From Hyalangium gracile (GTDB lineage: Bacteria; Myxococcota; Myxococcia; Myxococcales; Myxococcaceae): 64,000 bases of DNA. Positions 1-64,000 of the stretch are shown here, in pieces. The position numbers were made by a program, and so were the translations under genes. Positions within the stretch are counted from its first letter, which is position 1, and every line of letters begins with the position of its first letter. The notes under the pieces were generated by a model. That model had not been told where the DNA came from. It ran no database searches and was given only the letters and a program-made list of their open reading frames with translations. The DNA lies in contig NZ_JAHXBG010000040.1 of the NCBI RefSeq assembly GCF_020103725.1, forward strand, positions 1 to 64,000, read 5' to 3'.

Positions 1-194
1 AGCCCACTGCGCTCCAGGTACTGCTCCAGCGGCTCTTCTCCAATGAACATCCGCCTCTGGCCCTGCTGGAACCTCACCCCCCCGGCGCCTGCAGGCTGCG
101 GCCGCTGGCTGGCTTCCACCTCGAAGCCAAATCCCCTCTGCTGCGTCTCCGGCACCCCTCGGGCTCGCTTCGGCGTCTTGCTCGGCTCGTTCAC
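1..194 (-). CDS. hypothetical protein, N-terminal part (cut by window edge)
   Basis: A leftward reading frame opens at a GTG at 194-192, which is preceded by a purine-rich GGAAGG about five bases upstream. It runs open to the window edge, giving about 64 residues. The visible N-terminus is basic and low in complexity (MNEPSKTPKRARGV), then rich in Q, R and G. It ends with a more ordered stretch containing GQRRMFIGEEPLEQYLERSG. I do not recognise a family. There is no signal peptide and no membrane segment in the visible part. The codon pattern is GC-rich like its neighbours. The overlapping plus-strand frame at 43-600 is a shadow. The function and even the start are uncertain because most of the gene lies outside the window. 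Confidence 0.45.
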   Translation of the reverse strand, partial: MNEPSKTPKRARGVPETQQRGFGFEVEASQRPQPAGAGGVRFQQGQRRMFIGEEPLEQYLERSG

Positions 195-281
195 ACCTGC
201 CTTCCAACCACGCCCTACCTTCCAAGTCGATCCCCTTGTCACCTACCTCCTACGTTACCCTACAGCTTATTTCGACAGGCT

Positions 282-331
282 CACAAGCGGACCAGTCGGC
301 GGCATTCTCGCCCGACACGGGCCCGCTTGTG
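282..331 (-). terminator. long inverted repeat downstream of the 357-1091 gene
   Basis: CACAAGCGG at 282-290 and CCGCTTGTG at 323-331 are perfect 9-bp complementary arms. A weaker inner pairing (GTCGG with CCGAC) lies between them. The element sits 25 bp past the stop of the leftward gene 357-1091 and upstream of the leftward partial gene 1-194. There is no clear T tract, so it may be a weak terminator or a regulatory hairpin. Confidence 0.35.
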
Positions 332-356
332 TCCTACCGGACTTCCCTGAAACCGA

Positions 357-1091
357 TCAGGAGCGCGAGGAGCCGCGCAGCTTGGAGAAGTACTCCTCGC
401 GCGAGAGGACGCCTCGGGTATCCAGCACCTCGATGAGCGCGCTGAGCGAGCGGGCCTGGTTGGCGACCATCTGCTGTAGATCCGCCACCTGCTGGGTGAG
501 GACCTCCAGGCGCTGCTGCAGGTCGGCCTCGCGGGCCGATGAGAGCCGGTGCGGCGCGGGCGGGGAGAACTCGTACACGGGCTCGCTGATACCGAACTGA
601 TCCGGGCTGGCGGTCGTGGTGGCCATGCCCCCGTAGTAATGCTTGCGGATGGCGCGCTCGATGGCCGAGGCGCTGCTGACCACGACCTGGACCTTCTGCT
701 CGGTGTGGAAGGCCAGCTCCTGGAGCGCCTCCACGTTGGTGGGGTCCGCGCTGGCCAGGGTGATCGTCTTGTGAGCGGTGTCCGCGGCGACGGGGAAGAC
801 GGTGTAGCGCTCGGCGAGGTCCACGCGGAAGAGCTTGAGCAGGTACTCGGGCGGGTTGAGCCCATCCAGCTCCACGACGGGGATGTGCAGCTGGCGCGAG
901 AGGGCGTGGACCATGGAGCTCTCGTCCACGAAGCCCATCTGCACCAGGGTGAGGCCGAGCTTGCCGCCCCACTTGCGCTGCTCGGCCAGGGCCGAGCGCA
1001 GCTGGGTCTCGGTGAGGAGGCCGGCGTCCATGAGGATCTCGCCGAGCCGCTTCTTGCGCGTGGGGGGAGGGGGCGAGGAAGGAGGGCTCAC
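357..1091 (-). CDS. GspE/MshE N-terminal-domain (T2SSE_N) protein
   Basis: The protein has about 244 residues from a GTG start. Residues about 14-75 (RLGEILMDAGLLTETQLRSA, then GGKLGLTLVQMGFVDE) match the N-terminal domain of type II secretion/type IV pilus assembly ATPases, which in some family members binds c-di-GMP. There is no Walker ATPase domain, so this is a stand-alone adaptor-like form. The C-terminus is a coiled coil (LQQRLEVLTQQVADLQQMVA). An in-frame ATG at 1160 exists, but the extra 23 residues look non-native. The GTG is preceded six bases upstream by TACCCT, a good -10 hexamer, which supports the shorter form. Many myxobacteria carry such short domain proteins; a role in pilus, motility or signalling assembly is an inference. 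Transcribed divergently from the lipoprotein at 1178. Confidence 0.75.
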   Translation of the reverse strand: MSPPSSPPPPTRKKRLGEILMDAGLLTETQLRSALAEQRKWGGKLGLTLVQMGFVDESSMVHALSRQLHIPVVELDGLNPPEYLLKLFRVDLAERYTVFPVAADTAHKTITLASADPTNVEALQELAFHTEQKVQVVVSSASAIERAIRKHYYGGMATTTASPDQFGISEPVYEFSPPAPHRLSSAREADLQQRLEVLTQQVADLQQMVANQARSLSALIEVLDTRGVLSREEYFSKLRGSSRS

Positions 1092-1177
1092 CGCACCAGG
1101 GTAGCAGCGACCGTAGGGACGGCAACACCCGGTGACGAGAATGGGCCCCAGGCCGCGCATTGAGGTATGTGTGGGGA

Positions 1178-2008
1178 ATGGCGCGATGCACGTTCCTGGT
1201 CTTGATGGCGTTTCTGTCGGGGTGTGCCACCACGCGGCTGGCGGGCGCGGATCTGGACCGCGTGACGCAGCCGGCCTTCATCTCCCGGATCGAGGATGGC
1301 GCCGGGCCCAAGGCCCGCGTCTTCCGCGAGGATGACGCGTACGGCGAGAAGCTGAAGAAGCTCGAGCCGAAGGAGGCCGATCGCCGGCTGCAGGCGAAGC
1401 TGAGCAAGGCGGTGACGCGCTTCGAGATCTCCGAGCGCCTGCGGGTGAGCACGATCAACCAGCTGCCGCGGGAGCGGCCCTGGACGAACATCGTGGATCC
1501 GGCGCGAGTGGCCTCGGCGCTGGAGAGCTTCCTGGTGGAGGAGGTACCGGCGAACGCGCCGGACTACGATCTGCTCACGCCGCTGGGCTCGGATGTCGTG
1601 GTGGAGTTCGTCATCCAGGACTACGGCATGCGCAGCGACAAGGGGCACGCGGGCGCGTACCTGAAGGGCTACGGGCGCATGTTCCGGCTGGATGGCCGCT
1701 CCGAGCAGTGGCGCCGACCGTTCGAGGTGGACCAGCTCGAGGCGGGGGCTCCGCACCTGGATCCGTTCAGGGTGGGCAAGGATCCGGACCTGTTCCGGCA
1801 GGCGATCACGTCGCTGCTGGACGGCGTGGCGGAGCAGTTCGCGCAGGATCTGACGCCCAAGGATCGCCGGGGAGGGCCGCCGCTGCCGGAGGGGCCGGAG
1901 CTGACGGCGCCGGACAGCACGAACCGCACCGGTCGTGAGAACCAGCAGCCGCCGCCGAAGCCGGAGCCGGAGCTGCCCGCGGGCGAGCTGCCGGATCCGG
2001 ATCCCTGA
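1178..2008 (+). CDS. lipoprotein of unknown function
   Basis: The protein has 276 residues. The start ATG at 1178 gives a compact lipoprotein signal (MARCTFLVLMAFLSGCATT) with lipobox LSGC; a TTG at 1160 would add six residues. A GTGGGGA stretch before the ATG can serve as ribosome-binding site. The mature part begins with a charged segment and a central region (SDVVVEFVIQDYGMRSDKG) that reads as an outer-membrane or periplasmic lipoprotein fold. The C-terminus is a Pro/Glu-rich tail. I do not recognise a named family. It lies divergent from the T2SSE_N-type gene and convergent with the AhpD-like gene, whose stop is only 12 bp away. Confidence 0.75.
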   Translation: MARCTFLVLMAFLSGCATTRLAGADLDRVTQPAFISRIEDGAGPKARVFREDDAYGEKLKKLEPKEADRRLQAKLSKAVTRFEISERLRVSTINQLPRERPWTNIVDPARVASALESFLVEEVPANAPDYDLLTPLGSDVVVEFVIQDYGMRSDKGHAGAYLKGYGRMFRLDGRSEQWRRPFEVDQLEAGAPHLDPFRVGKDPDLFRQAITSLLDGVAEQFAQDLTPKDRRGGPPLPEGPELTAPDSTNRTGRENQQPPPKPEPELPAGELPDPDP

Positions 2009-2020
2009 GCGGGCCGTCCT

Positions 2021-2635
2021 TCAGCCCGGCTTTGCCGCGGGAGCGTCGACGTAGCCGCTCTGGGCCAGCCGCACGCCGTTGCGGGCATAGATCTCGGCGG
2101 AGTGGTGGCCCACGCCGTTGGCGTCGATCCAGCGGTTGTAGAAGTTGAAGAGCGCGCAGACGTTGACGGCGTCGTAGATGGCCTCGTCCGACCAGCCCAC
2201 GGCCTTGAGGGCATCCACGTCCTCCTGGCGGATCCTCGCGGGGGCCAGGTTGACCTTCTCGATATAGGTGAACAGAGCCTTCTCGGCCTCGGAGATGGGG
2301 GCCGTGTGGTGGTTCTCGAGGACGGCTTCGACCTTCTTCACATCACCCAGCAGATTCGCCGCGACCGCGGCGTGGGAGTGAAGTCAAAACAAGCAGTGAT
2401 TGCCGCGGGAGGTGAAGGCGGCGATCAGCTCGCGCATCCCCGCGGGCAGGGGAGAAGGGCCGCGCATGATACCCTCGGTGAGGGCGGACAGCGGGTCGGT
2501 CACCTGCGGCTTGAACGCGAACAGGTGCCAGATGCGAGGGAAGGGCCTGCCCGTCTCGCGGCACCGCTGGATGAGCGAGGAGTAGTGGCCGACGCCTTGA
2601 TGCGCCTCGACGTCCTTCAGGAACATCGGGTCCAT
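2021..2635 (-). CDS. selenocysteine-containing AhpD-like (CMD family) peroxidase-related protein, CxxU
   Basis: Two same-frame open stretches (2635-2387 and 2383-2021) are joined by one in-frame TGA at 2386-2384. Read through, they give 204 residues that match carboxymuconolactone decarboxylase/AhpD 'peroxidase-related' proteins. The family motif NxCxxCxxxH appears as N79-H-C81-L-F-U84-L-H-S-H88, so the TGA falls exactly at the second redox cysteine. Upstream are the family's MRELIAAF helix and, after the motif, AAVAANLLGDV and the C-terminal helices. The start ATG at 2635 has GGGAG seven bases upstream, and the gene follows the permease stop by 16 bp, so the two are probably co-transcribed. 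A nested stem-loop with a GGUC loop follows the TGA directly. Family knowledge: AhpD-like proteins reduce peroxides or disulfides through this CxxC; CxxU versions have been reported in bacterial selenoprotein surveys. The alternative is a nonsense mutation, but both halves show full conservation. Confidence 0.85.
2336..2383 (-). promoter_or_regulatory. candidate bacterial SECIS element
   Basis: On the mRNA sense, starting at the base after the UGA, three nested helices can form. CUUCAC pairs with GUGAAG (outer, 6 bp), CCCA with UGGG (middle), and CGCCGC with GCGGCG (inner, 6 bp). They close a GGUC loop. The loop starts 17 nt after the UGA, close to the spacing in E. coli fdhF, whose SelB-binding loop also contains GGUC. 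A bulged U in the stem, which matters in E. coli, is not obvious here. Confidence 0.75.
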
Positions 2636-2651
2636 GATGATGATCTCCCGA

Positions 2652-3899
2652 TCAGAAGAGCGCATGCTCGGCAAGGAGCACCGCGAGCCCCACGATGAAG
2701 CTCAAGAGCGTCACCGGTACGCCGATCCGCAGGTAGTCCATGAAGGACATCTTCACCTTGTCGCGCGCGGCCTCGAACACTATCAGGTTGGCCACGCTCC
2801 CGATCAAGGTCAGGTTCCCCGCCAGCGTCGAGCACAGCGCCAGCACGTGCCACCCCAGCTCCGGGTTCTGAAGCGTCGGCACCCACGTGCGCGCCAGCAT
2901 CACGAACGGCACGTTGCTGAACAGGTTCGACGCCACCAGCGTCAGCGCCGCGAACCCCAGCGTCTCCCGCCACGGCGGCCCCGCCATCAGCGGAGCGAAG
3001 ATCGTCCGGATCTCCTCCGCCCAGCCGTGCTTGTTCACCCCGTACACCACGATGAACAGGCTGGCGAAGAACAGCAGCAGCACGAAGTCCACCCGCTCCA
3101 TGATGGAGCGCGGCTCGCGGCGAGCCATGGCCATCACCACCGCGGCTCCCGTCAGCGCGCTCCAGCTCATGGGGAAGCCCAGGAAGAAGGCCACCACCAC
3201 CGCCACCATCACCGCCAGCGTCAGCGCCAGCAGCGGCCGATCCACCGGAGGCGGAGGCGGCTGCGGATCGAAGCGCTTCGCGGGCAGCTCCTTGCGGAAC
3301 AGGTACAGCAGCATCGCGATCACGATGCCCGTGGACAGAATCGCCGGCAGCGCCATGTACGCGGCGAAGCTCGCGTAGGACAGCTTCGAGGCCCCCTGGA
3401 TGAGCATGTTCTGCGGGTTGCCCGTGAAGGTGGCCACCGAGCCGCTGTTCGAGCCCATGCACACCGCCAGCAGGTACGGCACCGGAGGCAGGCGAGCGTC
3501 CTCCACCACGGCCAGCACCAGCGGTGTCAGCATCAGGCACACCGTGTCATTGACGAGGAAGGCGGACAGCAGCGCGCTGATGCCCGTCACCGCCGCCAGC
3601 AGCAGCCGAGGCGTGTGGGCCATACGCACCGTGAAGGCCCCCGCCGTCCGGAAGAAGGCCGCCTGCGCCAGGTACGCCGCCAGCAGCATCATCCCCAGCA
3701 ACAGGATGATCGTGTCCAGGTCCACCGCGTGGCGGGAGGGATCCTCGCTGTGGTTGAAGACCTCGGCCGGGGTGACCACCCCCAGCACCACCATGAGCAC
3801 GGCGCCCAGCAGCGCGCCGCCCGGGCGGTCCAGCTTGAGGAAGGGCAGGCGCGCCCCGGCGATGAAGACGTACGTCAGCAGGAAGATGGCGAGGGCCAC
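2652..3899 (-). CDS. ArsB/NhaD-type anion or Na+/H+ permease
   Basis: An integral membrane protein of about 415 residues with around 11 hydrophobic segments. It begins with ALAIFLLTYVFIAGARLPF, the typical start of the ion transporter superfamily (ArsB/NhaD/CitMHS, 'SLC13 family'). The conserved half-sites LVNDTVCLMLTPLVL and GSNSGSVATFTGNPQNMLI, and the pseudo-repeat FSNVPFVMLARTWVP with STLAGNLTLIGSVANLIV, are all present. The substrate cannot be read from sequence: arsenite, dicarboxylate, sulfate or Na+/H+ are all possible. I chose the GTG at 3899; an in-frame TTG at 3920 would add seven residues. It is divergent from rtcA and leads a likely two-gene unit with the AhpD-like selenoprotein gene. 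A shared stress or redox role is possible but not shown. Confidence 0.8.
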   Translation of the reverse strand: MALAIFLLTYVFIAGARLPFLKLDRPGGALLGAVLMVVLGVVTPAEVFNHSEDPSRHAVDLDTIILLLGMMLLAAYLAQAAFFRTAGAFTVRMAHTPRLLLAAVTGISALLSAFLVNDTVCLMLTPLVLAVVEDARLPPVPYLLAVCMGSNSGSVATFTGNPQNMLIQGASKLSYASFAAYMALPAILSTGIVIAMLLYLFRKELPAKRFDPQPPPPPVDRPLLALTLAVMVAVVVAFFLGFPMSWSALTGAAVVMAMARREPRSIMERVDFVLLLFFASLFIVVYGVNKHGWAEEIRTIFAPLMAGPPWRETLGFAALTLVASNLFSNVPFVMLARTWVPTLQNPELGWHVLALCSTLAGNLTLIGSVANLIVFEAARDKVKMSFMDYLRIGVPVTLLSFIVGLAVLLAEHALF

Positions 3900-3968
3900 G
3901 AAGCGCGGACAGTACCCCAAGCGCTTCTGCTACGCTGCATTGCTCATGCATCGCGGCACAGGGACACC

Positions 3969-5045
3969 ATGACCGGCACCAGCCGGCCCGAAGAGGGGCC
4001 GGTGCAGCTCGATGGCAGCGAAGGCGAGGGGGGAGGGCAGATCCTCCGCTCGGCGCTCTCCCTGTCGCTCATCACCGGCCGGCCCTTCCACATCACCCGC
4101 CTGCGCCAGCGCCGGGATCCCTCGGGCCTGCGCCCCCAGCACCTGGCCTGCGTGCGCGGCGCCGAGGCCCTCAGCTCCAGCACCAGCGAGGGGGCCACCG
4201 TGGGGGCCTCGGAGCTCTCCTTCACCCCGGGCCCCGTGCGCCCAGGCGACTACCTGCTGGAGGTGGGCACCGCCGGCAGCACCCCGCTGCTCTTCCAGTG
4301 CCTCTTCTTCCCCCTGGCTCTGGCCGGAGGCGGGCAGCTCACGCTGCGCGGAGGCACCCACCTGCCGCACAGCCCCAGCTACCACTACCTCGTCAACGTC
4401 TGGCTCCCGGTGATGCACGCCTACGGGCTGCACGCCTCCCTGAGCCTCACGCACGCGGGCTTCTACCCGGAGGGCGGCGGCGAGTTCCAGGCGGAGCTCT
4501 CCGCTCCGGCCGAGCCCCCGCGGCTGGTGGATCTGCCCGCGCGCGGCACGCTGCAGGACATCACCGTCAGCTCCTTCGTGGGCGGGCTGCCCTTCTCCAT
4601 CGCCGATCGCCAGTCCCGCGCCGCCGAGGCCGCGCTGCGCGAGCGGGGGCTCTACTGCCACTCGCAGAACCGGGCGCTGCCCGTGACGCGCTCGGCGGGC
4701 ACCGTCACCTTCATCCTGGCGGAGTTCGAGAACACCTTCGCGGGCTTCACCGCGCTCGGAGAGCGGGGACGGCCGGCGGAGGAGGTGGGGCGCGAGGCCG
4801 CCGAGGCGGTGGCTCGCTTCATGGAGTCCGCCGGCGCCATCGACGAGCACCTGGGGGATCAGCTCCTGCTCCCGGCGGCGCTGCTGGCCGCGGGGAGGCT
4901 GGGCCCGTCCACGCCAGGCACCACGCGCTTCACGGCCTCACGGGTGACGGAGCACCTGACGACGCATGCCCGCGTCATCGAGCGCTTCCTGCCCGTGAAG
5001 GTAGCCGTCGAGCCGGGCGGCGCGGTGGAGGTCCGCCCGGCCTGA
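3969..5045 (+). CDS. rtcA: RNA 3'-terminal phosphate cyclase
   Basis: The protein has 358 residues, the usual length for RtcA, which converts an RNA 3'-phosphate to a 2',3'-cyclic phosphate through a covalent histidyl-AMP. The family signature GSEGEGGGQILRSAL is at residues 16-30. The middle carries FYPEGGGEF, and the adenylated histidine is expected in EHLGDQLLLPAAL, near H294. The start ATG at 3969 has AGGGA close upstream; the longer frame open from 2634 is the shadow of the opposite-strand permease. No rtcB ligase or rtcR activator lies in the window, so the gene stands alone. An upstream TACGCT about 35 bases before the ATG could be the -10 of its promoter. Confidence 0.93.
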   Translation: MTGTSRPEEGPVQLDGSEGEGGGQILRSALSLSLITGRPFHITRLRQRRDPSGLRPQHLACVRGAEALSSSTSEGATVGASELSFTPGPVRPGDYLLEVGTAGSTPLLFQCLFFPLALAGGGQLTLRGGTHLPHSPSYHYLVNVWLPVMHAYGLHASLSLTHAGFYPEGGGEFQAELSAPAEPPRLVDLPARGTLQDITVSSFVGGLPFSIADRQSRAAEAALRERGLYCHSQNRALPVTRSAGTVTFILAEFENTFAGFTALGERGRPAEEVGREAAEAVARFMESAGAIDEHLGDQLLLPAALLAAGRLGPSTPGTTRFTASRVTEHLTTHARVIERFLPVKVAVEPGGAVEVRPA

Positions 5046-5057
5046 GGCGTCAGCGGC

Positions 5058-5399
5058 CTAGGCCTCGTCCTCGGCGCTCGCCTTGCCCGAGGCGCCGAAG
5101 GTGTTCACGTCGGCGATCTCCTTCGTCGTGTTGCGGTACGCGCGCAGCGCGAACGGCGTGGCGACGAGGAACACGATGCCGGCCAGGCCGATGGCGGCCC
5201 AGGGCACCGGTGTCTCCTTGATCTGGATGTCCTTGCCGTAGGCGTTCATGTTGCCGCCGAGCTGCTTGGCCTTGAGGGCGGCCCGCTCCTCCTCGGTCAT
5301 GGCGGGAGGCGGCTTGAACTCCTGCACGGGACGGCCGGCCAGGACGGCACCCCCGGAGAGCAGGGCGGACAGGACGATGAGGCGCGAGAGCGTACGCAT
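5058..5399 (-). CDS. small exported membrane-anchored protein, hypothetical
   Basis: The protein has 113 residues. The N-terminus is a Sec signal peptide (LIVLSALLSGGAVLAGRP), followed by a soluble charged segment (MTEEERAALKAKQL), then one membrane helix (PWAAIGLAGIVFLVATPFAL) and a short charged tail. The start ATG at 5399 has a TAGCAT hexamer eight bases upstream, which suggests a very short leader; the frame can extend to 5417 but without benefit. No known family is recognised. It is convergent with rtcA (12 bp between stops) and divergent from sppA. Confidence 0.65.
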   Translation of the reverse strand: MRTLSRLIVLSALLSGGAVLAGRPVQEFKPPPAMTEEERAALKAKQLGGNMNAYGKDIQIKETPVPWAAIGLAGIVFLVATPFALRAYRNTTKEIADVNTFGASGKASAEDEA

Positions 5400-5578
5400 G
5401 GCCAGCCATGCTACCACGGGTAGGCCAGCGGAGAGCCACCCCAGGCTATGGGAAGCCCGCGGCGAGGGCTCCCGGAGCGGGCAGGGGAGCTTCCGGAGCC
5501 TCTTCAGAGCCCCTCCGGAGCCTCCATCACCCCGCGCACATCCCCGTGGAACAAGGCTTGCGTCCGCCCCGGCCGTCC

Positions 5579-7324
5579 ATGACGCTCGGGGACGACTCCT
5601 TCCCTCGGGCCTCCATGCTGCGCCTCGTCTTCGTCGCCATCGCCAACCTGCTGCTGCTGGTGCGGACCCTGCTCGGGCTGCCGTTCCGCCTGCTGGCCTC
5701 GCGACACCGCCCCACCTACGTCCGCTTCCGGCTCGCCGGAGATCCGCCCTACCGCGAGCAGCGAAAGAGCCGCTTCAAGCTGGGCGGCTCGAGCCCGGAG
5801 CCCGGCACCGTCTCCTCACTGGAGTCCTTCCAGGAGGCGCTCGGGCTGCTGGCCCGGGACGCGCACGTGAAGGGCATCCTCCTGGAGCTCGAGGGGCTGG
5901 AGGTCGCCTCCGCGAAGAAGGACGTGCTGGTGAAGCTGCTCACGGACTTCCGGGCGGCGGGCAAGCGCGTGGTGGGCTGGGCCGTGAGCCTGGACAACCT
6001 GGGCTACCAGGTGCTGTGCGCCGCGGACGAGGTGCTCCTGGCGCCCGCGGGCCGGCTCGAGCTGGTGGGCTATGCCGCCGAGGCCACCGCGCTGGGCGAG
6101 GGCCTCTCCCGGGTGGGCATCCAGGCCCACTTCGTGCGGCGCGGCGACTACAAGACGGCCCCGGAGCTGTTCACCCACGCCCACGTCTCGGACATCCAGC
6201 GGCAGACGCTCGAGGCCTTCCTCGACGAGCGCTACGCGGACCTGGTGGACACGGTGGCCCGGGGCCGCAAGAAGACGCCCGAGGAGGTCCGGGCGCTCAT
6301 CGACTCGGGGCCCTACAGCGCCCAGCGCGCGGTGGCGGCGGGGCTGGTGGATGGGGTCTGCGGCGAGGCCGACCTGCCGGCACGGCTGGACGAGCGCCGT
6401 CGCCAGGAGAAGGACCCGGACGACGCCGAGGAGCCGATCGAGCCGATGTCCCACTGGTTCTCCACCCAGCCCTTCCCCCAGGTGAAGTGGAGGCCGATGC
6501 GGCGGCGGCCGAAGCTCGGGCTGGTGAAGGTGTCGGGGATGATCATCCCGGGGAAGGGCTCCGGAGGCATGGGCCCGAAGACGGCCGGCGCGGAGTCGGT
6601 GGTGAAGGCGCTGCGCCAGGCGGGGCGGGACAAGCGGGCCAAGGCGGTGGTGCTCTACATCGACAGCCCGGGCGGCTCGGCGCTGGCCTCGGAGCTGATC
6701 CTGGAGGCCGTGCAGCGCGTGGGGCGCAAGAAGCCGGTGATCGCCTTCGTGGATCAGGTCTGCGCCAGCGGCGGGTACATGGCCGCGCTGGGAGCCAAGG
6801 AGATCTGGACGACGCCGCACGCCATCATCGGCTCCATCGGCGTCTTCGCCGGGAAGTTCGAGGCCTCCGGGCTGATGGAGCGCCTGGGCGTGCGCAGGAC
6901 GATCATCGCCCGCGGGGAGAACTCGGGCATCTTCTCGACGTCCCGGGGCTTCACCCCGCACGAGCGCGCCTCGCTCGAGGCGGAGGTGGAGGAGACGTAC
7001 CAGGCCTTCCTGGCCCACGTGGCCAAGGCGCGCGGCCGGACCAAGGAGGAGATCCACGAGCGCGCCGAGGGCCGTGTGTACTCGGGCACCCGGGCGCTGG
7101 CCGCGGGGCTGGTGGACCGCGCCGGCAGCTTCGAGGAGGCCTGCCGCCACGCCATGGATCTGGCCAAGGTACCGGCGGGGAAGTTCGAGCTCGCCCTCTA
7201 CAGCGTGGGAGAGCGCCGCCGCTCGCTGCTCCAGCTGCTGCTGAGCATGTCGAGCACCCACCTGTACGCGCTCTGTCCAACCTCCTGGTCCCTCGGCCGG
7301 TCCTCGATGCGCCGCGACGGGTAG
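5579..7324 (+). CDS. sppA: signal peptide peptidase SppA, 67K type
   Basis: The protein has about 581 residues with an N-terminal membrane anchor (RLVFVAIANLLLLVRTLLGL) and two S49 ClpP-like halves. The catalytic lysine is expected in VRRGDYKTAPELF of the first half. The nucleophile serine is in VDQVCASGGYMAALG of the second half, the standard split Lys/Ser dyad of long SppA. VLYIDSPGGSALASE is the neighbouring conserved strand and loop. The enzyme degrades remnant signal peptides in the inner membrane. The start is ATG 5579 or ATG 5615 just before the anchor; the frame open back to 5248 is overextended. The C-terminal ~25 residues after LLLSMSSTHL look non-conserved. Confidence 0.88.
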   Translation: MTLGDDSFPRASMLRLVFVAIANLLLLVRTLLGLPFRLLASRHRPTYVRFRLAGDPPYREQRKSRFKLGGSSPEPGTVSSLESFQEALGLLARDAHVKGILLELEGLEVASAKKDVLVKLLTDFRAAGKRVVGWAVSLDNLGYQVLCAADEVLLAPAGRLELVGYAAEATALGEGLSRVGIQAHFVRRGDYKTAPELFTHAHVSDIQRQTLEAFLDERYADLVDTVARGRKKTPEEVRALIDSGPYSAQRAVAAGLVDGVCGEADLPARLDERRRQEKDPDDAEEPIEPMSHWFSTQPFPQVKWRPMRRRPKLGLVKVSGMIIPGKGSGGMGPKTAGAESVVKALRQAGRDKRAKAVVLYIDSPGGSALASELILEAVQRVGRKKPVIAFVDQVCASGGYMAALGAKEIWTTPHAIIGSIGVFAGKFEASGLMERLGVRRTIIARGENSGIFSTSRGFTPHERASLEAEVEETYQAFLAHVAKARGRTKEEIHERAEGRVYSGTRALAAGLVDRAGSFEEACRHAMDLAKVPAGKFELALYSVGERRRSLLQLLLSMSSTHLYALCPTSWSLGRSSMRRDG

Positions 7325-7443
7325 GCCCCAGCCGTGCGGTACGCCCGGCCCGCCGGGCGGCCGCTCGACGCACTGCGCAAAAGGGATACTCCTTGTCCCA
7401 GGAAATTCGCTATCCTGCGGAGCCGGAGGGTGCCCGCGAAACC

Positions 7444-8604
7444 ATGAACGTCGTCTTCATCTCTCCCCACTTCCCAAGCCACTTCGTTCACTTTGTGACA
7501 GCACTCCGCGAGCGAGGGGTCAACGTCCTGGGGATTGGTGACGCGCCGTATGACACCTTGCGGCAGGAGCTGAAGAACTCGCTGAGCGAATACTTCTTCA
7601 CGCCCAATCTGGACGACGCGGAGTCCATGCTGCGCGCCGTCGGGTACTTCACCTGGCGCTATGGCCGCATCCACCGCATCGACTCGCTGAACGAGACCTG
7701 GCTGGAGAGCGAGGCCCGCCTGCGCGAGGACTTCCACGTGCCCGGCCTGCGGCCCGCGGATCTGCGCCAGCTGCGCTCCAAGCTGGGCATGCATGATCTC
7801 TTCAAGCAGGCCGGCATTGCGCACCCGGACGCCATCGCCGCCAGGGACGCCGCCGAGGTGAAGGCCTTCGCCAGGCGCGTGGGCTACCCGCTCGTCCTCA
7901 AGCCGGACGTGGGCGTGGGCGCCGCCCACACCTTCACCGTCAAGAGCGACGCCGAGGTGGACAGCGCCTTCGCCCAGCCGCTGCCCGGCTATGCGGCGCA
8001 GAAGTTCGTGAAGGGCACCATCGTCACCTACGACGGCATGGTGGACGGGGACGGCCGGATCATCTGCGCCTTCAGCCACGAGTACAGCAACGGCATCATG
8101 GAGTCGGTGCTCGAGCAGCGCGAGCTGGTCATCTGGAGCCTGCGCGAGCTGCCGCCGGAGCTCGATGCGCTGGGGCGCAAGACGGTGGCGGCGCTCGGCC
8201 TGCGCGAGCGGTGGTTCCACCTGGAGTTCTTCCGGCTCGAGGACGGCAGCTTCGTCGCGCTCGAGGCCAACCTGCGTCCGCCCGGCAGCGTGCTGACGGA
8301 CATGATGAACTACGCGTGCGACATCGACGTGTATCGGCTGTGGGCGCGCATGCTCACGGGCGATCCGGTCAGCGACTTCCACTACACGCGCAAGTACTAC
8401 GTCTGTCACACCTCGCGCCGGGCGGGCCGCTCGTACAAGCATCCCCACTCGCAGGTGGTGTCACGCCTGGGCACGGCGCTGCTCGAGCACCGGGAGCTGC
8501 CCGCCGTCTTCCACAGCGCGCTGGGCAACGAGATCTACCTGAGCCGCCACCAGGAGCTCGACGCGATGCGCGAGGCCGTCCGCTTCATCCAGGCGCCGGC
8601 CTGA
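7444..8604 (+). CDS. ATP-grasp domain protein (carbamoyl-phosphate-synthase-like ligase)
   Basis: The protein has 386 residues. It begins with a Rossmann-like pre-ATP-grasp domain (MNVVFISPHFPSHFVHFVTA). The ATP-grasp domain follows with the lysine strand YPLVLKPDVGVGAAHTFTV, the hinge YAAQKFVKGTIVTYDGMVD, and the metal-binding end FHLEFFRLEDGSFVALEANL. Such enzymes join a carboxylate to an amine or thiol with ATP; the substrate is not visible. The start ATG at 7444 is the first Met of the conserved strand; upstream extension into the sppA frame is meaningless. It is convergent with an esterase gene with only three bases between the stops, a pairing that may be functional (ligase versus hydrolase). 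Cytoplasmic. Confidence 0.8.
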   Translation: MNVVFISPHFPSHFVHFVTALRERGVNVLGIGDAPYDTLRQELKNSLSEYFFTPNLDDAESMLRAVGYFTWRYGRIHRIDSLNETWLESEARLREDFHVPGLRPADLRQLRSKLGMHDLFKQAGIAHPDAIAARDAAEVKAFARRVGYPLVLKPDVGVGAAHTFTVKSDAEVDSAFAQPLPGYAAQKFVKGTIVTYDGMVDGDGRIICAFSHEYSNGIMESVLEQRELVIWSLRELPPELDALGRKTVAALGLRERWFHLEFFRLEDGSFVALEANLRPPGSVLTDMMNYACDIDVYRLWARMLTGDPVSDFHYTRKYYVCHTSRRAGRSYKHPHSQVVSRLGTALLEHRELPAVFHSALGNEIYLSRHQELDAMREAVRFIQAPA

Positions 8605-8607
8605 AGC

Positions 8608-9381
8608 TCAGCTCAGCAGCCAGCGCAGGGCGGTGGGCAGCCGGCGCTGCCAGTCCAGCTCGTGGTGGTTGCCCTCCGGCTCCAGGAAGAGTGCCAGCTC
8701 GTGGTCGTGGTACCCCAGCCCCTTGAGGTGGAAGTAGAAGTCCCGCGTCGCCTGGCCATAGAGCATCGGCCAGCCCACGGGATCGACGTTCTCGTGGGTG
8801 CCCGCGTCCAGGTAGATGCGCGACCAGCGGCGGGTATGGGATGTCCACTGGTGGAAGAGGCGCCCGTAGCTCCACATCACCGACGGGGACATGCCGCCGA
8901 TGCGGCCGAACAGCTCCGGGTGCGTCCACCCCAGGTAGAGCGACATGAGGCCGCCCAGCGAGGAGCCCATCACGCCCGTCCACTCCGGGCCCTGCCGCGT
9001 GCGCAGGTGGCGGTCGACGAACGGCTTGAGCGTCTCGACGATGAAGCGGGTATAGGCCTCGCCCCGGGCGCTCACGTTGCTGCGGGGCTCGTCCCACGGC
9101 GAGTACTCGGAGAGGCGGTTGGGGGTGGAGTCGACGGCGACGACCAGCCACGGCTCGACCTGCCCCGCGTGCACCATCCCGTCCAGCACCCGGTTCGCGC
9201 ACCAGGTGTCGTAGATGGCCGACTCCGAATGGGCGAAGACGTTCTGCCCGTCGTGCATGTAGAGGACGGGGTAGCGCCGATCCGAGGAAGGCTCGTAGCC
9301 GTCCGGCGTGTAGATGCGCACGGCGCGGGTGATGCCTTCCTGCGGGGAGTAGAAGTCTCGAAGGATGTGGATGGTGCTCAT
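8608..9381 (-). CDS. alpha/beta-hydrolase esterase (esterase D/enterochelin esterase-like)
   Basis: The protein has 257 residues and fits the PF00756 putative esterase family. YPVLYMHDGQNVF marks the oxyanion-hole strand. GVMGSSLGGLMSLYLG holds the nucleophile serine in GxSxGG, and EGNHHELDWQRRLP holds the catalytic histidine. The acidic partner is probably in the YLDAGTHEN region. There is no signal peptide, so a cytoplasmic enzyme hydrolysing a small ester is likely; the substrate is unknown. The start ATG is at 9381. The gene is convergent with the ATP-grasp gene. Confidence 0.82.
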   Translation of the reverse strand: MSTIHILRDFYSPQEGITRAVRIYTPDGYEPSSDRRYPVLYMHDGQNVFAHSESAIYDTWCANRVLDGMVHAGQVEPWLVVAVDSTPNRLSEYSPWDEPRSNVSARGEAYTRFIVETLKPFVDRHLRTRQGPEWTGVMGSSLGGLMSLYLGWTHPELFGRIGGMSPSVMWSYGRLFHQWTSHTRRWSRIYLDAGTHENVDPVGWPMLYGQATRDFYFHLKGLGYHDHELALFLEPEGNHHELDWQRRLPTALRWLLS

Positions 9382-9561
9382 GGGAGGCAGCAGGCAAAGG
9401 ATAGGATGCGCGCCGGGTTCTGAGAAGTGACGTCCAGTCGCTGACGGCGCAGGGTTTTCGTGCGTGCCCGAGCGCCGATCGTTGCCTGGAGAGCGAGTGG
9501 ACCGCCGCGAGGCGCGTTCGCCTTCGGACCGTGTGGACCGGGTGCTACGCTGCCGCGCTCC

Positions 9562-10164
9562 ATGAAGCCCGTCCGCCGCCTGTTCCTGCTCCTGGCCCTG
9601 ACCGCTGGCTGCGCCACACCGAAGGGCCCATCGGTCGTCGCCGAGGCCTACGCGAAGGCGCTGGAGGAGAACAACCTCTCGAAGGCCTACGCCCTCACCA
9701 CCGGCCTGCCCGAGGGGGAGCCAGGCTTCCGTGAGCGCTACGCGGACGTCACGGCGCGCCGCGAGCGGGCCGCCTCCGTGCGCGCCAGCGCCGCGGACCT
9801 CGAGGCCCGTGGCCCGAACCTGATCGTCGAGCGCCGGCAGGACAGCTGGCGCGTGGTGGAGACCCGGCCCGCGGACGAGGCGAAGGCCGTCCTGACGCGC
9901 TTCCTCAACGCGGTGGAGGCTCGGGACTGGGAGAAGGCCTGGAGCCTGCTGAGCGGACCGCTGCGCTCCCGCTACACGCCGGAGCGCTTCCGCGAGGACT
10001 TCCAGCGCGAGCCCCTGGCCAAGGAGCGCATGAGGCGCGCCCGCCTGGCGCTCCGGGGCAATGTGAAGGTGACCAACAGCGATGCCTCCTTCCCGCTGGG
10101 CGCGGACCGGGCCGTGCGCCTGGTGCTGGAGGAGGGCGAGTACCGCGTGGCCGCCATCGAGTGA
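9562..10164 (+). CDS. lipoprotein with repeated NTF2/DUF4878-like halves, hypothetical
   Basis: The protein has 200 residues and a lipoprotein signal (MKPVRRLFLLLALTAGCATP, lipobox TAGC). The mature part shows two similar helical openings, AEAYAKALEENNLSKAYALT and LTRFLNAVEARDWEKAWSLL. These resemble the first helices of NTF2-like/DUF4878 folds, often found in exported lipoproteins; this is a fold guess, not a named family. The start ATG at 9562 follows TACGCT (9546-9551) by ten bases, and TTCGGA lies 17 bases further up as a possible -35, so the transcript may be nearly leaderless. Upstream, 9382-9561 holds this promoter and nothing else I can identify. Confidence 0.7.
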   Translation: MKPVRRLFLLLALTAGCATPKGPSVVAEAYAKALEENNLSKAYALTTGLPEGEPGFRERYADVTARRERAASVRASAADLEARGPNLIVERRQDSWRVVETRPADEAKAVLTRFLNAVEARDWEKAWSLLSGPLRSRYTPERFREDFQREPLAKERMRRARLALRGNVKVTNSDASFPLGADRAVRLVLEEGEYRVAAIE

Positions 10165-10241
10165 GCGTCGGCCTTACCGGAGCCATGCAGGCGGGCGGAG
10201 GCCCGGAGCGTGCGGCGGGGGGCAGGGCGCGTTAAACGTCG

Positions 10242-10271
10242 TTGACAGTCCCCCAGGGCGCTGGCCATCCT
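10242..10271 (+). promoter_or_regulatory. predicted sigma-70-type promoter of the Mrp gene
   Basis: TTGACA at 10242-10247 is a perfect -35 hexamer. CATCCT at 10266-10271, 18 bases later, is an acceptable -10. Transcription would start about 50 bases before the ATG at 10327. Confidence 0.5.
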
Positions 10272-10326
10272 CCGCGCCCTTCCGGGCTCGCAACTGCCCG
10301 ATTTCCAAAAGGTTTCAGGTGTCCCG

Positions 10327-11415
10327 ATGAGCGTTTCCGAGCGCGACATCCTCGCGGCGATGTCGAAGGTGATGGATCCCGAGCTGCACGTGGATCTGGT
10401 GAAGGCGGGGATGGTGAAGGACATCCGCCTGAGCGGCGACACCGTGAAGCTGAAGATCGAGCTGACCACGCCCGCCTGCCCCTTGAAGGGGAAGATCCAG
10501 GCGGACGCCGAGGCGGCCCTCAAGGCGGTGCCGGGCCTGAAGTCCTTCGACATCGAGTGGGGCGCCCAGGTGCGCGCCACGGGCGGCGCGGCGCCGGGCC
10601 AGGGCCAGGCCCTGCTGCCGGGCGTGAAGAACATCATCCTCGTGGGCGCGGGCAAGGGCGGGGTGGGCAAGAGCACCGTGGCGGTGAACCTCGCCGTGGC
10701 GCTGGCGAAGCACGGCGCCCAGGTGGGCCTGCTGGACGCGGACTTCTACGGCCCGTCCGTTCCACTCATGACGGGCATCACCGAGCGCCCCACCAGCCCG
10801 GACGGCAAGACGCTCAACCCGATGATGAAGTTCGGGCTGAAGGTGATGTCCATCGGCTTCCTGGTGGAGGCCGATCAGGCGCTCATCTGGCGCGGGCCCA
10901 TGCTGCACGGCGCCCTCATGCAGCTGGTGCGCGACGTGAAGTGGGGCGAGCTGGACTACCTCATCCTCGACCTGCCGCCGGGCACCGGTGACGTGGCGCT
11001 GTCCCTCTCGCAGAGCGTGCGGGCGGCCGGGGCGGTGCTCGTCACCACGCCGCAGGACGTGGCGCTGGCGGACGTGGTGCGCGCCAAGCAGATGTTCGAC
11101 AAGGTCCACATCCCGGTGCTCGGCATCGTGGAGAACATGAGCCAGTTCGTCTGCCCGCACTGCTCCCAGACGACCCACATCTTCAACCACGGCGGAGGCC
11201 GCAAGGCCGCGGAGATGTTCAACATCGCCTTCCTGGGTGAGGTTCCGCTGGACCTCAAGGTACGCGAGTCGGGAGACTCGGGGGTGCCGGTGGTGGCGGG
11301 CGCACCGGACAGCCCGGAGGCGCGGGCCTTCATGGAGGTGGCCCGCAATGTCGCTGGCCGGGTGTCCACCGAGAGCGCTCGGGCGGTCCGGCTGCCGGTG
11401 ATGCAGGCGCGCTGA
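10327..11415 (+). CDS. apbC: Mrp/NBP35-family Fe-S cluster carrier ATPase
   Basis: The protein has 362 residues. An N-terminal MIP18/DUF59 domain (ILAAMSKVMDPELHVDLV, with TTPACPLKGKIQ) is followed by a ParA-like P-loop ATPase with the deviant Walker A GAGKGGVGKSTVAVNLA. It also has YLILDLPPGTGDVALSLSQ and the cluster-binding CxxC in FVCPHCSQTTHIF. These proteins receive or transfer Fe-S clusters to target enzymes. The start ATG at 10327 follows a good promoter. The next gene begins 24 bp after the stop and may be co-transcribed. Confidence 0.92.
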   Translation: MSVSERDILAAMSKVMDPELHVDLVKAGMVKDIRLSGDTVKLKIELTTPACPLKGKIQADAEAALKAVPGLKSFDIEWGAQVRATGGAAPGQGQALLPGVKNIILVGAGKGGVGKSTVAVNLAVALAKHGAQVGLLDADFYGPSVPLMTGITERPTSPDGKTLNPMMKFGLKVMSIGFLVEADQALIWRGPMLHGALMQLVRDVKWGELDYLILDLPPGTGDVALSLSQSVRAAGAVLVTTPQDVALADVVRAKQMFDKVHIPVLGIVENMSQFVCPHCSQTTHIFNHGGGRKAAEMFNIAFLGEVPLDLKVRESGDSGVPVVAGAPDSPEARAFMEVARNVAGRVSTESARAVRLPVMQAR

Positions 11416-11438
11416 GCCCCGCAGTCCACGAGGTCCTC

Positions 11439-11927
11439 ATGGCTGGTGACAGCGAAGACTATCCGCCGGATCCGCTCGACGACGACCAGCCACCCCACGG
11501 GAACCGTGAGGGCCGCCCAGGCTTCGTGCCGGAGTTCGTTCGCAAGGTGGCGGTGGCCGGGCTGGGCGCCATCTTCATGACGGAGGAGGGCATCCGCAAC
11601 CTCGCCGGGCAGCTCAAGCTGCCCAAGGAGGTGCTGGGCTTCATCCTCTCCCAGGCCGAGAAGACCAAGGACGAGGTCGGCCGCGTGCTGACCGACGAAC
11701 TGCGCCGCTTCCTCCAGTCGGAGAAGCTGCGCGAGGAGTTCGTGAAGCTGATGTCCGGGATGACGCTGGACGTCCGGGCGCAGATCCGCCTGGTGCCCGC
11801 CGACGAGGAGAAGGAGGAGGAGAAGAAGCCTTCCTCCAAGACGGAAGAGGGCTCCGGCAAGCCGCCTCGCGTCGTCATCTCCGAGCTGAACGCGCGCCAG
11901 GGCAACAAGCGGTCCAAGAAGGAGTGA
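11439..11927 (+). CDS. conserved myxobacterial-type hypothetical protein with helical core
   Basis: The protein has 162 residues. The N-terminus is acidic and Pro-rich (DYPPDPLDDDQPPHG), the core (PEFVRKVAVAGLGAIFMTEE, then LPKEVLGFILSQAEKTKDEV) is amphipathic and helical, and the tail is strongly charged (EEKEEEKKPSSK). The spaced hydrophobic helices recall phasin-like or membrane-associating proteins, but no family is recognised. Start ATG 11439. Its stop overlaps the GTG of the next gene by four bases, which indicates translational coupling with 11924-12331 and probably with the upstream Mrp gene. Confidence 0.65.
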   Translation: MAGDSEDYPPDPLDDDQPPHGNREGRPGFVPEFVRKVAVAGLGAIFMTEEGIRNLAGQLKLPKEVLGFILSQAEKTKDEVGRVLTDELRRFLQSEKLREEFVKLMSGMTLDVRAQIRLVPADEEKEEEKKPSSKTEEGSGKPPRVVISELNARQGNKRSKKE

Positions 11928-12331
11928 CGTTGGAGGCTGAAGCGCGACCGGGCTGGCGCAGCCACCCGATGATGAAGCGACTGCCGCTGCTGGTGATGGT
12001 GGCGCTGGGCGTGTGGCTGTGGGAGCTGACGGGCACTCCCGAGCGCGAGCTGGTGTGGCAGCTCGACGGCTCGGGCTGGAGCGCCGTGCGCGCCCTGGAC
12101 TTCCAGGTGACGGCCGAGGACGGGAAGATCCTCAAGCGCGAGGAGCGCTTCTTCGCCACGGCCCCGCCGCACGAGGTGAAGCTCGAGGTGGCGCTGCCCG
12201 AGGGCACCTACCGCGCGCTCATCTTCGTGAAGGAGGAGGGCCGCCCCACGCGCCCGCCGTTGGTGGAGCCGCTGACGATCGGCGAGGAGAAGTACGTCCT
12301 GCGGACGCTGCGGCTGCCCGCGAGCCGTTGA
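11924..12331 (+). CDS. membrane-anchored hypothetical protein
   Basis: The protein has 135 residues and starts at a GTG overlapping the previous stop (GTGA). A short basic N-terminus leads into one hydrophobic segment ([16 protein letters not shown]), which anchors it or acts as an uncleaved signal. The rest is a beta-rich exported domain ([20 protein letters not shown]) of about 95 residues resembling small periplasmic Ig-like folds. An internal ATG (residue 16 or 17) directly before the hydrophobic segment is an alternative start. No named family is recognised. It is coupled to the upstream gene. Confidence 0.62.
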
Positions 12332-12392
12332 CCCGTCCGGAGGCGGGGGCTATAGCGCCCGCACTTCACTCTCGGCCGGAGCAGGAGTCGCC

Positions 12393-13241
12393 ATGGCATC
12401 GGAGCACATCATCGTCGTCGGGGCAGGGCAGATGGGCGCGGGCATCGCGCAGGTGTCGCTGCAGGCGGGGCTGCGCGTCACGCTGGTGGACGTCTCGAAG
12501 GAGGGGCTCGCCAAGGGCGCGGACCGCATCCGCGCGGGCCTGGCGAAGCTGGTGGAGAAGGGCAAGCTGGACGACGCGAAGCGCAAGGCGGCCGAGGCGA
12601 ACCTGGCCACCTCCACCTCCGCCGCCGACGTGAAGGACGTGGACTTCGCCGTCGAGGCGGTGACGGAGAACGAGGACCTCAAGCGCCGCATCTTCCAGGA
12701 CCTGGACGCGGTGGTGAAGCCGGGCGGGGTGCTGGCGACGAACACCTCCTCCATCCCCATCACCCGCATCGCCGCCTCCACGAAGCGCCCCGAGGCGGTG
12801 ATCGGGATGCACTTCATGAACCCGGTGCCGCTGATGCAGCTGGTGGAGCTGATCCGGGGCGCGGCGACGTCGGACGAGACGTACCAGAAGACGCGCGCGC
12901 TGGCCGAGAAGATGGGCAAGACGACGGTGGTGTCCAAGGACATGCCGGGCTTCATCGTCAACCGCATCCTCATCCCCATGCTGAACGAGGCCTGCTTCGC
13001 GCTGATGGAGGGCCTGGGCACCGCCGAGGACATCGACACGGCGATGAAGCTGGGCACCAACCAGCCCATGGGCCCGCTGCAGCTGGCCGACTTCATCGGC
13101 CTGGACACCTGCCTCTACATCGCCGAGGTGCTCCACAAGGGCCTGGGCGATCCCAAGTACCGCCCGTGCCCGCTGCTGCGCCAGTACGTGGACGCCGGCT
13201 GGTACGGGAAGAAGAGCGGGCGGGGCTTCTACAAGTACTGA
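12393..13241 (+). CDS. hbd: 3-hydroxybutyryl-CoA dehydrogenase
   Basis: The protein has 282 residues, the standard length for single-domain 3-hydroxyacyl-CoA dehydrogenases. The Rossmann motif is [20 protein letters not shown] at residues 6-25. The catalytic His/Glu region is [17 protein letters not shown], with [15 protein letters not shown] and the C-terminal helices following. It oxidises (S)-3-hydroxybutyryl-CoA to acetoacetyl-CoA with NAD(P). It stands as a single gene here, away from the crotonase and acyl-CoA dehydrogenase genes at 18.8-22.5 kb with which it would share a pathway. A TATAGC element about 35 bases upstream could be its -10. Confidence 0.92.
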
Positions 13242-13334
13242 ACCTTTGGATTTTTCCTCGGGCAGTGCGTGTGGTTTCCGCCTGCCCGTGGGTTGACGCG
13301 TCTGCTCCCTACAGGGTATCCGTAGGTCGTGAAG

Positions 13335-13351
13335 TTGAGAACGATTCTCAA
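13335..13351. promoter_or_regulatory. predicted Fur box
   Basis: TTGAGAACGATTCTCAA is a perfect inverted repeat with 7-bp arms and a 3-bp centre. It is very close to the TGAGAATnATTCTCA form of ferric-uptake-regulator sites. It lies 10 bp before the ATG of the TonB-family gene and just after TATCCG, a possible -10, so bound repressor would block transcription of the iron-uptake genes. Confidence 0.75.
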
Positions 13352-13361
13352 TATCGACCTC

Positions 13362-14195
13362 ATGGCTCCCCAGCAAGAGGCTCCGCCCCGGAGGGAGAAG
13401 GTCCGGCCCCCTGGAGGGCTCTTCCTCATGGGAGAGGCCGCTGCCGGGGCAGGGGAGTGGGAGCGATGGGGCTCGGCGCTCCTCGTCGCCGCGTTCATCC
13501 ATGTCGGCGCGATCGTCCTCGGGCTCTCGGTCCCGCAGGCGGCCCCCAAGGCGCCTCCGCCGCCCGCCGAGCCAGAGCTGGTCATGCTCACCTTCATGGC
13601 GCCGAAGGCCGCGGCTCCGCAGGCCGCGGTGGCTCCCGCGGCGGTGCCTGAGCGGGTCCAGCCCAAGGCTCGGGCCCGGCCGCCGCGCCCGCTCGTCGCG
13701 CCGAGGGAGATCCCCGCGCCTCTTTCGGAGAAGGCCCCGGAGCCCCAGCAGGCCGTGCAGGACACCCCCGAGCCCCCCGCCGACGACGAGGTCGCGGAGG
13801 CAGCACCGGGCCCCGAGCTGGTGACGGGCCTCGTCGCGGGGGTGGTGAGCTCCGCCGTGAGCACCCCGGGTGGCTCCACGCTGGGAGTCTCGGGAGGAGA
13901 GGCCGTCGACGTGAAGCTGGTGGCCCGCCCTCCGACGGTGCTCGAGCAGGTCCAGCCGCAATATCCCCGGGCGGCTCGGAAGCGAGGCATCGAGGGACTG
14001 GTCCTGGTGCGAGTCATCATCGGGGCCAACGGGCGCGTCGAGCCCGAGCACACGCGCGTCATCCGCTCCGTCCCCGCGCTCGACGCGGCGGCCGTGTCCG
14101 CCGTGAGCCAGTGGCGCTTCACTCCGGCCCTCGGGCGTCAGGGCCGGCCCGTGCGCGTGATCATCGAGGTCCCGGTCCAGTTCTCCCTGAAGTGA
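13362..14195 (+). CDS. TonB-family energy transducer
   Basis: The protein has 277 residues. An N-terminal cytoplasmic stretch precedes one membrane helix (WGSALLVAAFIHVGAIVLGL). A long Pro/Ala-rich periplasmic spacer follows, then the TonB C-terminal domain (QYPRAARKRGIEGLVLVRVI, ending with SQWRFTPALGRQGRPV). It would couple the proton-motive force to the receptor encoded at 15690. A GTG at 13329 would give 11 more residues but would place the Fur box inside the coding region; ATG 13362 keeps the operator upstream and is preferred. First gene of the iron cluster. Confidence 0.85.
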   Translation: MAPQQEAPPRREKVRPPGGLFLMGEAAAGAGEWERWGSALLVAAFIHVGAIVLGLSVPQAAPKAPPPPAEPELVMLTFMAPKAAAPQAAVAPAAVPERVQPKARARPPRPLVAPREIPAPLSEKAPEPQQAVQDTPEPPADDEVAEAAPGPELVTGLVAGVVSSAVSTPGGSTLGVSGGEAVDVKLVARPPTVLEQVQPQYPRAARKRGIEGLVLVRVIIGANGRVEPEHTRVIRSVPALDAAAVSAVSQWRFTPALGRQGRPVRVIIEVPVQFSLK

Positions 14196-14218
14196 GCGCA
14201 GCCCCCAGGAAGCGGTTC

Positions 14219-15535
14219 ATGAAAAGCACCTTTCGCACGATCATCTTCTGGATCCACCTGGTCGCGGGGCTCGTCGCGGGGCTCGTCATCGCCGTCATGT
14301 CCATCACGGGGGCGCTGATCGCCTTCGAGCCGCAGCTCCTGGACCAGGCGGACCGCGAGGCGCGGCAGGTGCGGCCCGCGACTCCGGATGCGCCCAGGCT
14401 CCCGGTGGATGAGCTGGTGGCCCGTGTCCGCGCCGCGAAGCCAGAGGCGCAAGTCTCCGGCGTGACGGTGTACTCCGAGCCGACCTCGGCGGTGCTCGTG
14501 AACACTGGCCGTGGCAGTGGCGTCTACGTGAACCCCTACACCGGCGAAGTCCGGGAGATGGGCGCCCAGGGGCTGCGCGCGTTCCTCCACCAGATGGAGG
14601 AGTGGCACCGCTGGCTCGGAGCCAAGGATGACAATCGCGCGGTGGGTAAGGCCATCACCGGCGTGAGCAACGCGGCGTTCCTCCTGCTCGCCATCACCGG
14701 CCTGTACCTGTGGTGGCCGCGGAAGTGGACGTGGAAGACGGTGCGCCCCACGTTCTGGTTCAGGCGCGGGCTCCAGGGCAAGGCGCGAGACTTCAACTGG
14801 CACAACGTGACGGGCTTCTGGTTCCTGCCCGTGATCATCGTCCTGACGGCGTCGGGCATGGTCATCTCCTACAAGTGGGCGTCGGATCTCGTCTTCAAGC
14901 TCACGGGGAATGAGCCTCCCGCCACCCAGGGCCCGATCGCCCAGGCGCCGGTCCAGGTCCCCGAGCCGCCTGCGGGGGCCAGCCCGCTCGCCATGGACGC
15001 CCTCTTCGCCGAGGCCCGGAAGCAGTCGGCCGCCTGGGAGAGCATCTCGCTTCGCATGGGAGGCGGGCCTCGCGGCAACGCTCAGCGCGGGCCGCAGCCT
15101 GGCGGTGCTCCCGGTGGGGAAGGGGCCCGCGCGGGCGGTCCTGGCGGCGGAGAAGGTCGCGGACGCCCGGGTGGGAACGAGGCACGCGGTGGAGGCCGTC
15201 AGGCAACGACCTTCTCCATCAAGGAGCAGGAGGCCTGGCCGCTCTTCGCTTCGGCTCAGGTGTCGCTGGATCCCTTCACCGGCCAGGTGCTCCGCCGGGA
15301 GACCTTCGCGGACTACAACAGCGGCCGGAAGATCAGGACCTGGCTGCGCTTCCTGCACACGGGAGAGGCGCTCGGATGGGTGGGCCAGCTCGTCGCCGCG
15401 CTCGCCTCGCTGGGCGGAGGCTTCCTCGTCTGGACCGGCTTCAGTCTGTCCTGGAGACGGTTCTTCCGCCGCGGCTCTCGCGCGTCGGCCTCCGAGCCCA
15501 CCGCGTCCCCGGTCCAGCCAGAAACTCCCGCCTGA
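14219..15535 (+). CDS. PepSY-associated TM protein (iron-regulated membrane protein, PiuB-like)
   Basis: The protein has 438 residues. A first TM helix (FWIHLVAGLVAGLVIAVMSI) opens the PepSY_TM fold. A periplasmic PepSY-like segment (LPVDELVARVRAAKPEAQVS) follows, then TM helices (AAFLLLAITGLYLWWP and VTGFWFLPVIIVLTASGMVI). A Gly/Arg-rich disordered insert (about residues 282-325) precedes a second PepSY-like part and a last helix ending in TGFSLSWRRFF. Homologues sit next to TonB-dependent siderophore receptors and are thought to act in siderophore-iron reduction or release at the inner membrane. Start ATG 14219, 23 bp after the TonB gene. Confidence 0.85.
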   Translation: MKSTFRTIIFWIHLVAGLVAGLVIAVMSITGALIAFEPQLLDQADREARQVRPATPDAPRLPVDELVARVRAAKPEAQVSGVTVYSEPTSAVLVNTGRGSGVYVNPYTGEVREMGAQGLRAFLHQMEEWHRWLGAKDDNRAVGKAITGVSNAAFLLLAITGLYLWWPRKWTWKTVRPTFWFRRGLQGKARDFNWHNVTGFWFLPVIIVLTASGMVISYKWASDLVFKLTGNEPPATQGPIAQAPVQVPEPPAGASPLAMDALFAEARKQSAAWESISLRMGGGPRGNAQRGPQPGGAPGGEGARAGGPGGGEGRGRPGGNEARGGGRQATTFSIKEQEAWPLFASAQVSLDPFTGQVLRRETFADYNSGRKIRTWLRFLHTGEALGWVGQLVAALASLGGGFLVWTGFSLSWRRFFRRGSRASASEPTASPVQPETPA

Positions 15536-15601
15536 GGTGAGCCCGGCCCGCGCGTGAGTCGCCGCGCGGCCCCGGGGTAGCGCCTCGCTGCGCACGGACT
15601 T

Positions 15602-15622
15602 TGAGAATCAAAATCACATTCA
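15602..15622. promoter_or_regulatory. possible second Fur-like site
   Basis: TGAGAATCAAAATCACATTCA contains one good half-site (TGAGAAT) and a degenerate second half. It lies 68 bp before the receptor start in a 154-bp gap, suggesting separate iron control of the receptor. Confidence 0.5.
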
Positions 15623-15689
15623 ACCAACCGAGAAACCCCGGAAGCCCTCCGCGGAGCGGCACCGGGTTCCAGAGACAGGAGGGGTACAC

Positions 15690-18047
15690 ATGTCGTCGTC
15701 GAAGAGCGGAAGAGCAGGGGTTCGCGCGATGAAGGGCCACGCGGGAGGCCTGCGCGGCTCACTGAGGCCCTGGGGCCCGGCGGCCGTGGGGCTCGCCTCC
15801 GCGCTGGCCGCCAGCGGCGCGGTGGCGCAGGAGCCGGCGGCTCCCACGGACACCCCGGCGGCGCAGGTGACGGAGGAGAGCCGTCCCACGCCCCCGCCGC
15901 ACCCGCTCACCGGTGAGGCCGCGCCCGCCCCCGAAGGCTCGGCCCCGGCGACCACCGCCGCTCCCACCCAGGACGCCGCGGGCACCGAGGGTCAGTTCAC
16001 CCTCCCGACGGTGCAGGTGCAGGGCGAGGCCGAGCCCTACCGCGCGGAGGAGAGCACCCTCACGCGCCTGCCGAAGGCGCTCGTCGACACGCCGCAGACC
16101 GTCACCGTGGTTCCGGAGAAGGTGATCGAGGAGCAGAAGGCGACGACGGTGCGCGAGGCGCTGCGCAACGTCTCGGGCATCACGGTCACCGCGGGCGAGG
16201 GTGGCCGCCAGGGTGACAGCTTCATCCTCCGTGGCTTCTCGGCGCAGACCGACGTGAGCCGCGACGGCGTGCGCGACATCGGCTGGTACACGCGAGACAC
16301 CTTCAACGTCGGGGGAGTCGAGGTCTTCTTCGGCCCCTCGGCGGTGCTCTTCGGAAGGGGCTCGACGGGAGGCGCGATCAACCTCTCCACGAAGAAGCCG
16401 GTGGGCAGGTCCTTCCAGGAGGTGTCGGTGCTCGGTGGCACGGCGCCCTCGGGCCGCGTGGGCATCGACGTCAACGAGGCCATCACGGATCGCTTCCAGG
16501 CCCGCATCAACGCGGCGGGACAGCTGTCCGGAGTGGCGGGGCGCAGCACGGTGGAGGCAAACCGCCTCGGCGTCGCGCCCTCGCTGCGCTACGAGCTGGG
16601 AGAGAACACCACCATCGACGCCGACTACCTCTACCAGCACGAGGACAGCGTCCCGGACTATGGCCAGCCCTACTTCAACGGGTACCCGGTCTCGAGCAGC
16701 ATCGGCGTCCCGCGTGACGCATTCTACGGCGTGGAGGGCTCGGACATCGAGCGGGTCAACGCCAACATCGTGACGGGGCGCATCCAGCACCGGATCGGCG
16801 ACACCCTGACCCTGACGGACACGCTGCGCTACGGCGTGGTGGACCGGTTCGCCAGGCCCACGGCGCCGCGCGGGCTCACGCCCTCCGGAGAGCCCACGAC
16901 GGTGGGGCGGCAGCGCTTCGAGACGGGGACGGACAACTCCTACCTGGTCAACCAGCTGGATCTGCGGGGCGAGTTCGAGACGGGCTTCCTCAAGCACACC
17001 GCGAACGTCGGCGTGGAGCTGTCCCGTGAGACGCGCGATCAGACGCGCCACAACCTGGAGGCGGCCGGCCTGCCCACCGGGCCGAACCTGCCCGCCGATC
17101 TGCGCGATCCGGATCACTCGCCGGACCTGTCCGTGGTGAACAGGAACTTCTCCAACTCCAACACGAGCCTGCAGCGGACGGTGGCGTTCTACGCCTCGGA
17201 GCAACTGGAGATCACGAAGTACGTGGAGCTGGTCGGCTCACTCCGCTACGACATGTTCGGCACGAACTACTCGGCCACGAACAACGCGGGGGTGGTCACC
17301 TCGCTGAAGAACCGCGACAAGTTCGCCAACTGGCGCGCGGGCGCCGTCCTGCACCCGGTGGAGAAGACGAGCGTCTACGGGATGTACGGCACCTCCGCGA
17401 ACCCGTCGGCGGAGGCGGGCTCGCTCACCGCGGACACCGTGAGCCTGGAGCCGGAGCGCAACCAGATCCTCGAGTTCGGCGCCAAGGCGGACCTCCTGTC
17501 GGACCGGCTGGGCCTGAGCGCGGCGGTGTTCCGCATCGACAAGAAGAACGGGCGCGTGCCGAACAGCGATCCGCAGGGCCCGCCGCAGATCCTGGAGGGC
17601 AAGCAGCGCGCGGAGGGCTACAACCTCGGCGCGGCGGGCACGCTCACCGAGCGCTGGAGGCTGTTCGCCAACTTCACCCACATCTACTCGGCGATCCTCG
17701 AGCACCCCAACGACTACCTCGAGGGCCAGCCGCTGCCGAACACGCCGAAGAACAGCCTCTCGCTCTGGACGACGTACCAGGTCATCGAGAACCTCACGCT
17801 GGGCGGCGGCGCCATCTACCAGAGCGTGACGACGGTCAACAACCCGACGTCCGAGGCGCAGGCCTTCAACAAGGTGCCCAACTTCTGGCGCTTCGACGCC
17901 TACGCTGGCTACGCGTGGGGCAAGGCGGAGGTTCAGCTCAACCTGAACAACCTCACCAACAAGCTCTTCTACGGACAGTACTACTCGGGGCACGCTGTCC
18001 CCGCGGAAGGGCGCACCGTCACCCTGGCGGGCAAGTACCGGTTCTAA
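15690..18047 (+). CDS. TonB-dependent siderophore receptor
   Basis: The protein has 785 residues. A long basic leader ends in a signal peptide ([17 protein letters not shown]). A Pro/Thr-rich linker and a TonB-box-like [10 protein letters not shown] follow. The plug domain starts with [19 protein letters not shown] and contains [20 protein letters not shown] and [16 protein letters not shown]. The barrel ends with the typical aromatic C-terminus ([10 protein letters not shown]). The pattern is that of FhuA/FecA-like ferric-siderophore receptors. Start ATG 15690 has a strong AGGAGGGG seven bases before it. No siderophore synthesis genes are present, so uptake of a siderophore made elsewhere in the genome or by other species is the likely role. 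Confidence 0.92.
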
Positions 18048-18049
18048 CC

Positions 18050-18730
18050 ATGATGCTTCACATCCCCAACGTCCTCACCGCCGAGCAGGTGGGCCACTGC
18101 CGGGAGGTCCTCGGCAGGGCGGACTGGGAGGACGGCCGCGGCACCGCCGGCCACCAGTCCGCGCAGGTGAAGAAGAACCTCCAGCTGCCGGAGAACGGCC
18201 CGGCGGCACGGGAGTTGGGGGACCTGGTGCTCGGGGCGCTGGAGCGCAGCGCCCTGTTCATCTCCGCCGTGCTGCCGCAGCGGGTGTTCCCTCCGCTCTT
18301 CAACCGCTACGAGGGCGGGATGACGTTCGGCTCGCACGTGGACAACGCCATCCGCCCCATCACCGGGACGCCGCTGCGCATCCGCACCGACGTCTCGGCC
18401 ACGCTCTTCCTCTCCGAGCCCGACAGCTATGACGGCGGAGAGCTCGTCGTGGAGGACACCTACGGCAGCCACGCGGTGAAGCTGCCGGCGGGGGACCTCA
18501 TCGTCTACCCGGCGTCGAGCCTGCACCACGTCACCCCGGTGACGCGGGGCGTGCGGCTGGCGTCCTTCTTCTGGGTGCAGAGCATGATCCGGGACGTGAG
18601 CCAGCGCGCGGTGCTCTTCGATCTCGACACGGCGATCATGCAGCTCAACCAGGAGGTGCCGAAGAGCCCCTCCCTGGTCATGCTGACGGGCGTGTACCAC
18701 AACCTGCTCCGGCAGTGGGCCGAGCCCTGA
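18050..18730 (+). CDS. piuC: PKHD-type Fe(II)/2-oxoglutarate dioxygenase, PiuC-like
   Basis: The protein has 226 residues, the usual size of PiuC/YbiX proteins. The 2-oxoglutarate oxygenase fold shows the metal ligands HxD in [11 protein letters not shown] and the distal His in [20 protein letters not shown], with the 2OG-binding Arg shortly after. Start ATG at 18050, two bases after the receptor stop, so the two genes are tightly coupled. PiuC genes commonly accompany TonB-dependent receptors; a role in modifying the siderophore or its receptor is suspected but not established. Confidence 0.9.
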
Positions 18731-18827
18731 CACTCCCCGCGATCGGTCCTTGGTGCGCGTGCCGGGAGTGGTATGTACCCCCGGACGGAAGCTCCCGTTT
18801 CCGCCCTCACACCCCCGAGGACCTCAC

Positions 18828-19607
18828 ATGGCCATGGCCTACGAGAACATCCGGCTGGAGACCCAGGGCGTCATCACGACGCTGACGATCGACCGGCCCA
18901 AGGCGCTCAACGCCCTCAACAGCAAGACGCTCCAGGAGATCGAGTCCGCGCTCCAGTCCCTCTCGGAGACGCGCGTGCTCATCCTCACCGGAGGAGGGGA
19001 GAAGGCCTTCGTGGCCGGCGCGGACATCGCGGAGATGTCCGGCATCACCGCGGGACAGGCGCGCGAGTTCGCCGCGCAGGGCCACCGCGTCCTGGGCATG
19101 CTCGAGTCCCTGCCGATTCCGACGATCGCGGCCGTCAACGGCTTCGCCCTGGGCGGCGGCTGCGAGCTGGCCCTGGCGTGCGACCTCATCTACGCCTCGG
19201 AGAAGGCGAAGCTGGGCCTGCCCGAGGTGTCCCTGGGCATCATCCCGGGCTTCGGCGGCACGCAGCGCCTCACCCGCCTGGTGGGGAAGATGCGCGCCAA
19301 GGAGTTCATCTTCACCGGTGCCCACGTGACGGCGGCCCAGGCCAAGGAGTACGGCCTGGTGCTGGACGTGCTGCCCGCCGACAAGCTGCTGGAGCACTGC
19401 CGCGCCGTGGCCGAGAAGATGCTCAAGAACGGCCCGCTCGCCATCTCGCAGGCCAAGCGCATCATCGAGTTCGGCGCGGACCAGGACCTGCGCGCCGCCA
19501 ACGAGCTGGAGCGCCAGGGCTTCGCGGCCCTCTTCGGCTCGGAGGACCAGCGCGAGGGCATGAAGGCCTTCCTCGAGAAGCGCCCCGCTGCCTTCACGGG
19601 CAGGTGA
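18828..19607 (+). CDS. enoyl-CoA hydratase (crotonase family)
   Basis: The protein has 259 residues, full length for bacterial crotonases. The oxyanion-hole and CoA site are AFVAGADIAEMS. The two catalytic glutamates are expected in ALGGGCELALACDLIYA and GLPEVSLGIIPGFGGTQRL. It hydrates short-chain trans-2-enoyl-CoA to 3-hydroxyacyl-CoA. Start ATG 18828; the upstream frame to 18750 adds non-conserved residues. TATGTA about 55 bases before the ATG could be a -10. It is followed after 160 bp by an acyl-CoA dehydrogenase gene that supplies its substrate. Confidence 0.92.
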   Translation: MAMAYENIRLETQGVITTLTIDRPKALNALNSKTLQEIESALQSLSETRVLILTGGGEKAFVAGADIAEMSGITAGQAREFAAQGHRVLGMLESLPIPTIAAVNGFALGGGCELALACDLIYASEKAKLGLPEVSLGIIPGFGGTQRLTRLVGKMRAKEFIFTGAHVTAAQAKEYGLVLDVLPADKLLEHCRAVAEKMLKNGPLAISQAKRIIEFGADQDLRAANELERQGFAALFGSEDQREGMKAFLEKRPAAFTGR

Positions 19608-19633
19608 GCGCCTGACCGGAGCCCTCGGACCTT

Positions 19634-19710
19634 CCGACCGGTCGGTCTCTACCGGTCGGTCTCTAATGGGCGCGTCAACCCGGACTCGGGGGGCTCCGAC
19701 CGTGGGTCGG
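19634..19710. promoter_or_regulatory. paired TetR-like operator sites with tandem repeat
   Basis: CCGACCGGTCGG at 19634-19645 is a perfect 12-bp palindrome. The 14-bp unit ACCGGTCGGTCTCT is repeated head-to-tail at 19637-19650 and 19651-19664. A second palindrome, CCGACC-GTG-GGTCGG, lies at 19696-19710. Sites of this ACCGACCGGTCGGT type are typical of TetR-family repressors. They lie directly before the acyl-CoA dehydrogenase gene, so substrate-responsive control is likely. Confidence 0.6.
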
Positions 19711-19767
19711 TATTCCCCCGAGCCGCGCTACATACTATGGAGACGGCCACCTTCCCCCAGGAGTGCC

Positions 19768-20910
19768 ATGAACTTCGAGCTGACCGACATCCAGCGCGAC
19801 ATCCAGCGGGTATGCCGAGAGTTCGCCGCCAAGGAGCTCATCCCCAACGCCCGCAAGTGGGATGAGACCCACGCGTGGCCCACCGAGGCGGTGCAGAAGC
19901 TCGCGGAGCTCTCGCTGCTGGGCGTGGCGGTGCCCGAGCAGTACGGCGGCGCCGGGCTGGACAATGTCTGCTACGCCATCGCCATGGAGGAGATCAGCCG
20001 CGGCTGCGCCTCCACCGGCGTCATCATGAGCGTGAACAACTCGCTCTACTGCGATCCGGTGATGAAGTTCGGCACCGAGGAGCAGAAGAAGGAGTTCCTC
20101 ACCCCCTTCGCCCGCGGCGAGAAGCTGGGCTGCTTCGGCCTCACCGAGCCCGAGGCCGGCAGCGACGCGGCGGCGCAGAAGACGGTGGCCGTGCGCCGGG
20201 GTGACGAGTTCGTCATCAACGGCTCGAAGAACTGGATCACCAACGGCCCCAAGGCGGACGCCATCGTCCTGTTCACGATGACGAACAAGGAGGCGGGCAA
20301 CAAGGGCATCACCGCCTTCCTGGTGCCCACCAACACCCCGGGCTTCATCCGCGCCGAGCCGGACAAGAAGATGGGCATCAGCGCGGCGCACTCGTGCTCC
20401 ATGTTCTTCGAGGACATGCGCGTGCCGGCCAGGAACATCCTGGGCAAGGAGGGTGACGGCTTCAAGGTCGCCATGAGCACCCTGGATGGCGGGCGCATCG
20501 GCATCGCGGCGCAGGCGCTGGGCATCGCCCGGGCGGCCTTCGAGGAGGCGGTGCGCTACTCGGGCGAGCGCAAGACGTTCGGCAAGCCCATCCGCGACCA
20601 CCAGGCCATCCAGTTCATGCTGGCGGACATGGCCACGGAGATCGACGCGGCCCGGCTGCTGGTGCACCAGGCGGCCCTGCTCAAGGACAAGGGCGTGCGC
20701 CACTCCATGGAGAGCGCCATGGCGAAGCTGTTCGCCAGCGAGATGGCCAGCCGCGTGGCCAACAAGGCCCTGCAGATCCACGGCGGCATGGGCTACAGCA
20801 AGGAGATGGACGCCGAGCGCCACGTGCGCGACGCGCGCATCACCGAGATCTACGAGGGGACGAGCGAGATCCAGCGCATCGTCATCTCGGCCAACGTGCT
20901 GAAGGAGTAG
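19768..20910 (+). CDS. short/branched-chain acyl-CoA dehydrogenase
   Basis: The protein has 380 residues with the full ACAD fold. The N-terminal helices are MNFELTDIQRDIQRVCREFA, the FAD signature is CFGLTEPEAGSDAAAQKT and INGSKNWITNGPKAD, and the C-terminal signature is LQIHGGMGYSKEM. The catalytic base Glu is in EIYEGTSEIQRIVI. It oxidises acyl-CoA to 2-enoyl-CoA, passing electrons to ETF. Start ATG 19768 follows CAGGAG. The promoter region contains TetR-like palindromes. The next gene starts two bases after the stop. Confidence 0.93.
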   Translation: MNFELTDIQRDIQRVCREFAAKELIPNARKWDETHAWPTEAVQKLAELSLLGVAVPEQYGGAGLDNVCYAIAMEEISRGCASTGVIMSVNNSLYCDPVMKFGTEEQKKEFLTPFARGEKLGCFGLTEPEAGSDAAAQKTVAVRRGDEFVINGSKNWITNGPKADAIVLFTMTNKEAGNKGITAFLVPTNTPGFIRAEPDKKMGISAAHSCSMFFEDMRVPARNILGKEGDGFKVAMSTLDGGRIGIAAQALGIARAAFEEAVRYSGERKTFGKPIRDHQAIQFMLADMATEIDAARLLVHQAALLKDKGVRHSMESAMAKLFASEMASRVANKALQIHGGMGYSKEMDAERHVRDARITEIYEGTSEIQRIVISANVLKE

Positions 20911-20912
20911 GC

Positions 20913-21350
20913 ATGAAGCGGACCTTCGTCGCGATGATGTTCCTGGCCTCCACGGTGGCGCTCGCGCAGGGCGTGCCGGCCGGGAAGTCCTCCAAGGCTC
21001 CGGCGGGAGGGAAGCAGGCCCCGGCGGAGCTGGACGTGAGCCGGCTGCCCTTCACCCCGGACTCCGTGCAGCAGGTGATCCTCCACCACAAGGGGAAGAT
21101 CCAGGAGTGCTACGAGGACACCATGGCCACCAGGTCGAAGAAGGTGGAGGGCAAGCTGATGACGTCCTTCGTCATCACCGACCAGGGCCTGGTGCGAGAC
21201 GCGCGGGTGATGAAGAAGGGCACCACGCTGAAGGACGAGGGGCTGCATGACTGCGTGGTGGCGGTGCTGACGGCGATGAGCTTCCCCAAGCCGCCGGATG
21301 GCAAGGATCACCCCATCGAGTACCCGTTCAACCTCAAGGCCATCGAGTAG
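20913..21350 (+). CDS. exported AgmX/PglI C-terminal-domain protein
   Basis: The protein has 145 residues: a Sec signal peptide (MKRTFVAMMFLASTVALAQG), a short Ala/Lys/Gly linker, and a TonB-like AgmX/PglI C-terminal domain. In that domain, VQQVILHHKGKIQECYEDTM and the two conserved cysteines (ECYED and HDCVVAVLTAMSFPKP) stand out. In myxobacteria this domain is known from gliding-motility and polymer-export proteins. Its place between two acyl-CoA dehydrogenase genes, two bases after one and ten before the next, points to co-transcription, although a metabolic link is not evident. Confidence 0.82.
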   Translation: MKRTFVAMMFLASTVALAQGVPAGKSSKAPAGGKQAPAELDVSRLPFTPDSVQQVILHHKGKIQECYEDTMATRSKKVEGKLMTSFVITDQGLVRDARVMKKGTTLKDEGLHDCVVAVLTAMSFPKPPDGKDHPIEYPFNLKAIE

Positions 21351-21360
21351 GACGCCGCCC

Positions 21361-22506
21361 GTGAACCTCGAGCTCACCGAGACCCAGACGCTCATCCGCG
21401 ACACCGCGCGCAAGTTCGCCAGGGAGCGGGTCGCCCCGCAGGCGCGCACCCTCGATCGCCAGGAGACGTTCCCCACCGCGCTCTTCAAGGAGCTGGCGGA
21501 GCTGGGGCTGATGGGGGTGAACCTCCCGGCGCGCTACGGCGGGGCCGAGGCGGGCGTGGTGGCCTACGCGCTGGCGATGATGGAGATCGCCGCGGCGTGC
21601 GCCTCCACCTCGGTGGCCATGTCCGTGACGAACATGTGCGCGGAGCTGATCCACACCTTCGGCACGGAGGCCCAGCGGGAGCGGTTCGTCACGAAGCTGA
21701 CCTCCGGCGAGGCGGTGGTGGGCTCGTTCGCGCTGTCCGAGCCGCACGCGGGCTCGGATCCGGGCGCCATGCGCACCACGGCGGTGCGCAAGGGCGACAC
21801 CTGGGTGCTCAACGGCAGCAAGCAGTGGATCACCTCGGGCGCGCACGCGGGGGTGATGGTGGTGTGGGCGCGCACGTCCCAGGCGGGCAACAAGGGCCTG
21901 TCCTGCTTCATCGTCGAGGGCGGCACCCAGGGCCTCATCATCGGCAAGCACGAGGACAAGATGGGCCTGCGCTCCTCGAACACGGTGAGCCTCACCTTCG
22001 AGGACTGCGTCGTTCCGGCCGACCACCTCCTGGGCAAGGAAGGGGAGGGGTTCAAGCTGGCCATGACGGCGCTGGACGGCGGGCGCATCGGCATCGCCTC
22101 GCAGGCGTGTGGCGTGGCGCGGGCGGCGCTGGAGGCCTCGGTGCGCTACACGAAGGACCGCAAGGCCTTCCAGCAGCCTGTCGCCGAGTTCCAGGGGCCG
22201 CGCTTCATGATGGCGGACATGAAGGTGCAGCTCGCGGCGGCGGAGCTGCTGACGCTGCGGGCGGCCTCCCTGAAGGAGACGGGCAAGCCCTTCACCCGCG
22301 AGGCCTCCATGGCGAAGCTGTACGCCAGCGAGATGTCCAACCGCGTGTGTGACAAGGCGGTGCAGCTCCACGGAGGCTACGGCTACATCGACGAGTTCCC
22401 CGTGGAGCGCTACTTCCGCGACGCGCGGGTCCAGACCATCTACGAGGGCACCAGCGAGGTGCAGCGGATGGTCATCGCCCGCGAGACGTTCAAGCTCTTC
22501 AGCTAG
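21361..22506 (+). CDS. acyl-CoA dehydrogenase
   Basis: The protein has 381 residues and is a paralogue of the gene at 19768. It starts at GTG 21361 (MNLELTETQTLIRDTARKFA). The FAD motif is SFALSEPHAGSDPGAMRTT and LNGSKQWITSGAHAGV, the C-terminal signature is QLHGGYGYIDEFPVE, and the catalytic Glu lies in IYEGTSEVQRMVIA. Substrate length cannot be read off; butyryl- or isobutyryl-CoA type enzymes look like this. It probably shares an operon with the upstream ACAD and AgmX-like genes. It is convergent with the sugar ABC transporter operon. Confidence 0.92.
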   Translation: MNLELTETQTLIRDTARKFARERVAPQARTLDRQETFPTALFKELAELGLMGVNLPARYGGAEAGVVAYALAMMEIAAACASTSVAMSVTNMCAELIHTFGTEAQRERFVTKLTSGEAVVGSFALSEPHAGSDPGAMRTTAVRKGDTWVLNGSKQWITSGAHAGVMVVWARTSQAGNKGLSCFIVEGGTQGLIIGKHEDKMGLRSSNTVSLTFEDCVVPADHLLGKEGEGFKLAMTALDGGRIGIASQACGVARAALEASVRYTKDRKAFQQPVAEFQGPRFMMADMKVQLAAAELLTLRAASLKETGKPFTREASMAKLYASEMSNRVCDKAVQLHGGYGYIDEFPVERYFRDARVQTIYEGTSEVQRMVIARETFKLFS

Positions 22507-22515
22507 CCCGTCCGC

Positions 22516-23340
22516 TCAGCCCTTCACCGCGCCAGCGGTGAGGCCCGAGACGATCTTCCGCTGGAAGATCAGCACCAGCACCACCAGCGGCACGGTGACG
22601 ATCACCGAGGCGGCCATGATGAGGCCCCAGGGCGTCTCGAACGCACTGCCACCGCTGAACAGGGCGATGGCCACCGGCACCGTCCGCACGCTGTCGGACT
22701 GGGTGAACGTGAGCGCGAAGAGGAACTCGTTCCACGCGGAGATGAAGGCCAGCAGGCCCGTCGTCGCCATGGCGGGCCCCAGCAGCGGCAGGAACACGCG
22801 GAAGACGATCGTCGCCGGCGTGGCCCCGTCCACGATGGCCGCCTCCTCCAGCTCCTTGGGCAGCTCGCGCATGAACGTCGTCAACACCCAGACGGTGAAG
22901 GGCAGGGTGAGGATCAGGTTGGAGACGATGAGCGCCGGCAGCTTGTTGTAGAAGCCCAGCCACCGCACCAGCTCGAACATGCCCGACAGCACGGCGATCT
23001 GCGGGAACATGGACACGCCGAGCACCATCAGCAGCAGCAGGCTGCGGCCGCGGAACTCGATGCGCGCCAGCGCGAAGGACGCCGTCAGCCCCAGCAGCAG
23101 CGACAGCACCACCACCGCCGTGGCGACGATGACCGAGTTGAGGATGTTCTGCCCGAAGGGCTGCGCCGTGAAGACGGCCGAGTAGTTGCTCCACGCGGCC
23201 TCCTTGGGCCACGGGTCCACCTCGAACAGCGAGCTGCCCGTCTTCAGCGACGAGACGATCGCCCAGTAGAACGGGAACAGCGTGTAGACGGTGATGACCG
23301 CCAGCAGCAGCCAGAACGCGATCTTCTTGATCCAGCGCAT
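22516..23340 (-). CDS. sugar ABC transporter permease, MalG type
   Basis: The protein has 274 residues and six predicted membrane helices. The first is IAFWLLLAVITVYTLFPFYW. The cytoplasmic EAA loop that contacts the ATPase reads ELPKELEEAAIVDGATPA, with the conserved glycine. It is the second inner-membrane subunit of a CUT1-type sugar importer. The ATG at 23340 lies three bases from the stop of the MalF-like gene. Last gene of the leftward operon. Confidence 0.9.
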   Translation of the reverse strand: MRWIKKIAFWLLLAVITVYTLFPFYWAIVSSLKTGSSLFEVDPWPKEAAWSNYSAVFTAQPFGQNILNSVIVATAVVVLSLLLGLTASFALARIEFRGRSLLLLMVLGVSMFPQIAVLSGMFELVRWLGFYNKLPALIVSNLILTLPFTVWVLTTFMRELPKELEEAAIVDGATPATIVFRVFLPLLGPAMATTGLLAFISAWNEFLFALTFTQSDSVRTVPVAIALFSGGSAFETPWGLIMAASVIVTVPLVVLVLIFQRKIVSGLTAGAVKG

Positions 23341-23343
23341 GGT

Positions 23344-24288
23344 CTAGTCTCCCGTCAGCTTCACCCGGCCCACCACCATGTAGACGGCGGTGAACAAGGC
23401 GATGATCGCGAACAGCAGTGACGCGGAGGCCGAGCCCACCCCGATCTCCTGGTACTCGAACATGCGCTGGCGCGCGTAGCCGGCCATGGGCATGGTGTCC
23501 GTGCTCCCGCCCGTCAGGACGAAGAACACGTCGAACACGCGCAGCGCGTCCAGCATGCGGAAGATGATGGCCACCATCAGCGGCCCCCGCAGCAGCGGCA
23601 GCGTCACCTGGAAGAAGGAGCGGATGGGCCCCGCCCCGTCGATCTTCGCCGCCTCGTAGATGTCGCCTGGCAGCATCTGCAGCGCCGCCAGGATGAGCAG
23701 CGCCATGAAGGGCGTCGTCTTCCAGACGTCCACGGCGACCACCGCCACGAACGACAGCCCCGGCTCCGCCGTCCACGCCAGCGCCTCGTTGATGAGGCCC
23801 AGCTTCAGGAAGATGGCGTTGATGACGCCGTAGATGTCATTGAACATCCACGCCCACATCCTGGCGGACACGACGGTGGGAATGGCCCACGGCACCAGCA
23901 CCGCGGCGCGGAGCACCGCCCGGCCGCGGAAGTGGGCGTTGAGCGACAGGGCGATGATCAGCCCCAGCAGCGTCTCCAGGAACACGGAGACGAAGGCGAA
24001 CCGGAAGGTGGTCCACACCGTGGTCCACCAGTCCGGATCCTCCAGCACGTACTTGAGGCTCTCCAGCCCCACGAACTGCGAGGCCCCCAGGTCCGTCAGG
24101 TTCGCGTCCGTGAACGCGAACCAGAAGGTGCGAGCCAGGGGCCAGCCCGCCACCAACGCCATCGCGATGAGCGTGGGCGTCAGGAAGATCCAGGCCGCGC
24201 GGGTGCGCTGGCGAATCAGCGCGGAAGGAGGGGGCTCGGGAGCACCCGTGACCGCACTGGCGGCAATCGGAGTCGTGGGGCTGGTCAT
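23344..24288 (-). CDS. sugar ABC transporter permease, MalF type
   Basis: The protein has 314 residues with an N-terminal cytoplasmic extension and six membrane helices. The first is TLIAMALVAGWPLARTFWFA. The EAA loop is MLPGDIYEAAKIDGAGPI. It belongs to the CUT1 family (ThuF/UgpA/MalF-like). ATG 24288 is 11 bp after the binding-protein stop. It forms the permease heterodimer with the gene at 22516. Confidence 0.9.
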   Translation of the reverse strand: MTSPTTPIAASAVTGAPEPPPSALIRQRTRAAWIFLTPTLIAMALVAGWPLARTFWFAFTDANLTDLGASQFVGLESLKYVLEDPDWWTTVWTTFRFAFVSVFLETLLGLIIALSLNAHFRGRAVLRAAVLVPWAIPTVVSARMWAWMFNDIYGVINAIFLKLGLINEALAWTAEPGLSFVAVVAVDVWKTTPFMALLILAALQMLPGDIYEAAKIDGAGPIRSFFQVTLPLLRGPLMVAIIFRMLDALRVFDVFFVLTGGSTDTMPMAGYARQRMFEYQEIGVGSASASLLFAIIALFTAVYMVVGRVKLTGD

Positions 24289-24299
24289 TCAGGCCTCCC

Positions 24300-25565
<1,266 letters not shown>

Positions 25566-25831
25566 TGCGTGTCTCCTCCCTGGAGGCGTCCCGTGCTTGG
25601 GACGCGTCCCCACGAGCCATGCGGCATGACGCAACCAGTCAACCTCGCGGGCGTCCGCCACTCGCGCGTGGGCGGCGCATCCGTAGCACGTTTTCCCTCA
25701 GATCAGGAGGCTTGATTCTAACAACTATCAGACCGTATGAGGGGCGCGGCTCGGTCGGGGCCCTACCGAGGGGAGCCTCCTCTCCTCGGAGAACTTCTCA
25801 CATCACATCCTGTTCACCTGGGAGCTGCATC
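25566..25831. promoter_or_regulatory. divergent control region between ABC importer and porin
   Basis: This 266-bp gap holds the promoters of both divergent units. It has an AT-richer stretch at 25710-25740 (TTGATTCTAACAACTATCAG) and a hairpin with arms CTCGGT (25750-25755) and ACCGAG (25765-25770). GGGAG precedes the porin GTG. No known operator was recognised. Co-regulation by the imported sugar is an inference from the layout. Confidence 0.4.
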
Positions 25832-27217
25832 GTGCGATTTGCTCGAAGAATGCGGTCGTGTGTCTCGTCATGCATTGCTGTGCTGGCGCTGTTCGCGGTC
25901 CCCTCCACGGCGCTGGCAGGTCTCGAGGCCGGGCCGTTCGAATTCGGTATGTACGGCCGCGTTGGCGTGGCCTGGAATCCGCAGAATGGCCGCTACGTGC
26001 ACGGCCAGTACCTCAACCTGCTGGGCAACGCGCTCGGCGGCCGTCTCGAGGAGGGTGACTACCTCGAGCCCACGCTCAAGCTGAACATCGTCAAGCCCTC
26101 GGCGGAGGATCCCACCAAGCCGTGGTTCCAGTTCGTGATCACGCCGTCGATGTTCTCCAACAACGGCTCGTTCATCGGCGCCTTCGCCAACAACTTCACC
26201 AACCAGCTGCGCATCGAGCTGTTCCAGGCGTACCTGGAGACGGGCAACCTGCTGCCGGATCTGAAGCTCTGGGTGGGCCAGCGCTTCTACCGCGGCAGCG
26301 ACGTGCACATCGCGGACTACTTCTTCTTCAACCAGCTCAACTCGCAGGGCTTTGGACTCAAGTACAAGGCGCTGGATGTCGCCGTGCTGCTGAAGACGGG
26401 CGGCGGGCAGTACTCCACCACCGTGGACGACTCGAACCGGACCGTCGCGCGCCAGCGCACGGTGCTCGTCGGCCAGTACGTGCTGCCGGTGATGGAGAAG
26501 CACTCGGTGCACTTCCTGGGTGAGTTCCACCTGCTGCCGGCCAACCGCGCCAACATCGGCGGCGAGGCGCTCCAGCCGTCCGACATCGGCTACGTGGCGG
26601 GCGTCAAGGGCCGCCTCGATCTGGGCAACGGCAGCTTCAACGAGCTGTCGGCGCGCGTGGGCGGCGGCATCGCCAACGGCGCCTTCGGCGCCTCTTCCAC
26701 CTGGGACACCCAGGGCCGGCCCGACGAGGACGGCAAGTACGGCGGCGCGCTGGGCCTCGAGTTCGTCGATCACTTCCTCTACAACGTGAACCCGATGCTC
26801 ACCCTCAACGCCTACGCGCTCTTCCAGCGCAGCGCGGGCGCCAGCGGCGAGTCCACCGACTGGTCCGCGAACTTCGCCACCGGCGTGCGCAGCTTCGTGT
26901 ACTTCACCGACCGCTTCCACCTCATCAACGAGGCCTCGTTCCAGGCCGTCACCTTCGGCCTGCCCGAGGACGCCGAGACGCCGCCGCTGCCCTGGCAGGC
27001 CAAGTTCTCCATCGCCCCCACGCTGGTGCCCTCGGGCGAGCGCTCGGCGTGGGCGCGCCCGCACCTGCGCTTCATCTACACCCTGGCGTACTACAGCGAG
27101 GGGGCTCGCGAGGCCTACACCTCCGGCCCGCTGGCCGGCCGCACCACCTACTTCAACCAGTTCGGCCCGCGCACCTTCGGCCACTACCTGGGCGTGCGCT
27201 CCGAGTGGTGGTTCTAG
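25832..27217 (+). CDS. outer-membrane carbohydrate porin, LamB/maltoporin-like
   Basis: The protein has 461 residues from GTG 25832 with a signal peptide (CVSSCIAVLALFAVPSTALA). The mature protein starts FEFGMYGRVGVAWNPQNGRY, the first barrel strand of maltoporin-like proteins. It continues with many alternating beta strands (LKLWVGQRFYRGSDVHIADY is the typical maltoporin strand pair). The C-terminus ends in an aromatic outer-membrane signal (HYLGVRSEWWF). An ATG six codons later is possible. It is divergent from the sugar ABC importer, which implies a joint outer- and inner-membrane uptake route. Confidence 0.85.
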   Translation: MRFARRMRSCVSSCIAVLALFAVPSTALAGLEAGPFEFGMYGRVGVAWNPQNGRYVHGQYLNLLGNALGGRLEEGDYLEPTLKLNIVKPSAEDPTKPWFQFVITPSMFSNNGSFIGAFANNFTNQLRIELFQAYLETGNLLPDLKLWVGQRFYRGSDVHIADYFFFNQLNSQGFGLKYKALDVAVLLKTGGGQYSTTVDDSNRTVARQRTVLVGQYVLPVMEKHSVHFLGEFHLLPANRANIGGEALQPSDIGYVAGVKGRLDLGNGSFNELSARVGGGIANGAFGASSTWDTQGRPDEDGKYGGALGLEFVDHFLYNVNPMLTLNAYALFQRSAGASGESTDWSANFATGVRSFVYFTDRFHLINEASFQAVTFGLPEDAETPPLPWQAKFSIAPTLVPSGERSAWARPHLRFIYTLAYYSEGAREAYTSGPLAGRTTYFNQFGPRTFGHYLGVRSEWWF

Positions 27218-27222
27218 CCGCC

Positions 27223-27249
27223 CTCACGCCTCCCGGGCGGGCGGGTGAG
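27223..27249 (+). terminator. weak inverted repeat after the porin gene
   Basis: CTCAC at 27223-27227 and GTGAG at 27245-27249, with GC-rich inner pairing, form a hairpin six bases after the porin stop. There is no T tract. The rest of the 367-bp gap to rpsA holds a doubtful short ORF, the rpsA promoter and the rpsA leader. Confidence 0.3.
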
Positions 27250-27324
27250 CATCCCACCTGTCCGGTTCATTCCCCCGGAGATGTTGCGCCCGGGGGCAGG
27301 CGTTCATAAACAGGAGGAGACCCC

Positions 27325-27429
27325 TTGGTACGGGCCGGGAAGTGCGTCCGACCCGACGAGGAGTGGCCCTCGGGCACCTCGGGAGCCAGCCTGGCTTCGG
27401 GCGTGCCCTATCGGCCTTTCAGCACATGA
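27325..27429 (+). CDS. possible small protein, 34 residues
   Basis: A TTG at 27325 follows a very strong AGGAGGA by seven bases, in the gap upstream of rpsA. The frame gives 34 residues (MVRAGKCVRPDEEWPSGTSG and so on) and stops with TGA just before the rpsA promoter. The only support is the ribosome-binding site and spacing. It has no recognisable domain and ordinary composition, so it may be chance. Confidence 0.2.
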   Translation: MVRAGKCVRPDEEWPSGTSGASLASGVPYRPFST

Positions 27430-27442
27430 ACCGCGTGCTCGC

Positions 27443-27472
27443 TTGACTGCCGGAATAACCGGTGTCTAGGGT
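27443..27472 (+). promoter_or_regulatory. predicted rpsA promoter
   Basis: TTGACT (27443-27448) and TAGGGT (27467-27472) with an 18-base spacer make a good vegetative promoter. Transcription would begin near 27479, leaving a leader of about 105 bases. Confidence 0.6.
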
Positions 27473-27485
27473 GCGCGGCTTCAGC

Positions 27486-27540
27486 GTCCCCAAGGTGGGG
27501 ACACACGAGGCTTCCGTCGCGCCCCGCGGACGGCTCTCGT
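27486..27540 (+). promoter_or_regulatory. structured rpsA leader (two hairpins)
   Basis: Hairpin 1: GTCCCC (27486-27491) with GGGGAC (27497-27502), loop AAGGT. Hairpin 2: ACGAG (27505-27509) with CTCGT (27536-27540), continuing inward with CCGTC (27514-27518) and GACGG (27529-27533). Both lie between the promoter and the start codon. Ribosomal protein S1 autoregulates through its leader in other bacteria, so a similar role is plausible here. Confidence 0.5.
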
Positions 27541-27584
27541 GACGAACAGGGGCAGCTGTACCGTTATCCAAGGACTTTCAATTC

Positions 27585-29300
<1,716 letters not shown>

Positions 29301-29383
29301 GCTCGTTCCTCCTGAGGGAGGCATGTCTCGGCGGCCGGGTTCCCTTCGGGGGGCCCGGCCGTTCGCATTCAAGCGGAGGGCAG

Positions 29384-30148
29384 ATGAGCACGAACGGATA
29401 CACGCATGGCAGGGTGGTGTGGCGCGAGCTGATGACCACGGACGCGGCGAAGGCCCGCGCGTTCTATGGCGCGCTCTTCGGCTGGACGTTCGAGGACGCT
29501 CCCCACCTGTCCGGGAGCAGCTACACGCTCATCAACGCCGGCGGGAAGCAGATCGGCGGGCTCATGCAGTTCCAGGCGGGCCAGCGCGCGCCGTCCTTCT
29601 GGCTGAGCTACGTGTCGGTGCCGGATGTGGACGCCACGGCGCGGCTCGCGACGGAGCTGGGCGGCCGGCTGGCGAAGACGCCGACGGACATCCCCGACAT
29701 CGGGCGCTTCGTGGCGGTGCAGGACGCCTCGGGGGCGGTGATCGTCGCGTACCGGGACTCGAGGGGAGATCCGCCGGTGGAGCCAGCGAAGCCCGGCGAG
29801 TTCTGCTGGGAGACGCTGGGCACGCCGGACCTGGCCGGGGCCAAGGCCTTCTACGGGAAGCTCTTCGGGTGGACGACGATCAAGGGCCTGGGCGGCACCG
29901 CCCCGGTGTTCACCACGGACGACAGCGCGCGCGGCCAGGTGGCCGACATCCAGGAGAACAAGGAGTTCACCCCGGCCTGGCTCCCCCACGTCATGGTGGA
30001 GAAGCTCATGCCCACCTGCGATCGGGTGGGCGAGCTGGGCGGGCAGATCCCCGCGCCGCTCATCGCGGTGCCGGGGGTGGGGCGCATCGCGGTGATCGGG
30101 GACCCCACGGGCGGCCACCTGGCCCTCTTCGAGCCCGCCCGGAAGTGA
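29384..30148 (+). CDS. VOC-family protein (two glyoxalase-like domains)
   Basis: The protein has 254 residues. Two vicinal-oxygen-chelate halves are visible. The first starts GRVVWRELMTTDAAKARAFY-GALFGWTFED; the second starts GEFCWETLGTPDLAGAKAFY-GKLFGWTTIK and ends with FEPARK. This arrangement matches the large bacterial group annotated as hydroxylases or 27-kDa antigen Cfp30B-like proteins, whose reactions are mostly unknown. Start ATG 29384. It is preceded by an inverted GC-rich stretch after rpsA. Followed by a 210-bp gap with the thiolase promoter. Confidence 0.85.
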   Translation: MSTNGYTHGRVVWRELMTTDAAKARAFYGALFGWTFEDAPHLSGSSYTLINAGGKQIGGLMQFQAGQRAPSFWLSYVSVPDVDATARLATELGGRLAKTPTDIPDIGRFVAVQDASGAVIVAYRDSRGDPPVEPAKPGEFCWETLGTPDLAGAKAFYGKLFGWTTIKGLGGTAPVFTTDDSARGQVADIQENKEFTPAWLPHVMVEKLMPTCDRVGELGGQIPAPLIAVPGVGRIAVIGDPTGGHLALFEPARK

Positions 30149-30286
30149 GCGCACGGGGCGCGCGGTGTGCCCATGTGGGCATGCCGGGGGGTGGGCAGGG
30201 TGTTATCCATTGTCAGCCCAAGTGTTGGGATCCCACCGCAGAACTCATGCCTCCGGGGGGCTGGGGCGGGGGGGAGCCAGACACGC

Positions 30287-30314
30287 TTGACCCCTACGGA
30301 AGGGGTGGTGATAA
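30287..30314 (+). promoter_or_regulatory. predicted promoter of the thiolase/CoA-transferase operon
   Basis: TTGACC (30287-30292) and TGATAA (30309-30314) are separated by 16 bases. The spacer contains CCCCT-ACGGA-AGGGG, a small hairpin that could be an operator. The start codon lies 45 bp downstream. Confidence 0.45.
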
Positions 30315-30358
30315 GGGCTCACCTGTTCGTATCCCCGGTCTCCAAGGAGGCAGTTTTC

Positions 30359-31540
30359 ATGGCTCGTGAAGTCGTCATCGTGGGCGCGGCCCGTACTCCC
30401 ATCGGGGCCTTCCAGGGCTCTCTGTCCAAGCTCACCGCGCCCCAGCTCGGCGCCATCGCCATCAAGGCGGCGCTGGAGCGGGCGGGCGTGAAGCCGGAGG
30501 CGGTGCAGGAGGTCATCATGGGCTGCGTGCTGCAGGCCGGCGTGGGCCAGGCCCCGGCGCGGCAGGCCATGCGGGCCGCGGGCGTCCCGGACGCCGTGCC
30601 GGCCACCACCGTGAACAAGGTGTGCGGCTCGGGCCTGAAGGCCGTCATCGCCGGCGCGCAGGCCATCGCGCTGGGCGACGCTGACGTGGTGGTGGTGGGC
30701 GGCATGGAGTCCATGTCCAACGCGCCCTACGTGAGCCACTCCATGCGCGGCGGCGCCCGCATGGGCAACGTCGAGTTCAAGGACGCGATGATCCTCGACG
30801 GCCTGTGGGATCCCTACGACAACGTCCACATGGGCATCTGCGCCGAGGAGTGCGCCACCTCGCAGAGCGTGAGCCGCTCGCAGCAGGATGAGTACGCGCT
30901 CGAGTCCACGCACCGCGCCATCCGGGCCCAGAAGGAGGGCCTGTTCACCGCGGAGATCGTCCCGGTGCCCATCCCCGGCAAGAAGCCGGAGGACACCATC
31001 ATCGTCGCCGAGGACGAGGGCCCCCGGAACGCGAAGCCGGAGAAGATCCAGGGCCTGAAGCCGGTGTTCAAGAAGGACGGCACGGTGACGGCGGCCAACG
31101 CCTCGTCCATCAACGACGGCGCCGCGGCGCTGGTGCTCATGAGCGAGGAGCGCGCCAAGGCGGAGGGCCGCACCATCCTGGGCCGGATTACTGGTTATGC
31201 CCAGGCGGCGCGCAAGCCGGTGGAGTTCACCATCGCCCCGGCGGACGCCATCAACAAGCTGCTGGAGAAGAAGGGCCTGAAGACGGAGGCGGTGGATCTC
31301 TGGGAGATCAACGAGGCGTTCGCGGTGGTGTCCATCGCCAACAACCGCATCCTCAAGCTGGACCCGTCCAAGGTGAACGTGCGCGGCGGCGCGGTGGTGC
31401 TGGGGCACCCGATCGGCGCCTCGGGCGCGCGCGTGCTGGTGACGCTGCTGCACACCATGAAGGACCAGGACAAGAAGCGGGGCGTGGCGTCGCTGTGCAT
31501 CGGCGGCGGCGAGGGCATCGCGCTGATGGTGGAGCGCTGA
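30359..31540 (+). CDS. acetyl-CoA acetyltransferase (thiolase)
   Basis: The protein has 393 residues, standard for thiolase II. The nucleophilic cysteine is in TTVNKVCGSGLKAVIAGAQA, the second catalytic cysteine in SLCIGGGEGIALMVE, and the His in VLGHPIGASGARVL. It interconverts two acetyl-CoA and acetoacetyl-CoA. ATG 30359 follows AAGGAGG by seven bases. The CoA-transferase genes follow directly, so in this setting it probably cleaves acetoacetyl-CoA made from acetoacetate. Confidence 0.94.
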   Translation: MAREVVIVGAARTPIGAFQGSLSKLTAPQLGAIAIKAALERAGVKPEAVQEVIMGCVLQAGVGQAPARQAMRAAGVPDAVPATTVNKVCGSGLKAVIAGAQAIALGDADVVVVGGMESMSNAPYVSHSMRGGARMGNVEFKDAMILDGLWDPYDNVHMGICAEECATSQSVSRSQQDEYALESTHRAIRAQKEGLFTAEIVPVPIPGKKPEDTIIVAEDEGPRNAKPEKIQGLKPVFKKDGTVTAANASSINDGAAALVLMSEERAKAEGRTILGRITGYAQAARKPVEFTIAPADAINKLLEKKGLKTEAVDLWEINEAFAVVSIANNRILKLDPSKVNVRGGAVVLGHPIGASGARVLVTLLHTMKDQDKKRGVASLCIGGGEGIALMVER

Positions 31541-31617
31541 GCGTCCTGTCCTGAGTGGGGAGCGCAGGGGTGGGGGAGAGCGGTTCCCTCGCCCCTTTTC
31601 CATGTAGTGGAGGGCGG

Positions 31618-32316
31618 ATGAACAAGGTCTACGCGAGCGCGGACGAGGCGGTCGCCGACATCCCGGACGGCTGCACGCTGATGAGCGGCGGCTTCGGGCT
31701 GTGCGGCAACCCGGAGAACCTGATCGAGGCGCTTCACCGCAAGAACGTGAAGAACCTCACGATCATCTCCAACAACTGCGGCACCACCGAGCTGGGGCTG
31801 GGGATCCTGCTGGCCAACAAGCAGGTGAAGAAGATGGTGTCCAGCTACGTGGGAGAGAACAAGGAGTTCGAGCGGCAGATCTTCTCGGGCGAGCTGCAGG
31901 TGGAGCTCAACCCGCAGGGCACGCTGGCCGAGCGCATCCGCGCGGGCGGCTGCGGCATTGGCGGCTTCTTCACCCCCACCGGTGCGGGCACGCAGCTCAC
32001 CGAGGGCAAGGAGACGCGGATGATCGACGGGCGCCTGCACGTGCTGGAGACGCCGCTCAAGGCGGACTTCGCCATCATCCACGCGTGGAAGGCGGACCGG
32101 TGGGGCAACCTGGTGTTCCGCAAGACGGCGCGGAACTTCTCGCCGATGATGTGCATGGCGGCGAAGGTGACGATCGTCGAGGCCGAGCACATCGTGGAGC
32201 CGGGGGAGATCGACGGCGACCTCGTCCACGTGCCGAGCATCTTCGTGCACCGCATCGTCCAGGCGAAGAACCTCAAGAAGTGGATCGAGCGGCGCACCGT
32301 CCGCAAGCAGGCCTGA
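31618..32316 (+). CDS. scoA: 3-oxoacid CoA-transferase subunit A
   Basis: The protein has 232 residues and matches the alpha subunit of succinyl-CoA:3-ketoacid or acetoacetate CoA-transferases. Key parts are LMSGGFGLCGNPENLIEALH, ISNNCGTTELGLGILLANKQ and GFFTPTGAGTQLTEGKETR. It transfers CoA to acetoacetate together with subunit B. ATG 31618 with GGAGGGCGG just before. Eight bases separate its stop from the scoB start. Confidence 0.92.
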   Translation: MNKVYASADEAVADIPDGCTLMSGGFGLCGNPENLIEALHRKNVKNLTIISNNCGTTELGLGILLANKQVKKMVSSYVGENKEFERQIFSGELQVELNPQGTLAERIRAGGCGIGGFFTPTGAGTQLTEGKETRMIDGRLHVLETPLKADFAIIHAWKADRWGNLVFRKTARNFSPMMCMAAKVTIVEAEHIVEPGEIDGDLVHVPSIFVHRIVQAKNLKKWIERRTVRKQA

Positions 32317-32324
32317 GGACTCCC

Positions 32325-32981
32325 ATGCCATTGACCCGTGAGCAGATCGCGCAGCGCATCGCCCAGGAGCTGAAGGACGGCTTCTACGTGAACCTGGGTA
32401 TCGGCATGCCCACCCTGGTGGCCAACTACGTTCCGCCGGGGATCGACATCATCCTCCAGTCGGAGAACGGGCTACTGGGCATCGGGCCCTGGCCGGTGGA
32501 GGGGCAGGAGGATCCGGATCTCATCAACGCCGGCAAGGAGACGGTGACGGCGCTGAAGGGCTCGGCGTTCTTCGACTCGGCGCTGTCGTTTGGGATGATC
32601 CGCGGCGGCCACATCGACATGGCGGTGCTGGGAGCCATGGAGGTGAGCGAGCAGGGCGACCTGGCCAACTGGACCATTCCCGGGAAGATGATGAAGGGCC
32701 CGGGCGGGGCGATGGACCTGGCGGTGGGTGCCAAGCGCATCTACGTGGCCATGGAGCACGCCAACAAGGAAGGGCAGCCGAAGATCCTGAAGAAGTGCGC
32801 GCTGCCGATCACGGGCCTCAAGTGCGTGCACCACATCGTCACGGACCACGCGTTCCTGGACGTGACGCCCGAGGGGCTCGTCCTGCGCGAGCTTGCACCC
32901 GGAGTGACAGTGGAGCAGGTGCAGCGCATCACGGAGCCGAAGCTGAAGGTGGCCCCGGACGTGCGGGAGATGAAGGTCTGA
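32325..32981 (+). CDS. scoB: 3-oxoacid CoA-transferase subunit B
   Basis: The protein has 218 residues. The catalytic glutamate lies in the family motif SENGLLGIGPWP, and GIGMPTLVANYVPPG and FGMIRGGHIDMAVLGAMEVS are also typical. It forms the CoA-transferase with ScoA and feeds acetoacetyl-CoA to the thiolase encoded upstream. Last gene of the operon thiolase-scoA-scoB. Confidence 0.92.
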   Translation: MPLTREQIAQRIAQELKDGFYVNLGIGMPTLVANYVPPGIDIILQSENGLLGIGPWPVEGQEDPDLINAGKETVTALKGSAFFDSALSFGMIRGGHIDMAVLGAMEVSEQGDLANWTIPGKMMKGPGGAMDLAVGAKRIYVAMEHANKEGQPKILKKCALPITGLKCVHHIVTDHAFLDVTPEGLVLRELAPGVTVEQVQRITEPKLKVAPDVREMKV

Positions 32982-32985
32982 AGGG

Positions 32986-33033
32986 TTGACGGTCCGCCAG
33001 TCCGCTGCGAGCATTCCCACCTCTCGCAGCGGA
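32986..33033 (+). promoter_or_regulatory. promoter overlapped by an 11-bp stem-loop before the PilZ gene
   Basis: TTGACG (32986-32991) and GAGCAT (33009-33014), 17 bases apart, form a possible promoter. The inverted repeat TCCGCTGCGAG (33001-33011) and CTCGCAGCGGA (33023-33033) is perfect and covers the -10. It may be an operator, or a terminator for scoB just upstream (no T tract). Confidence 0.5.
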
Positions 33034-33039
33034 GCGCTC

Positions 33040-33420
33040 ATGGCCGAACCCCCTCAGAAGCCCAGCCCTGGGCCGCGAACCGCCCCCCGGCTCGAGTACG
33101 AGCTGCCCGTGGCGTACCGGACGGTGTCCGGCTTCGTCACGGACTGGGCGGTGAACATCTCCCGCGGGGGGCTCTTCATCAACACGCAGAAGCCCCTGCC
33201 GGTGGGCACGCACGTGAAGCTCATCGTCTCGCTGCCGGGGACGGAGTTTCCGTTCGATTTGACGGGGCGCGTCACGCGCATCAACGAGACGCACTCGGCG
33301 CCGAACCAGGTGCCGGGCATGGCGATCGAGTTCGTGGGCGTGGATGAGGACAAGCGCATCCGGCTCGAGGACTTCGTGGAGCGGCTGCGCAAGGCGCTCC
33401 CGCCGGACGAGCGGGGCTGA
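33040..33420 (+). CDS. PilZ-domain protein, c-di-GMP-binding type
   Basis: The protein has 126 residues consisting of one PilZ domain. Both ligand motifs are present: RxxxR in RTAPRLEYEL and NxSxxG in VNISRGGLFINTQ. The strand PVGTHVKLIVSLPG is typical of the myxobacterial PilZ subgroup. It is likely a stand-alone c-di-GMP receptor adaptor. Start ATG 33040. Its last 30 codons and stop are duplicated at 34506-34600. Confidence 0.88.
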   Translation: MAEPPQKPSPGPRTAPRLEYELPVAYRTVSGFVTDWAVNISRGGLFINTQKPLPVGTHVKLIVSLPGTEFPFDLTGRVTRINETHSAPNQVPGMAIEFVGVDEDKRIRLEDFVERLRKALPPDERG

Positions 33421-33437
33421 GCCCCTCGGGGCTCCCG
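33326..33437 (+). repeat. 111-bp direct repeat, copy 1 (within PilZ gene 3' end)
   Basis: This segment, from TCGAGTTCGTGGGCG in the PilZ gene to GCTCCCG just after its stop, recurs at 34506-34616 with one substitution (C to A at 34588) and one missing G. The two copies enclose the 33484-34420 gene pair. Confidence 0.9.
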
Positions 33438-33483
33438 ACGAGTCGGTCTTCCAGTCGTCCTTCACCGCCCTATCGTGGAATTG

Positions 33484-34023
33484 ATGAAATCGCCGCATCG
33501 GGTCCTGACTCTCTGGTTGCCGGTCATCCTCGCGGGTCTGATGGGGGGCTGTTCCACGGGAGCCCACGTGACGACTGTTCGTGCTCTCGCGCCGCTCTCC
33601 GTGGCTGACGCGAACTTGCTCCCCACGAGCGCCCCGAATCCGCCGACCTCCGTGGCCCAAGCTGCTGGGACCTGCTGGAGCACGATGAGTTGCTGTATCC
33701 AGAACCATCCCCTCACCCCGGTGCAGAGTTGCGGAGCTGACCCGCTGGAAGCGGCGAAGATCCTCAGGACCTTGGAGGTGCTGTACACGACTGCGCATCC
33801 CGAGGCGAAGGAAGCAGCGGACGCAGACGTAACCGAGGTAGAGCAGGCGGAAGACTGGACCAGCATTGCCGACCTTCCAGAGTGGAAGCAGCGATGCATC
33901 AAGTCCTATTATGCGTGCAAGGACAAGGGTTGGACGGGCAAATGCGACGACTGTCTGCGGCGTTGCGAAGGGCAACGAGAATGGCCTACGTCCATGTGTA
34001 GACCCCGCCCCCGCGCGAGGTGA
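33484..34023 (+). CDS. cysteine-rich lipoprotein, myxobacterial paralogous type
   Basis: The protein has 179 residues from ATG 33484 with a lipoprotein signal (LTLWLPVILAGLMGGCSTG). The mature part has many cysteines: CWSTMSCCIQNHP in the first half and CIKSYYACKDKGWTGKCDDC with LRRCEG at the end. That is a compact disulfide- or metal-bound C-terminal module. The base composition is visibly less GC-rich than flanking genes. TATCGT lies seven bases before the ATG, suggesting a near-leaderless transcript. The partner gene follows after four bases. It may belong to one of the paralogous lipoprotein families known in Myxococcus (TIGR02269/DUF2380 type), but this is from memory and unchecked. A toxin/immunity-like role is speculative. 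Confidence 0.65.
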   Translation: MKSPHRVLTLWLPVILAGLMGGCSTGAHVTTVRALAPLSVADANLLPTSAPNPPTSVAQAAGTCWSTMSCCIQNHPLTPVQSCGADPLEAAKILRTLEVLYTTAHPEAKEAADADVTEVEQAEDWTSIADLPEWKQRCIKSYYACKDKGWTGKCDDCLRRCEGQREWPTSMCRPRPRAR

Positions 34024-34027
34024 CGTC

Positions 34028-34420
34028 ATGACATTCCAGGATGCGGAGCTGGATGCGCTCTGGGATCATCTGTGGGGACTCGAAGACCGGATCAACCACG
34101 GCGAGACCCTGGAACTCTCCGCGAGGATGCGCGATCTCCTGCTCTCTGCCGCTCCCACTGTGGCGATCAGAAGTGCCGAAGCGGAAGCAGCCCTCGCCAC
34201 GACCGAGAGTGCCACCGCCCTTCTGCTGGAGATTCGGAAACGGATCCGCGAGGGCTCGAACCGAATCAACGATGCGCTTGTGCGAATGTATGCACTCCAG
34301 GATGCCGGGGATCTCAAGGGAGCACGGCAGCAGATGCACGACGTACTCGCCATCGAGGTTGTGCCGCTCTATCGGGAGATTGCCGAGGGCGAGATCGAGA
34401 AGCTCAACGAGCTGTCATAG
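34028..34420 (+). CDS. all-helical partner protein, hypothetical (DUF2379-like?)
   Basis: The protein has 130 residues starting at ATG 34028, four bases after the lipoprotein stop. It is almost wholly alpha-helical: ELDALWDHLWGLEDRINHGE, then IRSAEAEAALATTESATALL, then a C-terminal helix VVPLYREIAEGEIEKLNEL. There is no signal peptide, so it stays in the cytoplasm. The pairing of a short lipoprotein with a small helical cytoplasmic protein recurs in myxobacteria (a DUF2379/TIGR02267-like family comes to mind, unverified). Function unknown. It lies inside the block bounded by the 111-bp repeats. Confidence 0.65.
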   Translation: MTFQDAELDALWDHLWGLEDRINHGETLELSARMRDLLLSAAPTVAIRSAEAEAALATTESATALLLEIRKRIREGSNRINDALVRMYALQDAGDLKGARQQMHDVLAIEVVPLYREIAEGEIEKLNELS

Positions 34421-34449
34421 GGACTTCGCAGCGCTGCTCCAGAAGCGGG

Positions 34450-34500
34450 CCTCCGCCTTGGTTCCACGGGCCTACGAGCCACTTTGTCGTTCGCACGGCG
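34450..34500 (-). pseudogene. short remnant similar to the DUF4185-like gene
   Basis: This 51-bp segment resembles 36975-37020, inside the leftward gene 36760-37914. The best 31 bases differ at five positions. On the minus strand the remnant still reads AVRTTKWLVGPWNQ against AVRTAKRLEGPWTE in the intact gene. No longer ORF remains. It abuts the duplicated PilZ fragment, so the junction records an old rearrangement. The surrounding gap 34421-34763 holds only this remnant, the PilZ copy and the upstream region of the next gene. Confidence 0.5.
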
Positions 34501-34505
34501 CTCTT

Positions 34506-34616
34506 TCGAGTTCGTGGGCGTGGATGAGGACAAGCGCATCCGGCTCGAGGACTTCGTGGAGCGGCTGCGCAAGGCGCTCCCGCCGGAAGAGCGGGGCTGA
34601 GCCCCTCGGGCTCCCG
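34506..34616 (+). pseudogene. 111-bp direct repeat, copy 2 (truncated PilZ gene end)
   Basis: This copy encodes only the last 30 residues of the PilZ protein (FVGVDEDKRIRLEDFVERLR and the end PPEERG) plus stop and 16 bases of downstream DNA. It has no start and no domain core, so it is a pseudogene fragment. One amino-acid change (D to E) separates it from the intact copy, which points to a recent event. Confidence 0.9.
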
Positions 34617-34763
34617 TCGTTCTTACTCCCTGAGCGGTACAGAGGTTCCTTCCCCTCGCCGCGTACCTTGAGCGGGTACTGACGCTTCGGTGCGTGCGGG
34701 CCTTTCGAGCAACTCCGCTCGGGGCCCAGGGGACGCGCGAGCGTCCAGGGAGGGCTTTCAGCC

Positions 34764-36758
34764 ATGACAGTAGGAGTGCGGTTCTGCGCGAGCATGCTGG
34801 GCATGCTGCTCGTCGCGTGTGGTTCGACTGGAGCGGATGGGAGTGATGGTCAAAGCGGGCTGAATTCGCTGATGCGGTCCGAACAGGAACCCCCAGGCCC
34901 TCACTGCGTGAATGGGGGCATTCGAGTCAAATCCGGGCTCGACACCAACAACAACAGGAACCTGGATGACGGCGAGGTGACGAGCACGGCGTATGTATGC
35001 AACGGCTCCACTGGTGGAGAGACCTCGCGAGCGCTGGTGAGACTGGACCCCGAACAGGCCGGTGCCAACTGCGCCCAGGGTGGCACACGGGTGAGCAGTG
35101 GGCTGGACGGCAACGGCAACGGCACGCTCGACTCCGGCGAGGTGACGAGTACCTCCTACATCTGCAATGGAGCACCGGGCAATTCAACGGGCGCGCAGGC
35201 TCTGGTGCGGACGGTCCCCGAACCCGTGGGCAGCAATTGCGCCCAGGGAGGAACGAGAGTGCAGAGCGGGCTCGACACCAGTGGCAACGGCACGCTGGAG
35301 GCGGGAGAGGTGACGAGTAACGCGTACATCTGCAACGGAGCCGCGGGGAGTCCGGGAGCCCAGGCGCTGGTGCGGTTGGACCCGGAACCCGCAGGTGCCA
35401 ACTGCGCCCAGGGCGGCACTGCGGTGCTCAGTGGATTGGACATCAATCGCAATGGCACCCTGGAGGCGAATGAAATCACCCAGACCCGGTATGTCTGCTC
35501 GACCCTGTCTGTCTTCGCAACAGGTTGGGCCGCTTCCGCGCCAACCGACAATTCTGGGGAGGTGCCTGCCTCTCTGTGGTTCAACTCCGGTCGGAAGGCG
35601 AGGATCGTCAAGACCAGCGCCTCTTCAAGGATCAAGATCACCATCTCCGATAACCTGGCAGCGGGCGCGGGCGTGAATGGCGGCTATGCCTACTACAGGG
35701 TCAGGATGAACGGGGGCTATGTTTCGCCCGATTGCCTGCAGCAGCAGTACATCTCGAATGCAAGCGGTTGGGCCAATAGCTTCTACTTCCCCTTCGCGAC
35801 GGTGTGCCTCACGGATGTGTTGCCCCCAGGCCTTTATGAATTCGAGACCTGGGTATATTCGGCAGCAGGCACGGCGAATGTTGGTTCAGCCTCGTCGCAA
35901 CCGCTTCTGCTGGTAGAGGAGATACCCGCAACCGCAAAGTATGGGTTCTCCATGGCGGGTGGGCCCTCGGGGACGACGAGCACGACGTTCCAGAAAGCTG
36001 CGGGACGAACCGTCAGCTATACGAAGCAGGCGGCGAGCACACTGCTCAAGGTGACGCTCGCGGATACGTTCCGGATCGACTCCAACGGGCAGGCAGGCAC
36101 CATCATGATCCGGATGGATGGCAGCGATACATCCTGCTTCACGGGACAGTATGATGCCCAAGGCACCAGTGGGAATTTTCATCATCCCTTCGTCATGACC
36201 TGTGTGTTGCCAGGAGTTCCCGCAGGAACCCACTCCTTTGATGTCTGGATCCGCTCCAGCAGCACCAGTGCGCAAGCCTATCTGGGATGGGAGCGCTCTT
36301 ATCCACTGCTGCTGATCGAAGAGATCGCCAATCAGAACCTCGCCTACACGAACGGGCGTTCCGCGAGTGGCGAACTCAGCGGAGACTGGGCTGGTGTAGG
36401 CACACGCCAGGTGCAGCACACGGTCAGTGCTATCGGGAAGACGATACGTGTGACCTATTCGGACACATTCCGCGCGACAGGCAATTGCAATGGCCGCTGG
36501 GGATACTTTCAGCTGTATGTCGATGGACAGCCCACATGGTGCACCACTGGCCAGTACGCGCACAACGTTGGGAGCAGCGCTCACGATCACCACCACCCCA
36601 CCAATCAGGTATGCTTGGTGAAGGGACTGACAGCTAGCCCTCATACCTTCGCTATCTGGTCCTCGACGAGACACACCTGGGATGGCACGACTTGTGGTTC
36701 CAACTACTTCGGGTGGAACCGGGGCCAGAATCTGCTGCTGGTGGAAGAACTCCCTTGA
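34764..36758 (+). CDS. large repeat lipoprotein: four DxNxNG loops plus three beta-sandwich repeats
   Basis: The protein has 664 residues. The signal ends in lipobox LVAC (C19). Residues about 43-250 hold four copies of a ~50-residue unit, NCAQGGTRVSSGLDGNGNGT-type. Each has a loop like Ca-binding EF-hand/dockerin loops (DTNNNRNLDDGE, DGNGNGTLDSGE, DTSGNGTLEAGE, DINRNGTLEANE) and ends in YxCNG; such units are known as DUF7151-like. Residues about 255-664 hold three related ~130-residue beta-rich domains, each ending in a PLLLVEEIP-type strand and each with paired cysteines (DCLQQQYIS, SCFTGQYDA, WCTTGQYAH). The product is probably surface-exposed and adhesive or carbohydrate-binding; that is inferred. 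GC content is lower than in neighbours. It is convergent with a DUF4185-like gene, one base between stops. Confidence 0.75.
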   Translation: MTVGVRFCASMLGMLLVACGSTGADGSDGQSGLNSLMRSEQEPPGPHCVNGGIRVKSGLDTNNNRNLDDGEVTSTAYVCNGSTGGETSRALVRLDPEQAGANCAQGGTRVSSGLDGNGNGTLDSGEVTSTSYICNGAPGNSTGAQALVRTVPEPVGSNCAQGGTRVQSGLDTSGNGTLEAGEVTSNAYICNGAAGSPGAQALVRLDPEPAGANCAQGGTAVLSGLDINRNGTLEANEITQTRYVCSTLSVFATGWAASAPTDNSGEVPASLWFNSGRKARIVKTSASSRIKITISDNLAAGAGVNGGYAYYRVRMNGGYVSPDCLQQQYISNASGWANSFYFPFATVCLTDVLPPGLYEFETWVYSAAGTANVGSASSQPLLLVEEIPATAKYGFSMAGGPSGTTSTTFQKAAGRTVSYTKQAASTLLKVTLADTFRIDSNGQAGTIMIRMDGSDTSCFTGQYDAQGTSGNFHHPFVMTCVLPGVPAGTHSFDVWIRSSSTSAQAYLGWERSYPLLLIEEIANQNLAYTNGRSASGELSGDWAGVGTRQVQHTVSAIGKTIRVTYSDTFRATGNCNGRWGYFQLYVDGQPTWCTTGQYAHNVGSSAHDHHHPTNQVCLVKGLTASPHTFAIWSSTRHTWDGTTCGSNYFGWNRGQNLLLVEELP

Positions 36759-36759
36759 G

Positions 36760-37914
36760 CTACGGCTCGGCCTTGGGCTCGAGCCTGAGGCGCACGAAAC
36801 GCGGCCAGTAGAGGTCCGCTCCCTGTGGCTCGAAGAGATCCTTGAACTCGAAGCTGTTCGTCGCGTACGTGACGAGCAGCGCCCCCTCCTCATCGGAAGT
36901 GAGTTGAGGGTGCGCCTTCGCGGCATAGACGAACGGATCGTCGCGCTCCTTTGACTCGGGCGGAGTGAACAGTGCCTCCGCCTCCGTCCACGGTCCTTCG
37001 AGCCGCTTCGCCGTTCGCACGGCGATCTTCGTTGCTCCGAACCCCTGGCTCGTCACGTGGATCCAGCGTTCCAGGCGGGCGTCCCAGTGGACCGAGCACT
37101 CGGTTCCGGCCTCCGGGATGACCACGCTCGGCTCGTCGTCGAGAGCCTCCTCGGAGACCCAGCCCCGCTGCTCGCCCACCCACCATTGGGCTCCCCTGAG
37201 CTCGCCGTTCTCGAAGGCCTCCACGGGCCAGCGCACGAGGTACGCGTCATGATCCCTCGACGTGCGTGGCGCGACCGCGACGACGAACCCCTCGTTCAGC
37301 ACGACCGCCGCCCCTGGGACCGCGTCGAAGGGTGTCCGCGCCGGCGTCTCCAGCTGGACGTCCCATGTGTCTGGCGAGCCGCTGGGGTTCGTGATGAACG
37401 CGACGCGCCACCCGGCATGATCGAAGCCCAGGCCGCCTGACTTCCTCTCGAGCACGGACAGGAACACGACGAGATGGCCATTCGGCAGGAGCACCCCGTG
37501 GCCTGGCCAGTGCCACGTGTCACCGATCTCGCCAAAGTACGACGCCGGGGTGTTCTCCGCGTCCATCCGCCAGTGGGAAGTCATCGTCGCGGTGCGCGGA
37601 TCCCTGCCGGTCTGCACGGCCACGGTGTTGCGCACCATCTCCGACTGGTTACGGACGTTCGCGGGCGTCTTCGCGACGAACGTGTCGCCAAAGAGCCAGA
37701 GGGTGCGCTCGGCGCCGAGATCGATCGAGTAGGCCCCGTCAGCTCCGAGCCACCGGGCATCCTGGTGAAAGAGCCCGTCGGCCTCGGGGTACGAGGCTCC
37801 GCTGCCCGAGATCTCGGAAGCGGGATCTCCTCCGCAGCCTGCTGGAAGCCCGAGCATGCAGCCTGCCGCGAGCAGGAGCGGCACGAGCCGCGATGGACGT
37901 GAAGACCGGTGCAT
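36760..37914 (-). CDS. lipoprotein with DUF4185-like beta-propeller (possible glycoside-active)
   Basis: The protein has 384 residues from ATG 37914 with a lipoprotein signal (LVPLLLAAGCMLGLPAGCGG). The motif ADGAYSIDLGAERTLWLFGD-TF is the hallmark opening of DUF4185/GH-like five-bladed propellers. It is followed by WHWPGHGVLLPNGHLVVFLS and the propeller strand AVRTAKRLEGPWTEAEALF, then DPFVYAAKAHPQLTSDEEG. A catalytic or sugar-binding role is plausible but unproved. The frame extends upstream to 37956 without benefit. A 51-bp degenerate relative of part of this gene lies at 34450. Confidence 0.75.
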   Translation of the reverse strand: MHRSSRPSRLVPLLLAAGCMLGLPAGCGGDPASEISGSGASYPEADGLFHQDARWLGADGAYSIDLGAERTLWLFGDTFVAKTPANVRNQSEMVRNTVAVQTGRDPRTATMTSHWRMDAENTPASYFGEIGDTWHWPGHGVLLPNGHLVVFLSVLERKSGGLGFDHAGWRVAFITNPSGSPDTWDVQLETPARTPFDAVPGAAVVLNEGFVVAVAPRTSRDHDAYLVRWPVEAFENGELRGAQWWVGEQRGWVSEEALDDEPSVVIPEAGTECSVHWDARLERWIHVTSQGFGATKIAVRTAKRLEGPWTEAEALFTPPESKERDDPFVYAAKAHPQLTSDEEGALLVTYATNSFEFKDLFEPQGADLYWPRFVRLRLEPKAEP

Positions 37915-38035
37915 GAAAGCCCCTCCCGAATATGGAGCCAGGCCTGGACGGGACACGCCCCGTCGCTGTCTCCACGCTTTCCTGGCGGGAGCTTGTTAGT
38001 TTCCTTCGCGGCTGGCCACCCCCTCCGAACCTTTC

Positions 38036-39322
38036 ATGCTTCCGCTCCCTGAGAACCCCATCGAACTGAACATCGAACGCCTCGGGCAGCTGGGCGAGGG
38101 CGTGGCCTCCTGGCAGGGGCGCACCGTCTTCGTTCCAGGGGCGTTCCCGGGGGATGTCGTCAGCGTCAGCCTGGAGCAGCAGGGCAAGGTGCTCCGAGGA
38201 CTGCTGCGGCAGGTGGTGACCCCCAGCAAGGATCGACGCCCCTCGCCATGCACCCTCAGCCTCGAGTGCGGCGGCTGTGACTGGCTGGAGCTGGCCGAGC
38301 CCGCCCAGCGTGCCGCGAAGCAGGAGATCGTCCTCTCCACCCTGGAGCACCTGGGCCGCCTGCCGAGGGATCGGTTCACCGTCCGGCCGCTGCTCGTAGC
38401 GCCTAGGGACTTCGGGTACCGTCGACGGGCGGTGCTGCACTTCGCCAAGGGCTCGCTGGCCTACTTTGGTCGGCGGAGCCACGAGAAGGTGCCAGTGTCC
38501 GAGTGTGGCGCGCTCACCCCCGTGCTCGCCACGCTCCCCGGAAAGCTCTCGCCGCTGCTCAAGCCGCTCTCCAAGGACGCCGAGGAGGTCCACCTGCTGG
38601 CCGAGGGAGGCAAGGCCGCCTTTGCCGTCATGCTGACGGGGCCCGTGACGGCCCGGCATGTCGAGGCCACCGAGGCTGCGGTGCGGACGCTGCGGCTCGA
38701 GGGGGCCGTGCTGGTACCGAAGGAGGGTTCGCCTCGCGTCCTCGGCAAACCCGCGCTGCGGTCGCTGTCCCCGCTGCGCCCCGAGGTGCCCCTGTTCCTG
38801 CGCCCGGACTCCTTCGCCCAGGCTCATGCCGAGGCCAACGTGGGTCTCGTCACCGCCGCCCTCTATGAGCTGGCCCCCCGTGAGACGGACTCCGTGCTGG
38901 AGCTGTACTCGGGCAACGGCAACTTCACCTTCCCGCTGGCCGCCACCGCGGGCTCCGTTCTGGGCGTGGAGTCCTCCCCCGTGGGGGTGGAGTTGGCCCA
39001 GCGCAGCGCCCGGGAGGGCGGGGTGGCCAATGTCCGCTTCATCCAGGGCGATGCCCGCAAGGTGTGCCAGGGGCTCCTCGGAGAGGGGAAGCGGTTCGAC
39101 CTCTGCCTGGCCGACCCACCCCGAGCGGGGGCTCCCGGACTCGCACTCCAGGTATCATCACTGGGAGTGAAGAGAGTCGTTTATGTGGCATGCGACCCGG
39201 CCTCGCTCGCTCGGGATGCGGCGGGGCTGGTGGAGGAGGGGTACATGCCCCTGGCGCTCCAGGTGGTGGACATGTTCCCGCAGACCCATCACGTGGAAGC
39301 CGTGATGTCGTTCGAGCGCTGA
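38036..39322 (+). CDS. class I SAM-dependent RNA (uracil-C5) methyltransferase, RlmD/TrmA family
   Basis: The protein has 428 residues. An N-terminal TRAM domain (LNIERLGQLGEGVASWQGRT) is followed by an iron-sulfur-type cysteine set (SPCTLSLECGGCDW plus a later cysteine). The C-terminal methyltransferase domain has the SAM loop VLELYSGNGNFTFPLA, DPPRAGAPG, and the nucleophile cysteine in VVYVACDPASLARD. It methylates uridine in rRNA or tRNA; RlmD (23S U1939) is likely but a paralogue cannot be excluded. Start ATG 38036. The VWA gene starts 10 bp after the stop. Confidence 0.88.
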   Translation: MLPLPENPIELNIERLGQLGEGVASWQGRTVFVPGAFPGDVVSVSLEQQGKVLRGLLRQVVTPSKDRRPSPCTLSLECGGCDWLELAEPAQRAAKQEIVLSTLEHLGRLPRDRFTVRPLLVAPRDFGYRRRAVLHFAKGSLAYFGRRSHEKVPVSECGALTPVLATLPGKLSPLLKPLSKDAEEVHLLAEGGKAAFAVMLTGPVTARHVEATEAAVRTLRLEGAVLVPKEGSPRVLGKPALRSLSPLRPEVPLFLRPDSFAQAHAEANVGLVTAALYELAPRETDSVLELYSGNGNFTFPLAATAGSVLGVESSPVGVELAQRSAREGGVANVRFIQGDARKVCQGLLGEGKRFDLCLADPPRAGAPGLALQVSSLGVKRVVYVACDPASLARDAAGLVEEGYMPLALQVVDMFPQTHHVEAVMSFER

Positions 39323-39332
39323 AGGAGACCCC

Positions 39333-40730
39333 GTGGACGCCCGCATCGTCGAGTTCGCCGAGGTACTCCGCCAGAACGGCGTTCGCGTGAGCACGTCCGA
39401 AGTGCAGGACGCCCTGCGCGCCGCCTCGGAGGTGGGTCTGAAGGAGCGCACCGTCTTCCGGTCCGTCCTGCGCACCACCCTCGTCAAGCGCGAGCTGGAC
39501 GTGGACGTGTTCAACCGCGCGTTCGACTTCTACTTCTCGGGTGCGGCCAGCACGTTCGAGGCCCTCGACAAGTCGCTCGCGAAGCAGATCGAGGAGGAGG
39601 GCTACCTCCAGGGCGACGAGCTCAAGATGGTGCTGTACCAGATGAACCTGCTCTTCCCCGAGATGTCGCCGCTGGCCAAGGCCATCGTGGACGGAGACCG
39701 GGCCCGGCTGGCGCAGATCTTCCGGTCCGCCATGCTCCAGCTCGATCTGTCCCGGATGGAGACTGGCCTCCAGGCCGGGTTCTTCGCCCGCCGGCTGCTC
39801 GCGGGCGCCGGCATGGAGCGGGCTCGCTCGGACCTGAAGTCCCTGGAGGCGGAGCTGGCCGCTCGAGGGCTGTCTCCCGATGGCATCGAGATCGTCTCCC
39901 GGTACGTCGCGGACGCGATGCGCAAGATCGAGGACGCCGCCCGCCAGGAGGTGAAGCGCCAGGCAGAGGCTCGCATCCGCCGCCGCACGGATTCCGTCAC
40001 CGAGAAGCCGCTGCACCTGCTCACCCAGGCCGAGGTGGATCAGATGCAGGCCGCCGTGCGCACCCTGGCCGAGAAGCTCAAGAGCCGGCTCATCCGCAAG
40101 CAGCGCTCCCACCGGCGCGGAGCCCTCCACGTCCGCCGCACCCTGCGCCGCAACCTCCCGTGGGGTGGGGTGCCCATGGTGCCCCAGTTCCGCACCCGCC
40201 GCCCCGAGCGCCCCGAGGTCGTCGTCCTCTGCGATGTCTCGGACTCGGTCCGCAACGCGGCTCGGATGATGCTCCTCTTCACGTACACGCTGCAGGAGCT
40301 GTTCGTGCGCGTGCGCTCCTTCGTCTTCGTCTCGGACGTGGGCGAGGTGACCCCGTACTTCAAGGACCTGGACGTGGACCAGGCCATCGATCTGGCCACC
40401 GCCGGCAAGGCCGTGTCCCTCAGCGCCAACTCCAACTACGGCCGGGCGCTGGCCGAGTTCGTCCGCGACCACCTGGGCAGCATCACGCGGCGCACCACGG
40501 TCATGATCATTGGAGACGGCCGCAACAACTACAACCCGAACAACGCCTGGGCGCTGAAGGACCTCCAGCGCAAGGCGAAGCGTGTGCTGTGGATCTGCCC
40601 CGAGGACCGTGGCAACTGGGGCATCGGCGACAGCGAGATGCTCACCTACGAGAAGCACTGCCACCAGTCCGTGGTGGTCAACTCCGTCAACGATCTCGCC
40701 CGCATCGCCGACCAGCTCGTTCCCGCCTGA
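39333..40730 (+). CDS. VWA-domain protein, CoxE-like
   Basis: The protein has 465 residues from GTG 39333. The N-terminal helical half (IVEFAEVLRQNGVRVSTSEV) is the CoxE/VWA-containing type. The C-terminal von Willebrand A domain carries a complete MIDAS start, VVVLCDVSDSVRNAARM (DxSxS), and later TVMIIGDGRNNYNPN. Such proteins pair with MoxR AAA+ ATPases to mature or insert cofactors in target complexes. No MoxR gene lies nearby in the window. Probably co-transcribed with the genes on both sides (10 and 11 bp gaps). Confidence 0.87.
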   Translation: MDARIVEFAEVLRQNGVRVSTSEVQDALRAASEVGLKERTVFRSVLRTTLVKRELDVDVFNRAFDFYFSGAASTFEALDKSLAKQIEEEGYLQGDELKMVLYQMNLLFPEMSPLAKAIVDGDRARLAQIFRSAMLQLDLSRMETGLQAGFFARRLLAGAGMERARSDLKSLEAELAARGLSPDGIEIVSRYVADAMRKIEDAARQEVKRQAEARIRRRTDSVTEKPLHLLTQAEVDQMQAAVRTLAEKLKSRLIRKQRSHRRGALHVRRTLRRNLPWGGVPMVPQFRTRRPERPEVVVLCDVSDSVRNAARMMLLFTYTLQELFVRVRSFVFVSDVGEVTPYFKDLDVDQAIDLATAGKAVSLSANSNYGRALAEFVRDHLGSITRRTTVMIIGDGRNNYNPNNAWALKDLQRKAKRVLWICPEDRGNWGIGDSEMLTYEKHCHQSVVVNSVNDLARIADQLVPA

Positions 40731-40741
40731 AGGAGACACCC

Positions 40742-41239
40742 ATGCCTTCCATCTTCGATCTCACCAACGGCTCCGCGGACCCGGGCGTCCAGGCCGCCGA
40801 CGACAGGACCCTGCGGCTCGCCGCGCATCCCCTGACCGAGCAGGAGCTCACCTCGCTCATCCGCTACCAGGACGCCTTCCTGGCCATCGCCGAGGCCTCG
40901 CCGGGCACCGAGGTGCTCGCTCGCGCCCACTCGGAGGCGATGAAGGCGGCAGGACTGGAGGACTCCAAGTTCGTGGAGCAGGGCAGTGCGCTCCTTCGAG
41001 CCTTCTGCGGCCAGCGCTGGGCCGTGAGCAAGCTCCGGGACAAGCTCAAGCAGATCGAATCCCGTGGTCCCGAGGCGGACGAGCTGCGCGGCCGGATTCG
41101 CGACGAGCTGGTCCGGCTGGAGCGGACCGACACCTTCGCCCGGCGCTACGGCGAGGAGCCCATCGCGCTCCTCATGAAGCACGAGCAGAAGCTGCTGGAG
41201 CTCCACACCCGGATGACCCGGGCCCTCAGCCGGGGTTGA
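40742..41239 (+). CDS. conserved helical hypothetical protein
   Basis: The protein has 165 residues, soluble and predicted mostly helical (QELTSLIRYQDAFLAIAEAS, LREKLK-type coiled stretches such as LRDKLKQIESRGPEADELRG). No signal peptide or membrane segment. ATG 40742 follows AAGGAGA by six bases, 11 bp after the VWA gene, so it belongs to that operon. It may be an accessory of the VWA system. No named family recognised. Confidence 0.7.
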   Translation: MPSIFDLTNGSADPGVQAADDRTLRLAAHPLTEQELTSLIRYQDAFLAIAEASPGTEVLARAHSEAMKAAGLEDSKFVEQGSALLRAFCGQRWAVSKLRDKLKQIESRGPEADELRGRIRDELVRLERTDTFARRYGEEPIALLMKHEQKLLELHTRMTRALSRG

Positions 41240-41242
41240 TTC

Positions 41243-41977
41243 TTGCTCCCGCAATGGAGTTCTAGAAACGTCGCTGTTGCGCTGATGATGGGAGTGGCGT
41301 GCACTCCTGCTCCCATCAAGGATGTCCTCCCCAAGCCCAATGAAGGCTTCCTGGAGAGTCTTCCTCCTTTGGGGGATTTCGGCCCGTACGACACCTTCAT
41401 GGATGCGGTGGACAGGGCTTGTGACTTGATCCTCTCAAAGCCACACGCAAGCGTCGTCGACATCCCAGACCCTGTGCTGGCTCTGCGAGTCGCGGATGAA
41501 TATTGCGCCTGGCTCTATTACGCCCCGGATGAGAAGTACCACATGAGCATGCTGACGAACCAGTCGGACGGTGATGAAGTCCTGACGCCTAGGAAGACAT
41601 GCAGGCTGCCTGCCTTCGTGGATGACCCACGCTTCCCCGCTTGGAGCATCAAGTACATCTTTGCTCTTCACAACCACCCATTTGGCGGGCCGCTTTCCTT
41701 TTCCGACCTGAAGCAAATCATTGCGTTCGCCAAGACTCATGAGTGGGTCGTGGACACGAGGGACGGAAAGGTTCCTCTGTCCATGGTGGCATTCTTCTCG
41801 AACTCGGGCGGAGAGAACGCCAGATGTGATGGCTTCTTTCAGTACACACCGGAGAGCCGCGAGTTGATCAAGTTCACCAAGACCCAAGGGGAGTGGTTTC
41901 GGGAAGACATGGGGCTCATCACTTGGATCGATCAAACGACCTACAAGTTGAATGGCACGATCTATCGGGCGGAATAA
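41243..41977 (+). CDS. lipoprotein with a JAMM/RadC-like HxHP motif
   Basis: The protein has 244 residues from a TTG at 41243, with a short lipoprotein signal (NVAVALMMGVAC, C20). The central motif H143-N-H145-P-F-G-G-P-L-S152-F-S-D155 resembles the metal site of JAB/JAMM and RadC proteins (HxHP...SxxD). The second His to Asp spacing is one residue shorter than the canonical HxHx10D, so activity is uncertain. Several cysteines (C60, C88, C120) surround it. GC content is lower than in flanking genes. The stop overlaps the start of the next lipoprotein gene (TAATG), a tight coupling typical of effector/immunity or enzyme/inhibitor pairs; that reading is speculative. The start could also be downstream of 41243, but then the signal is lost. 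Confidence 0.6.
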   Translation: MLPQWSSRNVAVALMMGVACTPAPIKDVLPKPNEGFLESLPPLGDFGPYDTFMDAVDRACDLILSKPHASVVDIPDPVLALRVADEYCAWLYYAPDEKYHMSMLTNQSDGDEVLTPRKTCRLPAFVDDPRFPAWSIKYIFALHNHPFGGPLSFSDLKQIIAFAKTHEWVVDTRDGKVPLSMVAFFSNSGGENARCDGFFQYTPESRELIKFTKTQGEWFREDMGLITWIDQTTYKLNGTIYRAE

Positions 41978-42594
41978 TGAGTCGCCAATTGAGAGTCGTC
42001 CCACTGGCGCTCGTTATTATTCTCACGGGCTGTGTCCGGCCTCCTTCTCCTCCCGTGGTGCCGGTGGAGGATGACAAGACGATCGTGTTTCCCCATTTCT
42101 TTGACCGGCCTGCTGGAGTGGTAGGGGTCGAAGGCGAATTGTATGACGTGGATGGAGTGATGCTTCGCGCCGTCATGATCGCCGTCAATGATTTCCTGCC
42201 TTACAGCGCCAAGGCGTCCTGTCCCGATAGGCCCGAAGCACAGTCCTATCGGGTCACTCGTCAAGGGAACATCATCTTTGTCTACATCTACGAGAATGAG
42301 GCGTATTGTGGCGCCTCGTATCTCGCTCTGGACTCAGGTGCGAAGTACGCGATCAGCATCGATGGTCGCATCCTTCGGCGTGTGCTGGATGGTCAACCCG
42401 AGGGGAACGCAAGCTTGGAAGCAGTGGATGCTGGCCCCCGGAGGGTTCCCTCCAGACCCGGGGTGACTCCTGCCTACGATTCCATCTGGAACAAACCGTC
42501 ACACTCCGTGCCCCAAGGAGAAGAAGATGGCGGGGTGAGCCTCTGGGCTGACGGGGGGAGTCCCCTCTCTACTGATGGAGGCGGAGCACCATAG
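41977..42594 (+). CDS. small lipoprotein, translationally coupled partner
   Basis: The protein has 205 residues. ATG 41977 overlaps the stop of the previous gene by one base. Signal: VVPLALVIILTGCVRPP with lipobox LTGC. The mature part is mixed alpha/beta (GNIIFVYIYENEAYCGASYL) and ends in a Gly/Asp/Ser-rich, probably disordered tail. Composition is AT-richer than neighbours. No family recognised. As both proteins are lipoproteins and coupled, they likely act together at the envelope. Confidence 0.65.
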   Translation: MSRQLRVVPLALVIILTGCVRPPSPPVVPVEDDKTIVFPHFFDRPAGVVGVEGELYDVDGVMLRAVMIAVNDFLPYSAKASCPDRPEAQSYRVTRQGNIIFVYIYENEAYCGASYLALDSGAKYAISIDGRILRRVLDGQPEGNASLEAVDAGPRRVPSRPGVTPAYDSIWNKPSHSVPQGEEDGGVSLWADGGSPLSTDGGGAP

Positions 42595-42618
42595 TCTTGA
42601 ATGAAGGTCCGCAAACGG

Positions 42619-44118
42619 CTACGGCGTCACGAACGTGAGCTCGAGCGCCCGGACACAGGCGTCATCCGGCTTCGCCGCTGGATCCTCCAGGAAGGCTCCC
42701 AGCAGACCCAGCGCGCAGGGCCCCAGCACCACGTGGCCCGTGGCGGGAAACTCGATGAAGAAGCTATTCGCCAGGTTCTGGTGCACCTGCATCCCCAGCT
42801 CGGGCGGCGTCGTGATGTCGAACTGCCCCGACATCACCAGGGCCGGCGTGTCCCGCCTCACCGGCTCCAGGGCCGACTCGTCCACGGGCTCCAGGGCCCA
42901 GGCCGCGCATGTGTCCCGGATGTCCTCCAGCACCTGGGTGAAGAACGCCGCGACAGGAGGGTAGAGCCCCTGCTGCCCCACCTCGTCCACGGAGAAGCCC
43001 GCCGCCTCCGTGCACCGGAAGGTGTACTCCCGAAGGTCCGCGAATGAATCATCCCGCTGCGCCCACGTGGGCAGGAGGCCGTTCAGCGGCGTGAAGTCCC
43101 CCTTCGTCATCGAGCTGATGAGCAGGGGCAGGATCGGGATCGACGAGGCGCTGAACGAGTTCAACAGCCCACCGATCAGCTCCTCCTGCGTGAGCGCCCA
43201 GGTGATCGGCTGTCCCGTGGTGGGGTGCGTGGCCTGGATGGTCGCCGGAGTGACCGCCAGCGTCTGCATCAGCTGCAGCGTGGTCGCCTCCAGGCCCGGG
43301 TAGGCCTGGGCGCAGGCCGGGTCCGCGGCACAGGTGGAGAACAGCAAGCGCAGGGCCCGGTCACCGCTCTTCGGCGCGCTCGCGAGGATGTTCCGCTCCA
43401 GCGGCCCGGTGCTGTCCAGCGTGACGCCGCGGATCCCCTCCGGGTGGTCCCTCAGCACGTGCTGCGTCAGGTACGTCCCGTACGAGAGCGCGTAGATGTT
43501 GTAGGTGCCGAACCCGAGCGCCTTCATCACGGCGGCCACGTCCGAGGCGCTCTCGACGCTGTTGTACGCCGACAGCTCCACTCCCGCGGCCACCCACCGA
43601 TCGTGGCACTGCTGGAGCGCCTGCGCCGTCAGCGCCCGCTGCTGCTCGGTGCTCAGGGGCTTGCCGAGCTGCTGCGCCACCATCGCCCCCAGCTCCGGGC
43701 ACTTCAGGGACGGCGTCGAGGCTCCCGCCCCGCGCTGGTCGAACAGGATGATGTCCCGCCGGGCCCGGATGGCCGCTCCCGCCGGCCCCAGCATCAGCTC
43801 CCGGAAGGCGCCGATGGCCGAGGCGCCGGCTCCCCCCGTCAGCATCAGCAGCGGATCAGCAGCCGGCTCCGCGCCCGTACTGAGCACATGCATGACGGAA
43901 AGGCGGATCCTCTGGCCCTCGGGCTGAGCATGGCGCTCGGGAACCTCCACCCAGCCACAGCGGACGCCTTGCAGCGGAAAGGAGCAGTCCGCCCCCTCGA
44001 AGACCGGCGTAAAGCCGGGTTTGCTCGGTGCGTCATCGTCTCCGCACCCCCAGGCGCTGGAGAGCAGGAGCAGCAGGGCAGGGAAGGCGAGGGGTAGGCG
44101 GGCGGGCTTGCGAGGCAT
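42619..44118 (-). CDS. alpha/beta-hydrolase with TAP C-terminal domain, lipoprotein
   Basis: The protein has 499 residues. ATG 44118 gives a lipoprotein signal (LAFPALLLLLSSAWGCGDDD). The hydrolase core shows the oxyanion strand PLLMLTGGAGASAIG, IILFDQRGAGASTPS and the nucleophile in YALSYGTYLTQHVL (GxSxG variant LSYGT). The TAP domain ends with PALVMSGQFDITTPPELG (acid) and ATGHVVLGPCALGLL (His). This matches tripeptidyl aminopeptidase/prolyl-aminopeptidase-like exported hydrolases. Upstream frames up to 44241 are not needed. Divergent from miaB. Confidence 0.85.
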   Translation of the reverse strand: MPRKPARLPLAFPALLLLLSSAWGCGDDDAPSKPGFTPVFEGADCSFPLQGVRCGWVEVPERHAQPEGQRIRLSVMHVLSTGAEPAADPLLMLTGGAGASAIGAFRELMLGPAGAAIRARRDIILFDQRGAGASTPSLKCPELGAMVAQQLGKPLSTEQQRALTAQALQQCHDRWVAAGVELSAYNSVESASDVAAVMKALGFGTYNIYALSYGTYLTQHVLRDHPEGIRGVTLDSTGPLERNILASAPKSGDRALRLLFSTCAADPACAQAYPGLEATTLQLMQTLAVTPATIQATHPTTGQPITWALTQEELIGGLLNSFSASSIPILPLLISSMTKGDFTPLNGLLPTWAQRDDSFADLREYTFRCTEAAGFSVDEVGQQGLYPPVAAFFTQVLEDIRDTCAAWALEPVDESALEPVRRDTPALVMSGQFDITTPPELGMQVHQNLANSFFIEFPATGHVVLGPCALGLLGAFLEDPAAKPDDACVRALELTFVTP

Positions 44119-44220
44119 GAGTCGCACCGTACCTCGGCAACGAACCCCCTCCCGCCGATTGCGGATTGCATTCCGGCGCCCGGCGTCGCATAAGAATCTG
44201 TTTTTCAACGGGAAAAGTTC

Positions 44221-45618
44221 ATGAAGCGCTACTTCATCCACACCTTCGGCTGCCAGATGAACGTCAACGACTCGCTCCGCATGAGCGAGGTGCTGGCGAA
44301 GCTCTCGTACACGCCGACGCCGACGCCGGATGATGCCGACCTCATCATCCTCAACACCTGCGCCATCCGCGAGAAGGCCGAGGACAAGATGCTGTCGGCC
44401 CTGGGGCGCTACCGGCCCGTCAAGGTCAGCCGCGGCGCCCTCATCGGCGTGGGCGGCTGCGTGGCCCAGCAGGAGAAGGACCGCCTCATCAAGAAGGTCC
44501 CCTACGTGGACTTCGTCTTCGGCCCCGACAACATCGGCAAGCTGCCGGAGATCATCTCCCGCGTGGAGCAGGAGCGCGAGCGCGTCGTCGAGACCGCCTT
44601 CGTCGACTCCGAGGAGTACGTCTTCCCCCGCGCCAGCGCCGAGACCTCACGCGGCAAGGTGACCGAGTTCGTCACCGTCATGAAGGGCTGCGACAACGTC
44701 TGCTCCTTCTGCGTGGTGCCCCACACCCGCGGCCGCGAGGTCAGCCGCGCCTTCCCGGACGTGCTCACCGAGGTGGCGGAGCTGGCCAGCGTCGGCCTGC
44801 GCGAAGTCACCCTCATCGGCCAGAACGTCAACTCGTACAAGGGCGGCATCAGCTTCGCCCAGCTCCTGCTGCGCACCGCCGAGGTGCCCGGTATCGAGCG
44901 CGTGCGCTTCACCACCAGCCACCCGCACGATCTCTCCGACGAGCTGATCGAAGCCTTCCGCACCCAGCCGAAGATCGCTCCCCACTTCCACCTGCCCGTG
45001 CAGAGCGGCGCCGACCGCATCCTCAAGATGATGCGCCGCGACTACACCGTGGAGCAGTACCTGGAGCGACTCGAGAAGCTGCGCGCGGCCCGGCCCGGCA
45101 TCGCCGTCACCACCGACATCATCGTCGGCTTCCCCGGCGAGACGGACGAGGAGTTCGAGCTGACCCTGCAGCTCACCGAGAAGGTCCGCTACGAGAACCA
45201 GTTCTCCTTCATCTACAGCCCTCGGCCCAAGACGGGCGCCGCCCTGCGCGAGAAGGACTGGGGCCCGGTGCCCCACGAGGTGAAGATCGCCCGCCTGGAG
45301 CGCCTGCAGAAGCTCCAGCGGAAGATCTGCGGCGAGATCGCCGCCACCCAGGTGGGCCTCGAGGTGGAGGTGCTCGTGGAGGGACACTCCAAGTACGACG
45401 CCGCCAAGCGCTTCGGTCGCACCCCCGAGAACCGCACCGTCAACTTCGACGGGGATGCCCCCGCCGGCGCCCTGGTGAGGGTCCTCATCGAGCGCGCCAC
45501 CCCCAACCAGCTCATGGGCAAGCAGACCCGGGTGGTGATGGCTCCTACCGTCGTCCCCCCTCCGGCCGAGGCCCTGGCGGGGGTCCAACCTGACCGGTTT
45601 CCTCTCGTGGTGTCGTAA
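44221..45618 (+). CDS. miaB: tRNA-2-methylthio-N6-dimethylallyladenosine synthase MiaB
   Basis: The protein has 465 residues. The N-terminal MTTase domain supplies three cysteines (HTFGCQMNVNDS, LNTCAIREKAED, VGGCVAQQEKD). The radical-SAM motif is CDNVCSFCVVPHTRG (CxxxCxxC), and a TRAM domain ends the protein. It methylthiolates i6A37 of tRNAs. ATG 44221 follows GGGAAAAG. The upstream gap is 102 bp with an AT-rich CATAAGAATCTG stretch, a possible promoter. Confidence 0.95.
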   Translation: MKRYFIHTFGCQMNVNDSLRMSEVLAKLSYTPTPTPDDADLIILNTCAIREKAEDKMLSALGRYRPVKVSRGALIGVGGCVAQQEKDRLIKKVPYVDFVFGPDNIGKLPEIISRVEQERERVVETAFVDSEEYVFPRASAETSRGKVTEFVTVMKGCDNVCSFCVVPHTRGREVSRAFPDVLTEVAELASVGLREVTLIGQNVNSYKGGISFAQLLLRTAEVPGIERVRFTTSHPHDLSDELIEAFRTQPKIAPHFHLPVQSGADRILKMMRRDYTVEQYLERLEKLRAARPGIAVTTDIIVGFPGETDEEFELTLQLTEKVRYENQFSFIYSPRPKTGAALREKDWGPVPHEVKIARLERLQKLQRKICGEIAATQVGLEVEVLVEGHSKYDAAKRFGRTPENRTVNFDGDAPAGALVRVLIERATPNQLMGKQTRVVMAPTVVPPPAEALAGVQPDRFPLVVS

Positions 45619-45691
45619 GGGGGGCGGTTTCGCCGCCGGGGGGCCGTTCCAAAACTGACGCGAGGCGGTAGGACGTGGTAGGAGCACTCCC

Positions 45692-46162
45692 ATGGCCATC
45701 GTGCCCGAGACAGTGCTGAAGGCGTGCCCCATCTTCAAGGGGTTCACCGACACTGGCATCGCGATCTTCGCCAGCATCGCCGTCCCGCGCGCCTTCCCCA
45801 AGGGCACCCAGCTCTTCGCCGAGGGCAAGAAGGGCGAGTCGCTGCTCATCGTCGGCGAGGGCACCGTGCGTCTCAGCGCGAAGAACCAGGCGGGCGAGGA
45901 GATCTCTCTCGGGGATGTGGGCTCCGGAGAGCCGCTGGGTGAGCTGGCCCTCGTGCAGATCGGCGAGCGGCTGTGCACCGCCACGGCCATGAACGACGTG
46001 TCCGCGCTGGAGATCCGCCACGCGGACTTCCAGAAGCTCCTCATCCAGAAGCCCCAGGCCTGCGTGAAGCTGCTGATGGGCATCGTCACGTACTTCGGCC
46101 AGAAGGCCCGCGACAACCGAGAGATGCTCCGCACGCTCGTCGGAAAGGCGCCTGCCGCCTGA
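45692..46162 (+). CDS. cyclic-nucleotide-binding domain protein
   Basis: The protein has 156 residues and one cNMP-binding fold: RAFPKGTQLFAEGKKGESLL at the first strands, then EISLGDVGSGEPLGELALVQ, which stands where the phosphate-binding cassette is expected, and the hinge helices at the end. No DNA-binding HTH follows, so it is a stand-alone sensor rather than a CRP regulator. Start ATG 45692. Next gene begins 28 bp later. Ligand (cAMP, cGMP or none) unknown. Confidence 0.85.
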   Translation: MAIVPETVLKACPIFKGFTDTGIAIFASIAVPRAFPKGTQLFAEGKKGESLLIVGEGTVRLSAKNQAGEEISLGDVGSGEPLGELALVQIGERLCTATAMNDVSALEIRHADFQKLLIQKPQACVKLLMGIVTYFGQKARDNREMLRTLVGKAPAA

Positions 46163-46190
46163 GTGGCGCGTGGTAGCCTGCTCGCCGCTC

Positions 46191-47183
46191 ATGCGTGCGT
46201 GCGCTCCGGTGATAGCGGTGCTGCTGGCCCTCGGGGCCCCCCTGGCGCGCGCCGAGACCGACTGGTTCGCCAGCGTCTACACGCCCGCTGGCGTCGAAGT
46301 TCGAGCCGACGCCCGCGTCTTCGCGCTCTTCTGCCTGCTCAACCGCGCCGGCTACGACGCGGGCCCGCTGCGGCGCGAGCACCCCGTTCCCGCCTACCGC
46401 TATCCCCCGGCCCGCGTGCGCGTCCGCGAGGCCCTGGCCAGCGCCGACCCCGCCGTGCTCCAGCGCGCCCAGGCGTTCTTCGACGCCCATCCGCTGCCCC
46501 TGGAGCGCTACCTGGCCCTCACCGTCCGCATCGAGGACGAGACGGACATCCCCGCCGAGTTCCGGGAGCTGGAGGGGCTCGAGACCCTGCTCGATCTCGT
46601 CGAGGAGCGGTGGCCACTGCCTGTCCTCAGGACGGAGACCTTCGACGACTACCGATCGGTCATGCGTTCCTACCTTGCCGTTCTGGACGCGCCGCTCCAA
46701 CGTGCCTCGCGTCTGCTGCGGCTGCCGGAAAGCGGGCCGGGCGTCCGGGTTGTGGTTAATCTGCTCGCCGAGGAAGGGTGGGTGCGCGGTTTTCGCACCG
46801 GGAAGGGTGTGGTGGTGGTGGTAGGTCCAGGTAAGGCCCCTGAGTTGGAACTCCTGATGTGGGAGTACGCCCGACTGATGCTCCCCGCCCGGGTGGGCGA
46901 GCAGGCCCAGGCTCGGTGGACGGCCGGGCCAGCGCTCTTGAAGGAGGCGCAGGGCCTGGGGGCTCGGGAGGCGACGGTGGGGGAGTACGCGGTGGCGCTG
47001 CTCAGCCGTGCGCTGGCGCTCGCTGCCCTGGAGGCCCCGGACTCGGCCTACGAAGCGGCCGGCCGGCAGGGGTACTTCGGGCTGAAGGCGTTGGCGGGGA
47101 GTTTTGGAGACGCGCGCCCGGTTGATGCGTGGGCGCTGGAGGGGCTGGCTCGGGTAGGTACCGGCCGTCCCCTCCGGAAGTGA
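46191..47183 (+). CDS. exported hypothetical protein
   Basis: The protein has 330 residues with a Sec signal peptide (CAPVIAVLLALGAPLARAET). The mature protein has no recognisable domain. It contains the segment YTPAGVEVRADARVFALFCL near the start, which recalls DUF4932-like exported proteins, but this is weak. ATG 46191 is preceded by TAGCCT (46174-46179) with 11 bases between, again suggesting a very short leader. The DedA gene follows. Confidence 0.68.
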   Translation: MRACAPVIAVLLALGAPLARAETDWFASVYTPAGVEVRADARVFALFCLLNRAGYDAGPLRREHPVPAYRYPPARVRVREALASADPAVLQRAQAFFDAHPLPLERYLALTVRIEDETDIPAEFRELEGLETLLDLVEERWPLPVLRTETFDDYRSVMRSYLAVLDAPLQRASRLLRLPESGPGVRVVVNLLAEEGWVRGFRTGKGVVVVVGPGKAPELELLMWEYARLMLPARVGEQAQARWTAGPALLKEAQGLGAREATVGEYAVALLSRALALAALEAPDSAYEAAGRQGYFGLKALAGSFGDARPVDAWALEGLARVGTGRPLRK

Positions 47184-47203
47184 ACGAGAGCCAAGGACGA
47201 AGC

Positions 47204-47956
47204 GTGGAAGATTTACTCACCCATCTGCTGAGCGACACCCAGGGCATCTTTGCCTACGCAACGGTCTTCTTGATCCTGCTGGCCTGTGGGCTCGGTGTTC
47301 CGCTTCCCGAGGACATCTCGCTCATCCTCGGCGGCTTCCTGGCGCACAAGGGCGCCGCCAGCCTGCCGGTGATGATGGTGGTCGGCTTCGCGGGCATCCT
47401 CGCGGGAGACAGCCTCATCTTCTACTTCGGCCGCAAGCTGGGGAAGAACGTGGGGCGCAAACCCGGCGGCTTCTTCGCCCGCATCATCACCCCCGAGAAG
47501 CGCGCCAAGGTCGAGGGCCTGTTCCAGAAGCACGGGCAGAAGATCGTCATGATCGCCCGCTTCATGCCGGGCGTGCGCGCGGTGACGTACTTCACCGCGG
47601 GCTCGGTGGGCATGTCCTACTGGCGCTTCATCTTCTGGGACGGCCTGGCCGCGCTGCTGTCCGCGCCGGTGTTCGTCTTCCTGGGCTTCCACTTCGGCAG
47701 CGAGCTGGACTACCTGATCGGCCAGCTCAAGCGGAGCCAGACCGCGGTGCTCATTGCCCTGGCCGTCATCGGCGCCATCTGGTTCGTGTGGCACCGCCGG
47801 AAGACGGCGGCCGCTCGAGCGGCGGCGGCGCAGGCCCTGCAGCAGGCCGCGGTGGTTCCCGTCATTCCCCAGGAGGGCGGCTCGGCCGGGGCCCGCGCGC
47901 CGTTCCTGGACGCCGGGGAGAACCAGGTCGTCGCCTCCCGCACCTCCGAGCAGTAG
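47204..47956 (+). CDS. DedA-family membrane protein
   Basis: The protein has 250 residues from GTG 47204 (AAGGAC upstream); GTG 47180, overlapping the previous stop, is an alternative. DedA hallmarks: the re-entrant part GLGVPLPEDISLILGGFLAH, ILAGDSLIFYFGRKLGKNVG, and the FxPGxR motif in ARFMPGVRAVTYFTAGSVGM. A C-terminal helix and a basic Ala-rich tail follow. DedA proteins act as lipid-carrier or phospholipid scramblases/flippases or transporters in the inner membrane. Confidence 0.9.
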   Translation: MEDLLTHLLSDTQGIFAYATVFLILLACGLGVPLPEDISLILGGFLAHKGAASLPVMMVVGFAGILAGDSLIFYFGRKLGKNVGRKPGGFFARIITPEKRAKVEGLFQKHGQKIVMIARFMPGVRAVTYFTAGSVGMSYWRFIFWDGLAALLSAPVFVFLGFHFGSELDYLIGQLKRSQTAVLIALAVIGAIWFVWHRRKTAAARAAAAQALQQAAVVPVIPQEGGSAGARAPFLDAGENQVVASRTSEQ

Positions 47957-47995
47957 GCCCCGGGGCGCATCACCTGCGCGCCCCACGCCCCGTGC

Positions 47996-50632
47996 TCAGC
48001 GTCGCCCGAACAGGCCCTTGAGCCAGCCCACCACTCCCGCCTTCTTCTCGGGCGGGGGAGCGGCCATGGCCGCCGCGGGCCCACCCCGCGCCGAGCCCGC
48101 CGCCGCGGGCGGAGGGTTGGCCGCGGAGTGCTCCTGCATCCGCGCCTTCACGGCCTCGGGCGTGTCGCGGGTGTTGAAGGAGCTGGAGACCTCGCGCCCC
48201 GTGGAGTTCTCCTTCGCCGTCACCGTCAGCAGCGACTCGCTGTTCACCTCGAAGGTGATCGTCACCTTCACCTCGCCGCGGGGGCGCTTGGGCAGGCCCG
48301 TGAGCTTCAGCGTGCCCAGGAACTCGTTCTCCAGCGTGCGATCCGAGTCTCCCTGGAAGATGCTCAGCTCGAGCTCCGCCTGTTGATCGCGGCTGGTGGA
48401 CAGCGTGTACGACTTGGACGCCGGCAGCGCCGAGTTCCGCTCCATCACCGCCTTGAAGCGTCCACCCGGCAGCCCCACGCCGATGGCCATCGGCAGCACG
48501 TCGATGAGGGTGACACCCTCCTTCTGCCCCAGGCTGTGCGCCAGCAGCGCCGCGCCCAGCGCCACCGCCTCGTCCGGGTGCACGTTCTTGGTGGGCGGCT
48601 TGCCGAAGAACTTCGTGATCTTCTCGTGCACCAGCGGGAAGCGGCTCTGGCCTCCCACCAGCACCACCTCCTGGATGTCCTGCGGCGTCAGGCCCTTGGC
48701 CTTGAGCACCTCGTCGCAGACCTCCAGGGTGCGATCCACCAGCGACTCGGTCAGCTCGATGAGCTTCTTGCGCGTGAGCGTGACGTCGATGTCGTACGGC
48801 GTGTTGTCGATCATCGTCACGAACGCCACGTGGATGCGGATGTCCGAGCGCTCCGACAGCGCGCACTTGGCCCGCTCGGCCGCGTCGTGGATGCGCTGCA
48901 TCGCCACCCGGTCGCCCTGGAACACCTTGCCCGTCTGCTTCTGGAACTCCTCCAGCAGGTACTCGACGATGGCGTTGTCGAAGTCGATGCCGCCCAGGAA
49001 GGTGTCGCCGCCGGTGGAGATCACCTCGTAGACGGTGTCGTGCAGCTCCAGCACGGACGCGTCGAAGGTGCCGCCGCCCAGATCGTAGACGAGGATGCGC
49101 TGGGTGAGCTTGCGCCCGTAGCCGTACGCGAGCGCCGCCGCGGTGGGCTCGTTGAGGATGCGCTCCACGTGGAGCCCGGCCAGCCGCCCGGCCTCGCGCA
49201 CCGCCTGGCGCTGGTTGTCGTTGTAGTACGCGGGCACGGTGATCACCGCCCGCGACACCGCGTGCCCGATGTGGTTCTGCGCCACCTCGCGCACCTCGCG
49301 CAGGATCAGCGCGGAGATCTGCTGCAGCGAGAAGACGCGGTTGCCCAGCTTCACCGCCGCCTCGCCGTTCTCTCCCTCGGCGACCTCGTAGTGGAAGCGA
49401 TCCTTGATGTGCTGGACGATGGGCGAGTCGTACGCGCGGCCCACCAGCCGCTTGGCCCCGTACACCGTCTGCCGGGGGTTGGTGAGCATCTGCCCCTTGG
49501 CCGGGTGCCCGATGATCATCTTCCCGCGCGTGTTGAGCGCCAGGATGGAGGGCACGGTGTTGTGGCCCTCGCGGCTGCGCAGCACCTCGGGCTTGCCGTG
49601 GCGCACGTAGCCGGCGCACGAGTTCGTCGTACCCAGATCGATGCCGATGATCGGCCCTTCGCGCTTCGGCTCCTCCTTGGGAGGCTCGAAGGGAGGCGCG
49701 TTGGGGACCGTGGAGGCATTGGCCGTGACAACCGGAGCGAAGCTGCCGCTGGGGCGCTGCGAGGCCGGCGGGGCTGGCGGAGCCGGAGGCGGGGGAGCAG
49801 CCGGGGCGGGAGCCTCGGGAGGAGCAGGAGGCGGGGCTGGGGGCTCGGGCGGCTCGGGCGGCTGAGCTGCCGACGCCGGAGGCTCGGGCGGAGCGGGGGC
49901 GGGAGGCTCCGGGGGCTCGGGAGCGAGCTCCTCCGCGTCCAGGATGGCCTCTTCCGCGACCTCTGCCTCCGAGGCAGCAGCCACTGGAGCCTGAGGCGCG
50001 GGCTGCGCCGGGGCAGCAGCCACCGGCTCCGGGGGCGCAGGTTGCGCGGGGACAGGTGCCGTCGGGATGGGAGCCGCGGGCCTCGCGGCGGAGGCCGCCA
50101 CCGGGACAGGAGTCGCCGGGCTGAGCCGCAGGGGAGGCGTTGGAGCAGGCGTCGCGGGCGGGGCAGGGGGAGGCGCCGCCGAGACTGGCGCCTCGGGCTG
50201 CCCGGGGGCAGGAGCCGGAGGAGCCGCCGGCTGCGCGATTGTAGGCGTAGGAGGGATGGTGTAGTCAGCCTCTCCGACACCCAGGGGCACGGGCGGCGTC
50301 AGCGCCTGCCCATGAGGCAGGGGAGCGACAGCCGTCTCGAGGAAGCGCTTGGTCTCCGGATCCAGGGTGAGGAAGCGCAACCCCATGCCGGAGACACCGT
50401 GGCCCTGCTGCCCGGTGACGAAGTGCACCACCGCGGACGCATAGATGATGCGCGCTCCGGTGGAGAGCTTGAGATCCAGGGTGACAGGCGTACCCGGCGG
50501 CTTCACCGTCCTGGAGCGCAGGTAGATGCCGCCCCGAGTGATGTTGGCGCCGTACTTCGCGAGGAACTCTTCCGGGGTGGCGAAGGGCAGCTTGACCGCC
50601 AGCCCGATCGGTCCCTGATTGGATTCCGTCAA
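47996..50632 (-). CDS. PilZ-Hsp70 fusion protein
   Basis: The protein has 878 residues. Residues 1-100 are a PilZ-like domain (LAKYGANITRGGIYLRSRTV, PGTPVTLDLKLSTGARI). It has the NxTxxG element but lacks the RxxxR arm, so c-di-GMP binding is doubtful. Residues about 105-325 are a Pro/Ala/Glu-rich spacer. From about 327 a complete Hsp70/DnaK ATPase begins (IIGIDLGTTNSCAGYVRHGK; VITVPAYYNDNQRQAVREAG; LVYDLGGGTFDASVLEL; EVVLVGGQSRFPLVHEKI). A substrate-binding domain and a short Ala-rich C-terminus follow. No DnaJ or GrpE is adjacent. Myxobacteria have Hsp70 homologues in motility; the fusion suggests a chaperone steered by a PilZ module. Confidence 0.9.
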   Translation of the reverse strand: MTESNQGPIGLAVKLPFATPEEFLAKYGANITRGGIYLRSRTVKPPGTPVTLDLKLSTGARIIYASAVVHFVTGQQGHGVSGMGLRFLTLDPETKRFLETAVAPLPHGQALTPPVPLGVGEADYTIPPTPTIAQPAAPPAPAPGQPEAPVSAAPPPAPPATPAPTPPLRLSPATPVPVAASAARPAAPIPTAPVPAQPAPPEPVAAAPAQPAPQAPVAAASEAEVAEEAILDAEELAPEPPEPPAPAPPEPPASAAQPPEPPEPPAPPPAPPEAPAPAAPPPPAPPAPPASQRPSGSFAPVVTANASTVPNAPPFEPPKEEPKREGPIIGIDLGTTNSCAGYVRHGKPEVLRSREGHNTVPSILALNTRGKMIIGHPAKGQMLTNPRQTVYGAKRLVGRAYDSPIVQHIKDRFHYEVAEGENGEAAVKLGNRVFSLQQISALILREVREVAQNHIGHAVSRAVITVPAYYNDNQRQAVREAGRLAGLHVERILNEPTAAALAYGYGRKLTQRILVYDLGGGTFDASVLELHDTVYEVISTGGDTFLGGIDFDNAIVEYLLEEFQKQTGKVFQGDRVAMQRIHDAAERAKCALSERSDIRIHVAFVTMIDNTPYDIDVTLTRKKLIELTESLVDRTLEVCDEVLKAKGLTPQDIQEVVLVGGQSRFPLVHEKITKFFGKPPTKNVHPDEAVALGAALLAHSLGQKEGVTLIDVLPMAIGVGLPGGRFKAVMERNSALPASKSYTLSTSRDQQAELELSIFQGDSDRTLENEFLGTLKLTGLPKRPRGEVKVTITFEVNSESLLTVTAKENSTGREVSSSFNTRDTPEAVKARMQEHSAANPPPAAAGSARGGPAAAMAAPPPEKKAGVVGWLKGLFGRR

Positions 50633-50658
50633 AGCCTCATCCCGAACGTGAGGGGTAG

Positions 50659-52260
<1,602 letters not shown>

Positions 52261-52272
52261 GGCGCCGGGGGA

Positions 52273-52299
52273 GAAGTCGGCGGAGCGCTCCCCGACTTC
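52273..52299. terminator. bidirectional terminator-like hairpin between guaB and the lipoprotein gene
   Basis: GAAGTCGG (52273-52280) and CCGACTTC (52292-52299) are perfect 8-bp arms with an 11-base loop. It lies between two convergent genes, where a shared terminator is expected. No long T tract. Confidence 0.5.
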
Positions 52300-52308
52300 C
52301 CAGAGGTG

Positions 52309-52926
52309 CTACTTGCCGCGGCGCTTGCCGCCGCCGGTGCCGGAGTCCTCGGCCGGAGCGCCGACGTCCGCCACCTTCTTCTCCGCGGTGGCCACGCGGC
52401 TGAGCAACGCGTCCTTGTCGTCCGGAGCCAGCGTCTCGATGGCCTGCCGCAGGGTGTTGAAGTCCAGGCGGGCGATGGTGACGGTGTTGCCGCCCTTGAT
52501 CTCCTGCACGGTGGGTACGCTCACCAGCTCGCGCATGTAGGTCTCGAACTCCACGCGCACATCGGCGGTCTGCTGGATGCAGGCCTCCTTGGCGCTGACG
52601 ATGGCGTCGGCGCCCTCCCGGTACTGCAGGTCCGGGTTGCGCGTCATGGCCTCCTCGAAGGTCTGCGTGCGCTGGCGCAGCGTCTCGTACAGGTTGATGT
52701 AGTCCTGGAGCCGGTCCGTCTCGGGACGGTTGACGTTGCGCGCCTTGTTGAGCTCCTCGGCGGTGTTGTCGCAGGTGAGCTTGCCCAGCTCGCCCGCGTT
52801 CGGAGTGTCCTTCACCGCGACGCTGGTGGTCTCGCGGTCGAGCCGTTCATCCGAGGTGATTTCCCGTGCCGCACAACCGGTGACGGACAGGAAGAAAACA
52901 GTGGCGGCGGCGGACAGGCGATGCAT
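52309..52926 (-). CDS. lipoprotein, hypothetical
   Basis: The protein has 205 residues with a lipoprotein signal (AAATVFFLSVTGCAAREI, lipobox VTGC, C18). The mature part is helical, with CDNTAEELNKARNVNRPETD and DYINLYETLRQRTQTFEEAM suggesting coiled-coil packing, and a basic Gly-rich C-terminus. No named family. It is antisense between guaB and guaA, convergent with the first and divergent from the second. Confidence 0.72.
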   Translation of the reverse strand: MHRLSAAATVFFLSVTGCAAREITSDERLDRETTSVAVKDTPNAGELGKLTCDNTAEELNKARNVNRPETDRLQDYINLYETLRQRTQTFEEAMTRNPDLQYREGADAIVSAKEACIQQTADVRVEFETYMRELVSVPTVQEIKGGNTVTIARLDFNTLRQAIETLAPDDKDALLSRVATAEKKVADVGAPAEDSGTGGGKRRGK

Positions 52927-53034
52927 CAGGACCTCGACAGGGGCGGAACGAACAGGTGGGGTTTTAACGGTTGATCTTCCAAAGTTTGTAGCGGTATGGG
53001 CCGGCCTCCGTCAACGACGCCCGGGGAGAACCTC

Positions 53035-54588
53035 GTGGATATCCATGCTGAGAAGATCCTGATCCTCGACTTCGGCAGCCAGTACACGCAGCTCATCGCC
53101 CGACGCGTGCGCGAGCTGGGTGTGTACTGCGAGATCCACCGACCCGACCTGTCCGAGGAACACATCCGCCGCTTCGCTCCGCGCGGCATTGTCCTCTCGG
53201 GCGGTCCGGCCTCGGTGGAGGCGGAGGGCTCGCCCCGGTGCGATCCCTACGTCTTCCAGGCGGGCGTGCCAGTGCTCGGCATCTGCTATGGCCTGCAACT
53301 GCTGGCCAAGCTGCTGGGAGGCCGTGTGGACCGGTCGGCCCATCGCGAGTACGGCCCGGCGGAGGTGGAGGTGCTGGCCGCGCGAGGACCGCTGCTGGAG
53401 TTCAACCCGGGCGATCGGGTGAAGGTGTGGATGAGCCACGGCGATCGCGTGGACGCGCTGCCGCCGGGGTTCGAGGCCATCGGGCGCAGCGGCAACTCGC
53501 CCTTCGCGGCGGCGGCGCACACCTCCAAGCCGGTGTACGGGCTGCAGTTCCACCCGGAGGTGGTGCACACCCCGGCGGGCAAGCAGATGTTGCGGGCCTT
53601 CATGTTCGGCGACTGCAAGGTGAGCGGCTCGTGGACGATGAAGGGCTTCATCCAGGAGGCCGAGGCGGCCATCCGCCAGCAGGTGGGCGAGCACGGGCGC
53701 GTCATCTGCGGCCTGTCGGGCGGGGTGGACAGCTCGGTGGCGGCGCTGCTGCTGCACCGGGCGATCGGGCCGCGGCTGCAGTGCATCTTCGTGGACAACG
53801 GGCTGCTGCGGCAGGGCGAGCGCGCGCAGGTGGAGGCGCTCTTCGTGGATCGCTTCCACGTGCCGCTGAAGACGGTGGATGCCCGGGCGCGCTTCCTGGA
53901 GAAGCTGGCCGGTGTCACGGACCCGGAGAAGAAGCGGAAGATCATCGGCCGCGAGTTCATCGCGGTGTTCGAGGAGGCGGCGCGCGAGGTGCACGACGCC
54001 GAGTTCCTGGCGCAGGGCACGCTCTACCCGGACGTGATCGAGTCCGTCTCGTACAAGGGCCCGTCCGTCACCATCAAGAGCCACCACAACGTGGGCGGCC
54101 TGCCGGAGCAGATGAAGCTCAAGCTGGTGGAGCCGTTGCGCGAGCTCTTCAAGGACGAGGTGCGCGTGCTGGGCCGCGAGCTGGGCCTGCCGGACGAGAT
54201 GGTGAGCCGGCAGCCGTTCCCGGGGCCAGGGCTGGCCATCCGCGTGCTGGGCGAGGTGACGGATGCTCGGCTGGAGCTGGTGCGCCGCGCGGATGCCATC
54301 GTCCAGGAGGAGATCCGCCAGGCGGGGCTCTACACGGAGCTGTGGCAGGCCTTCGCGGTGCTGCTGCCGGTGCAGAGCGTGGGGGTGATGGGAGACGAGC
54401 GCACCTATGAGTCCACGTGCGTGCTGCGCGCCGTCACGAGTGTGGACGGGATGACGGCGGACTGGGCGCGGCTGCCCTTCCCGGTGCTGGAGCGCATCTC
54501 CACGCGCATCACCAACGAGGTGCGCGGCATCAACCGCGTGGTCTACGACATCTCCTCGAAGCCTCCCGCCACCATCGAGTGGGAGTAG
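53035..54588 (+). CDS. guaA: GMP synthase (glutamine-hydrolysing)
   Basis: The protein has 517 residues. GTG 53035 with GGGGAG six bases upstream is preferred; ATG 52996 lies directly at the -10-like TATGGG and lacks a ribosome-binding site. The class I amidotransferase domain has [17 protein letters not shown] (nucleophile Cys) and [13 protein letters not shown]. The ATP-pyrophosphatase domain has the PP-loop [16 protein letters not shown]. The dimerisation domain ends [12 protein letters not shown]. It converts XMP to GMP. Confidence 0.95.
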
Positions 54589-54640
54589 AGAAGAGAACGC
54601 GGCCCGCGCCCGGCCGCCGTGCAAGTGTTTGCACATGAAT

Positions 54641-54672
54641 GCAAGGAATGCGCACTCGGACGCAATCCTTGC
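54641..54672 (+). promoter_or_regulatory. 12-bp-arm hairpin downstream of guaA
   Basis: GCAAGGAATGCG (54641-54652) and CGCAATCCTTGC (54661-54672) pair over 12 positions with one A-A mismatch; the loop is CACTCGGA. It is preceded by further TTGCA/TGCAA repeats (54630-54640). It lies 52 bases after the guaA stop. It may be a terminator without T tract or a protein-binding site for the next gene; the rest of the 219-bp gap shows nothing else. Confidence 0.4.
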
Positions 54673-54807
54673 GCGGGTGGCTTGCCGGGGTGGGGGGGGA
54701 CACGCAGCTTGGCCCCCCGAGCGCTCCTCACGAGCGCTCCTGGGAAGCCGGTCTGGTACATGCCTTGCTGGCCTTCCCCTGTCACGAGTCCTCAGGAGGG
54801 GGCCAGC

Positions 54808-55776
54808 TTGGACATCCCAGCGCTGCTTGGCATGAATGCCTTGGTTCAGGACGCGAGCGGTGGATCGCGCGATGTGGTCGCCGCCTCGGCGGTGGAGGAC
54901 TTCTACAAGATCCTCATCAGCTACATGGATCCGGAGCTGCGAGCCACCTTCACTCCCACGGCCTCGGGGGAGCTGCAGCCCGAGGTGCGCCGGATTGCCC
55001 AGGATCAGCCGCTGGAGAACGCGGCGTTCTACCAGGAACTGCAGGTGCCCTACCTGACGGCGGTCCTCTCTGGGGCCCGGCAGCCCTCGGCGAAGCTGCT
55101 GGATGGGGCGACGGCGCGCAAGCAGCTCGAGGAGCTCTGCGCGAGCAGCGACGTCTTCCGGCGCCACGCCCGAGCCCTTCATGCGCTGCACTGGAAGAAG
55201 AAGTGGCCCGTGCTCAACAGCTACCTCGAGGATCAGCGCGCCGTCGATCGCTCCCAGGAGCTCTACGCCGCCTTCGATCGGCTCCAGGTGCACCTGCGCG
55301 CGCAGCAGGAGGCGGCGCGTGACTCCGAGCGCACCGTGAGGTTCGATGCGCTCCTGTCGAAGCTCGAGGGGCTCCGGGACTGGGCGCTGACGCGCAAGCT
55401 CTACTGGGCGACCCGGCTCTACAGCCACCTCACCCTGGAGTGGATGCCGAAGCTGCGCTCGCGGCTCGCCGATGCCGAGGGCACGGAGGCGGTGGGGCGA
55501 GAGCTCCGGTCCTACTCCGCGCTGCTCGCGATCCTGGAGGAGACGGACCGGAACCCGAGGGGGCTCACCTTCCACGAGGCCTTCCTGGAGACGGTGAGGG
55601 CGTTCACCTTCGCCACCACGCTGCCCCGCTACACGGACTATCGCGGCAACCCGGAGCGCTTCTCCGAGGCGGTGGACGGGCTCTTCACCGAGTTCAAGCA
55701 GCGCTACACCCACTCGGGCATCGTGGAGATCGAGCTCGCCCTCCACCAGTGGGGCCGCGAAGTCGCGGCGAGGTGA
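54808..55776 (+). CDS. hypothetical soluble protein
   Basis: The protein has 322 residues from a TTG at 54808 that follows AGGAGGGG; an ATG at 54832 (MNALVQDASGGSRDVV) is the alternative. It is almost entirely helical with charged amphipathic segments (AVEDFYKILISYMDPELRAT, LQVHLRAQQEAARDSERTVR). No signal peptide, membrane helix or known motif. It is convergent with the HIBCH gene, six bases between the stops. The frame continues upstream to 54619 but without supporting features. Confidence 0.65.
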   Translation: MDIPALLGMNALVQDASGGSRDVVAASAVEDFYKILISYMDPELRATFTPTASGELQPEVRRIAQDQPLENAAFYQELQVPYLTAVLSGARQPSAKLLDGATARKQLEELCASSDVFRRHARALHALHWKKKWPVLNSYLEDQRAVDRSQELYAAFDRLQVHLRAQQEAARDSERTVRFDALLSKLEGLRDWALTRKLYWATRLYSHLTLEWMPKLRSRLADAEGTEAVGRELRSYSALLAILEETDRNPRGLTFHEAFLETVRAFTFATTLPRYTDYRGNPERFSEAVDGLFTEFKQRYTHSGIVEIELALHQWGREVAAR

Positions 55777-55782
55777 GGCGCT

Positions 55783-56853
55783 TCAGGGGCTCCACTCGCC
55801 GAAGGGGAGGGGAGCGAAGAACGCCTCCACGTCCTCGTCGCGGAGCCCGGCCAGGGTGGCGGGGTTCCAGCGGGGGCGCTGGTCCTTGTCCACGAGCACC
55901 GCCCGGATGCCCTCGCGGAAGTCCGGGTGCGCGGTGACGGACTGGCTGAGCCGGTACTCGAGCGCGGCGACCTCCGTATAAGGAAGGGAGCGGCACCGCC
56001 GCAGCTGGCGCAGCGTCACCTTCAGGCTGGTGGGAGACATGCGCGCCAGGGTGGCCCGGGTCTCCTCGGCCCACGCGGTACCCTCGGCGGCCAGGGCGGA
56101 GAGGATGTCCTCCATCCGGTCCGCCGCGAAGCAGCGATCGATGGCCTCCTGTTGGGCCCGCAGCGGCGCGGGTCCCGCGTCCGTGGAGAAGGAGGAGAGG
56201 ACGCGGGTGGCCACCTCGCGCGGCGCGCCGGTGCTCCAGTCCACCGCCGCCAGCGCCTGCACCAGCTCGTCGAGCCGCGAGTGCTCCACATGGTGCGTCC
56301 CGTAGCCGACCCACATGGCGTCCGCGGCCGTGCCTCGCGCGCCCGTGAGGGCCATATAGGTGCCCACCTGGCCGGGGAAGCGCGGGAGGAACCAGCCTCC
56401 GCCCACATCCGGGAAGAGGCCGATGGCCGTCTCCGGCATGGAGAAGGTGAGCCGCTCGGTGACGACGCGGTGCGAGCCGTGGATGGAGAGCCCCAGCCCT
56501 CCGCCCATGCTGATGCCATCCACGAGCGCGATGAAGGGCTTCTCGTAGTGGTGGATGCGGTGGTCGAGGGCGTACTCCTCGCGGAAGTAGGTGCGAGCCA
56601 GGGGCTCCTCACCCTCGGGCAGGGGCTTGCTCATCGCCTGCGCCACGGCGCGCACGTCGCCCCCCGCGCAGAAGGCCTTTCCGCCCGCGCCGCGGATGAG
56701 GACGGCCTTCACCTCGGGGGCTCGGGCCCAGGCCTCCAGCTGGGGGCGGATGGCGCGGATCATGTCCAGGCTGAGGGCGTTGAGGGCCTTCTGGCGATCC
56801 AGCGTCACCAGGCCGATGGGGCCGCGCGTCACCAGCTGCACGTCGTTGCTCAT
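55783..56853 (-). CDS. 3-hydroxyisobutyryl-CoA hydrolase (crotonase superfamily)
   Basis: The protein has 356 residues, the HIBCH length, from ATG 56853. It has the crotonase CoA site (KAFCAGGDVRAVAQAM), the second motif IALVDGISMGGGLGLSIHGS, and the HIBCH-type active-site signature MPETAIGLFPDVGGGWFLPR with Glu and Asp. It hydrolyses 3-hydroxyisobutyryl-CoA in valine breakdown. A plain enoyl-CoA hydratase role is less likely given the length and FPDVGGGW. Divergent from the flavin-reductase-like gene. Confidence 0.9.
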   Translation of the reverse strand: MSNDVQLVTRGPIGLVTLDRQKALNALSLDMIRAIRPQLEAWARAPEVKAVLIRGAGGKAFCAGGDVRAVAQAMSKPLPEGEEPLARTYFREEYALDHRIHHYEKPFIALVDGISMGGGLGLSIHGSHRVVTERLTFSMPETAIGLFPDVGGGWFLPRFPGQVGTYMALTGARGTAADAMWVGYGTHHVEHSRLDELVQALAAVDWSTGAPREVATRVLSSFSTDAGPAPLRAQQEAIDRCFAADRMEDILSALAAEGTAWAEETRATLARMSPTSLKVTLRQLRRCRSLPYTEVAALEYRLSQSVTAHPDFREGIRAVLVDKDQRPRWNPATLAGLRDEDVEAFFAPLPFGEWSP

Positions 56854-56919
56854 GGAATGGGTGTACCTGATTTCGGGGAGTGCGTGCACGCACCCCGCCA
56901 ATGGCGGTAAGCAGGCGCC

Positions 56920-57483
56920 ATGCGCGTTCCCGTCGAGCTGCGCCGCAGCGTCCGGCTCCTCAACCACGGCCCCACTACCCTCATCACCGCCTCGGCGGGC
57001 GGGCGCACCAACGTGATGGCCGCCGCCTGGGTGATGGCGCTGGACTTCAACCCTCCGAAGATCGCCGCCGTCGTCGCCGAGGGCACCTTCACCCGCGAGC
57101 TCATCGACGCCTCGGGCGAGTTCACGGTGAGTCTGCCCACCCTGGCGCTGCTCGACGCCACCTATACCGTGGGGGAGTGCTCCGGCCGGGACGTGGACAA
57201 GTTCGCCACGTACGGGCTCCAGACGACTCCAGGCTCGGTCGTGAGCGCTCCGCTCGTCGAGGGGTGCGTGGGGTGGCTCGAGTGCCGTGTCCTCTCCGAG
57301 CCCGGCCCCCAGCAGCGTTATGATCTCTTCGTCGCCGAGGTTGTGGCCGCCTGGGCGGATGACGAGGTCTTCGTCGAGGGCGACTGGCGCTTCACCCGGG
57401 ACGAGCACCGCACGGTGCACCACCTCTCCCGAGGCGTGTTCTTCACCACGGGCCAGCGCGTCCAGGCGAGGAGGCTGCCGTGA
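56920..57483 (+). CDS. flavin-reductase-like (flavoredoxin) domain protein
   Basis: The protein has 187 residues and matches FMN-binding flavin-reductase-like proteins: LLNHGPTTLITASAGGRTNV, MAAAWVMALDFNPPKIAAVV and the FMN loop ASGEFTVSLPTLALLDAT. It probably binds FMN and reduces it or a small substrate with NAD(P)H. GGTAAGCA and AGGCGCC precede ATG 56920. Its stop overlaps the next gene start by four bases. Confidence 0.85.
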   Translation: MRVPVELRRSVRLLNHGPTTLITASAGGRTNVMAAAWVMALDFNPPKIAAVVAEGTFTRELIDASGEFTVSLPTLALLDATYTVGECSGRDVDKFATYGLQTTPGSVVSAPLVEGCVGWLECRVLSEPGPQQRYDLFVAEVVAAWADDEVFVEGDWRFTRDEHRTVHHLSRGVFFTTGQRVQARRLP

Positions 57484-58274
57484 CGGTGAAGGTGATGACG
57501 TTCAACGTGCTCTTCGGAGGCCAGGACCGGTTCGACGCCATCCTCGCGCTGCTGTCCCAGGTGCGGCCGGACGTGCTGGTGCTGCAGGAGTGCCTCTGGT
57601 GGGAGACAGGCGACCGGCTGCACCAGGTCGCCGCGGCCCTGGGCCTGCCGGCCGATGCCTCGCACATCCACCTGGGCACCTCGCGTCCACGCGGAAGCGG
57701 CAAGCGCTACCACGTGGCGCTCGCCAGCCGCCGTCCCCTCCAAGCGGTGCGGATCCACAACGATCCGCGCCAGATCGGCCACTGCCTGGTCCAGTGCCAG
57801 TTCGACGCGGGAGCGCCCGTGACGCTGTTCGGCACCCACTACGACGCGCACAACGAGGACGCCCGGCTCGTCGAGGCTCGCTACCTGTGCGATCTCCTCG
57901 ATCCCGTCACCTTCCGGGAGGGCTTGTACCTGCTGGCGGGGGATCTGAACTCCCTGTCACGGAAGGATCCCTATCCCGCGGACTTCGCGGAGCGTGTGCG
58001 GGAGGCGGGGACGGACAAATACGGCCACCCGCCACGCTTCTCCGTGCTGGACACGCTGGAGTCCTTTGGCTGGGTGGACACGCTCTACTACCGGCAGGCC
58101 CCGGCCCAGTGGGTGACGGCGCGGCGGCAGAACAACGGCGTGGTGATCGACTACCGCACCGACTACGTCCTCGCCTCGCCCCGGATGGCGGAGCGGCTCA
58201 TCCAAGCCGAGGTGGTGGATGTGGGGGAGGCCTCCGATCACCACGCGGTGGTGGCCACCTTCCGAGAGGAGTAG
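57480..58274 (+). CDS. endonuclease/exonuclease/phosphatase-family hydrolase
   Basis: The protein has 264 residues from GTG 57480 (GTGA overlap with the previous stop). EEP motifs: VKVMTFNVLFGGQDRF (Asn), DVLVLQECLWWETGD (metal Glu), YLLAGDLNSLSRKDPY (Asp/Asn), and the end VGEASDHHAVVATFRE (Asp-His). No signal peptide. It may act on a phosphodiester, phospholipid or nucleic acid; the substrate is unclear. Coupled to the flavin-reductase-like gene. Confidence 0.87.
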   Translation: MTVKVMTFNVLFGGQDRFDAILALLSQVRPDVLVLQECLWWETGDRLHQVAAALGLPADASHIHLGTSRPRGSGKRYHVALASRRPLQAVRIHNDPRQIGHCLVQCQFDAGAPVTLFGTHYDAHNEDARLVEARYLCDLLDPVTFREGLYLLAGDLNSLSRKDPYPADFAERVREAGTDKYGHPPRFSVLDTLESFGWVDTLYYRQAPAQWVTARRQNNGVVIDYRTDYVLASPRMAERLIQAEVVDVGEASDHHAVVATFREE

Positions 58275-58325
58275 GGGCGTCCCTGCCGGAAGAGCTGGAG
58301 CTTCCGTTCTCCGTCCAGCCCTCGG

Positions 58326-61300
58326 TCAGCGAAGCCCGCCGGCTGCGGGATGTGCTGTCCCTGGTGGTGCTGGGAGCCATCGCGCTGGCCTTGCAGCAGC
58401 GGAGCCTCCCGCTTCCGCTCGAAGCGTCTCTCGCAGCCAGCGCTGGAGCGCGGCGGGCTCCAGCGGCAGATCGTCGGGCCACAGCCGGACCGTGCCATCC
58501 TTGCTGGCCGAGGCCACCCTCCGCCCATCCGGGGAGAAGGCCACCTGGACGACTCCGCCGGTGTGGCCCTGGAGCACCCGGCTCTCGCCGCTCTCCACAT
58601 CCCACACCCGCACCGTGCGATCGTCACTCGCGGTGACCAGCCGTCCGCCCTCGGGTGACCAGGCGAAGTGGTTCACCTGGTCCAGGTGGCCCCGCAGCAC
58701 TCCGCGCGCCTCGCCCGTCCACACGTCCCACAGCCGAGGGGAGTTGTCGCCCTGGCTCGAGCTGATCAGCCGCTGGCTGTCCGGAGAGAACCCCACCGCG
58801 AGCACTCCGATGCCGCCCACGTCGATCCGGCGCCCCTTGCCGGCGGGCAGCTCCTGGAGCCAGAGCGTGTGGTCCTTGCTGCCGGAGACCAGCCAGCGAC
58901 CATCCGGTGAGAAGGCCAGCGCGACGACCACGTCATCGCTGGTGTGCAGCGCTCGCCCCTGTCCGTTCCGCAGCTCCCACAGCCGCAGCGCGTTGTCCTC
59001 ACCGCCCGAGGCCACGAAGCGCCCATCCGGTGAGAAGGCCAGGCTGAGCACGCCGCCCTTCAGATGCTGCCCCAGCTTGCGCTCGCTCCCGGTGAGGGGC
59101 TCCCACAGGCGCACGAAACCGTCCGCGCTCCCGATGGCCACCCACTTGCCGTCGGCGGAGTACTCCAGCGCGCGGATGGAGTGCGCGGAGACGGGGAGCG
59201 CCTGCAGCTCCCGGCCCGTCCGGTCCCACAGGCGCACGGTGCCATCATCGCCGCCCGTGACGACGCGTTCTCCATCCGCCGACGACCGCACGAGCGGGAC
59301 AGCACCCCGGTGGCCGCCCATCTCCACGGCCTGACCGCCCGAGGGGCTCCACCTGCGCACGCGCCCATCCGCTCCCGAGGACACCAGGGTGTGCCCGTCC
59401 GCCGAGAACCGCAGGGAGAGCACAGGCCCGGCATACTGGCCGACGATCTGGGACGAGTGGGCCTCCACCGGGAACACCCGGGTGACACCGTCCACGCTGG
59501 CCACGGCGAGCCGCTGCCCGTCCGGAGAGAACGCCAGTGACGTCACCGCGTCCTCGGCGCCGCGCAGCACGCGACCCTGGCCGGTGTTCACGTCCCACAG
59601 CCACGCCAGGCGATCGCGGCCACCCGTGGCCACCCAGCGTCCATCGGACGAGAAGGCGAGCGGCGCCGGCGGCTCCTTGGAGCCCTCGAAGACACGCGCG
59701 GTGCCGGTGGCCAGATCCCAGAGCCGCACGGTGCCGTCATGCGAGCGCGAGGCGAGCTTCGTCCCATCCGGAGAGAAGGCCACGGACTGGACGCGGTTCG
59801 TGTGGCCCTCGAGCACGCGCACCTTGCCGGTGGCGGCCTCCCAGAGCCGGACCTTCCCATCCACGCAGCCGGTGGCGATGAGCTTCCCGTCGGGAGAGAA
59901 GGTGACCTGGTAGGGCGCGGCCGGGTGCGTGCCGAGGCTCCGGCTCTGACCGGTCTCCACGTCCCACAGCCGCAGCGTCTTGTCGTCCTTGCCCACCGTC
60001 ACCAGCTGGCGCGAGTCGCGCGAGCTGTCCAGGCTCGCGACCCACCCCTCGTGCTTGCCCAGGCGCTGCCCCTTGCCCTCGGGCAGGTCCCAGCGCCACA
60101 CCTCGCCATCCACGCTCGAGGTGAACACGTGCCGACCGTTCGGGGAGAAGACCACTCCGAGGATGGGAGCGACGTGGCCTCGGAGCACCTGGCTCCCGGC
60201 GCTCTCCACGCTCCACAGCCGCAGCGTCCGATCCTTGCCCGTGGTGGCCAGCCACCGGCCATCGGGAGAGAAGGCGGCGCGCCACACCTCATCCTCGTGC
60301 GAGCCCAGCAGGCGCATCTCGCCGCTGTGAGCGCCCCACAGGCGCACCGTGCGATCATCACTCACGGTGGCCACCCACTGGCCCTCCGGCGAGAAGGTGA
60401 CGAAGTTCACGCCCTGGGTGTGGCCGCGCAGCAGCAGGGCCAGCCCCCGGGCCTGGGCGTCCGCGGCGATGACTCGCGCCGTGCCCCACTGGGTGAAGGC
60501 CGGCGACAGGGTTCCGAGCCACTCGAGCGCCTTGTTCGGGAACCGCTCCACCGCCGAGCGGGCCTCCACCAGCGTGAGCTGATCGGCGCGCACCGTCGCC
60601 TGGTGCGAGGCCGCCTCGGCCTCGGCCTGCTTGTGCTCGGCCCGATCCCTCTCCGCCATGATGCGCCGCACGCTGAGCGCGCCCATCGTGCCCAGCGCCG
60701 CCAGGGCGATGCCCGCCACCGCCACCACCGCCCGGTTGCGGCGGATGAAGCGCCGCACCAGATCCAGCCGCGAGTAGTGGTGCGCACCCACGAGCTGCCC
60801 CATGAGGAAGCGCCGCAGATCCTCCGCCAGGGCCCGCGCCGTCGGGTAGCGCCGCGCCGGATCCCTCGCCATGGCCTGGGTGACGATGGCCAGCAGCTCC
60901 TCCGGAATGCCCTGCTGCAGTCGCTCCAGCGGGGGTGGGGGACCGGCGATCACCCGATCCAGCACCTCGGAGGCACTGCCCACCCCATAAGGCCGGGTGC
61001 CGACGAGCAGGTGATAGAGGATGGCTCCCAGCGCGTAGACATCCGCGCGCTCGTCCACGGGGCGCCCCGCGGCCTGCTCGGGCGGCATGTACGCGGGCGT
61101 CCCCAGCACGATCCCCGCCAGCGTGTGGTTCGGCTGGCCCTTCGAGAAGCTGGGGGTCGCCGAGTCCGCGTCGAACTCGAGCGTCGGGGCCTCGGACGGA
61201 CTCGGAGCCGCGTCCGGCTCGGTGAGCTGCTTGGCCAGCCCCCAGTCGATGACCACCGTCTCGCCGAACTCACCCACCAGCACGTTGGCGGGCTTGAGAT

Positions 61301-61856
61301 CGCGGTGGATGATCCGCTGGCTGTGCGCGTAGGCCACCGCCTCCGCCACCGCGAGCACATGCGGCAGCAGCGACAGCCGCTCGCCGAAGCTCTTCGTCTC
61401 GGAGAGCCGCTCGTCCAGCGAGCGCCCGGAGACGAGCTTCATCGCATAGAAGGGCTCGCCATTGGACCAGCGCCCCGCCTCGTAGATGGGGACGATGCCG
61501 GGGTGCTGGAGGCGGGCGGTCACCAGCGCTTCATTGAGGAAGCGGCCCTCGTCCGGCCCCTGGGGATCCAGCAATTCCTTGAGGGCCACCGGCCGGCCCA
61601 GCCGCACGTCCCGGGCCCGAAGGATGCGGCCGATTCCGCCCCGAGCGAACACGCCCTCGACGACATAGGTCTGCTTGTCCACCACCGGCAGGTGCTGGGC
61701 ATCTGGAAGGGGAGGGGGCTTGGGCCGCGCCCTCGCGTCGCCCCCGGAGATGAGCGTCCCGGCGAGATCCACCGTGGGCGGCGTCTCCGCCGAGGCGCTC
61801 GGCTCTGGGGCAGCCCCCTCGGGACTGGGAGGGGAGTCTCTGGAAGAGTCGCTCAT
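58326..61856 (-). CDS. Ser/Thr protein kinase with C-terminal WD40 repeats
   Basis: The protein has 1176 residues. After a Pro-rich N-terminus comes a PknB-type kinase: loop FARGGIGRIL, K93 in VALKEL, catalytic HRDLKPANVLVG (D186), and V-I-D204-W-G in place of the usual DFG. DWG occurs in many myxobacterial kinases, so activity is still expected. A single TM helix (about 377-394) separates it from about 16 WD40-like blades, most ending in RLWD-type strands (TVRLWGAHSG, TVRVWDVESG). The C-terminal tail after LEPAALQRWLRETL is Ala/Pro-rich. Third gene of a leftward operon. Ligand or substrate unknown. Confidence 0.9.
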   Translation of the reverse strand: MSDSSRDSPPSPEGAAPEPSASAETPPTVDLAGTLISGGDARARPKPPPLPDAQHLPVVDKQTYVVEGVFARGGIGRILRARDVRLGRPVALKELLDPQGPDEGRFLNEALVTARLQHPGIVPIYEAGRWSNGEPFYAMKLVSGRSLDERLSETKSFGERLSLLPHVLAVAEAVAYAHSQRIIHRDLKPANVLVGEFGETVVIDWGLAKQLTEPDAAPSPSEAPTLEFDADSATPSFSKGQPNHTLAGIVLGTPAYMPPEQAAGRPVDERADVYALGAILYHLLVGTRPYGVGSASEVLDRVIAGPPPPLERLQQGIPEELLAIVTQAMARDPARRYPTARALAEDLRRFLMGQLVGAHHYSRLDLVRRFIRRNRAVVAVAGIALAALGTMGALSVRRIMAERDRAEHKQAEAEAASHQATVRADQLTLVEARSAVERFPNKALEWLGTLSPAFTQWGTARVIAADAQARGLALLLRGHTQGVNFVTFSPEGQWVATVSDDRTVRLWGAHSGEMRLLGSHEDEVWRAAFSPDGRWLATTGKDRTLRLWSVESAGSQVLRGHVAPILGVVFSPNGRHVFTSSVDGEVWRWDLPEGKGQRLGKHEGWVASLDSSRDSRQLVTVGKDDKTLRLWDVETGQSRSLGTHPAAPYQVTFSPDGKLIATGCVDGKVRLWEAATGKVRVLEGHTNRVQSVAFSPDGTKLASRSHDGTVRLWDLATGTARVFEGSKEPPAPLAFSSDGRWVATGGRDRLAWLWDVNTGQGRVLRGAEDAVTSLAFSPDGQRLAVASVDGVTRVFPVEAHSSQIVGQYAGPVLSLRFSADGHTLVSSGADGRVRRWSPSGGQAVEMGGHRGAVPLVRSSADGERVVTGGDDGTVRLWDRTGRELQALPVSAHSIRALEYSADGKWVAIGSADGFVRLWEPLTGSERKLGQHLKGGVLSLAFSPDGRFVASGGEDNALRLWELRNGQGRALHTSDDVVVALAFSPDGRWLVSGSKDHTLWLQELPAGKGRRIDVGGIGVLAVGFSPDSQRLISSSQGDNSPRLWDVWTGEARGVLRGHLDQVNHFAWSPEGGRLVTASDDRTVRVWDVESGESRVLQGHTGGVVQVAFSPDGRRVASASKDGTVRLWPDDLPLEPAALQRWLRETLRAEAGGSAAARPARWLPAPPGTAHPAAGGLR

Positions 61857-61877
61857 ATCCCTCCCGGTGGGAGCTTC

Positions 61878-62993
61878 CTACTGCTGTGGCGCCTGGGCGT
61901 CGACCAGGATCCGGTGCCGGTAGAGCTCCACCAGGATGTCGTCGTGGAGATCCGCCTGCTTCTCGTCTCGCAGCCGCTGGCGCACCTCCTCCACGGGAGC
62001 CTTGCCGTTGAACTCCACCAGCAGCGCGTACGCCTCGCCCGGCAGGGCCACCGCGTCGTACTCGCTATAGGAAGCCAGGGCGATGCTCCCATCCTGGAGC
62101 CACTGGATGGTGGCGCCCGGGTTGAGCTTGAGGACCTTCGGGAGCTTGGGCGCCACGGCCTTCTCGTGGAGCCGCTTGAGCACCGACAGCTCGACGATTC
62201 CATCCAGCCCCAGCAGGTTCTCGAACTCCTCGGAGGACAGGGCGCGGACGCTCTCGAAGCAGCGCACGTAGAACTCCTGCTCCCGTCCCACCCACGGGTT
62301 CCAGAGCTCGGCGTAGTCCTTCTCGGGCAGGGGCTTGTCGTCGAGATCCTCGATCGTCAGCGGCGTGGTCGCGACATCCGCCTTGTCCTTGCCCAGGAGC
62401 ACGTAGTCCGGGAGCAGCTGGAGCAGCGCGTAGCGCGACAGCTGGATCTCGGCCAGGGTGAGCCACGTCTTCAGCGTCATCCAGAACTTCCGGCCGTCCG
62501 CGCCCGCCACGTACTTGCAGAAGTACGTCGAGCACACGGCCTCGCGGTAGCGCCAGATGGTGCACAGGCCCCCGTTGGACTCGTAGTAGGGGCAGCGCAG
62601 CGCCTGGGCCCGCCCGAACGCCTGCTTCGAGTTCGTATAGAGGAGGTTGTAGCGGGTGGGCGCCTTGATCCACTGGGGGTTCACGGCGACGCCGCGGGTG
62701 ATCTTCTCCTGGATGCGCCGGCGGCCCTCGGCCATGGCCGGGTCCGTGTCCGAGAGGATGGCGCCCACCAGGTAGTTCGGCAGCCGAGGGTGGTAGGTGC
62801 AGCACTTGGTGTCCGGCCGGAAGAACCGGTTCACCCCGTCCACGGACTCGATGCGGATGGGGTTGGCCGTCTCGCACATGGCGCACGAGGAGCACGTGGC
62901 CTTGGTCTCGACGGGGATGGGCCCCTGGAAGAAGGAGGGAAAGAGGCCCCGATAGAGCTCGGGGAGGCTGTCGAGGATGGAGGGCATGGGCAC
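61878..62993 (-). CDS. cysteine-cluster protein (YkgJ-like), hypothetical
   Basis: The protein has 371 residues. The N-terminal half contains a set of cysteines: TCSSCAMCETANP (residues about 34-42), TKCCTYHPRLPNY, RCPYYESNGGLCTIWR and VCSTYFCKYVAG. These could bind zinc or an iron-sulfur cluster, as in YkgJ-type proteins. The C-terminal half is mixed alpha/beta and ends with VELYRHRILVDAQ. Two Met starts (62993 and 62987) are possible. It lies two bases after the zinc-ribbon gene stop and 21 bp before the kinase gene, so the three are one operon. Confidence 0.75.
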   Translation of the reverse strand: MPMPSILDSLPELYRGLFPSFFQGPIPVETKATCSSCAMCETANPIRIESVDGVNRFFRPDTKCCTYHPRLPNYLVGAILSDTDPAMAEGRRRIQEKITRGVAVNPQWIKAPTRYNLLYTNSKQAFGRAQALRCPYYESNGGLCTIWRYREAVCSTYFCKYVAGADGRKFWMTLKTWLTLAEIQLSRYALLQLLPDYVLLGKDKADVATTPLTIEDLDDKPLPEKDYAELWNPWVGREQEFYVRCFESVRALSSEEFENLLGLDGIVELSVLKRLHEKAVAPKLPKVLKLNPGATIQWLQDGSIALASYSEYDAVALPGEAYALLVEFNGKAPVEEVRQRLRDEKQADLHDDILVELYRHRILVDAQAPQQ

Positions 62994-62995
62994 GT

Positions 62996-63784
62996 TCAGA
63001 AGAGGTCGCCGATGCCACCGGCGATGTCGAAGAAGAGCTCGATACCGAGCTCGATGAGATCAATGCCTGTCTCCACCGCCTCGGCCACATCCATGCCCTC
63101 GGCCGCCTGGCCCCCATCCGAGGTGGGCAGGGTCACCGCGCTGGTCGCCCGCGCCTGGGCGTCGACCTTCCGGAAGAAGCTGTCCATCCCCATCTGGTCC
63201 ATGAGGAGCTGGGCCGCCACCGCGGGAGCCACCACGGCGCCGGCTGCCGCGGCCACCGGCCTCAGGTCCTCGACGGTGGACCCCAGGGCCTTGGGATCCA
63301 GGATGCACACGGGAGCACGGCAGTGGGGGCACGCGGACTCCCCCTCCAGGGAGATGGCGCCGCCACAGTCCGAGCACTGGAGCAGCTGGACGTGCTTCTT
63401 CAGCTCCACCAGCTCCTTGGGGTTGAGGCTCCGGACGATCGCCTTCTCCCGCAGGAACTGGAAGAAGGTGATGAAGTGCCCATGCTCCTGGGGGCAGCGG
63501 AAGTACTGGTAGCGGTTGCCTCGGGACAGATCATGCGAGCGGGCCAGCTTCGCGCGGCACCGAGGGCAGGAGAGGGGCTCCTCGAGGCGGTGGTGCTGCT
63601 GACCGCTCTGGCCGTGGATCTGCTGGAAGAGCCGGAGCACGCCGTTTGCCGAGAGGTGGATGCTCTCCCGGCTGTCGAACCACAGGCCGTGGCAGGTGGG
63701 GCAGACGTCCAGCAGGACGCGAGCGCCGCGAGAACCCTCGAATCCCTCCTCGACGGTCCTGGACTTACAGGCAGGGCAGTTCAT
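62996..63784 (-). CDS. zinc-ribbon (TFIIB-like) protein
   Basis: The protein has 262 residues from ATG 63784. It has four zinc-ribbon-like CxxC pairs or more: MNCPACKSRT, VCPTCHGLWFDS (the zf-TFIIB signature), SCPRCRAKLARS, QCSDCGGAIS and ACPHCRAPVCIL. The C-terminus is hydrophobic/helical with Ala-rich and Gly-rich segments (IELFFDIAGGIGDLF). A TAGGAT hexamer eight bases before the ATG indicates a near-leaderless transcript. First gene of the kinase operon. Confidence 0.78.
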   Translation of the reverse strand: MNCPACKSRTVEEGFEGSRGARVLLDVCPTCHGLWFDSRESIHLSANGVLRLFQQIHGQSGQQHHRLEEPLSCPRCRAKLARSHDLSRGNRYQYFRCPQEHGHFITFFQFLREKAIVRSLNPKELVELKKHVQLLQCSDCGGAISLEGESACPHCRAPVCILDPKALGSTVEDLRPVAAAAGAVVAPAVAAQLLMDQMGMDSFFRKVDAQARATSAVTLPTSDGGQAAEGMDVAEAVETGIDLIELGIELFFDIAGGIGDLF

Positions 63785-63807
63785 TTGGCCCCATCCTATA
63801 AAGAGAA

Positions 63808-63836
63808 GAGGCTGCCTGGGGGCCCCAGACAGCCTC
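63808..63836 (-). terminator. Rho-independent terminator of the 63867-64000 gene
   Basis: GAGGCTGCCTGGG with GGCCCCAGACAGCCTC makes a long GC-rich stem with one mismatch. In the leftward reading it is followed by TTCTCTTT. It closes the transcript of the partial leftward gene and precedes the promoter of 62996-63784. Confidence 0.7.
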
Positions 63837-63866
63837 TCGAACTTCAAGGGGTTACGCCGGACCGGC

Positions 63867-64000
63867 TCACCCGGCGGGCTTGGCCTTCACGGCGGGCTGC
63901 TTGGTGGGCCGCAGCTCCTCGAGCACGCGCGTGGCGTTGTAGACCTTCTGGAGCGACTCGATGATGGCGTCGCTGTGGACGGACACGGTGCGGTTGACGC
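63867..64000 (-). CDS. hypothetical protein, C-terminal part (cut by window edge)
   Basis: A leftward frame runs in from the window edge and stops with TGA at 63869-63867. The visible 44 residues read VNRTVSVHSDAIIESLQKVY and then NATRVLEELRPTKQ with a basic Pro/Ala/Lys tail. The helical pattern and tail are coding-like in composition, and a terminator follows. Family not recognisable from so little. Confidence 0.55.
   Translation of the reverse strand, partial: VNRTVSVHSDAIIESLQKVYNATRVLEELRPTKQPAVKAKPAG

Follow-up and report, generated by a model that had tools for sequence, protein, structure and literature searches.

Known AhpD-like selenoproteins and their relatives

AhpD-like proteins with a CxxU motif appeared as a new selenoprotein family, with 27 sequences, in the Sargasso Sea survey of 2005 (PMC1088965); a genome survey of 2006 recorded an AhpD-like selenoprotein, as COG2128, in two sequences (PMC1794560), and the family tables of 2022 and 2026 list it as COG2128/TIGR01926 (PMC9312934, PMC13188914). 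The original prediction on the gene described here had stated that selenocysteine (Sec) versions of AhpD-like proteins were noted in earlier surveys, and these four papers bear it out. Earlier descriptions of the family drew on marine metagenomes and a small number of genomes. Among open-licence papers, a restriction by which absence proves little, none was found joining selenoproteins, AhpD and myxobacteria, and the AhpD-like family was not found in the open-licence literature on selenoproteins with Acidobacteria and Solibacter.

The gene lies in a window (the whole stretch of DNA that was analysed) of 64,000 nucleotides from Hyalangium gracile. It is like the AhpD-like selenoproteins (TIGR01926/COG2128 YciW) in HMM family, in the CxxU motif with the predicted Sec at its second position and in the SECIS-type hairpin downstream, so that it has the features of a family listed as selenoprotein since 2005, and the kind of protein is already known. 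Fold and active-site pattern are common to the Cys forms DR_1765 (6k40), 2oyo, 2pfx and 3c1l, which carry CxxC rather than CxxU and for that reason need no SECIS. Mycobacterium tuberculosis AhpD (1gu9, 1knc), for which the roles of the motif residues are known, has the CxxCxxxH motif in common and likewise carries a Glu 12 residues ahead of its first Cys, although its sequence is distant and the whole-chain structural match is weak (ranks 43 and 46, E 0.3-0.4). Two further Sec-containing groups of the same superfamily, the AhpD-related CFYUT selenoprotein (NF041238; 35.1 bits, cut-off 175) and the YciW-related (seleno)protein (NF053654; 27.1 bits, cut-off 310), were ruled out as homes for the protein by scores far below their cut-offs, and a search for a dedicated NCBIfam seleno-model of this AhpD-like group gave zero models above cut-off.

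A reading frame interrupted by a single TGA

The features of the gene are the following.

2021..2635, minus strand: predicted selenoprotein gene, AhpD-like/peroxidase-related (TIGR01926), 204 residues with Sec at residue 84 (read-through translation, Pfam and NCBIfam profiles, orthologue alignment)
2384..2386, minus strand: in-frame UGA, predicted Sec84, position 2 of the CxxC/U redox motif (translation; kept in relatives)
2393..2395, minus strand: Cys81, putative partner (resolving) Cys of the CxxU motif (translation, alignment)
2357..2372, minus strand: predicted upper hairpin of a bacterial-type SECIS, nt 15-30 counted with the U of UGA as 1, with 7 pairs and a GU loop at nt 22-23 (covariation)

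The frame opens with an ATG at 2635 and closes with a TGA at 2023-2021, and its sole in-frame TGA, at 2386-2384, is codon 84 in the redox motif N79-H-C81-L-F-U84-L-H-S-H88. Two profiles span this codon, namely TIGR01926 (peroxidase-related enzyme, AhpD superfamily) at 117.3 bits against a cut-off of 81.8 over residues 20-171, and Pfam CMD PF02627 at 35.9 bits against a cut-off of 23 over residues 43-121. The original prediction of one 204-residue AhpD/CMD frame broken just by the TGA is thereby confirmed, as is the position of the TGA at the second Cys of CxxC (C81-L-F-U84-xxx-H88), and the similarity claimed for either side of it is seen in orthologues, with which both halves align. It had also been anticipated that a standard gene caller would split the gene, and the mechanical list of open reading frames does contain two pieces, one of 96 aa at 2384-2674, which starts from a TTG further upstream, and one of 106 aa at 2021-2341.

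Despite its apparent break by a stop, the gene is very probably functional and codes for a Sec-bearing AhpD-like protein. It came through all the computational checks for a selenoprotein gene, and we put at about 0.95 the probability that it encodes a Sec-containing AhpD-like thiol/selenol oxidoreductase decoded via SelB and the hairpin, and at about 0.95 to 0.97 the probability that the product is a Sec protein.

Fold, active site and proposed mechanism

The AlphaFold model of the protein is all-helical, with a mean pLDDT of 85.7, and its top relatives in the PDB by structure and sequence profile are the peroxidase-related proteins 2oyo, 6k40, 3c1l, 2prr and 2pfx. As modelled, fold and active-site residues match those of peroxidase-related CxxC proteins such as DR_1765, and the conserved proton-relay set is present (E69, C81, predicted U84 and H88). 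The structure 6k40 is that of the Deinococcus radiodurans AhpD-like protein; loss of DR_1765 leads to H2O2 sensitivity, and the protein with both CxxC cysteines mutated complements much more weakly (PMC8945050).

In the mechanism that we propose, SelB and Sec-tRNA-Sec would decode the UGA at codon 84, aided by the hairpin just downstream. Sec84 would take the place of the second CxxC Cys of AhpD and be paired with Cys81, while Glu69 and His88 would occupy the superfamily's proton-relay positions. The selenolate at residue 84 would attack peroxide or another oxidant, and Cys81 would resolve the resulting selenenic acid, forming a selenenylsulfide that a cellular thiol donor would then reduce, as lipoyl systems do for mycobacterial AhpD. 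The most likely role is the detoxification of peroxide or other oxidants, which we consider probable.

It is possible, albeit rather unlikely, that a Sec protein of this same fold is no peroxidase, and acts instead as a reductive dehalogenase or another selenol nucleophile, as in debromination by Bmp8, or as a disulfide reductase that supplies a peroxiredoxin, as in the mycobacterial AhpD-AhpC pair. Such a role is kept in view because the debrominase Bmp8 (6ohi/6ohj), described as dehalogenating (PMC7918430), shares the fold and came up in the fold and profile searches; mycobacterial AhpD, for its part, passes electrons to AhpC (PMC8945050). The peroxidase-related group (2pfx, 6k40, 3c1l) is, however, far closer to the protein than Bmp8 is (1e-30 versus 2e-7), and the neighbouring genes are not conserved and lend no support to a special pathway.

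Genomic neighbourhood

Two genes flank the Sec gene.

2652..3920, minus strand: CitMHS/ArsB-type ion transporter gene (PF03600 222.8 bits, PF02040 57.7 bits)
1160..2008, plus strand: putative lipoprotein gene of no known family, convergent neighbour (list of open reading frames, relatives' loci)

The transporter gene lies upstream on the same strand and its stop is 16 bases before the ATG of the Sec gene. This linkage was seen only in H. gracile (G000) and in G006 and G020, where the gene order is as in the window, with some 700 extra bases in G006. In the close relative G002 the transporter and lipoprotein genes are about 35 bases apart and the Sec gene is absent (G002:C156:9747-9786, L191; equivalent to 2009-2652 of the window), in G022 and G028 the two genes are adjacent and the Sec gene is elsewhere in the genome, and in G013 the Sec gene is likewise at another place. 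Since the flanking genes adjoin without it in G002, G022 and G028, the Sec gene does not belong to a fixed operon and is instead a lone gene whose place varies between genomes, gained, lost or moved singly. It may have been lost in G002 or gained in the lineage of the window. Beyond close relatives, no conserved operon partner was found in the myxobacterial and Acidobacteriota loci compared; in many of the latter an unrelated transporter-like gene follows, and the myxobacterial loci differ. The neighbours give no reading of the function of the Sec protein. The window also contains a gene for an RNA 3'-terminal phosphate cyclase (RtcA-type, PF01137 223 bits) at 3990-5042 (plus strand), near the Sec gene, and one for a peptidase of family S49 (SppA-type) at 5408-7324 (plus strand).

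The patchy presence of the gene, which was found in only two of the seven genomes of the genus searched, would suit a once-genuine Sec gene now decaying in this strain, which we regard as very improbable: no damage is seen in the protein, the hairpin or the start region, and the G006 orthologue is 84% identical to the protein of the window, with no other stop.

Conservation of the TGA codon

The 80 best loci among GTDB genome contigs have TGA at codon 84 in 78 cases, mostly in Myxococcota and Acidobacteriota, including Hyalangium, Archangium, Corallococcus, Myxococcus and many Acidobacteriota MAGs; a few further TGA loci are from MAGs labelled Planctomycetota, Verrucomicrobiota, Cyanobacteria and Proteobacteria, labels that may be wrong. 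A search of 195 genomes of the phylum gave exactly one TGA and zero other stops in each of the 40 best myxobacterial matches (E <= 5e-87), and a first search of 59 genomes gave one TGA in all 11 best matches (the gene of the window counted among them), the first seven of which have identities of 57-100%. One strain of Myxococcus xanthus, AM003, carries the orthologue (L056), and in locus L110 the codon at the Sec site is TGA. In a set of 128 read-through sequences chosen by the motif C..U...H, a Glu, which is outside that motif and corresponds to Glu69 of the proton-relay set, stands 15 residues before the Sec in all 127 sequences reaching that far.

These counts (78/80 and 40/40) uphold the claim that the TGA is more than a chance nonsense hit, and the possibility that the TGA region is simply degraded in homologues proved not to be the case, as the region is kept intact and is followed by a hairpin that covaries. 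A nonsense mutation or sequencing error splitting an ordinary CxxC AhpD gene, which the break made by a standard ORF caller at the TGA might suggest, is thus already refuted, since independent genomes share the feature: over 100 relatives from several phyla have this TGA at the corresponding active-site codon, together with synonymous sites that are frozen and a hairpin that covaries. It is given practically no weight.

The hairpin downstream of the UGA

The hairpin is formed by nt 15-20 pairing with nt 25-30 and nt 21 with nt 24, which leaves the GU loop at 22-23; a hairpin directly downstream of the UGA, with a G in its small apical loop, is as expected of a SECIS. An Rfam scan of the 64-kb window at gathering thresholds gave zero RNA family matches, none supporting the hairpin, and covariation was used to test it. 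All seven pairs are formed in 86 of 93 distinct orthologue sequences, and two-sided pair changes number 40 in this set against a shuffled mean of 12 +/- 2.4, with a maximum of 19 in 1000 shuffles; an earlier count with 12 sequences has little power and the 93-sequence count is the one used. The loop-closing pair swaps G-C (59 sequences) for A-U (30; other, 4), and, because shuffling ignores how the sequences are related, we also counted switches on the protein tree, where each side of this pair switches about 15 times. Codons +4 to +9, which carry the hairpin, have a synonymous entropy of 0.39 of expectation, versus 0.92 elsewhere (p 6e-5). The folding energy of the 48-nt stretch of the window itself is only modestly better than that of shuffles (z -1.84), and the case for the RNA is accordingly built on covariation and codon constraint.

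In Escherichia coli fdhF the upper stem-loop comprises nt 15-31 and its loop contains G23 and U24 (PMC8659212). The bulged U17 of that element has no clear counterpart in the AhpD-like hairpin, whose nt 17 is a C paired with G28, and hence the details of SECIS recognition probably differ from those of fdhF; the bulged U17 belongs to the E. coli element (PMC8659212) and need not define all bacterial SECIS.

Selenocysteine machinery of the genome

All four genes that were to be looked for under the original prediction (selA, selB, selC and selD) were found in the genome of H. gracile (11.7 Mb, 81 contigs): tRNA-Sec (selC; 71.6 bits, anticodon TCA, the same tRNA being called by ARAGORN), SelB (284.9 bits plus the C-terminal part in the same frame), SelA (577 bits) and SelD (377 bits, at G000:C7:46327-47256, L044). 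The 64-kb window contains no tRNA genes. The SelD gene, too, is interrupted by an in-frame TGA, at the position usual for SelD (HCAGUAAK), and a hairpin 3' of it, CGCAGGUCUUGCG, read by eye, has GG at nt 36-37 and a GGUC loop at about nt 36-39, SelD being a second predicted selenoprotein of the genome. From the machinery genes and the Sec-type TGA in SelD it follows that the decoding system is present in the host, along with one or more other predicted selenoproteins. In the first search of relatives, SelA was above cut-off in 12 of the 12 genomes bearing the TGA form; the association of SelA absence with absence of the gene was in the right direction and not significant (Fisher p 0.10).

Some bacterial lineages read TGA as Trp, yet such a reading, or plain suppression of the stop, has next to no probability here, since the position aligns with Cys in relatives, TGA is also the final stop of the gene, and the genome offers the Sec machinery and the gene a SECIS-like hairpin.

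Sec and Cys forms

Homologues with Cys at the TGA position, another check called for at the outset, were found in L127, in L074, in CxxC paralogues and in the CxxC crystal structures. In a protein tree of 123 rows, the large clade holding the protein of the window has 105 rows, 103 of them with Sec. Nested in it are L127 (CEFC) and L074 (TPFC), with Cys at the Sec position and a broken hairpin; both branches are long and their exact places in the tree are unsure. In the Cys forms the match to the hairpin is poorer, with 3-6 of the seven pairs. The L074 orthologue (L074:3588-4193) has Thr at the place of the partner Cys, a one-thiol form, and has lost the hairpin. The CxxC paralogues (six rows) are on a separate branch, and one or two of them are found near the Sec gene or its Cys counterpart in three Acidobacteriota loci (L109, L127 and L100, at about 3.5-6.6 kb; in L127 the neighbour is the Cys counterpart, not a CxxU gene).

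Most myxobacterial rows are in one supported clade (97/95), within which two Acidobacteria MAG rows are nested that could be due to transfer or mis-binning. A second, more distant Sec group (CRFU), of about 33% identity, is found in other genomes of the same family (L025, L026, L027 and L028); its hairpin has G-U in place of C-G.

We favour, with fair confidence, the view that these genes are a distinct AhpD-like selenoprotein orthologue group centred on Myxococcaceae and Acidobacteriota, with Sec and not Cys as the default, kept over large protein divergence as a single gene at different chromosomal places, with rare Cys forms accompanied by SECIS loss, and with a SECIS loop of two bases, GU, whose closing pair covaries.

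What this work adds to the family is a large set of AhpD-like selenoproteins in myxobacteria and acidobacteria, soil bacteria in which Sec has been kept where Cys would be the cheaper choice. The more than 90 distinct aligned sequences offer an unusually clean covariation view of a bacterial SECIS. Moreover, because ORF callers cut the gene in two, a conserved redox enzyme has likely been missed or split in the annotations of many soil bacteria, those of Myxococcus, Corallococcus and Archangium species likely among them.
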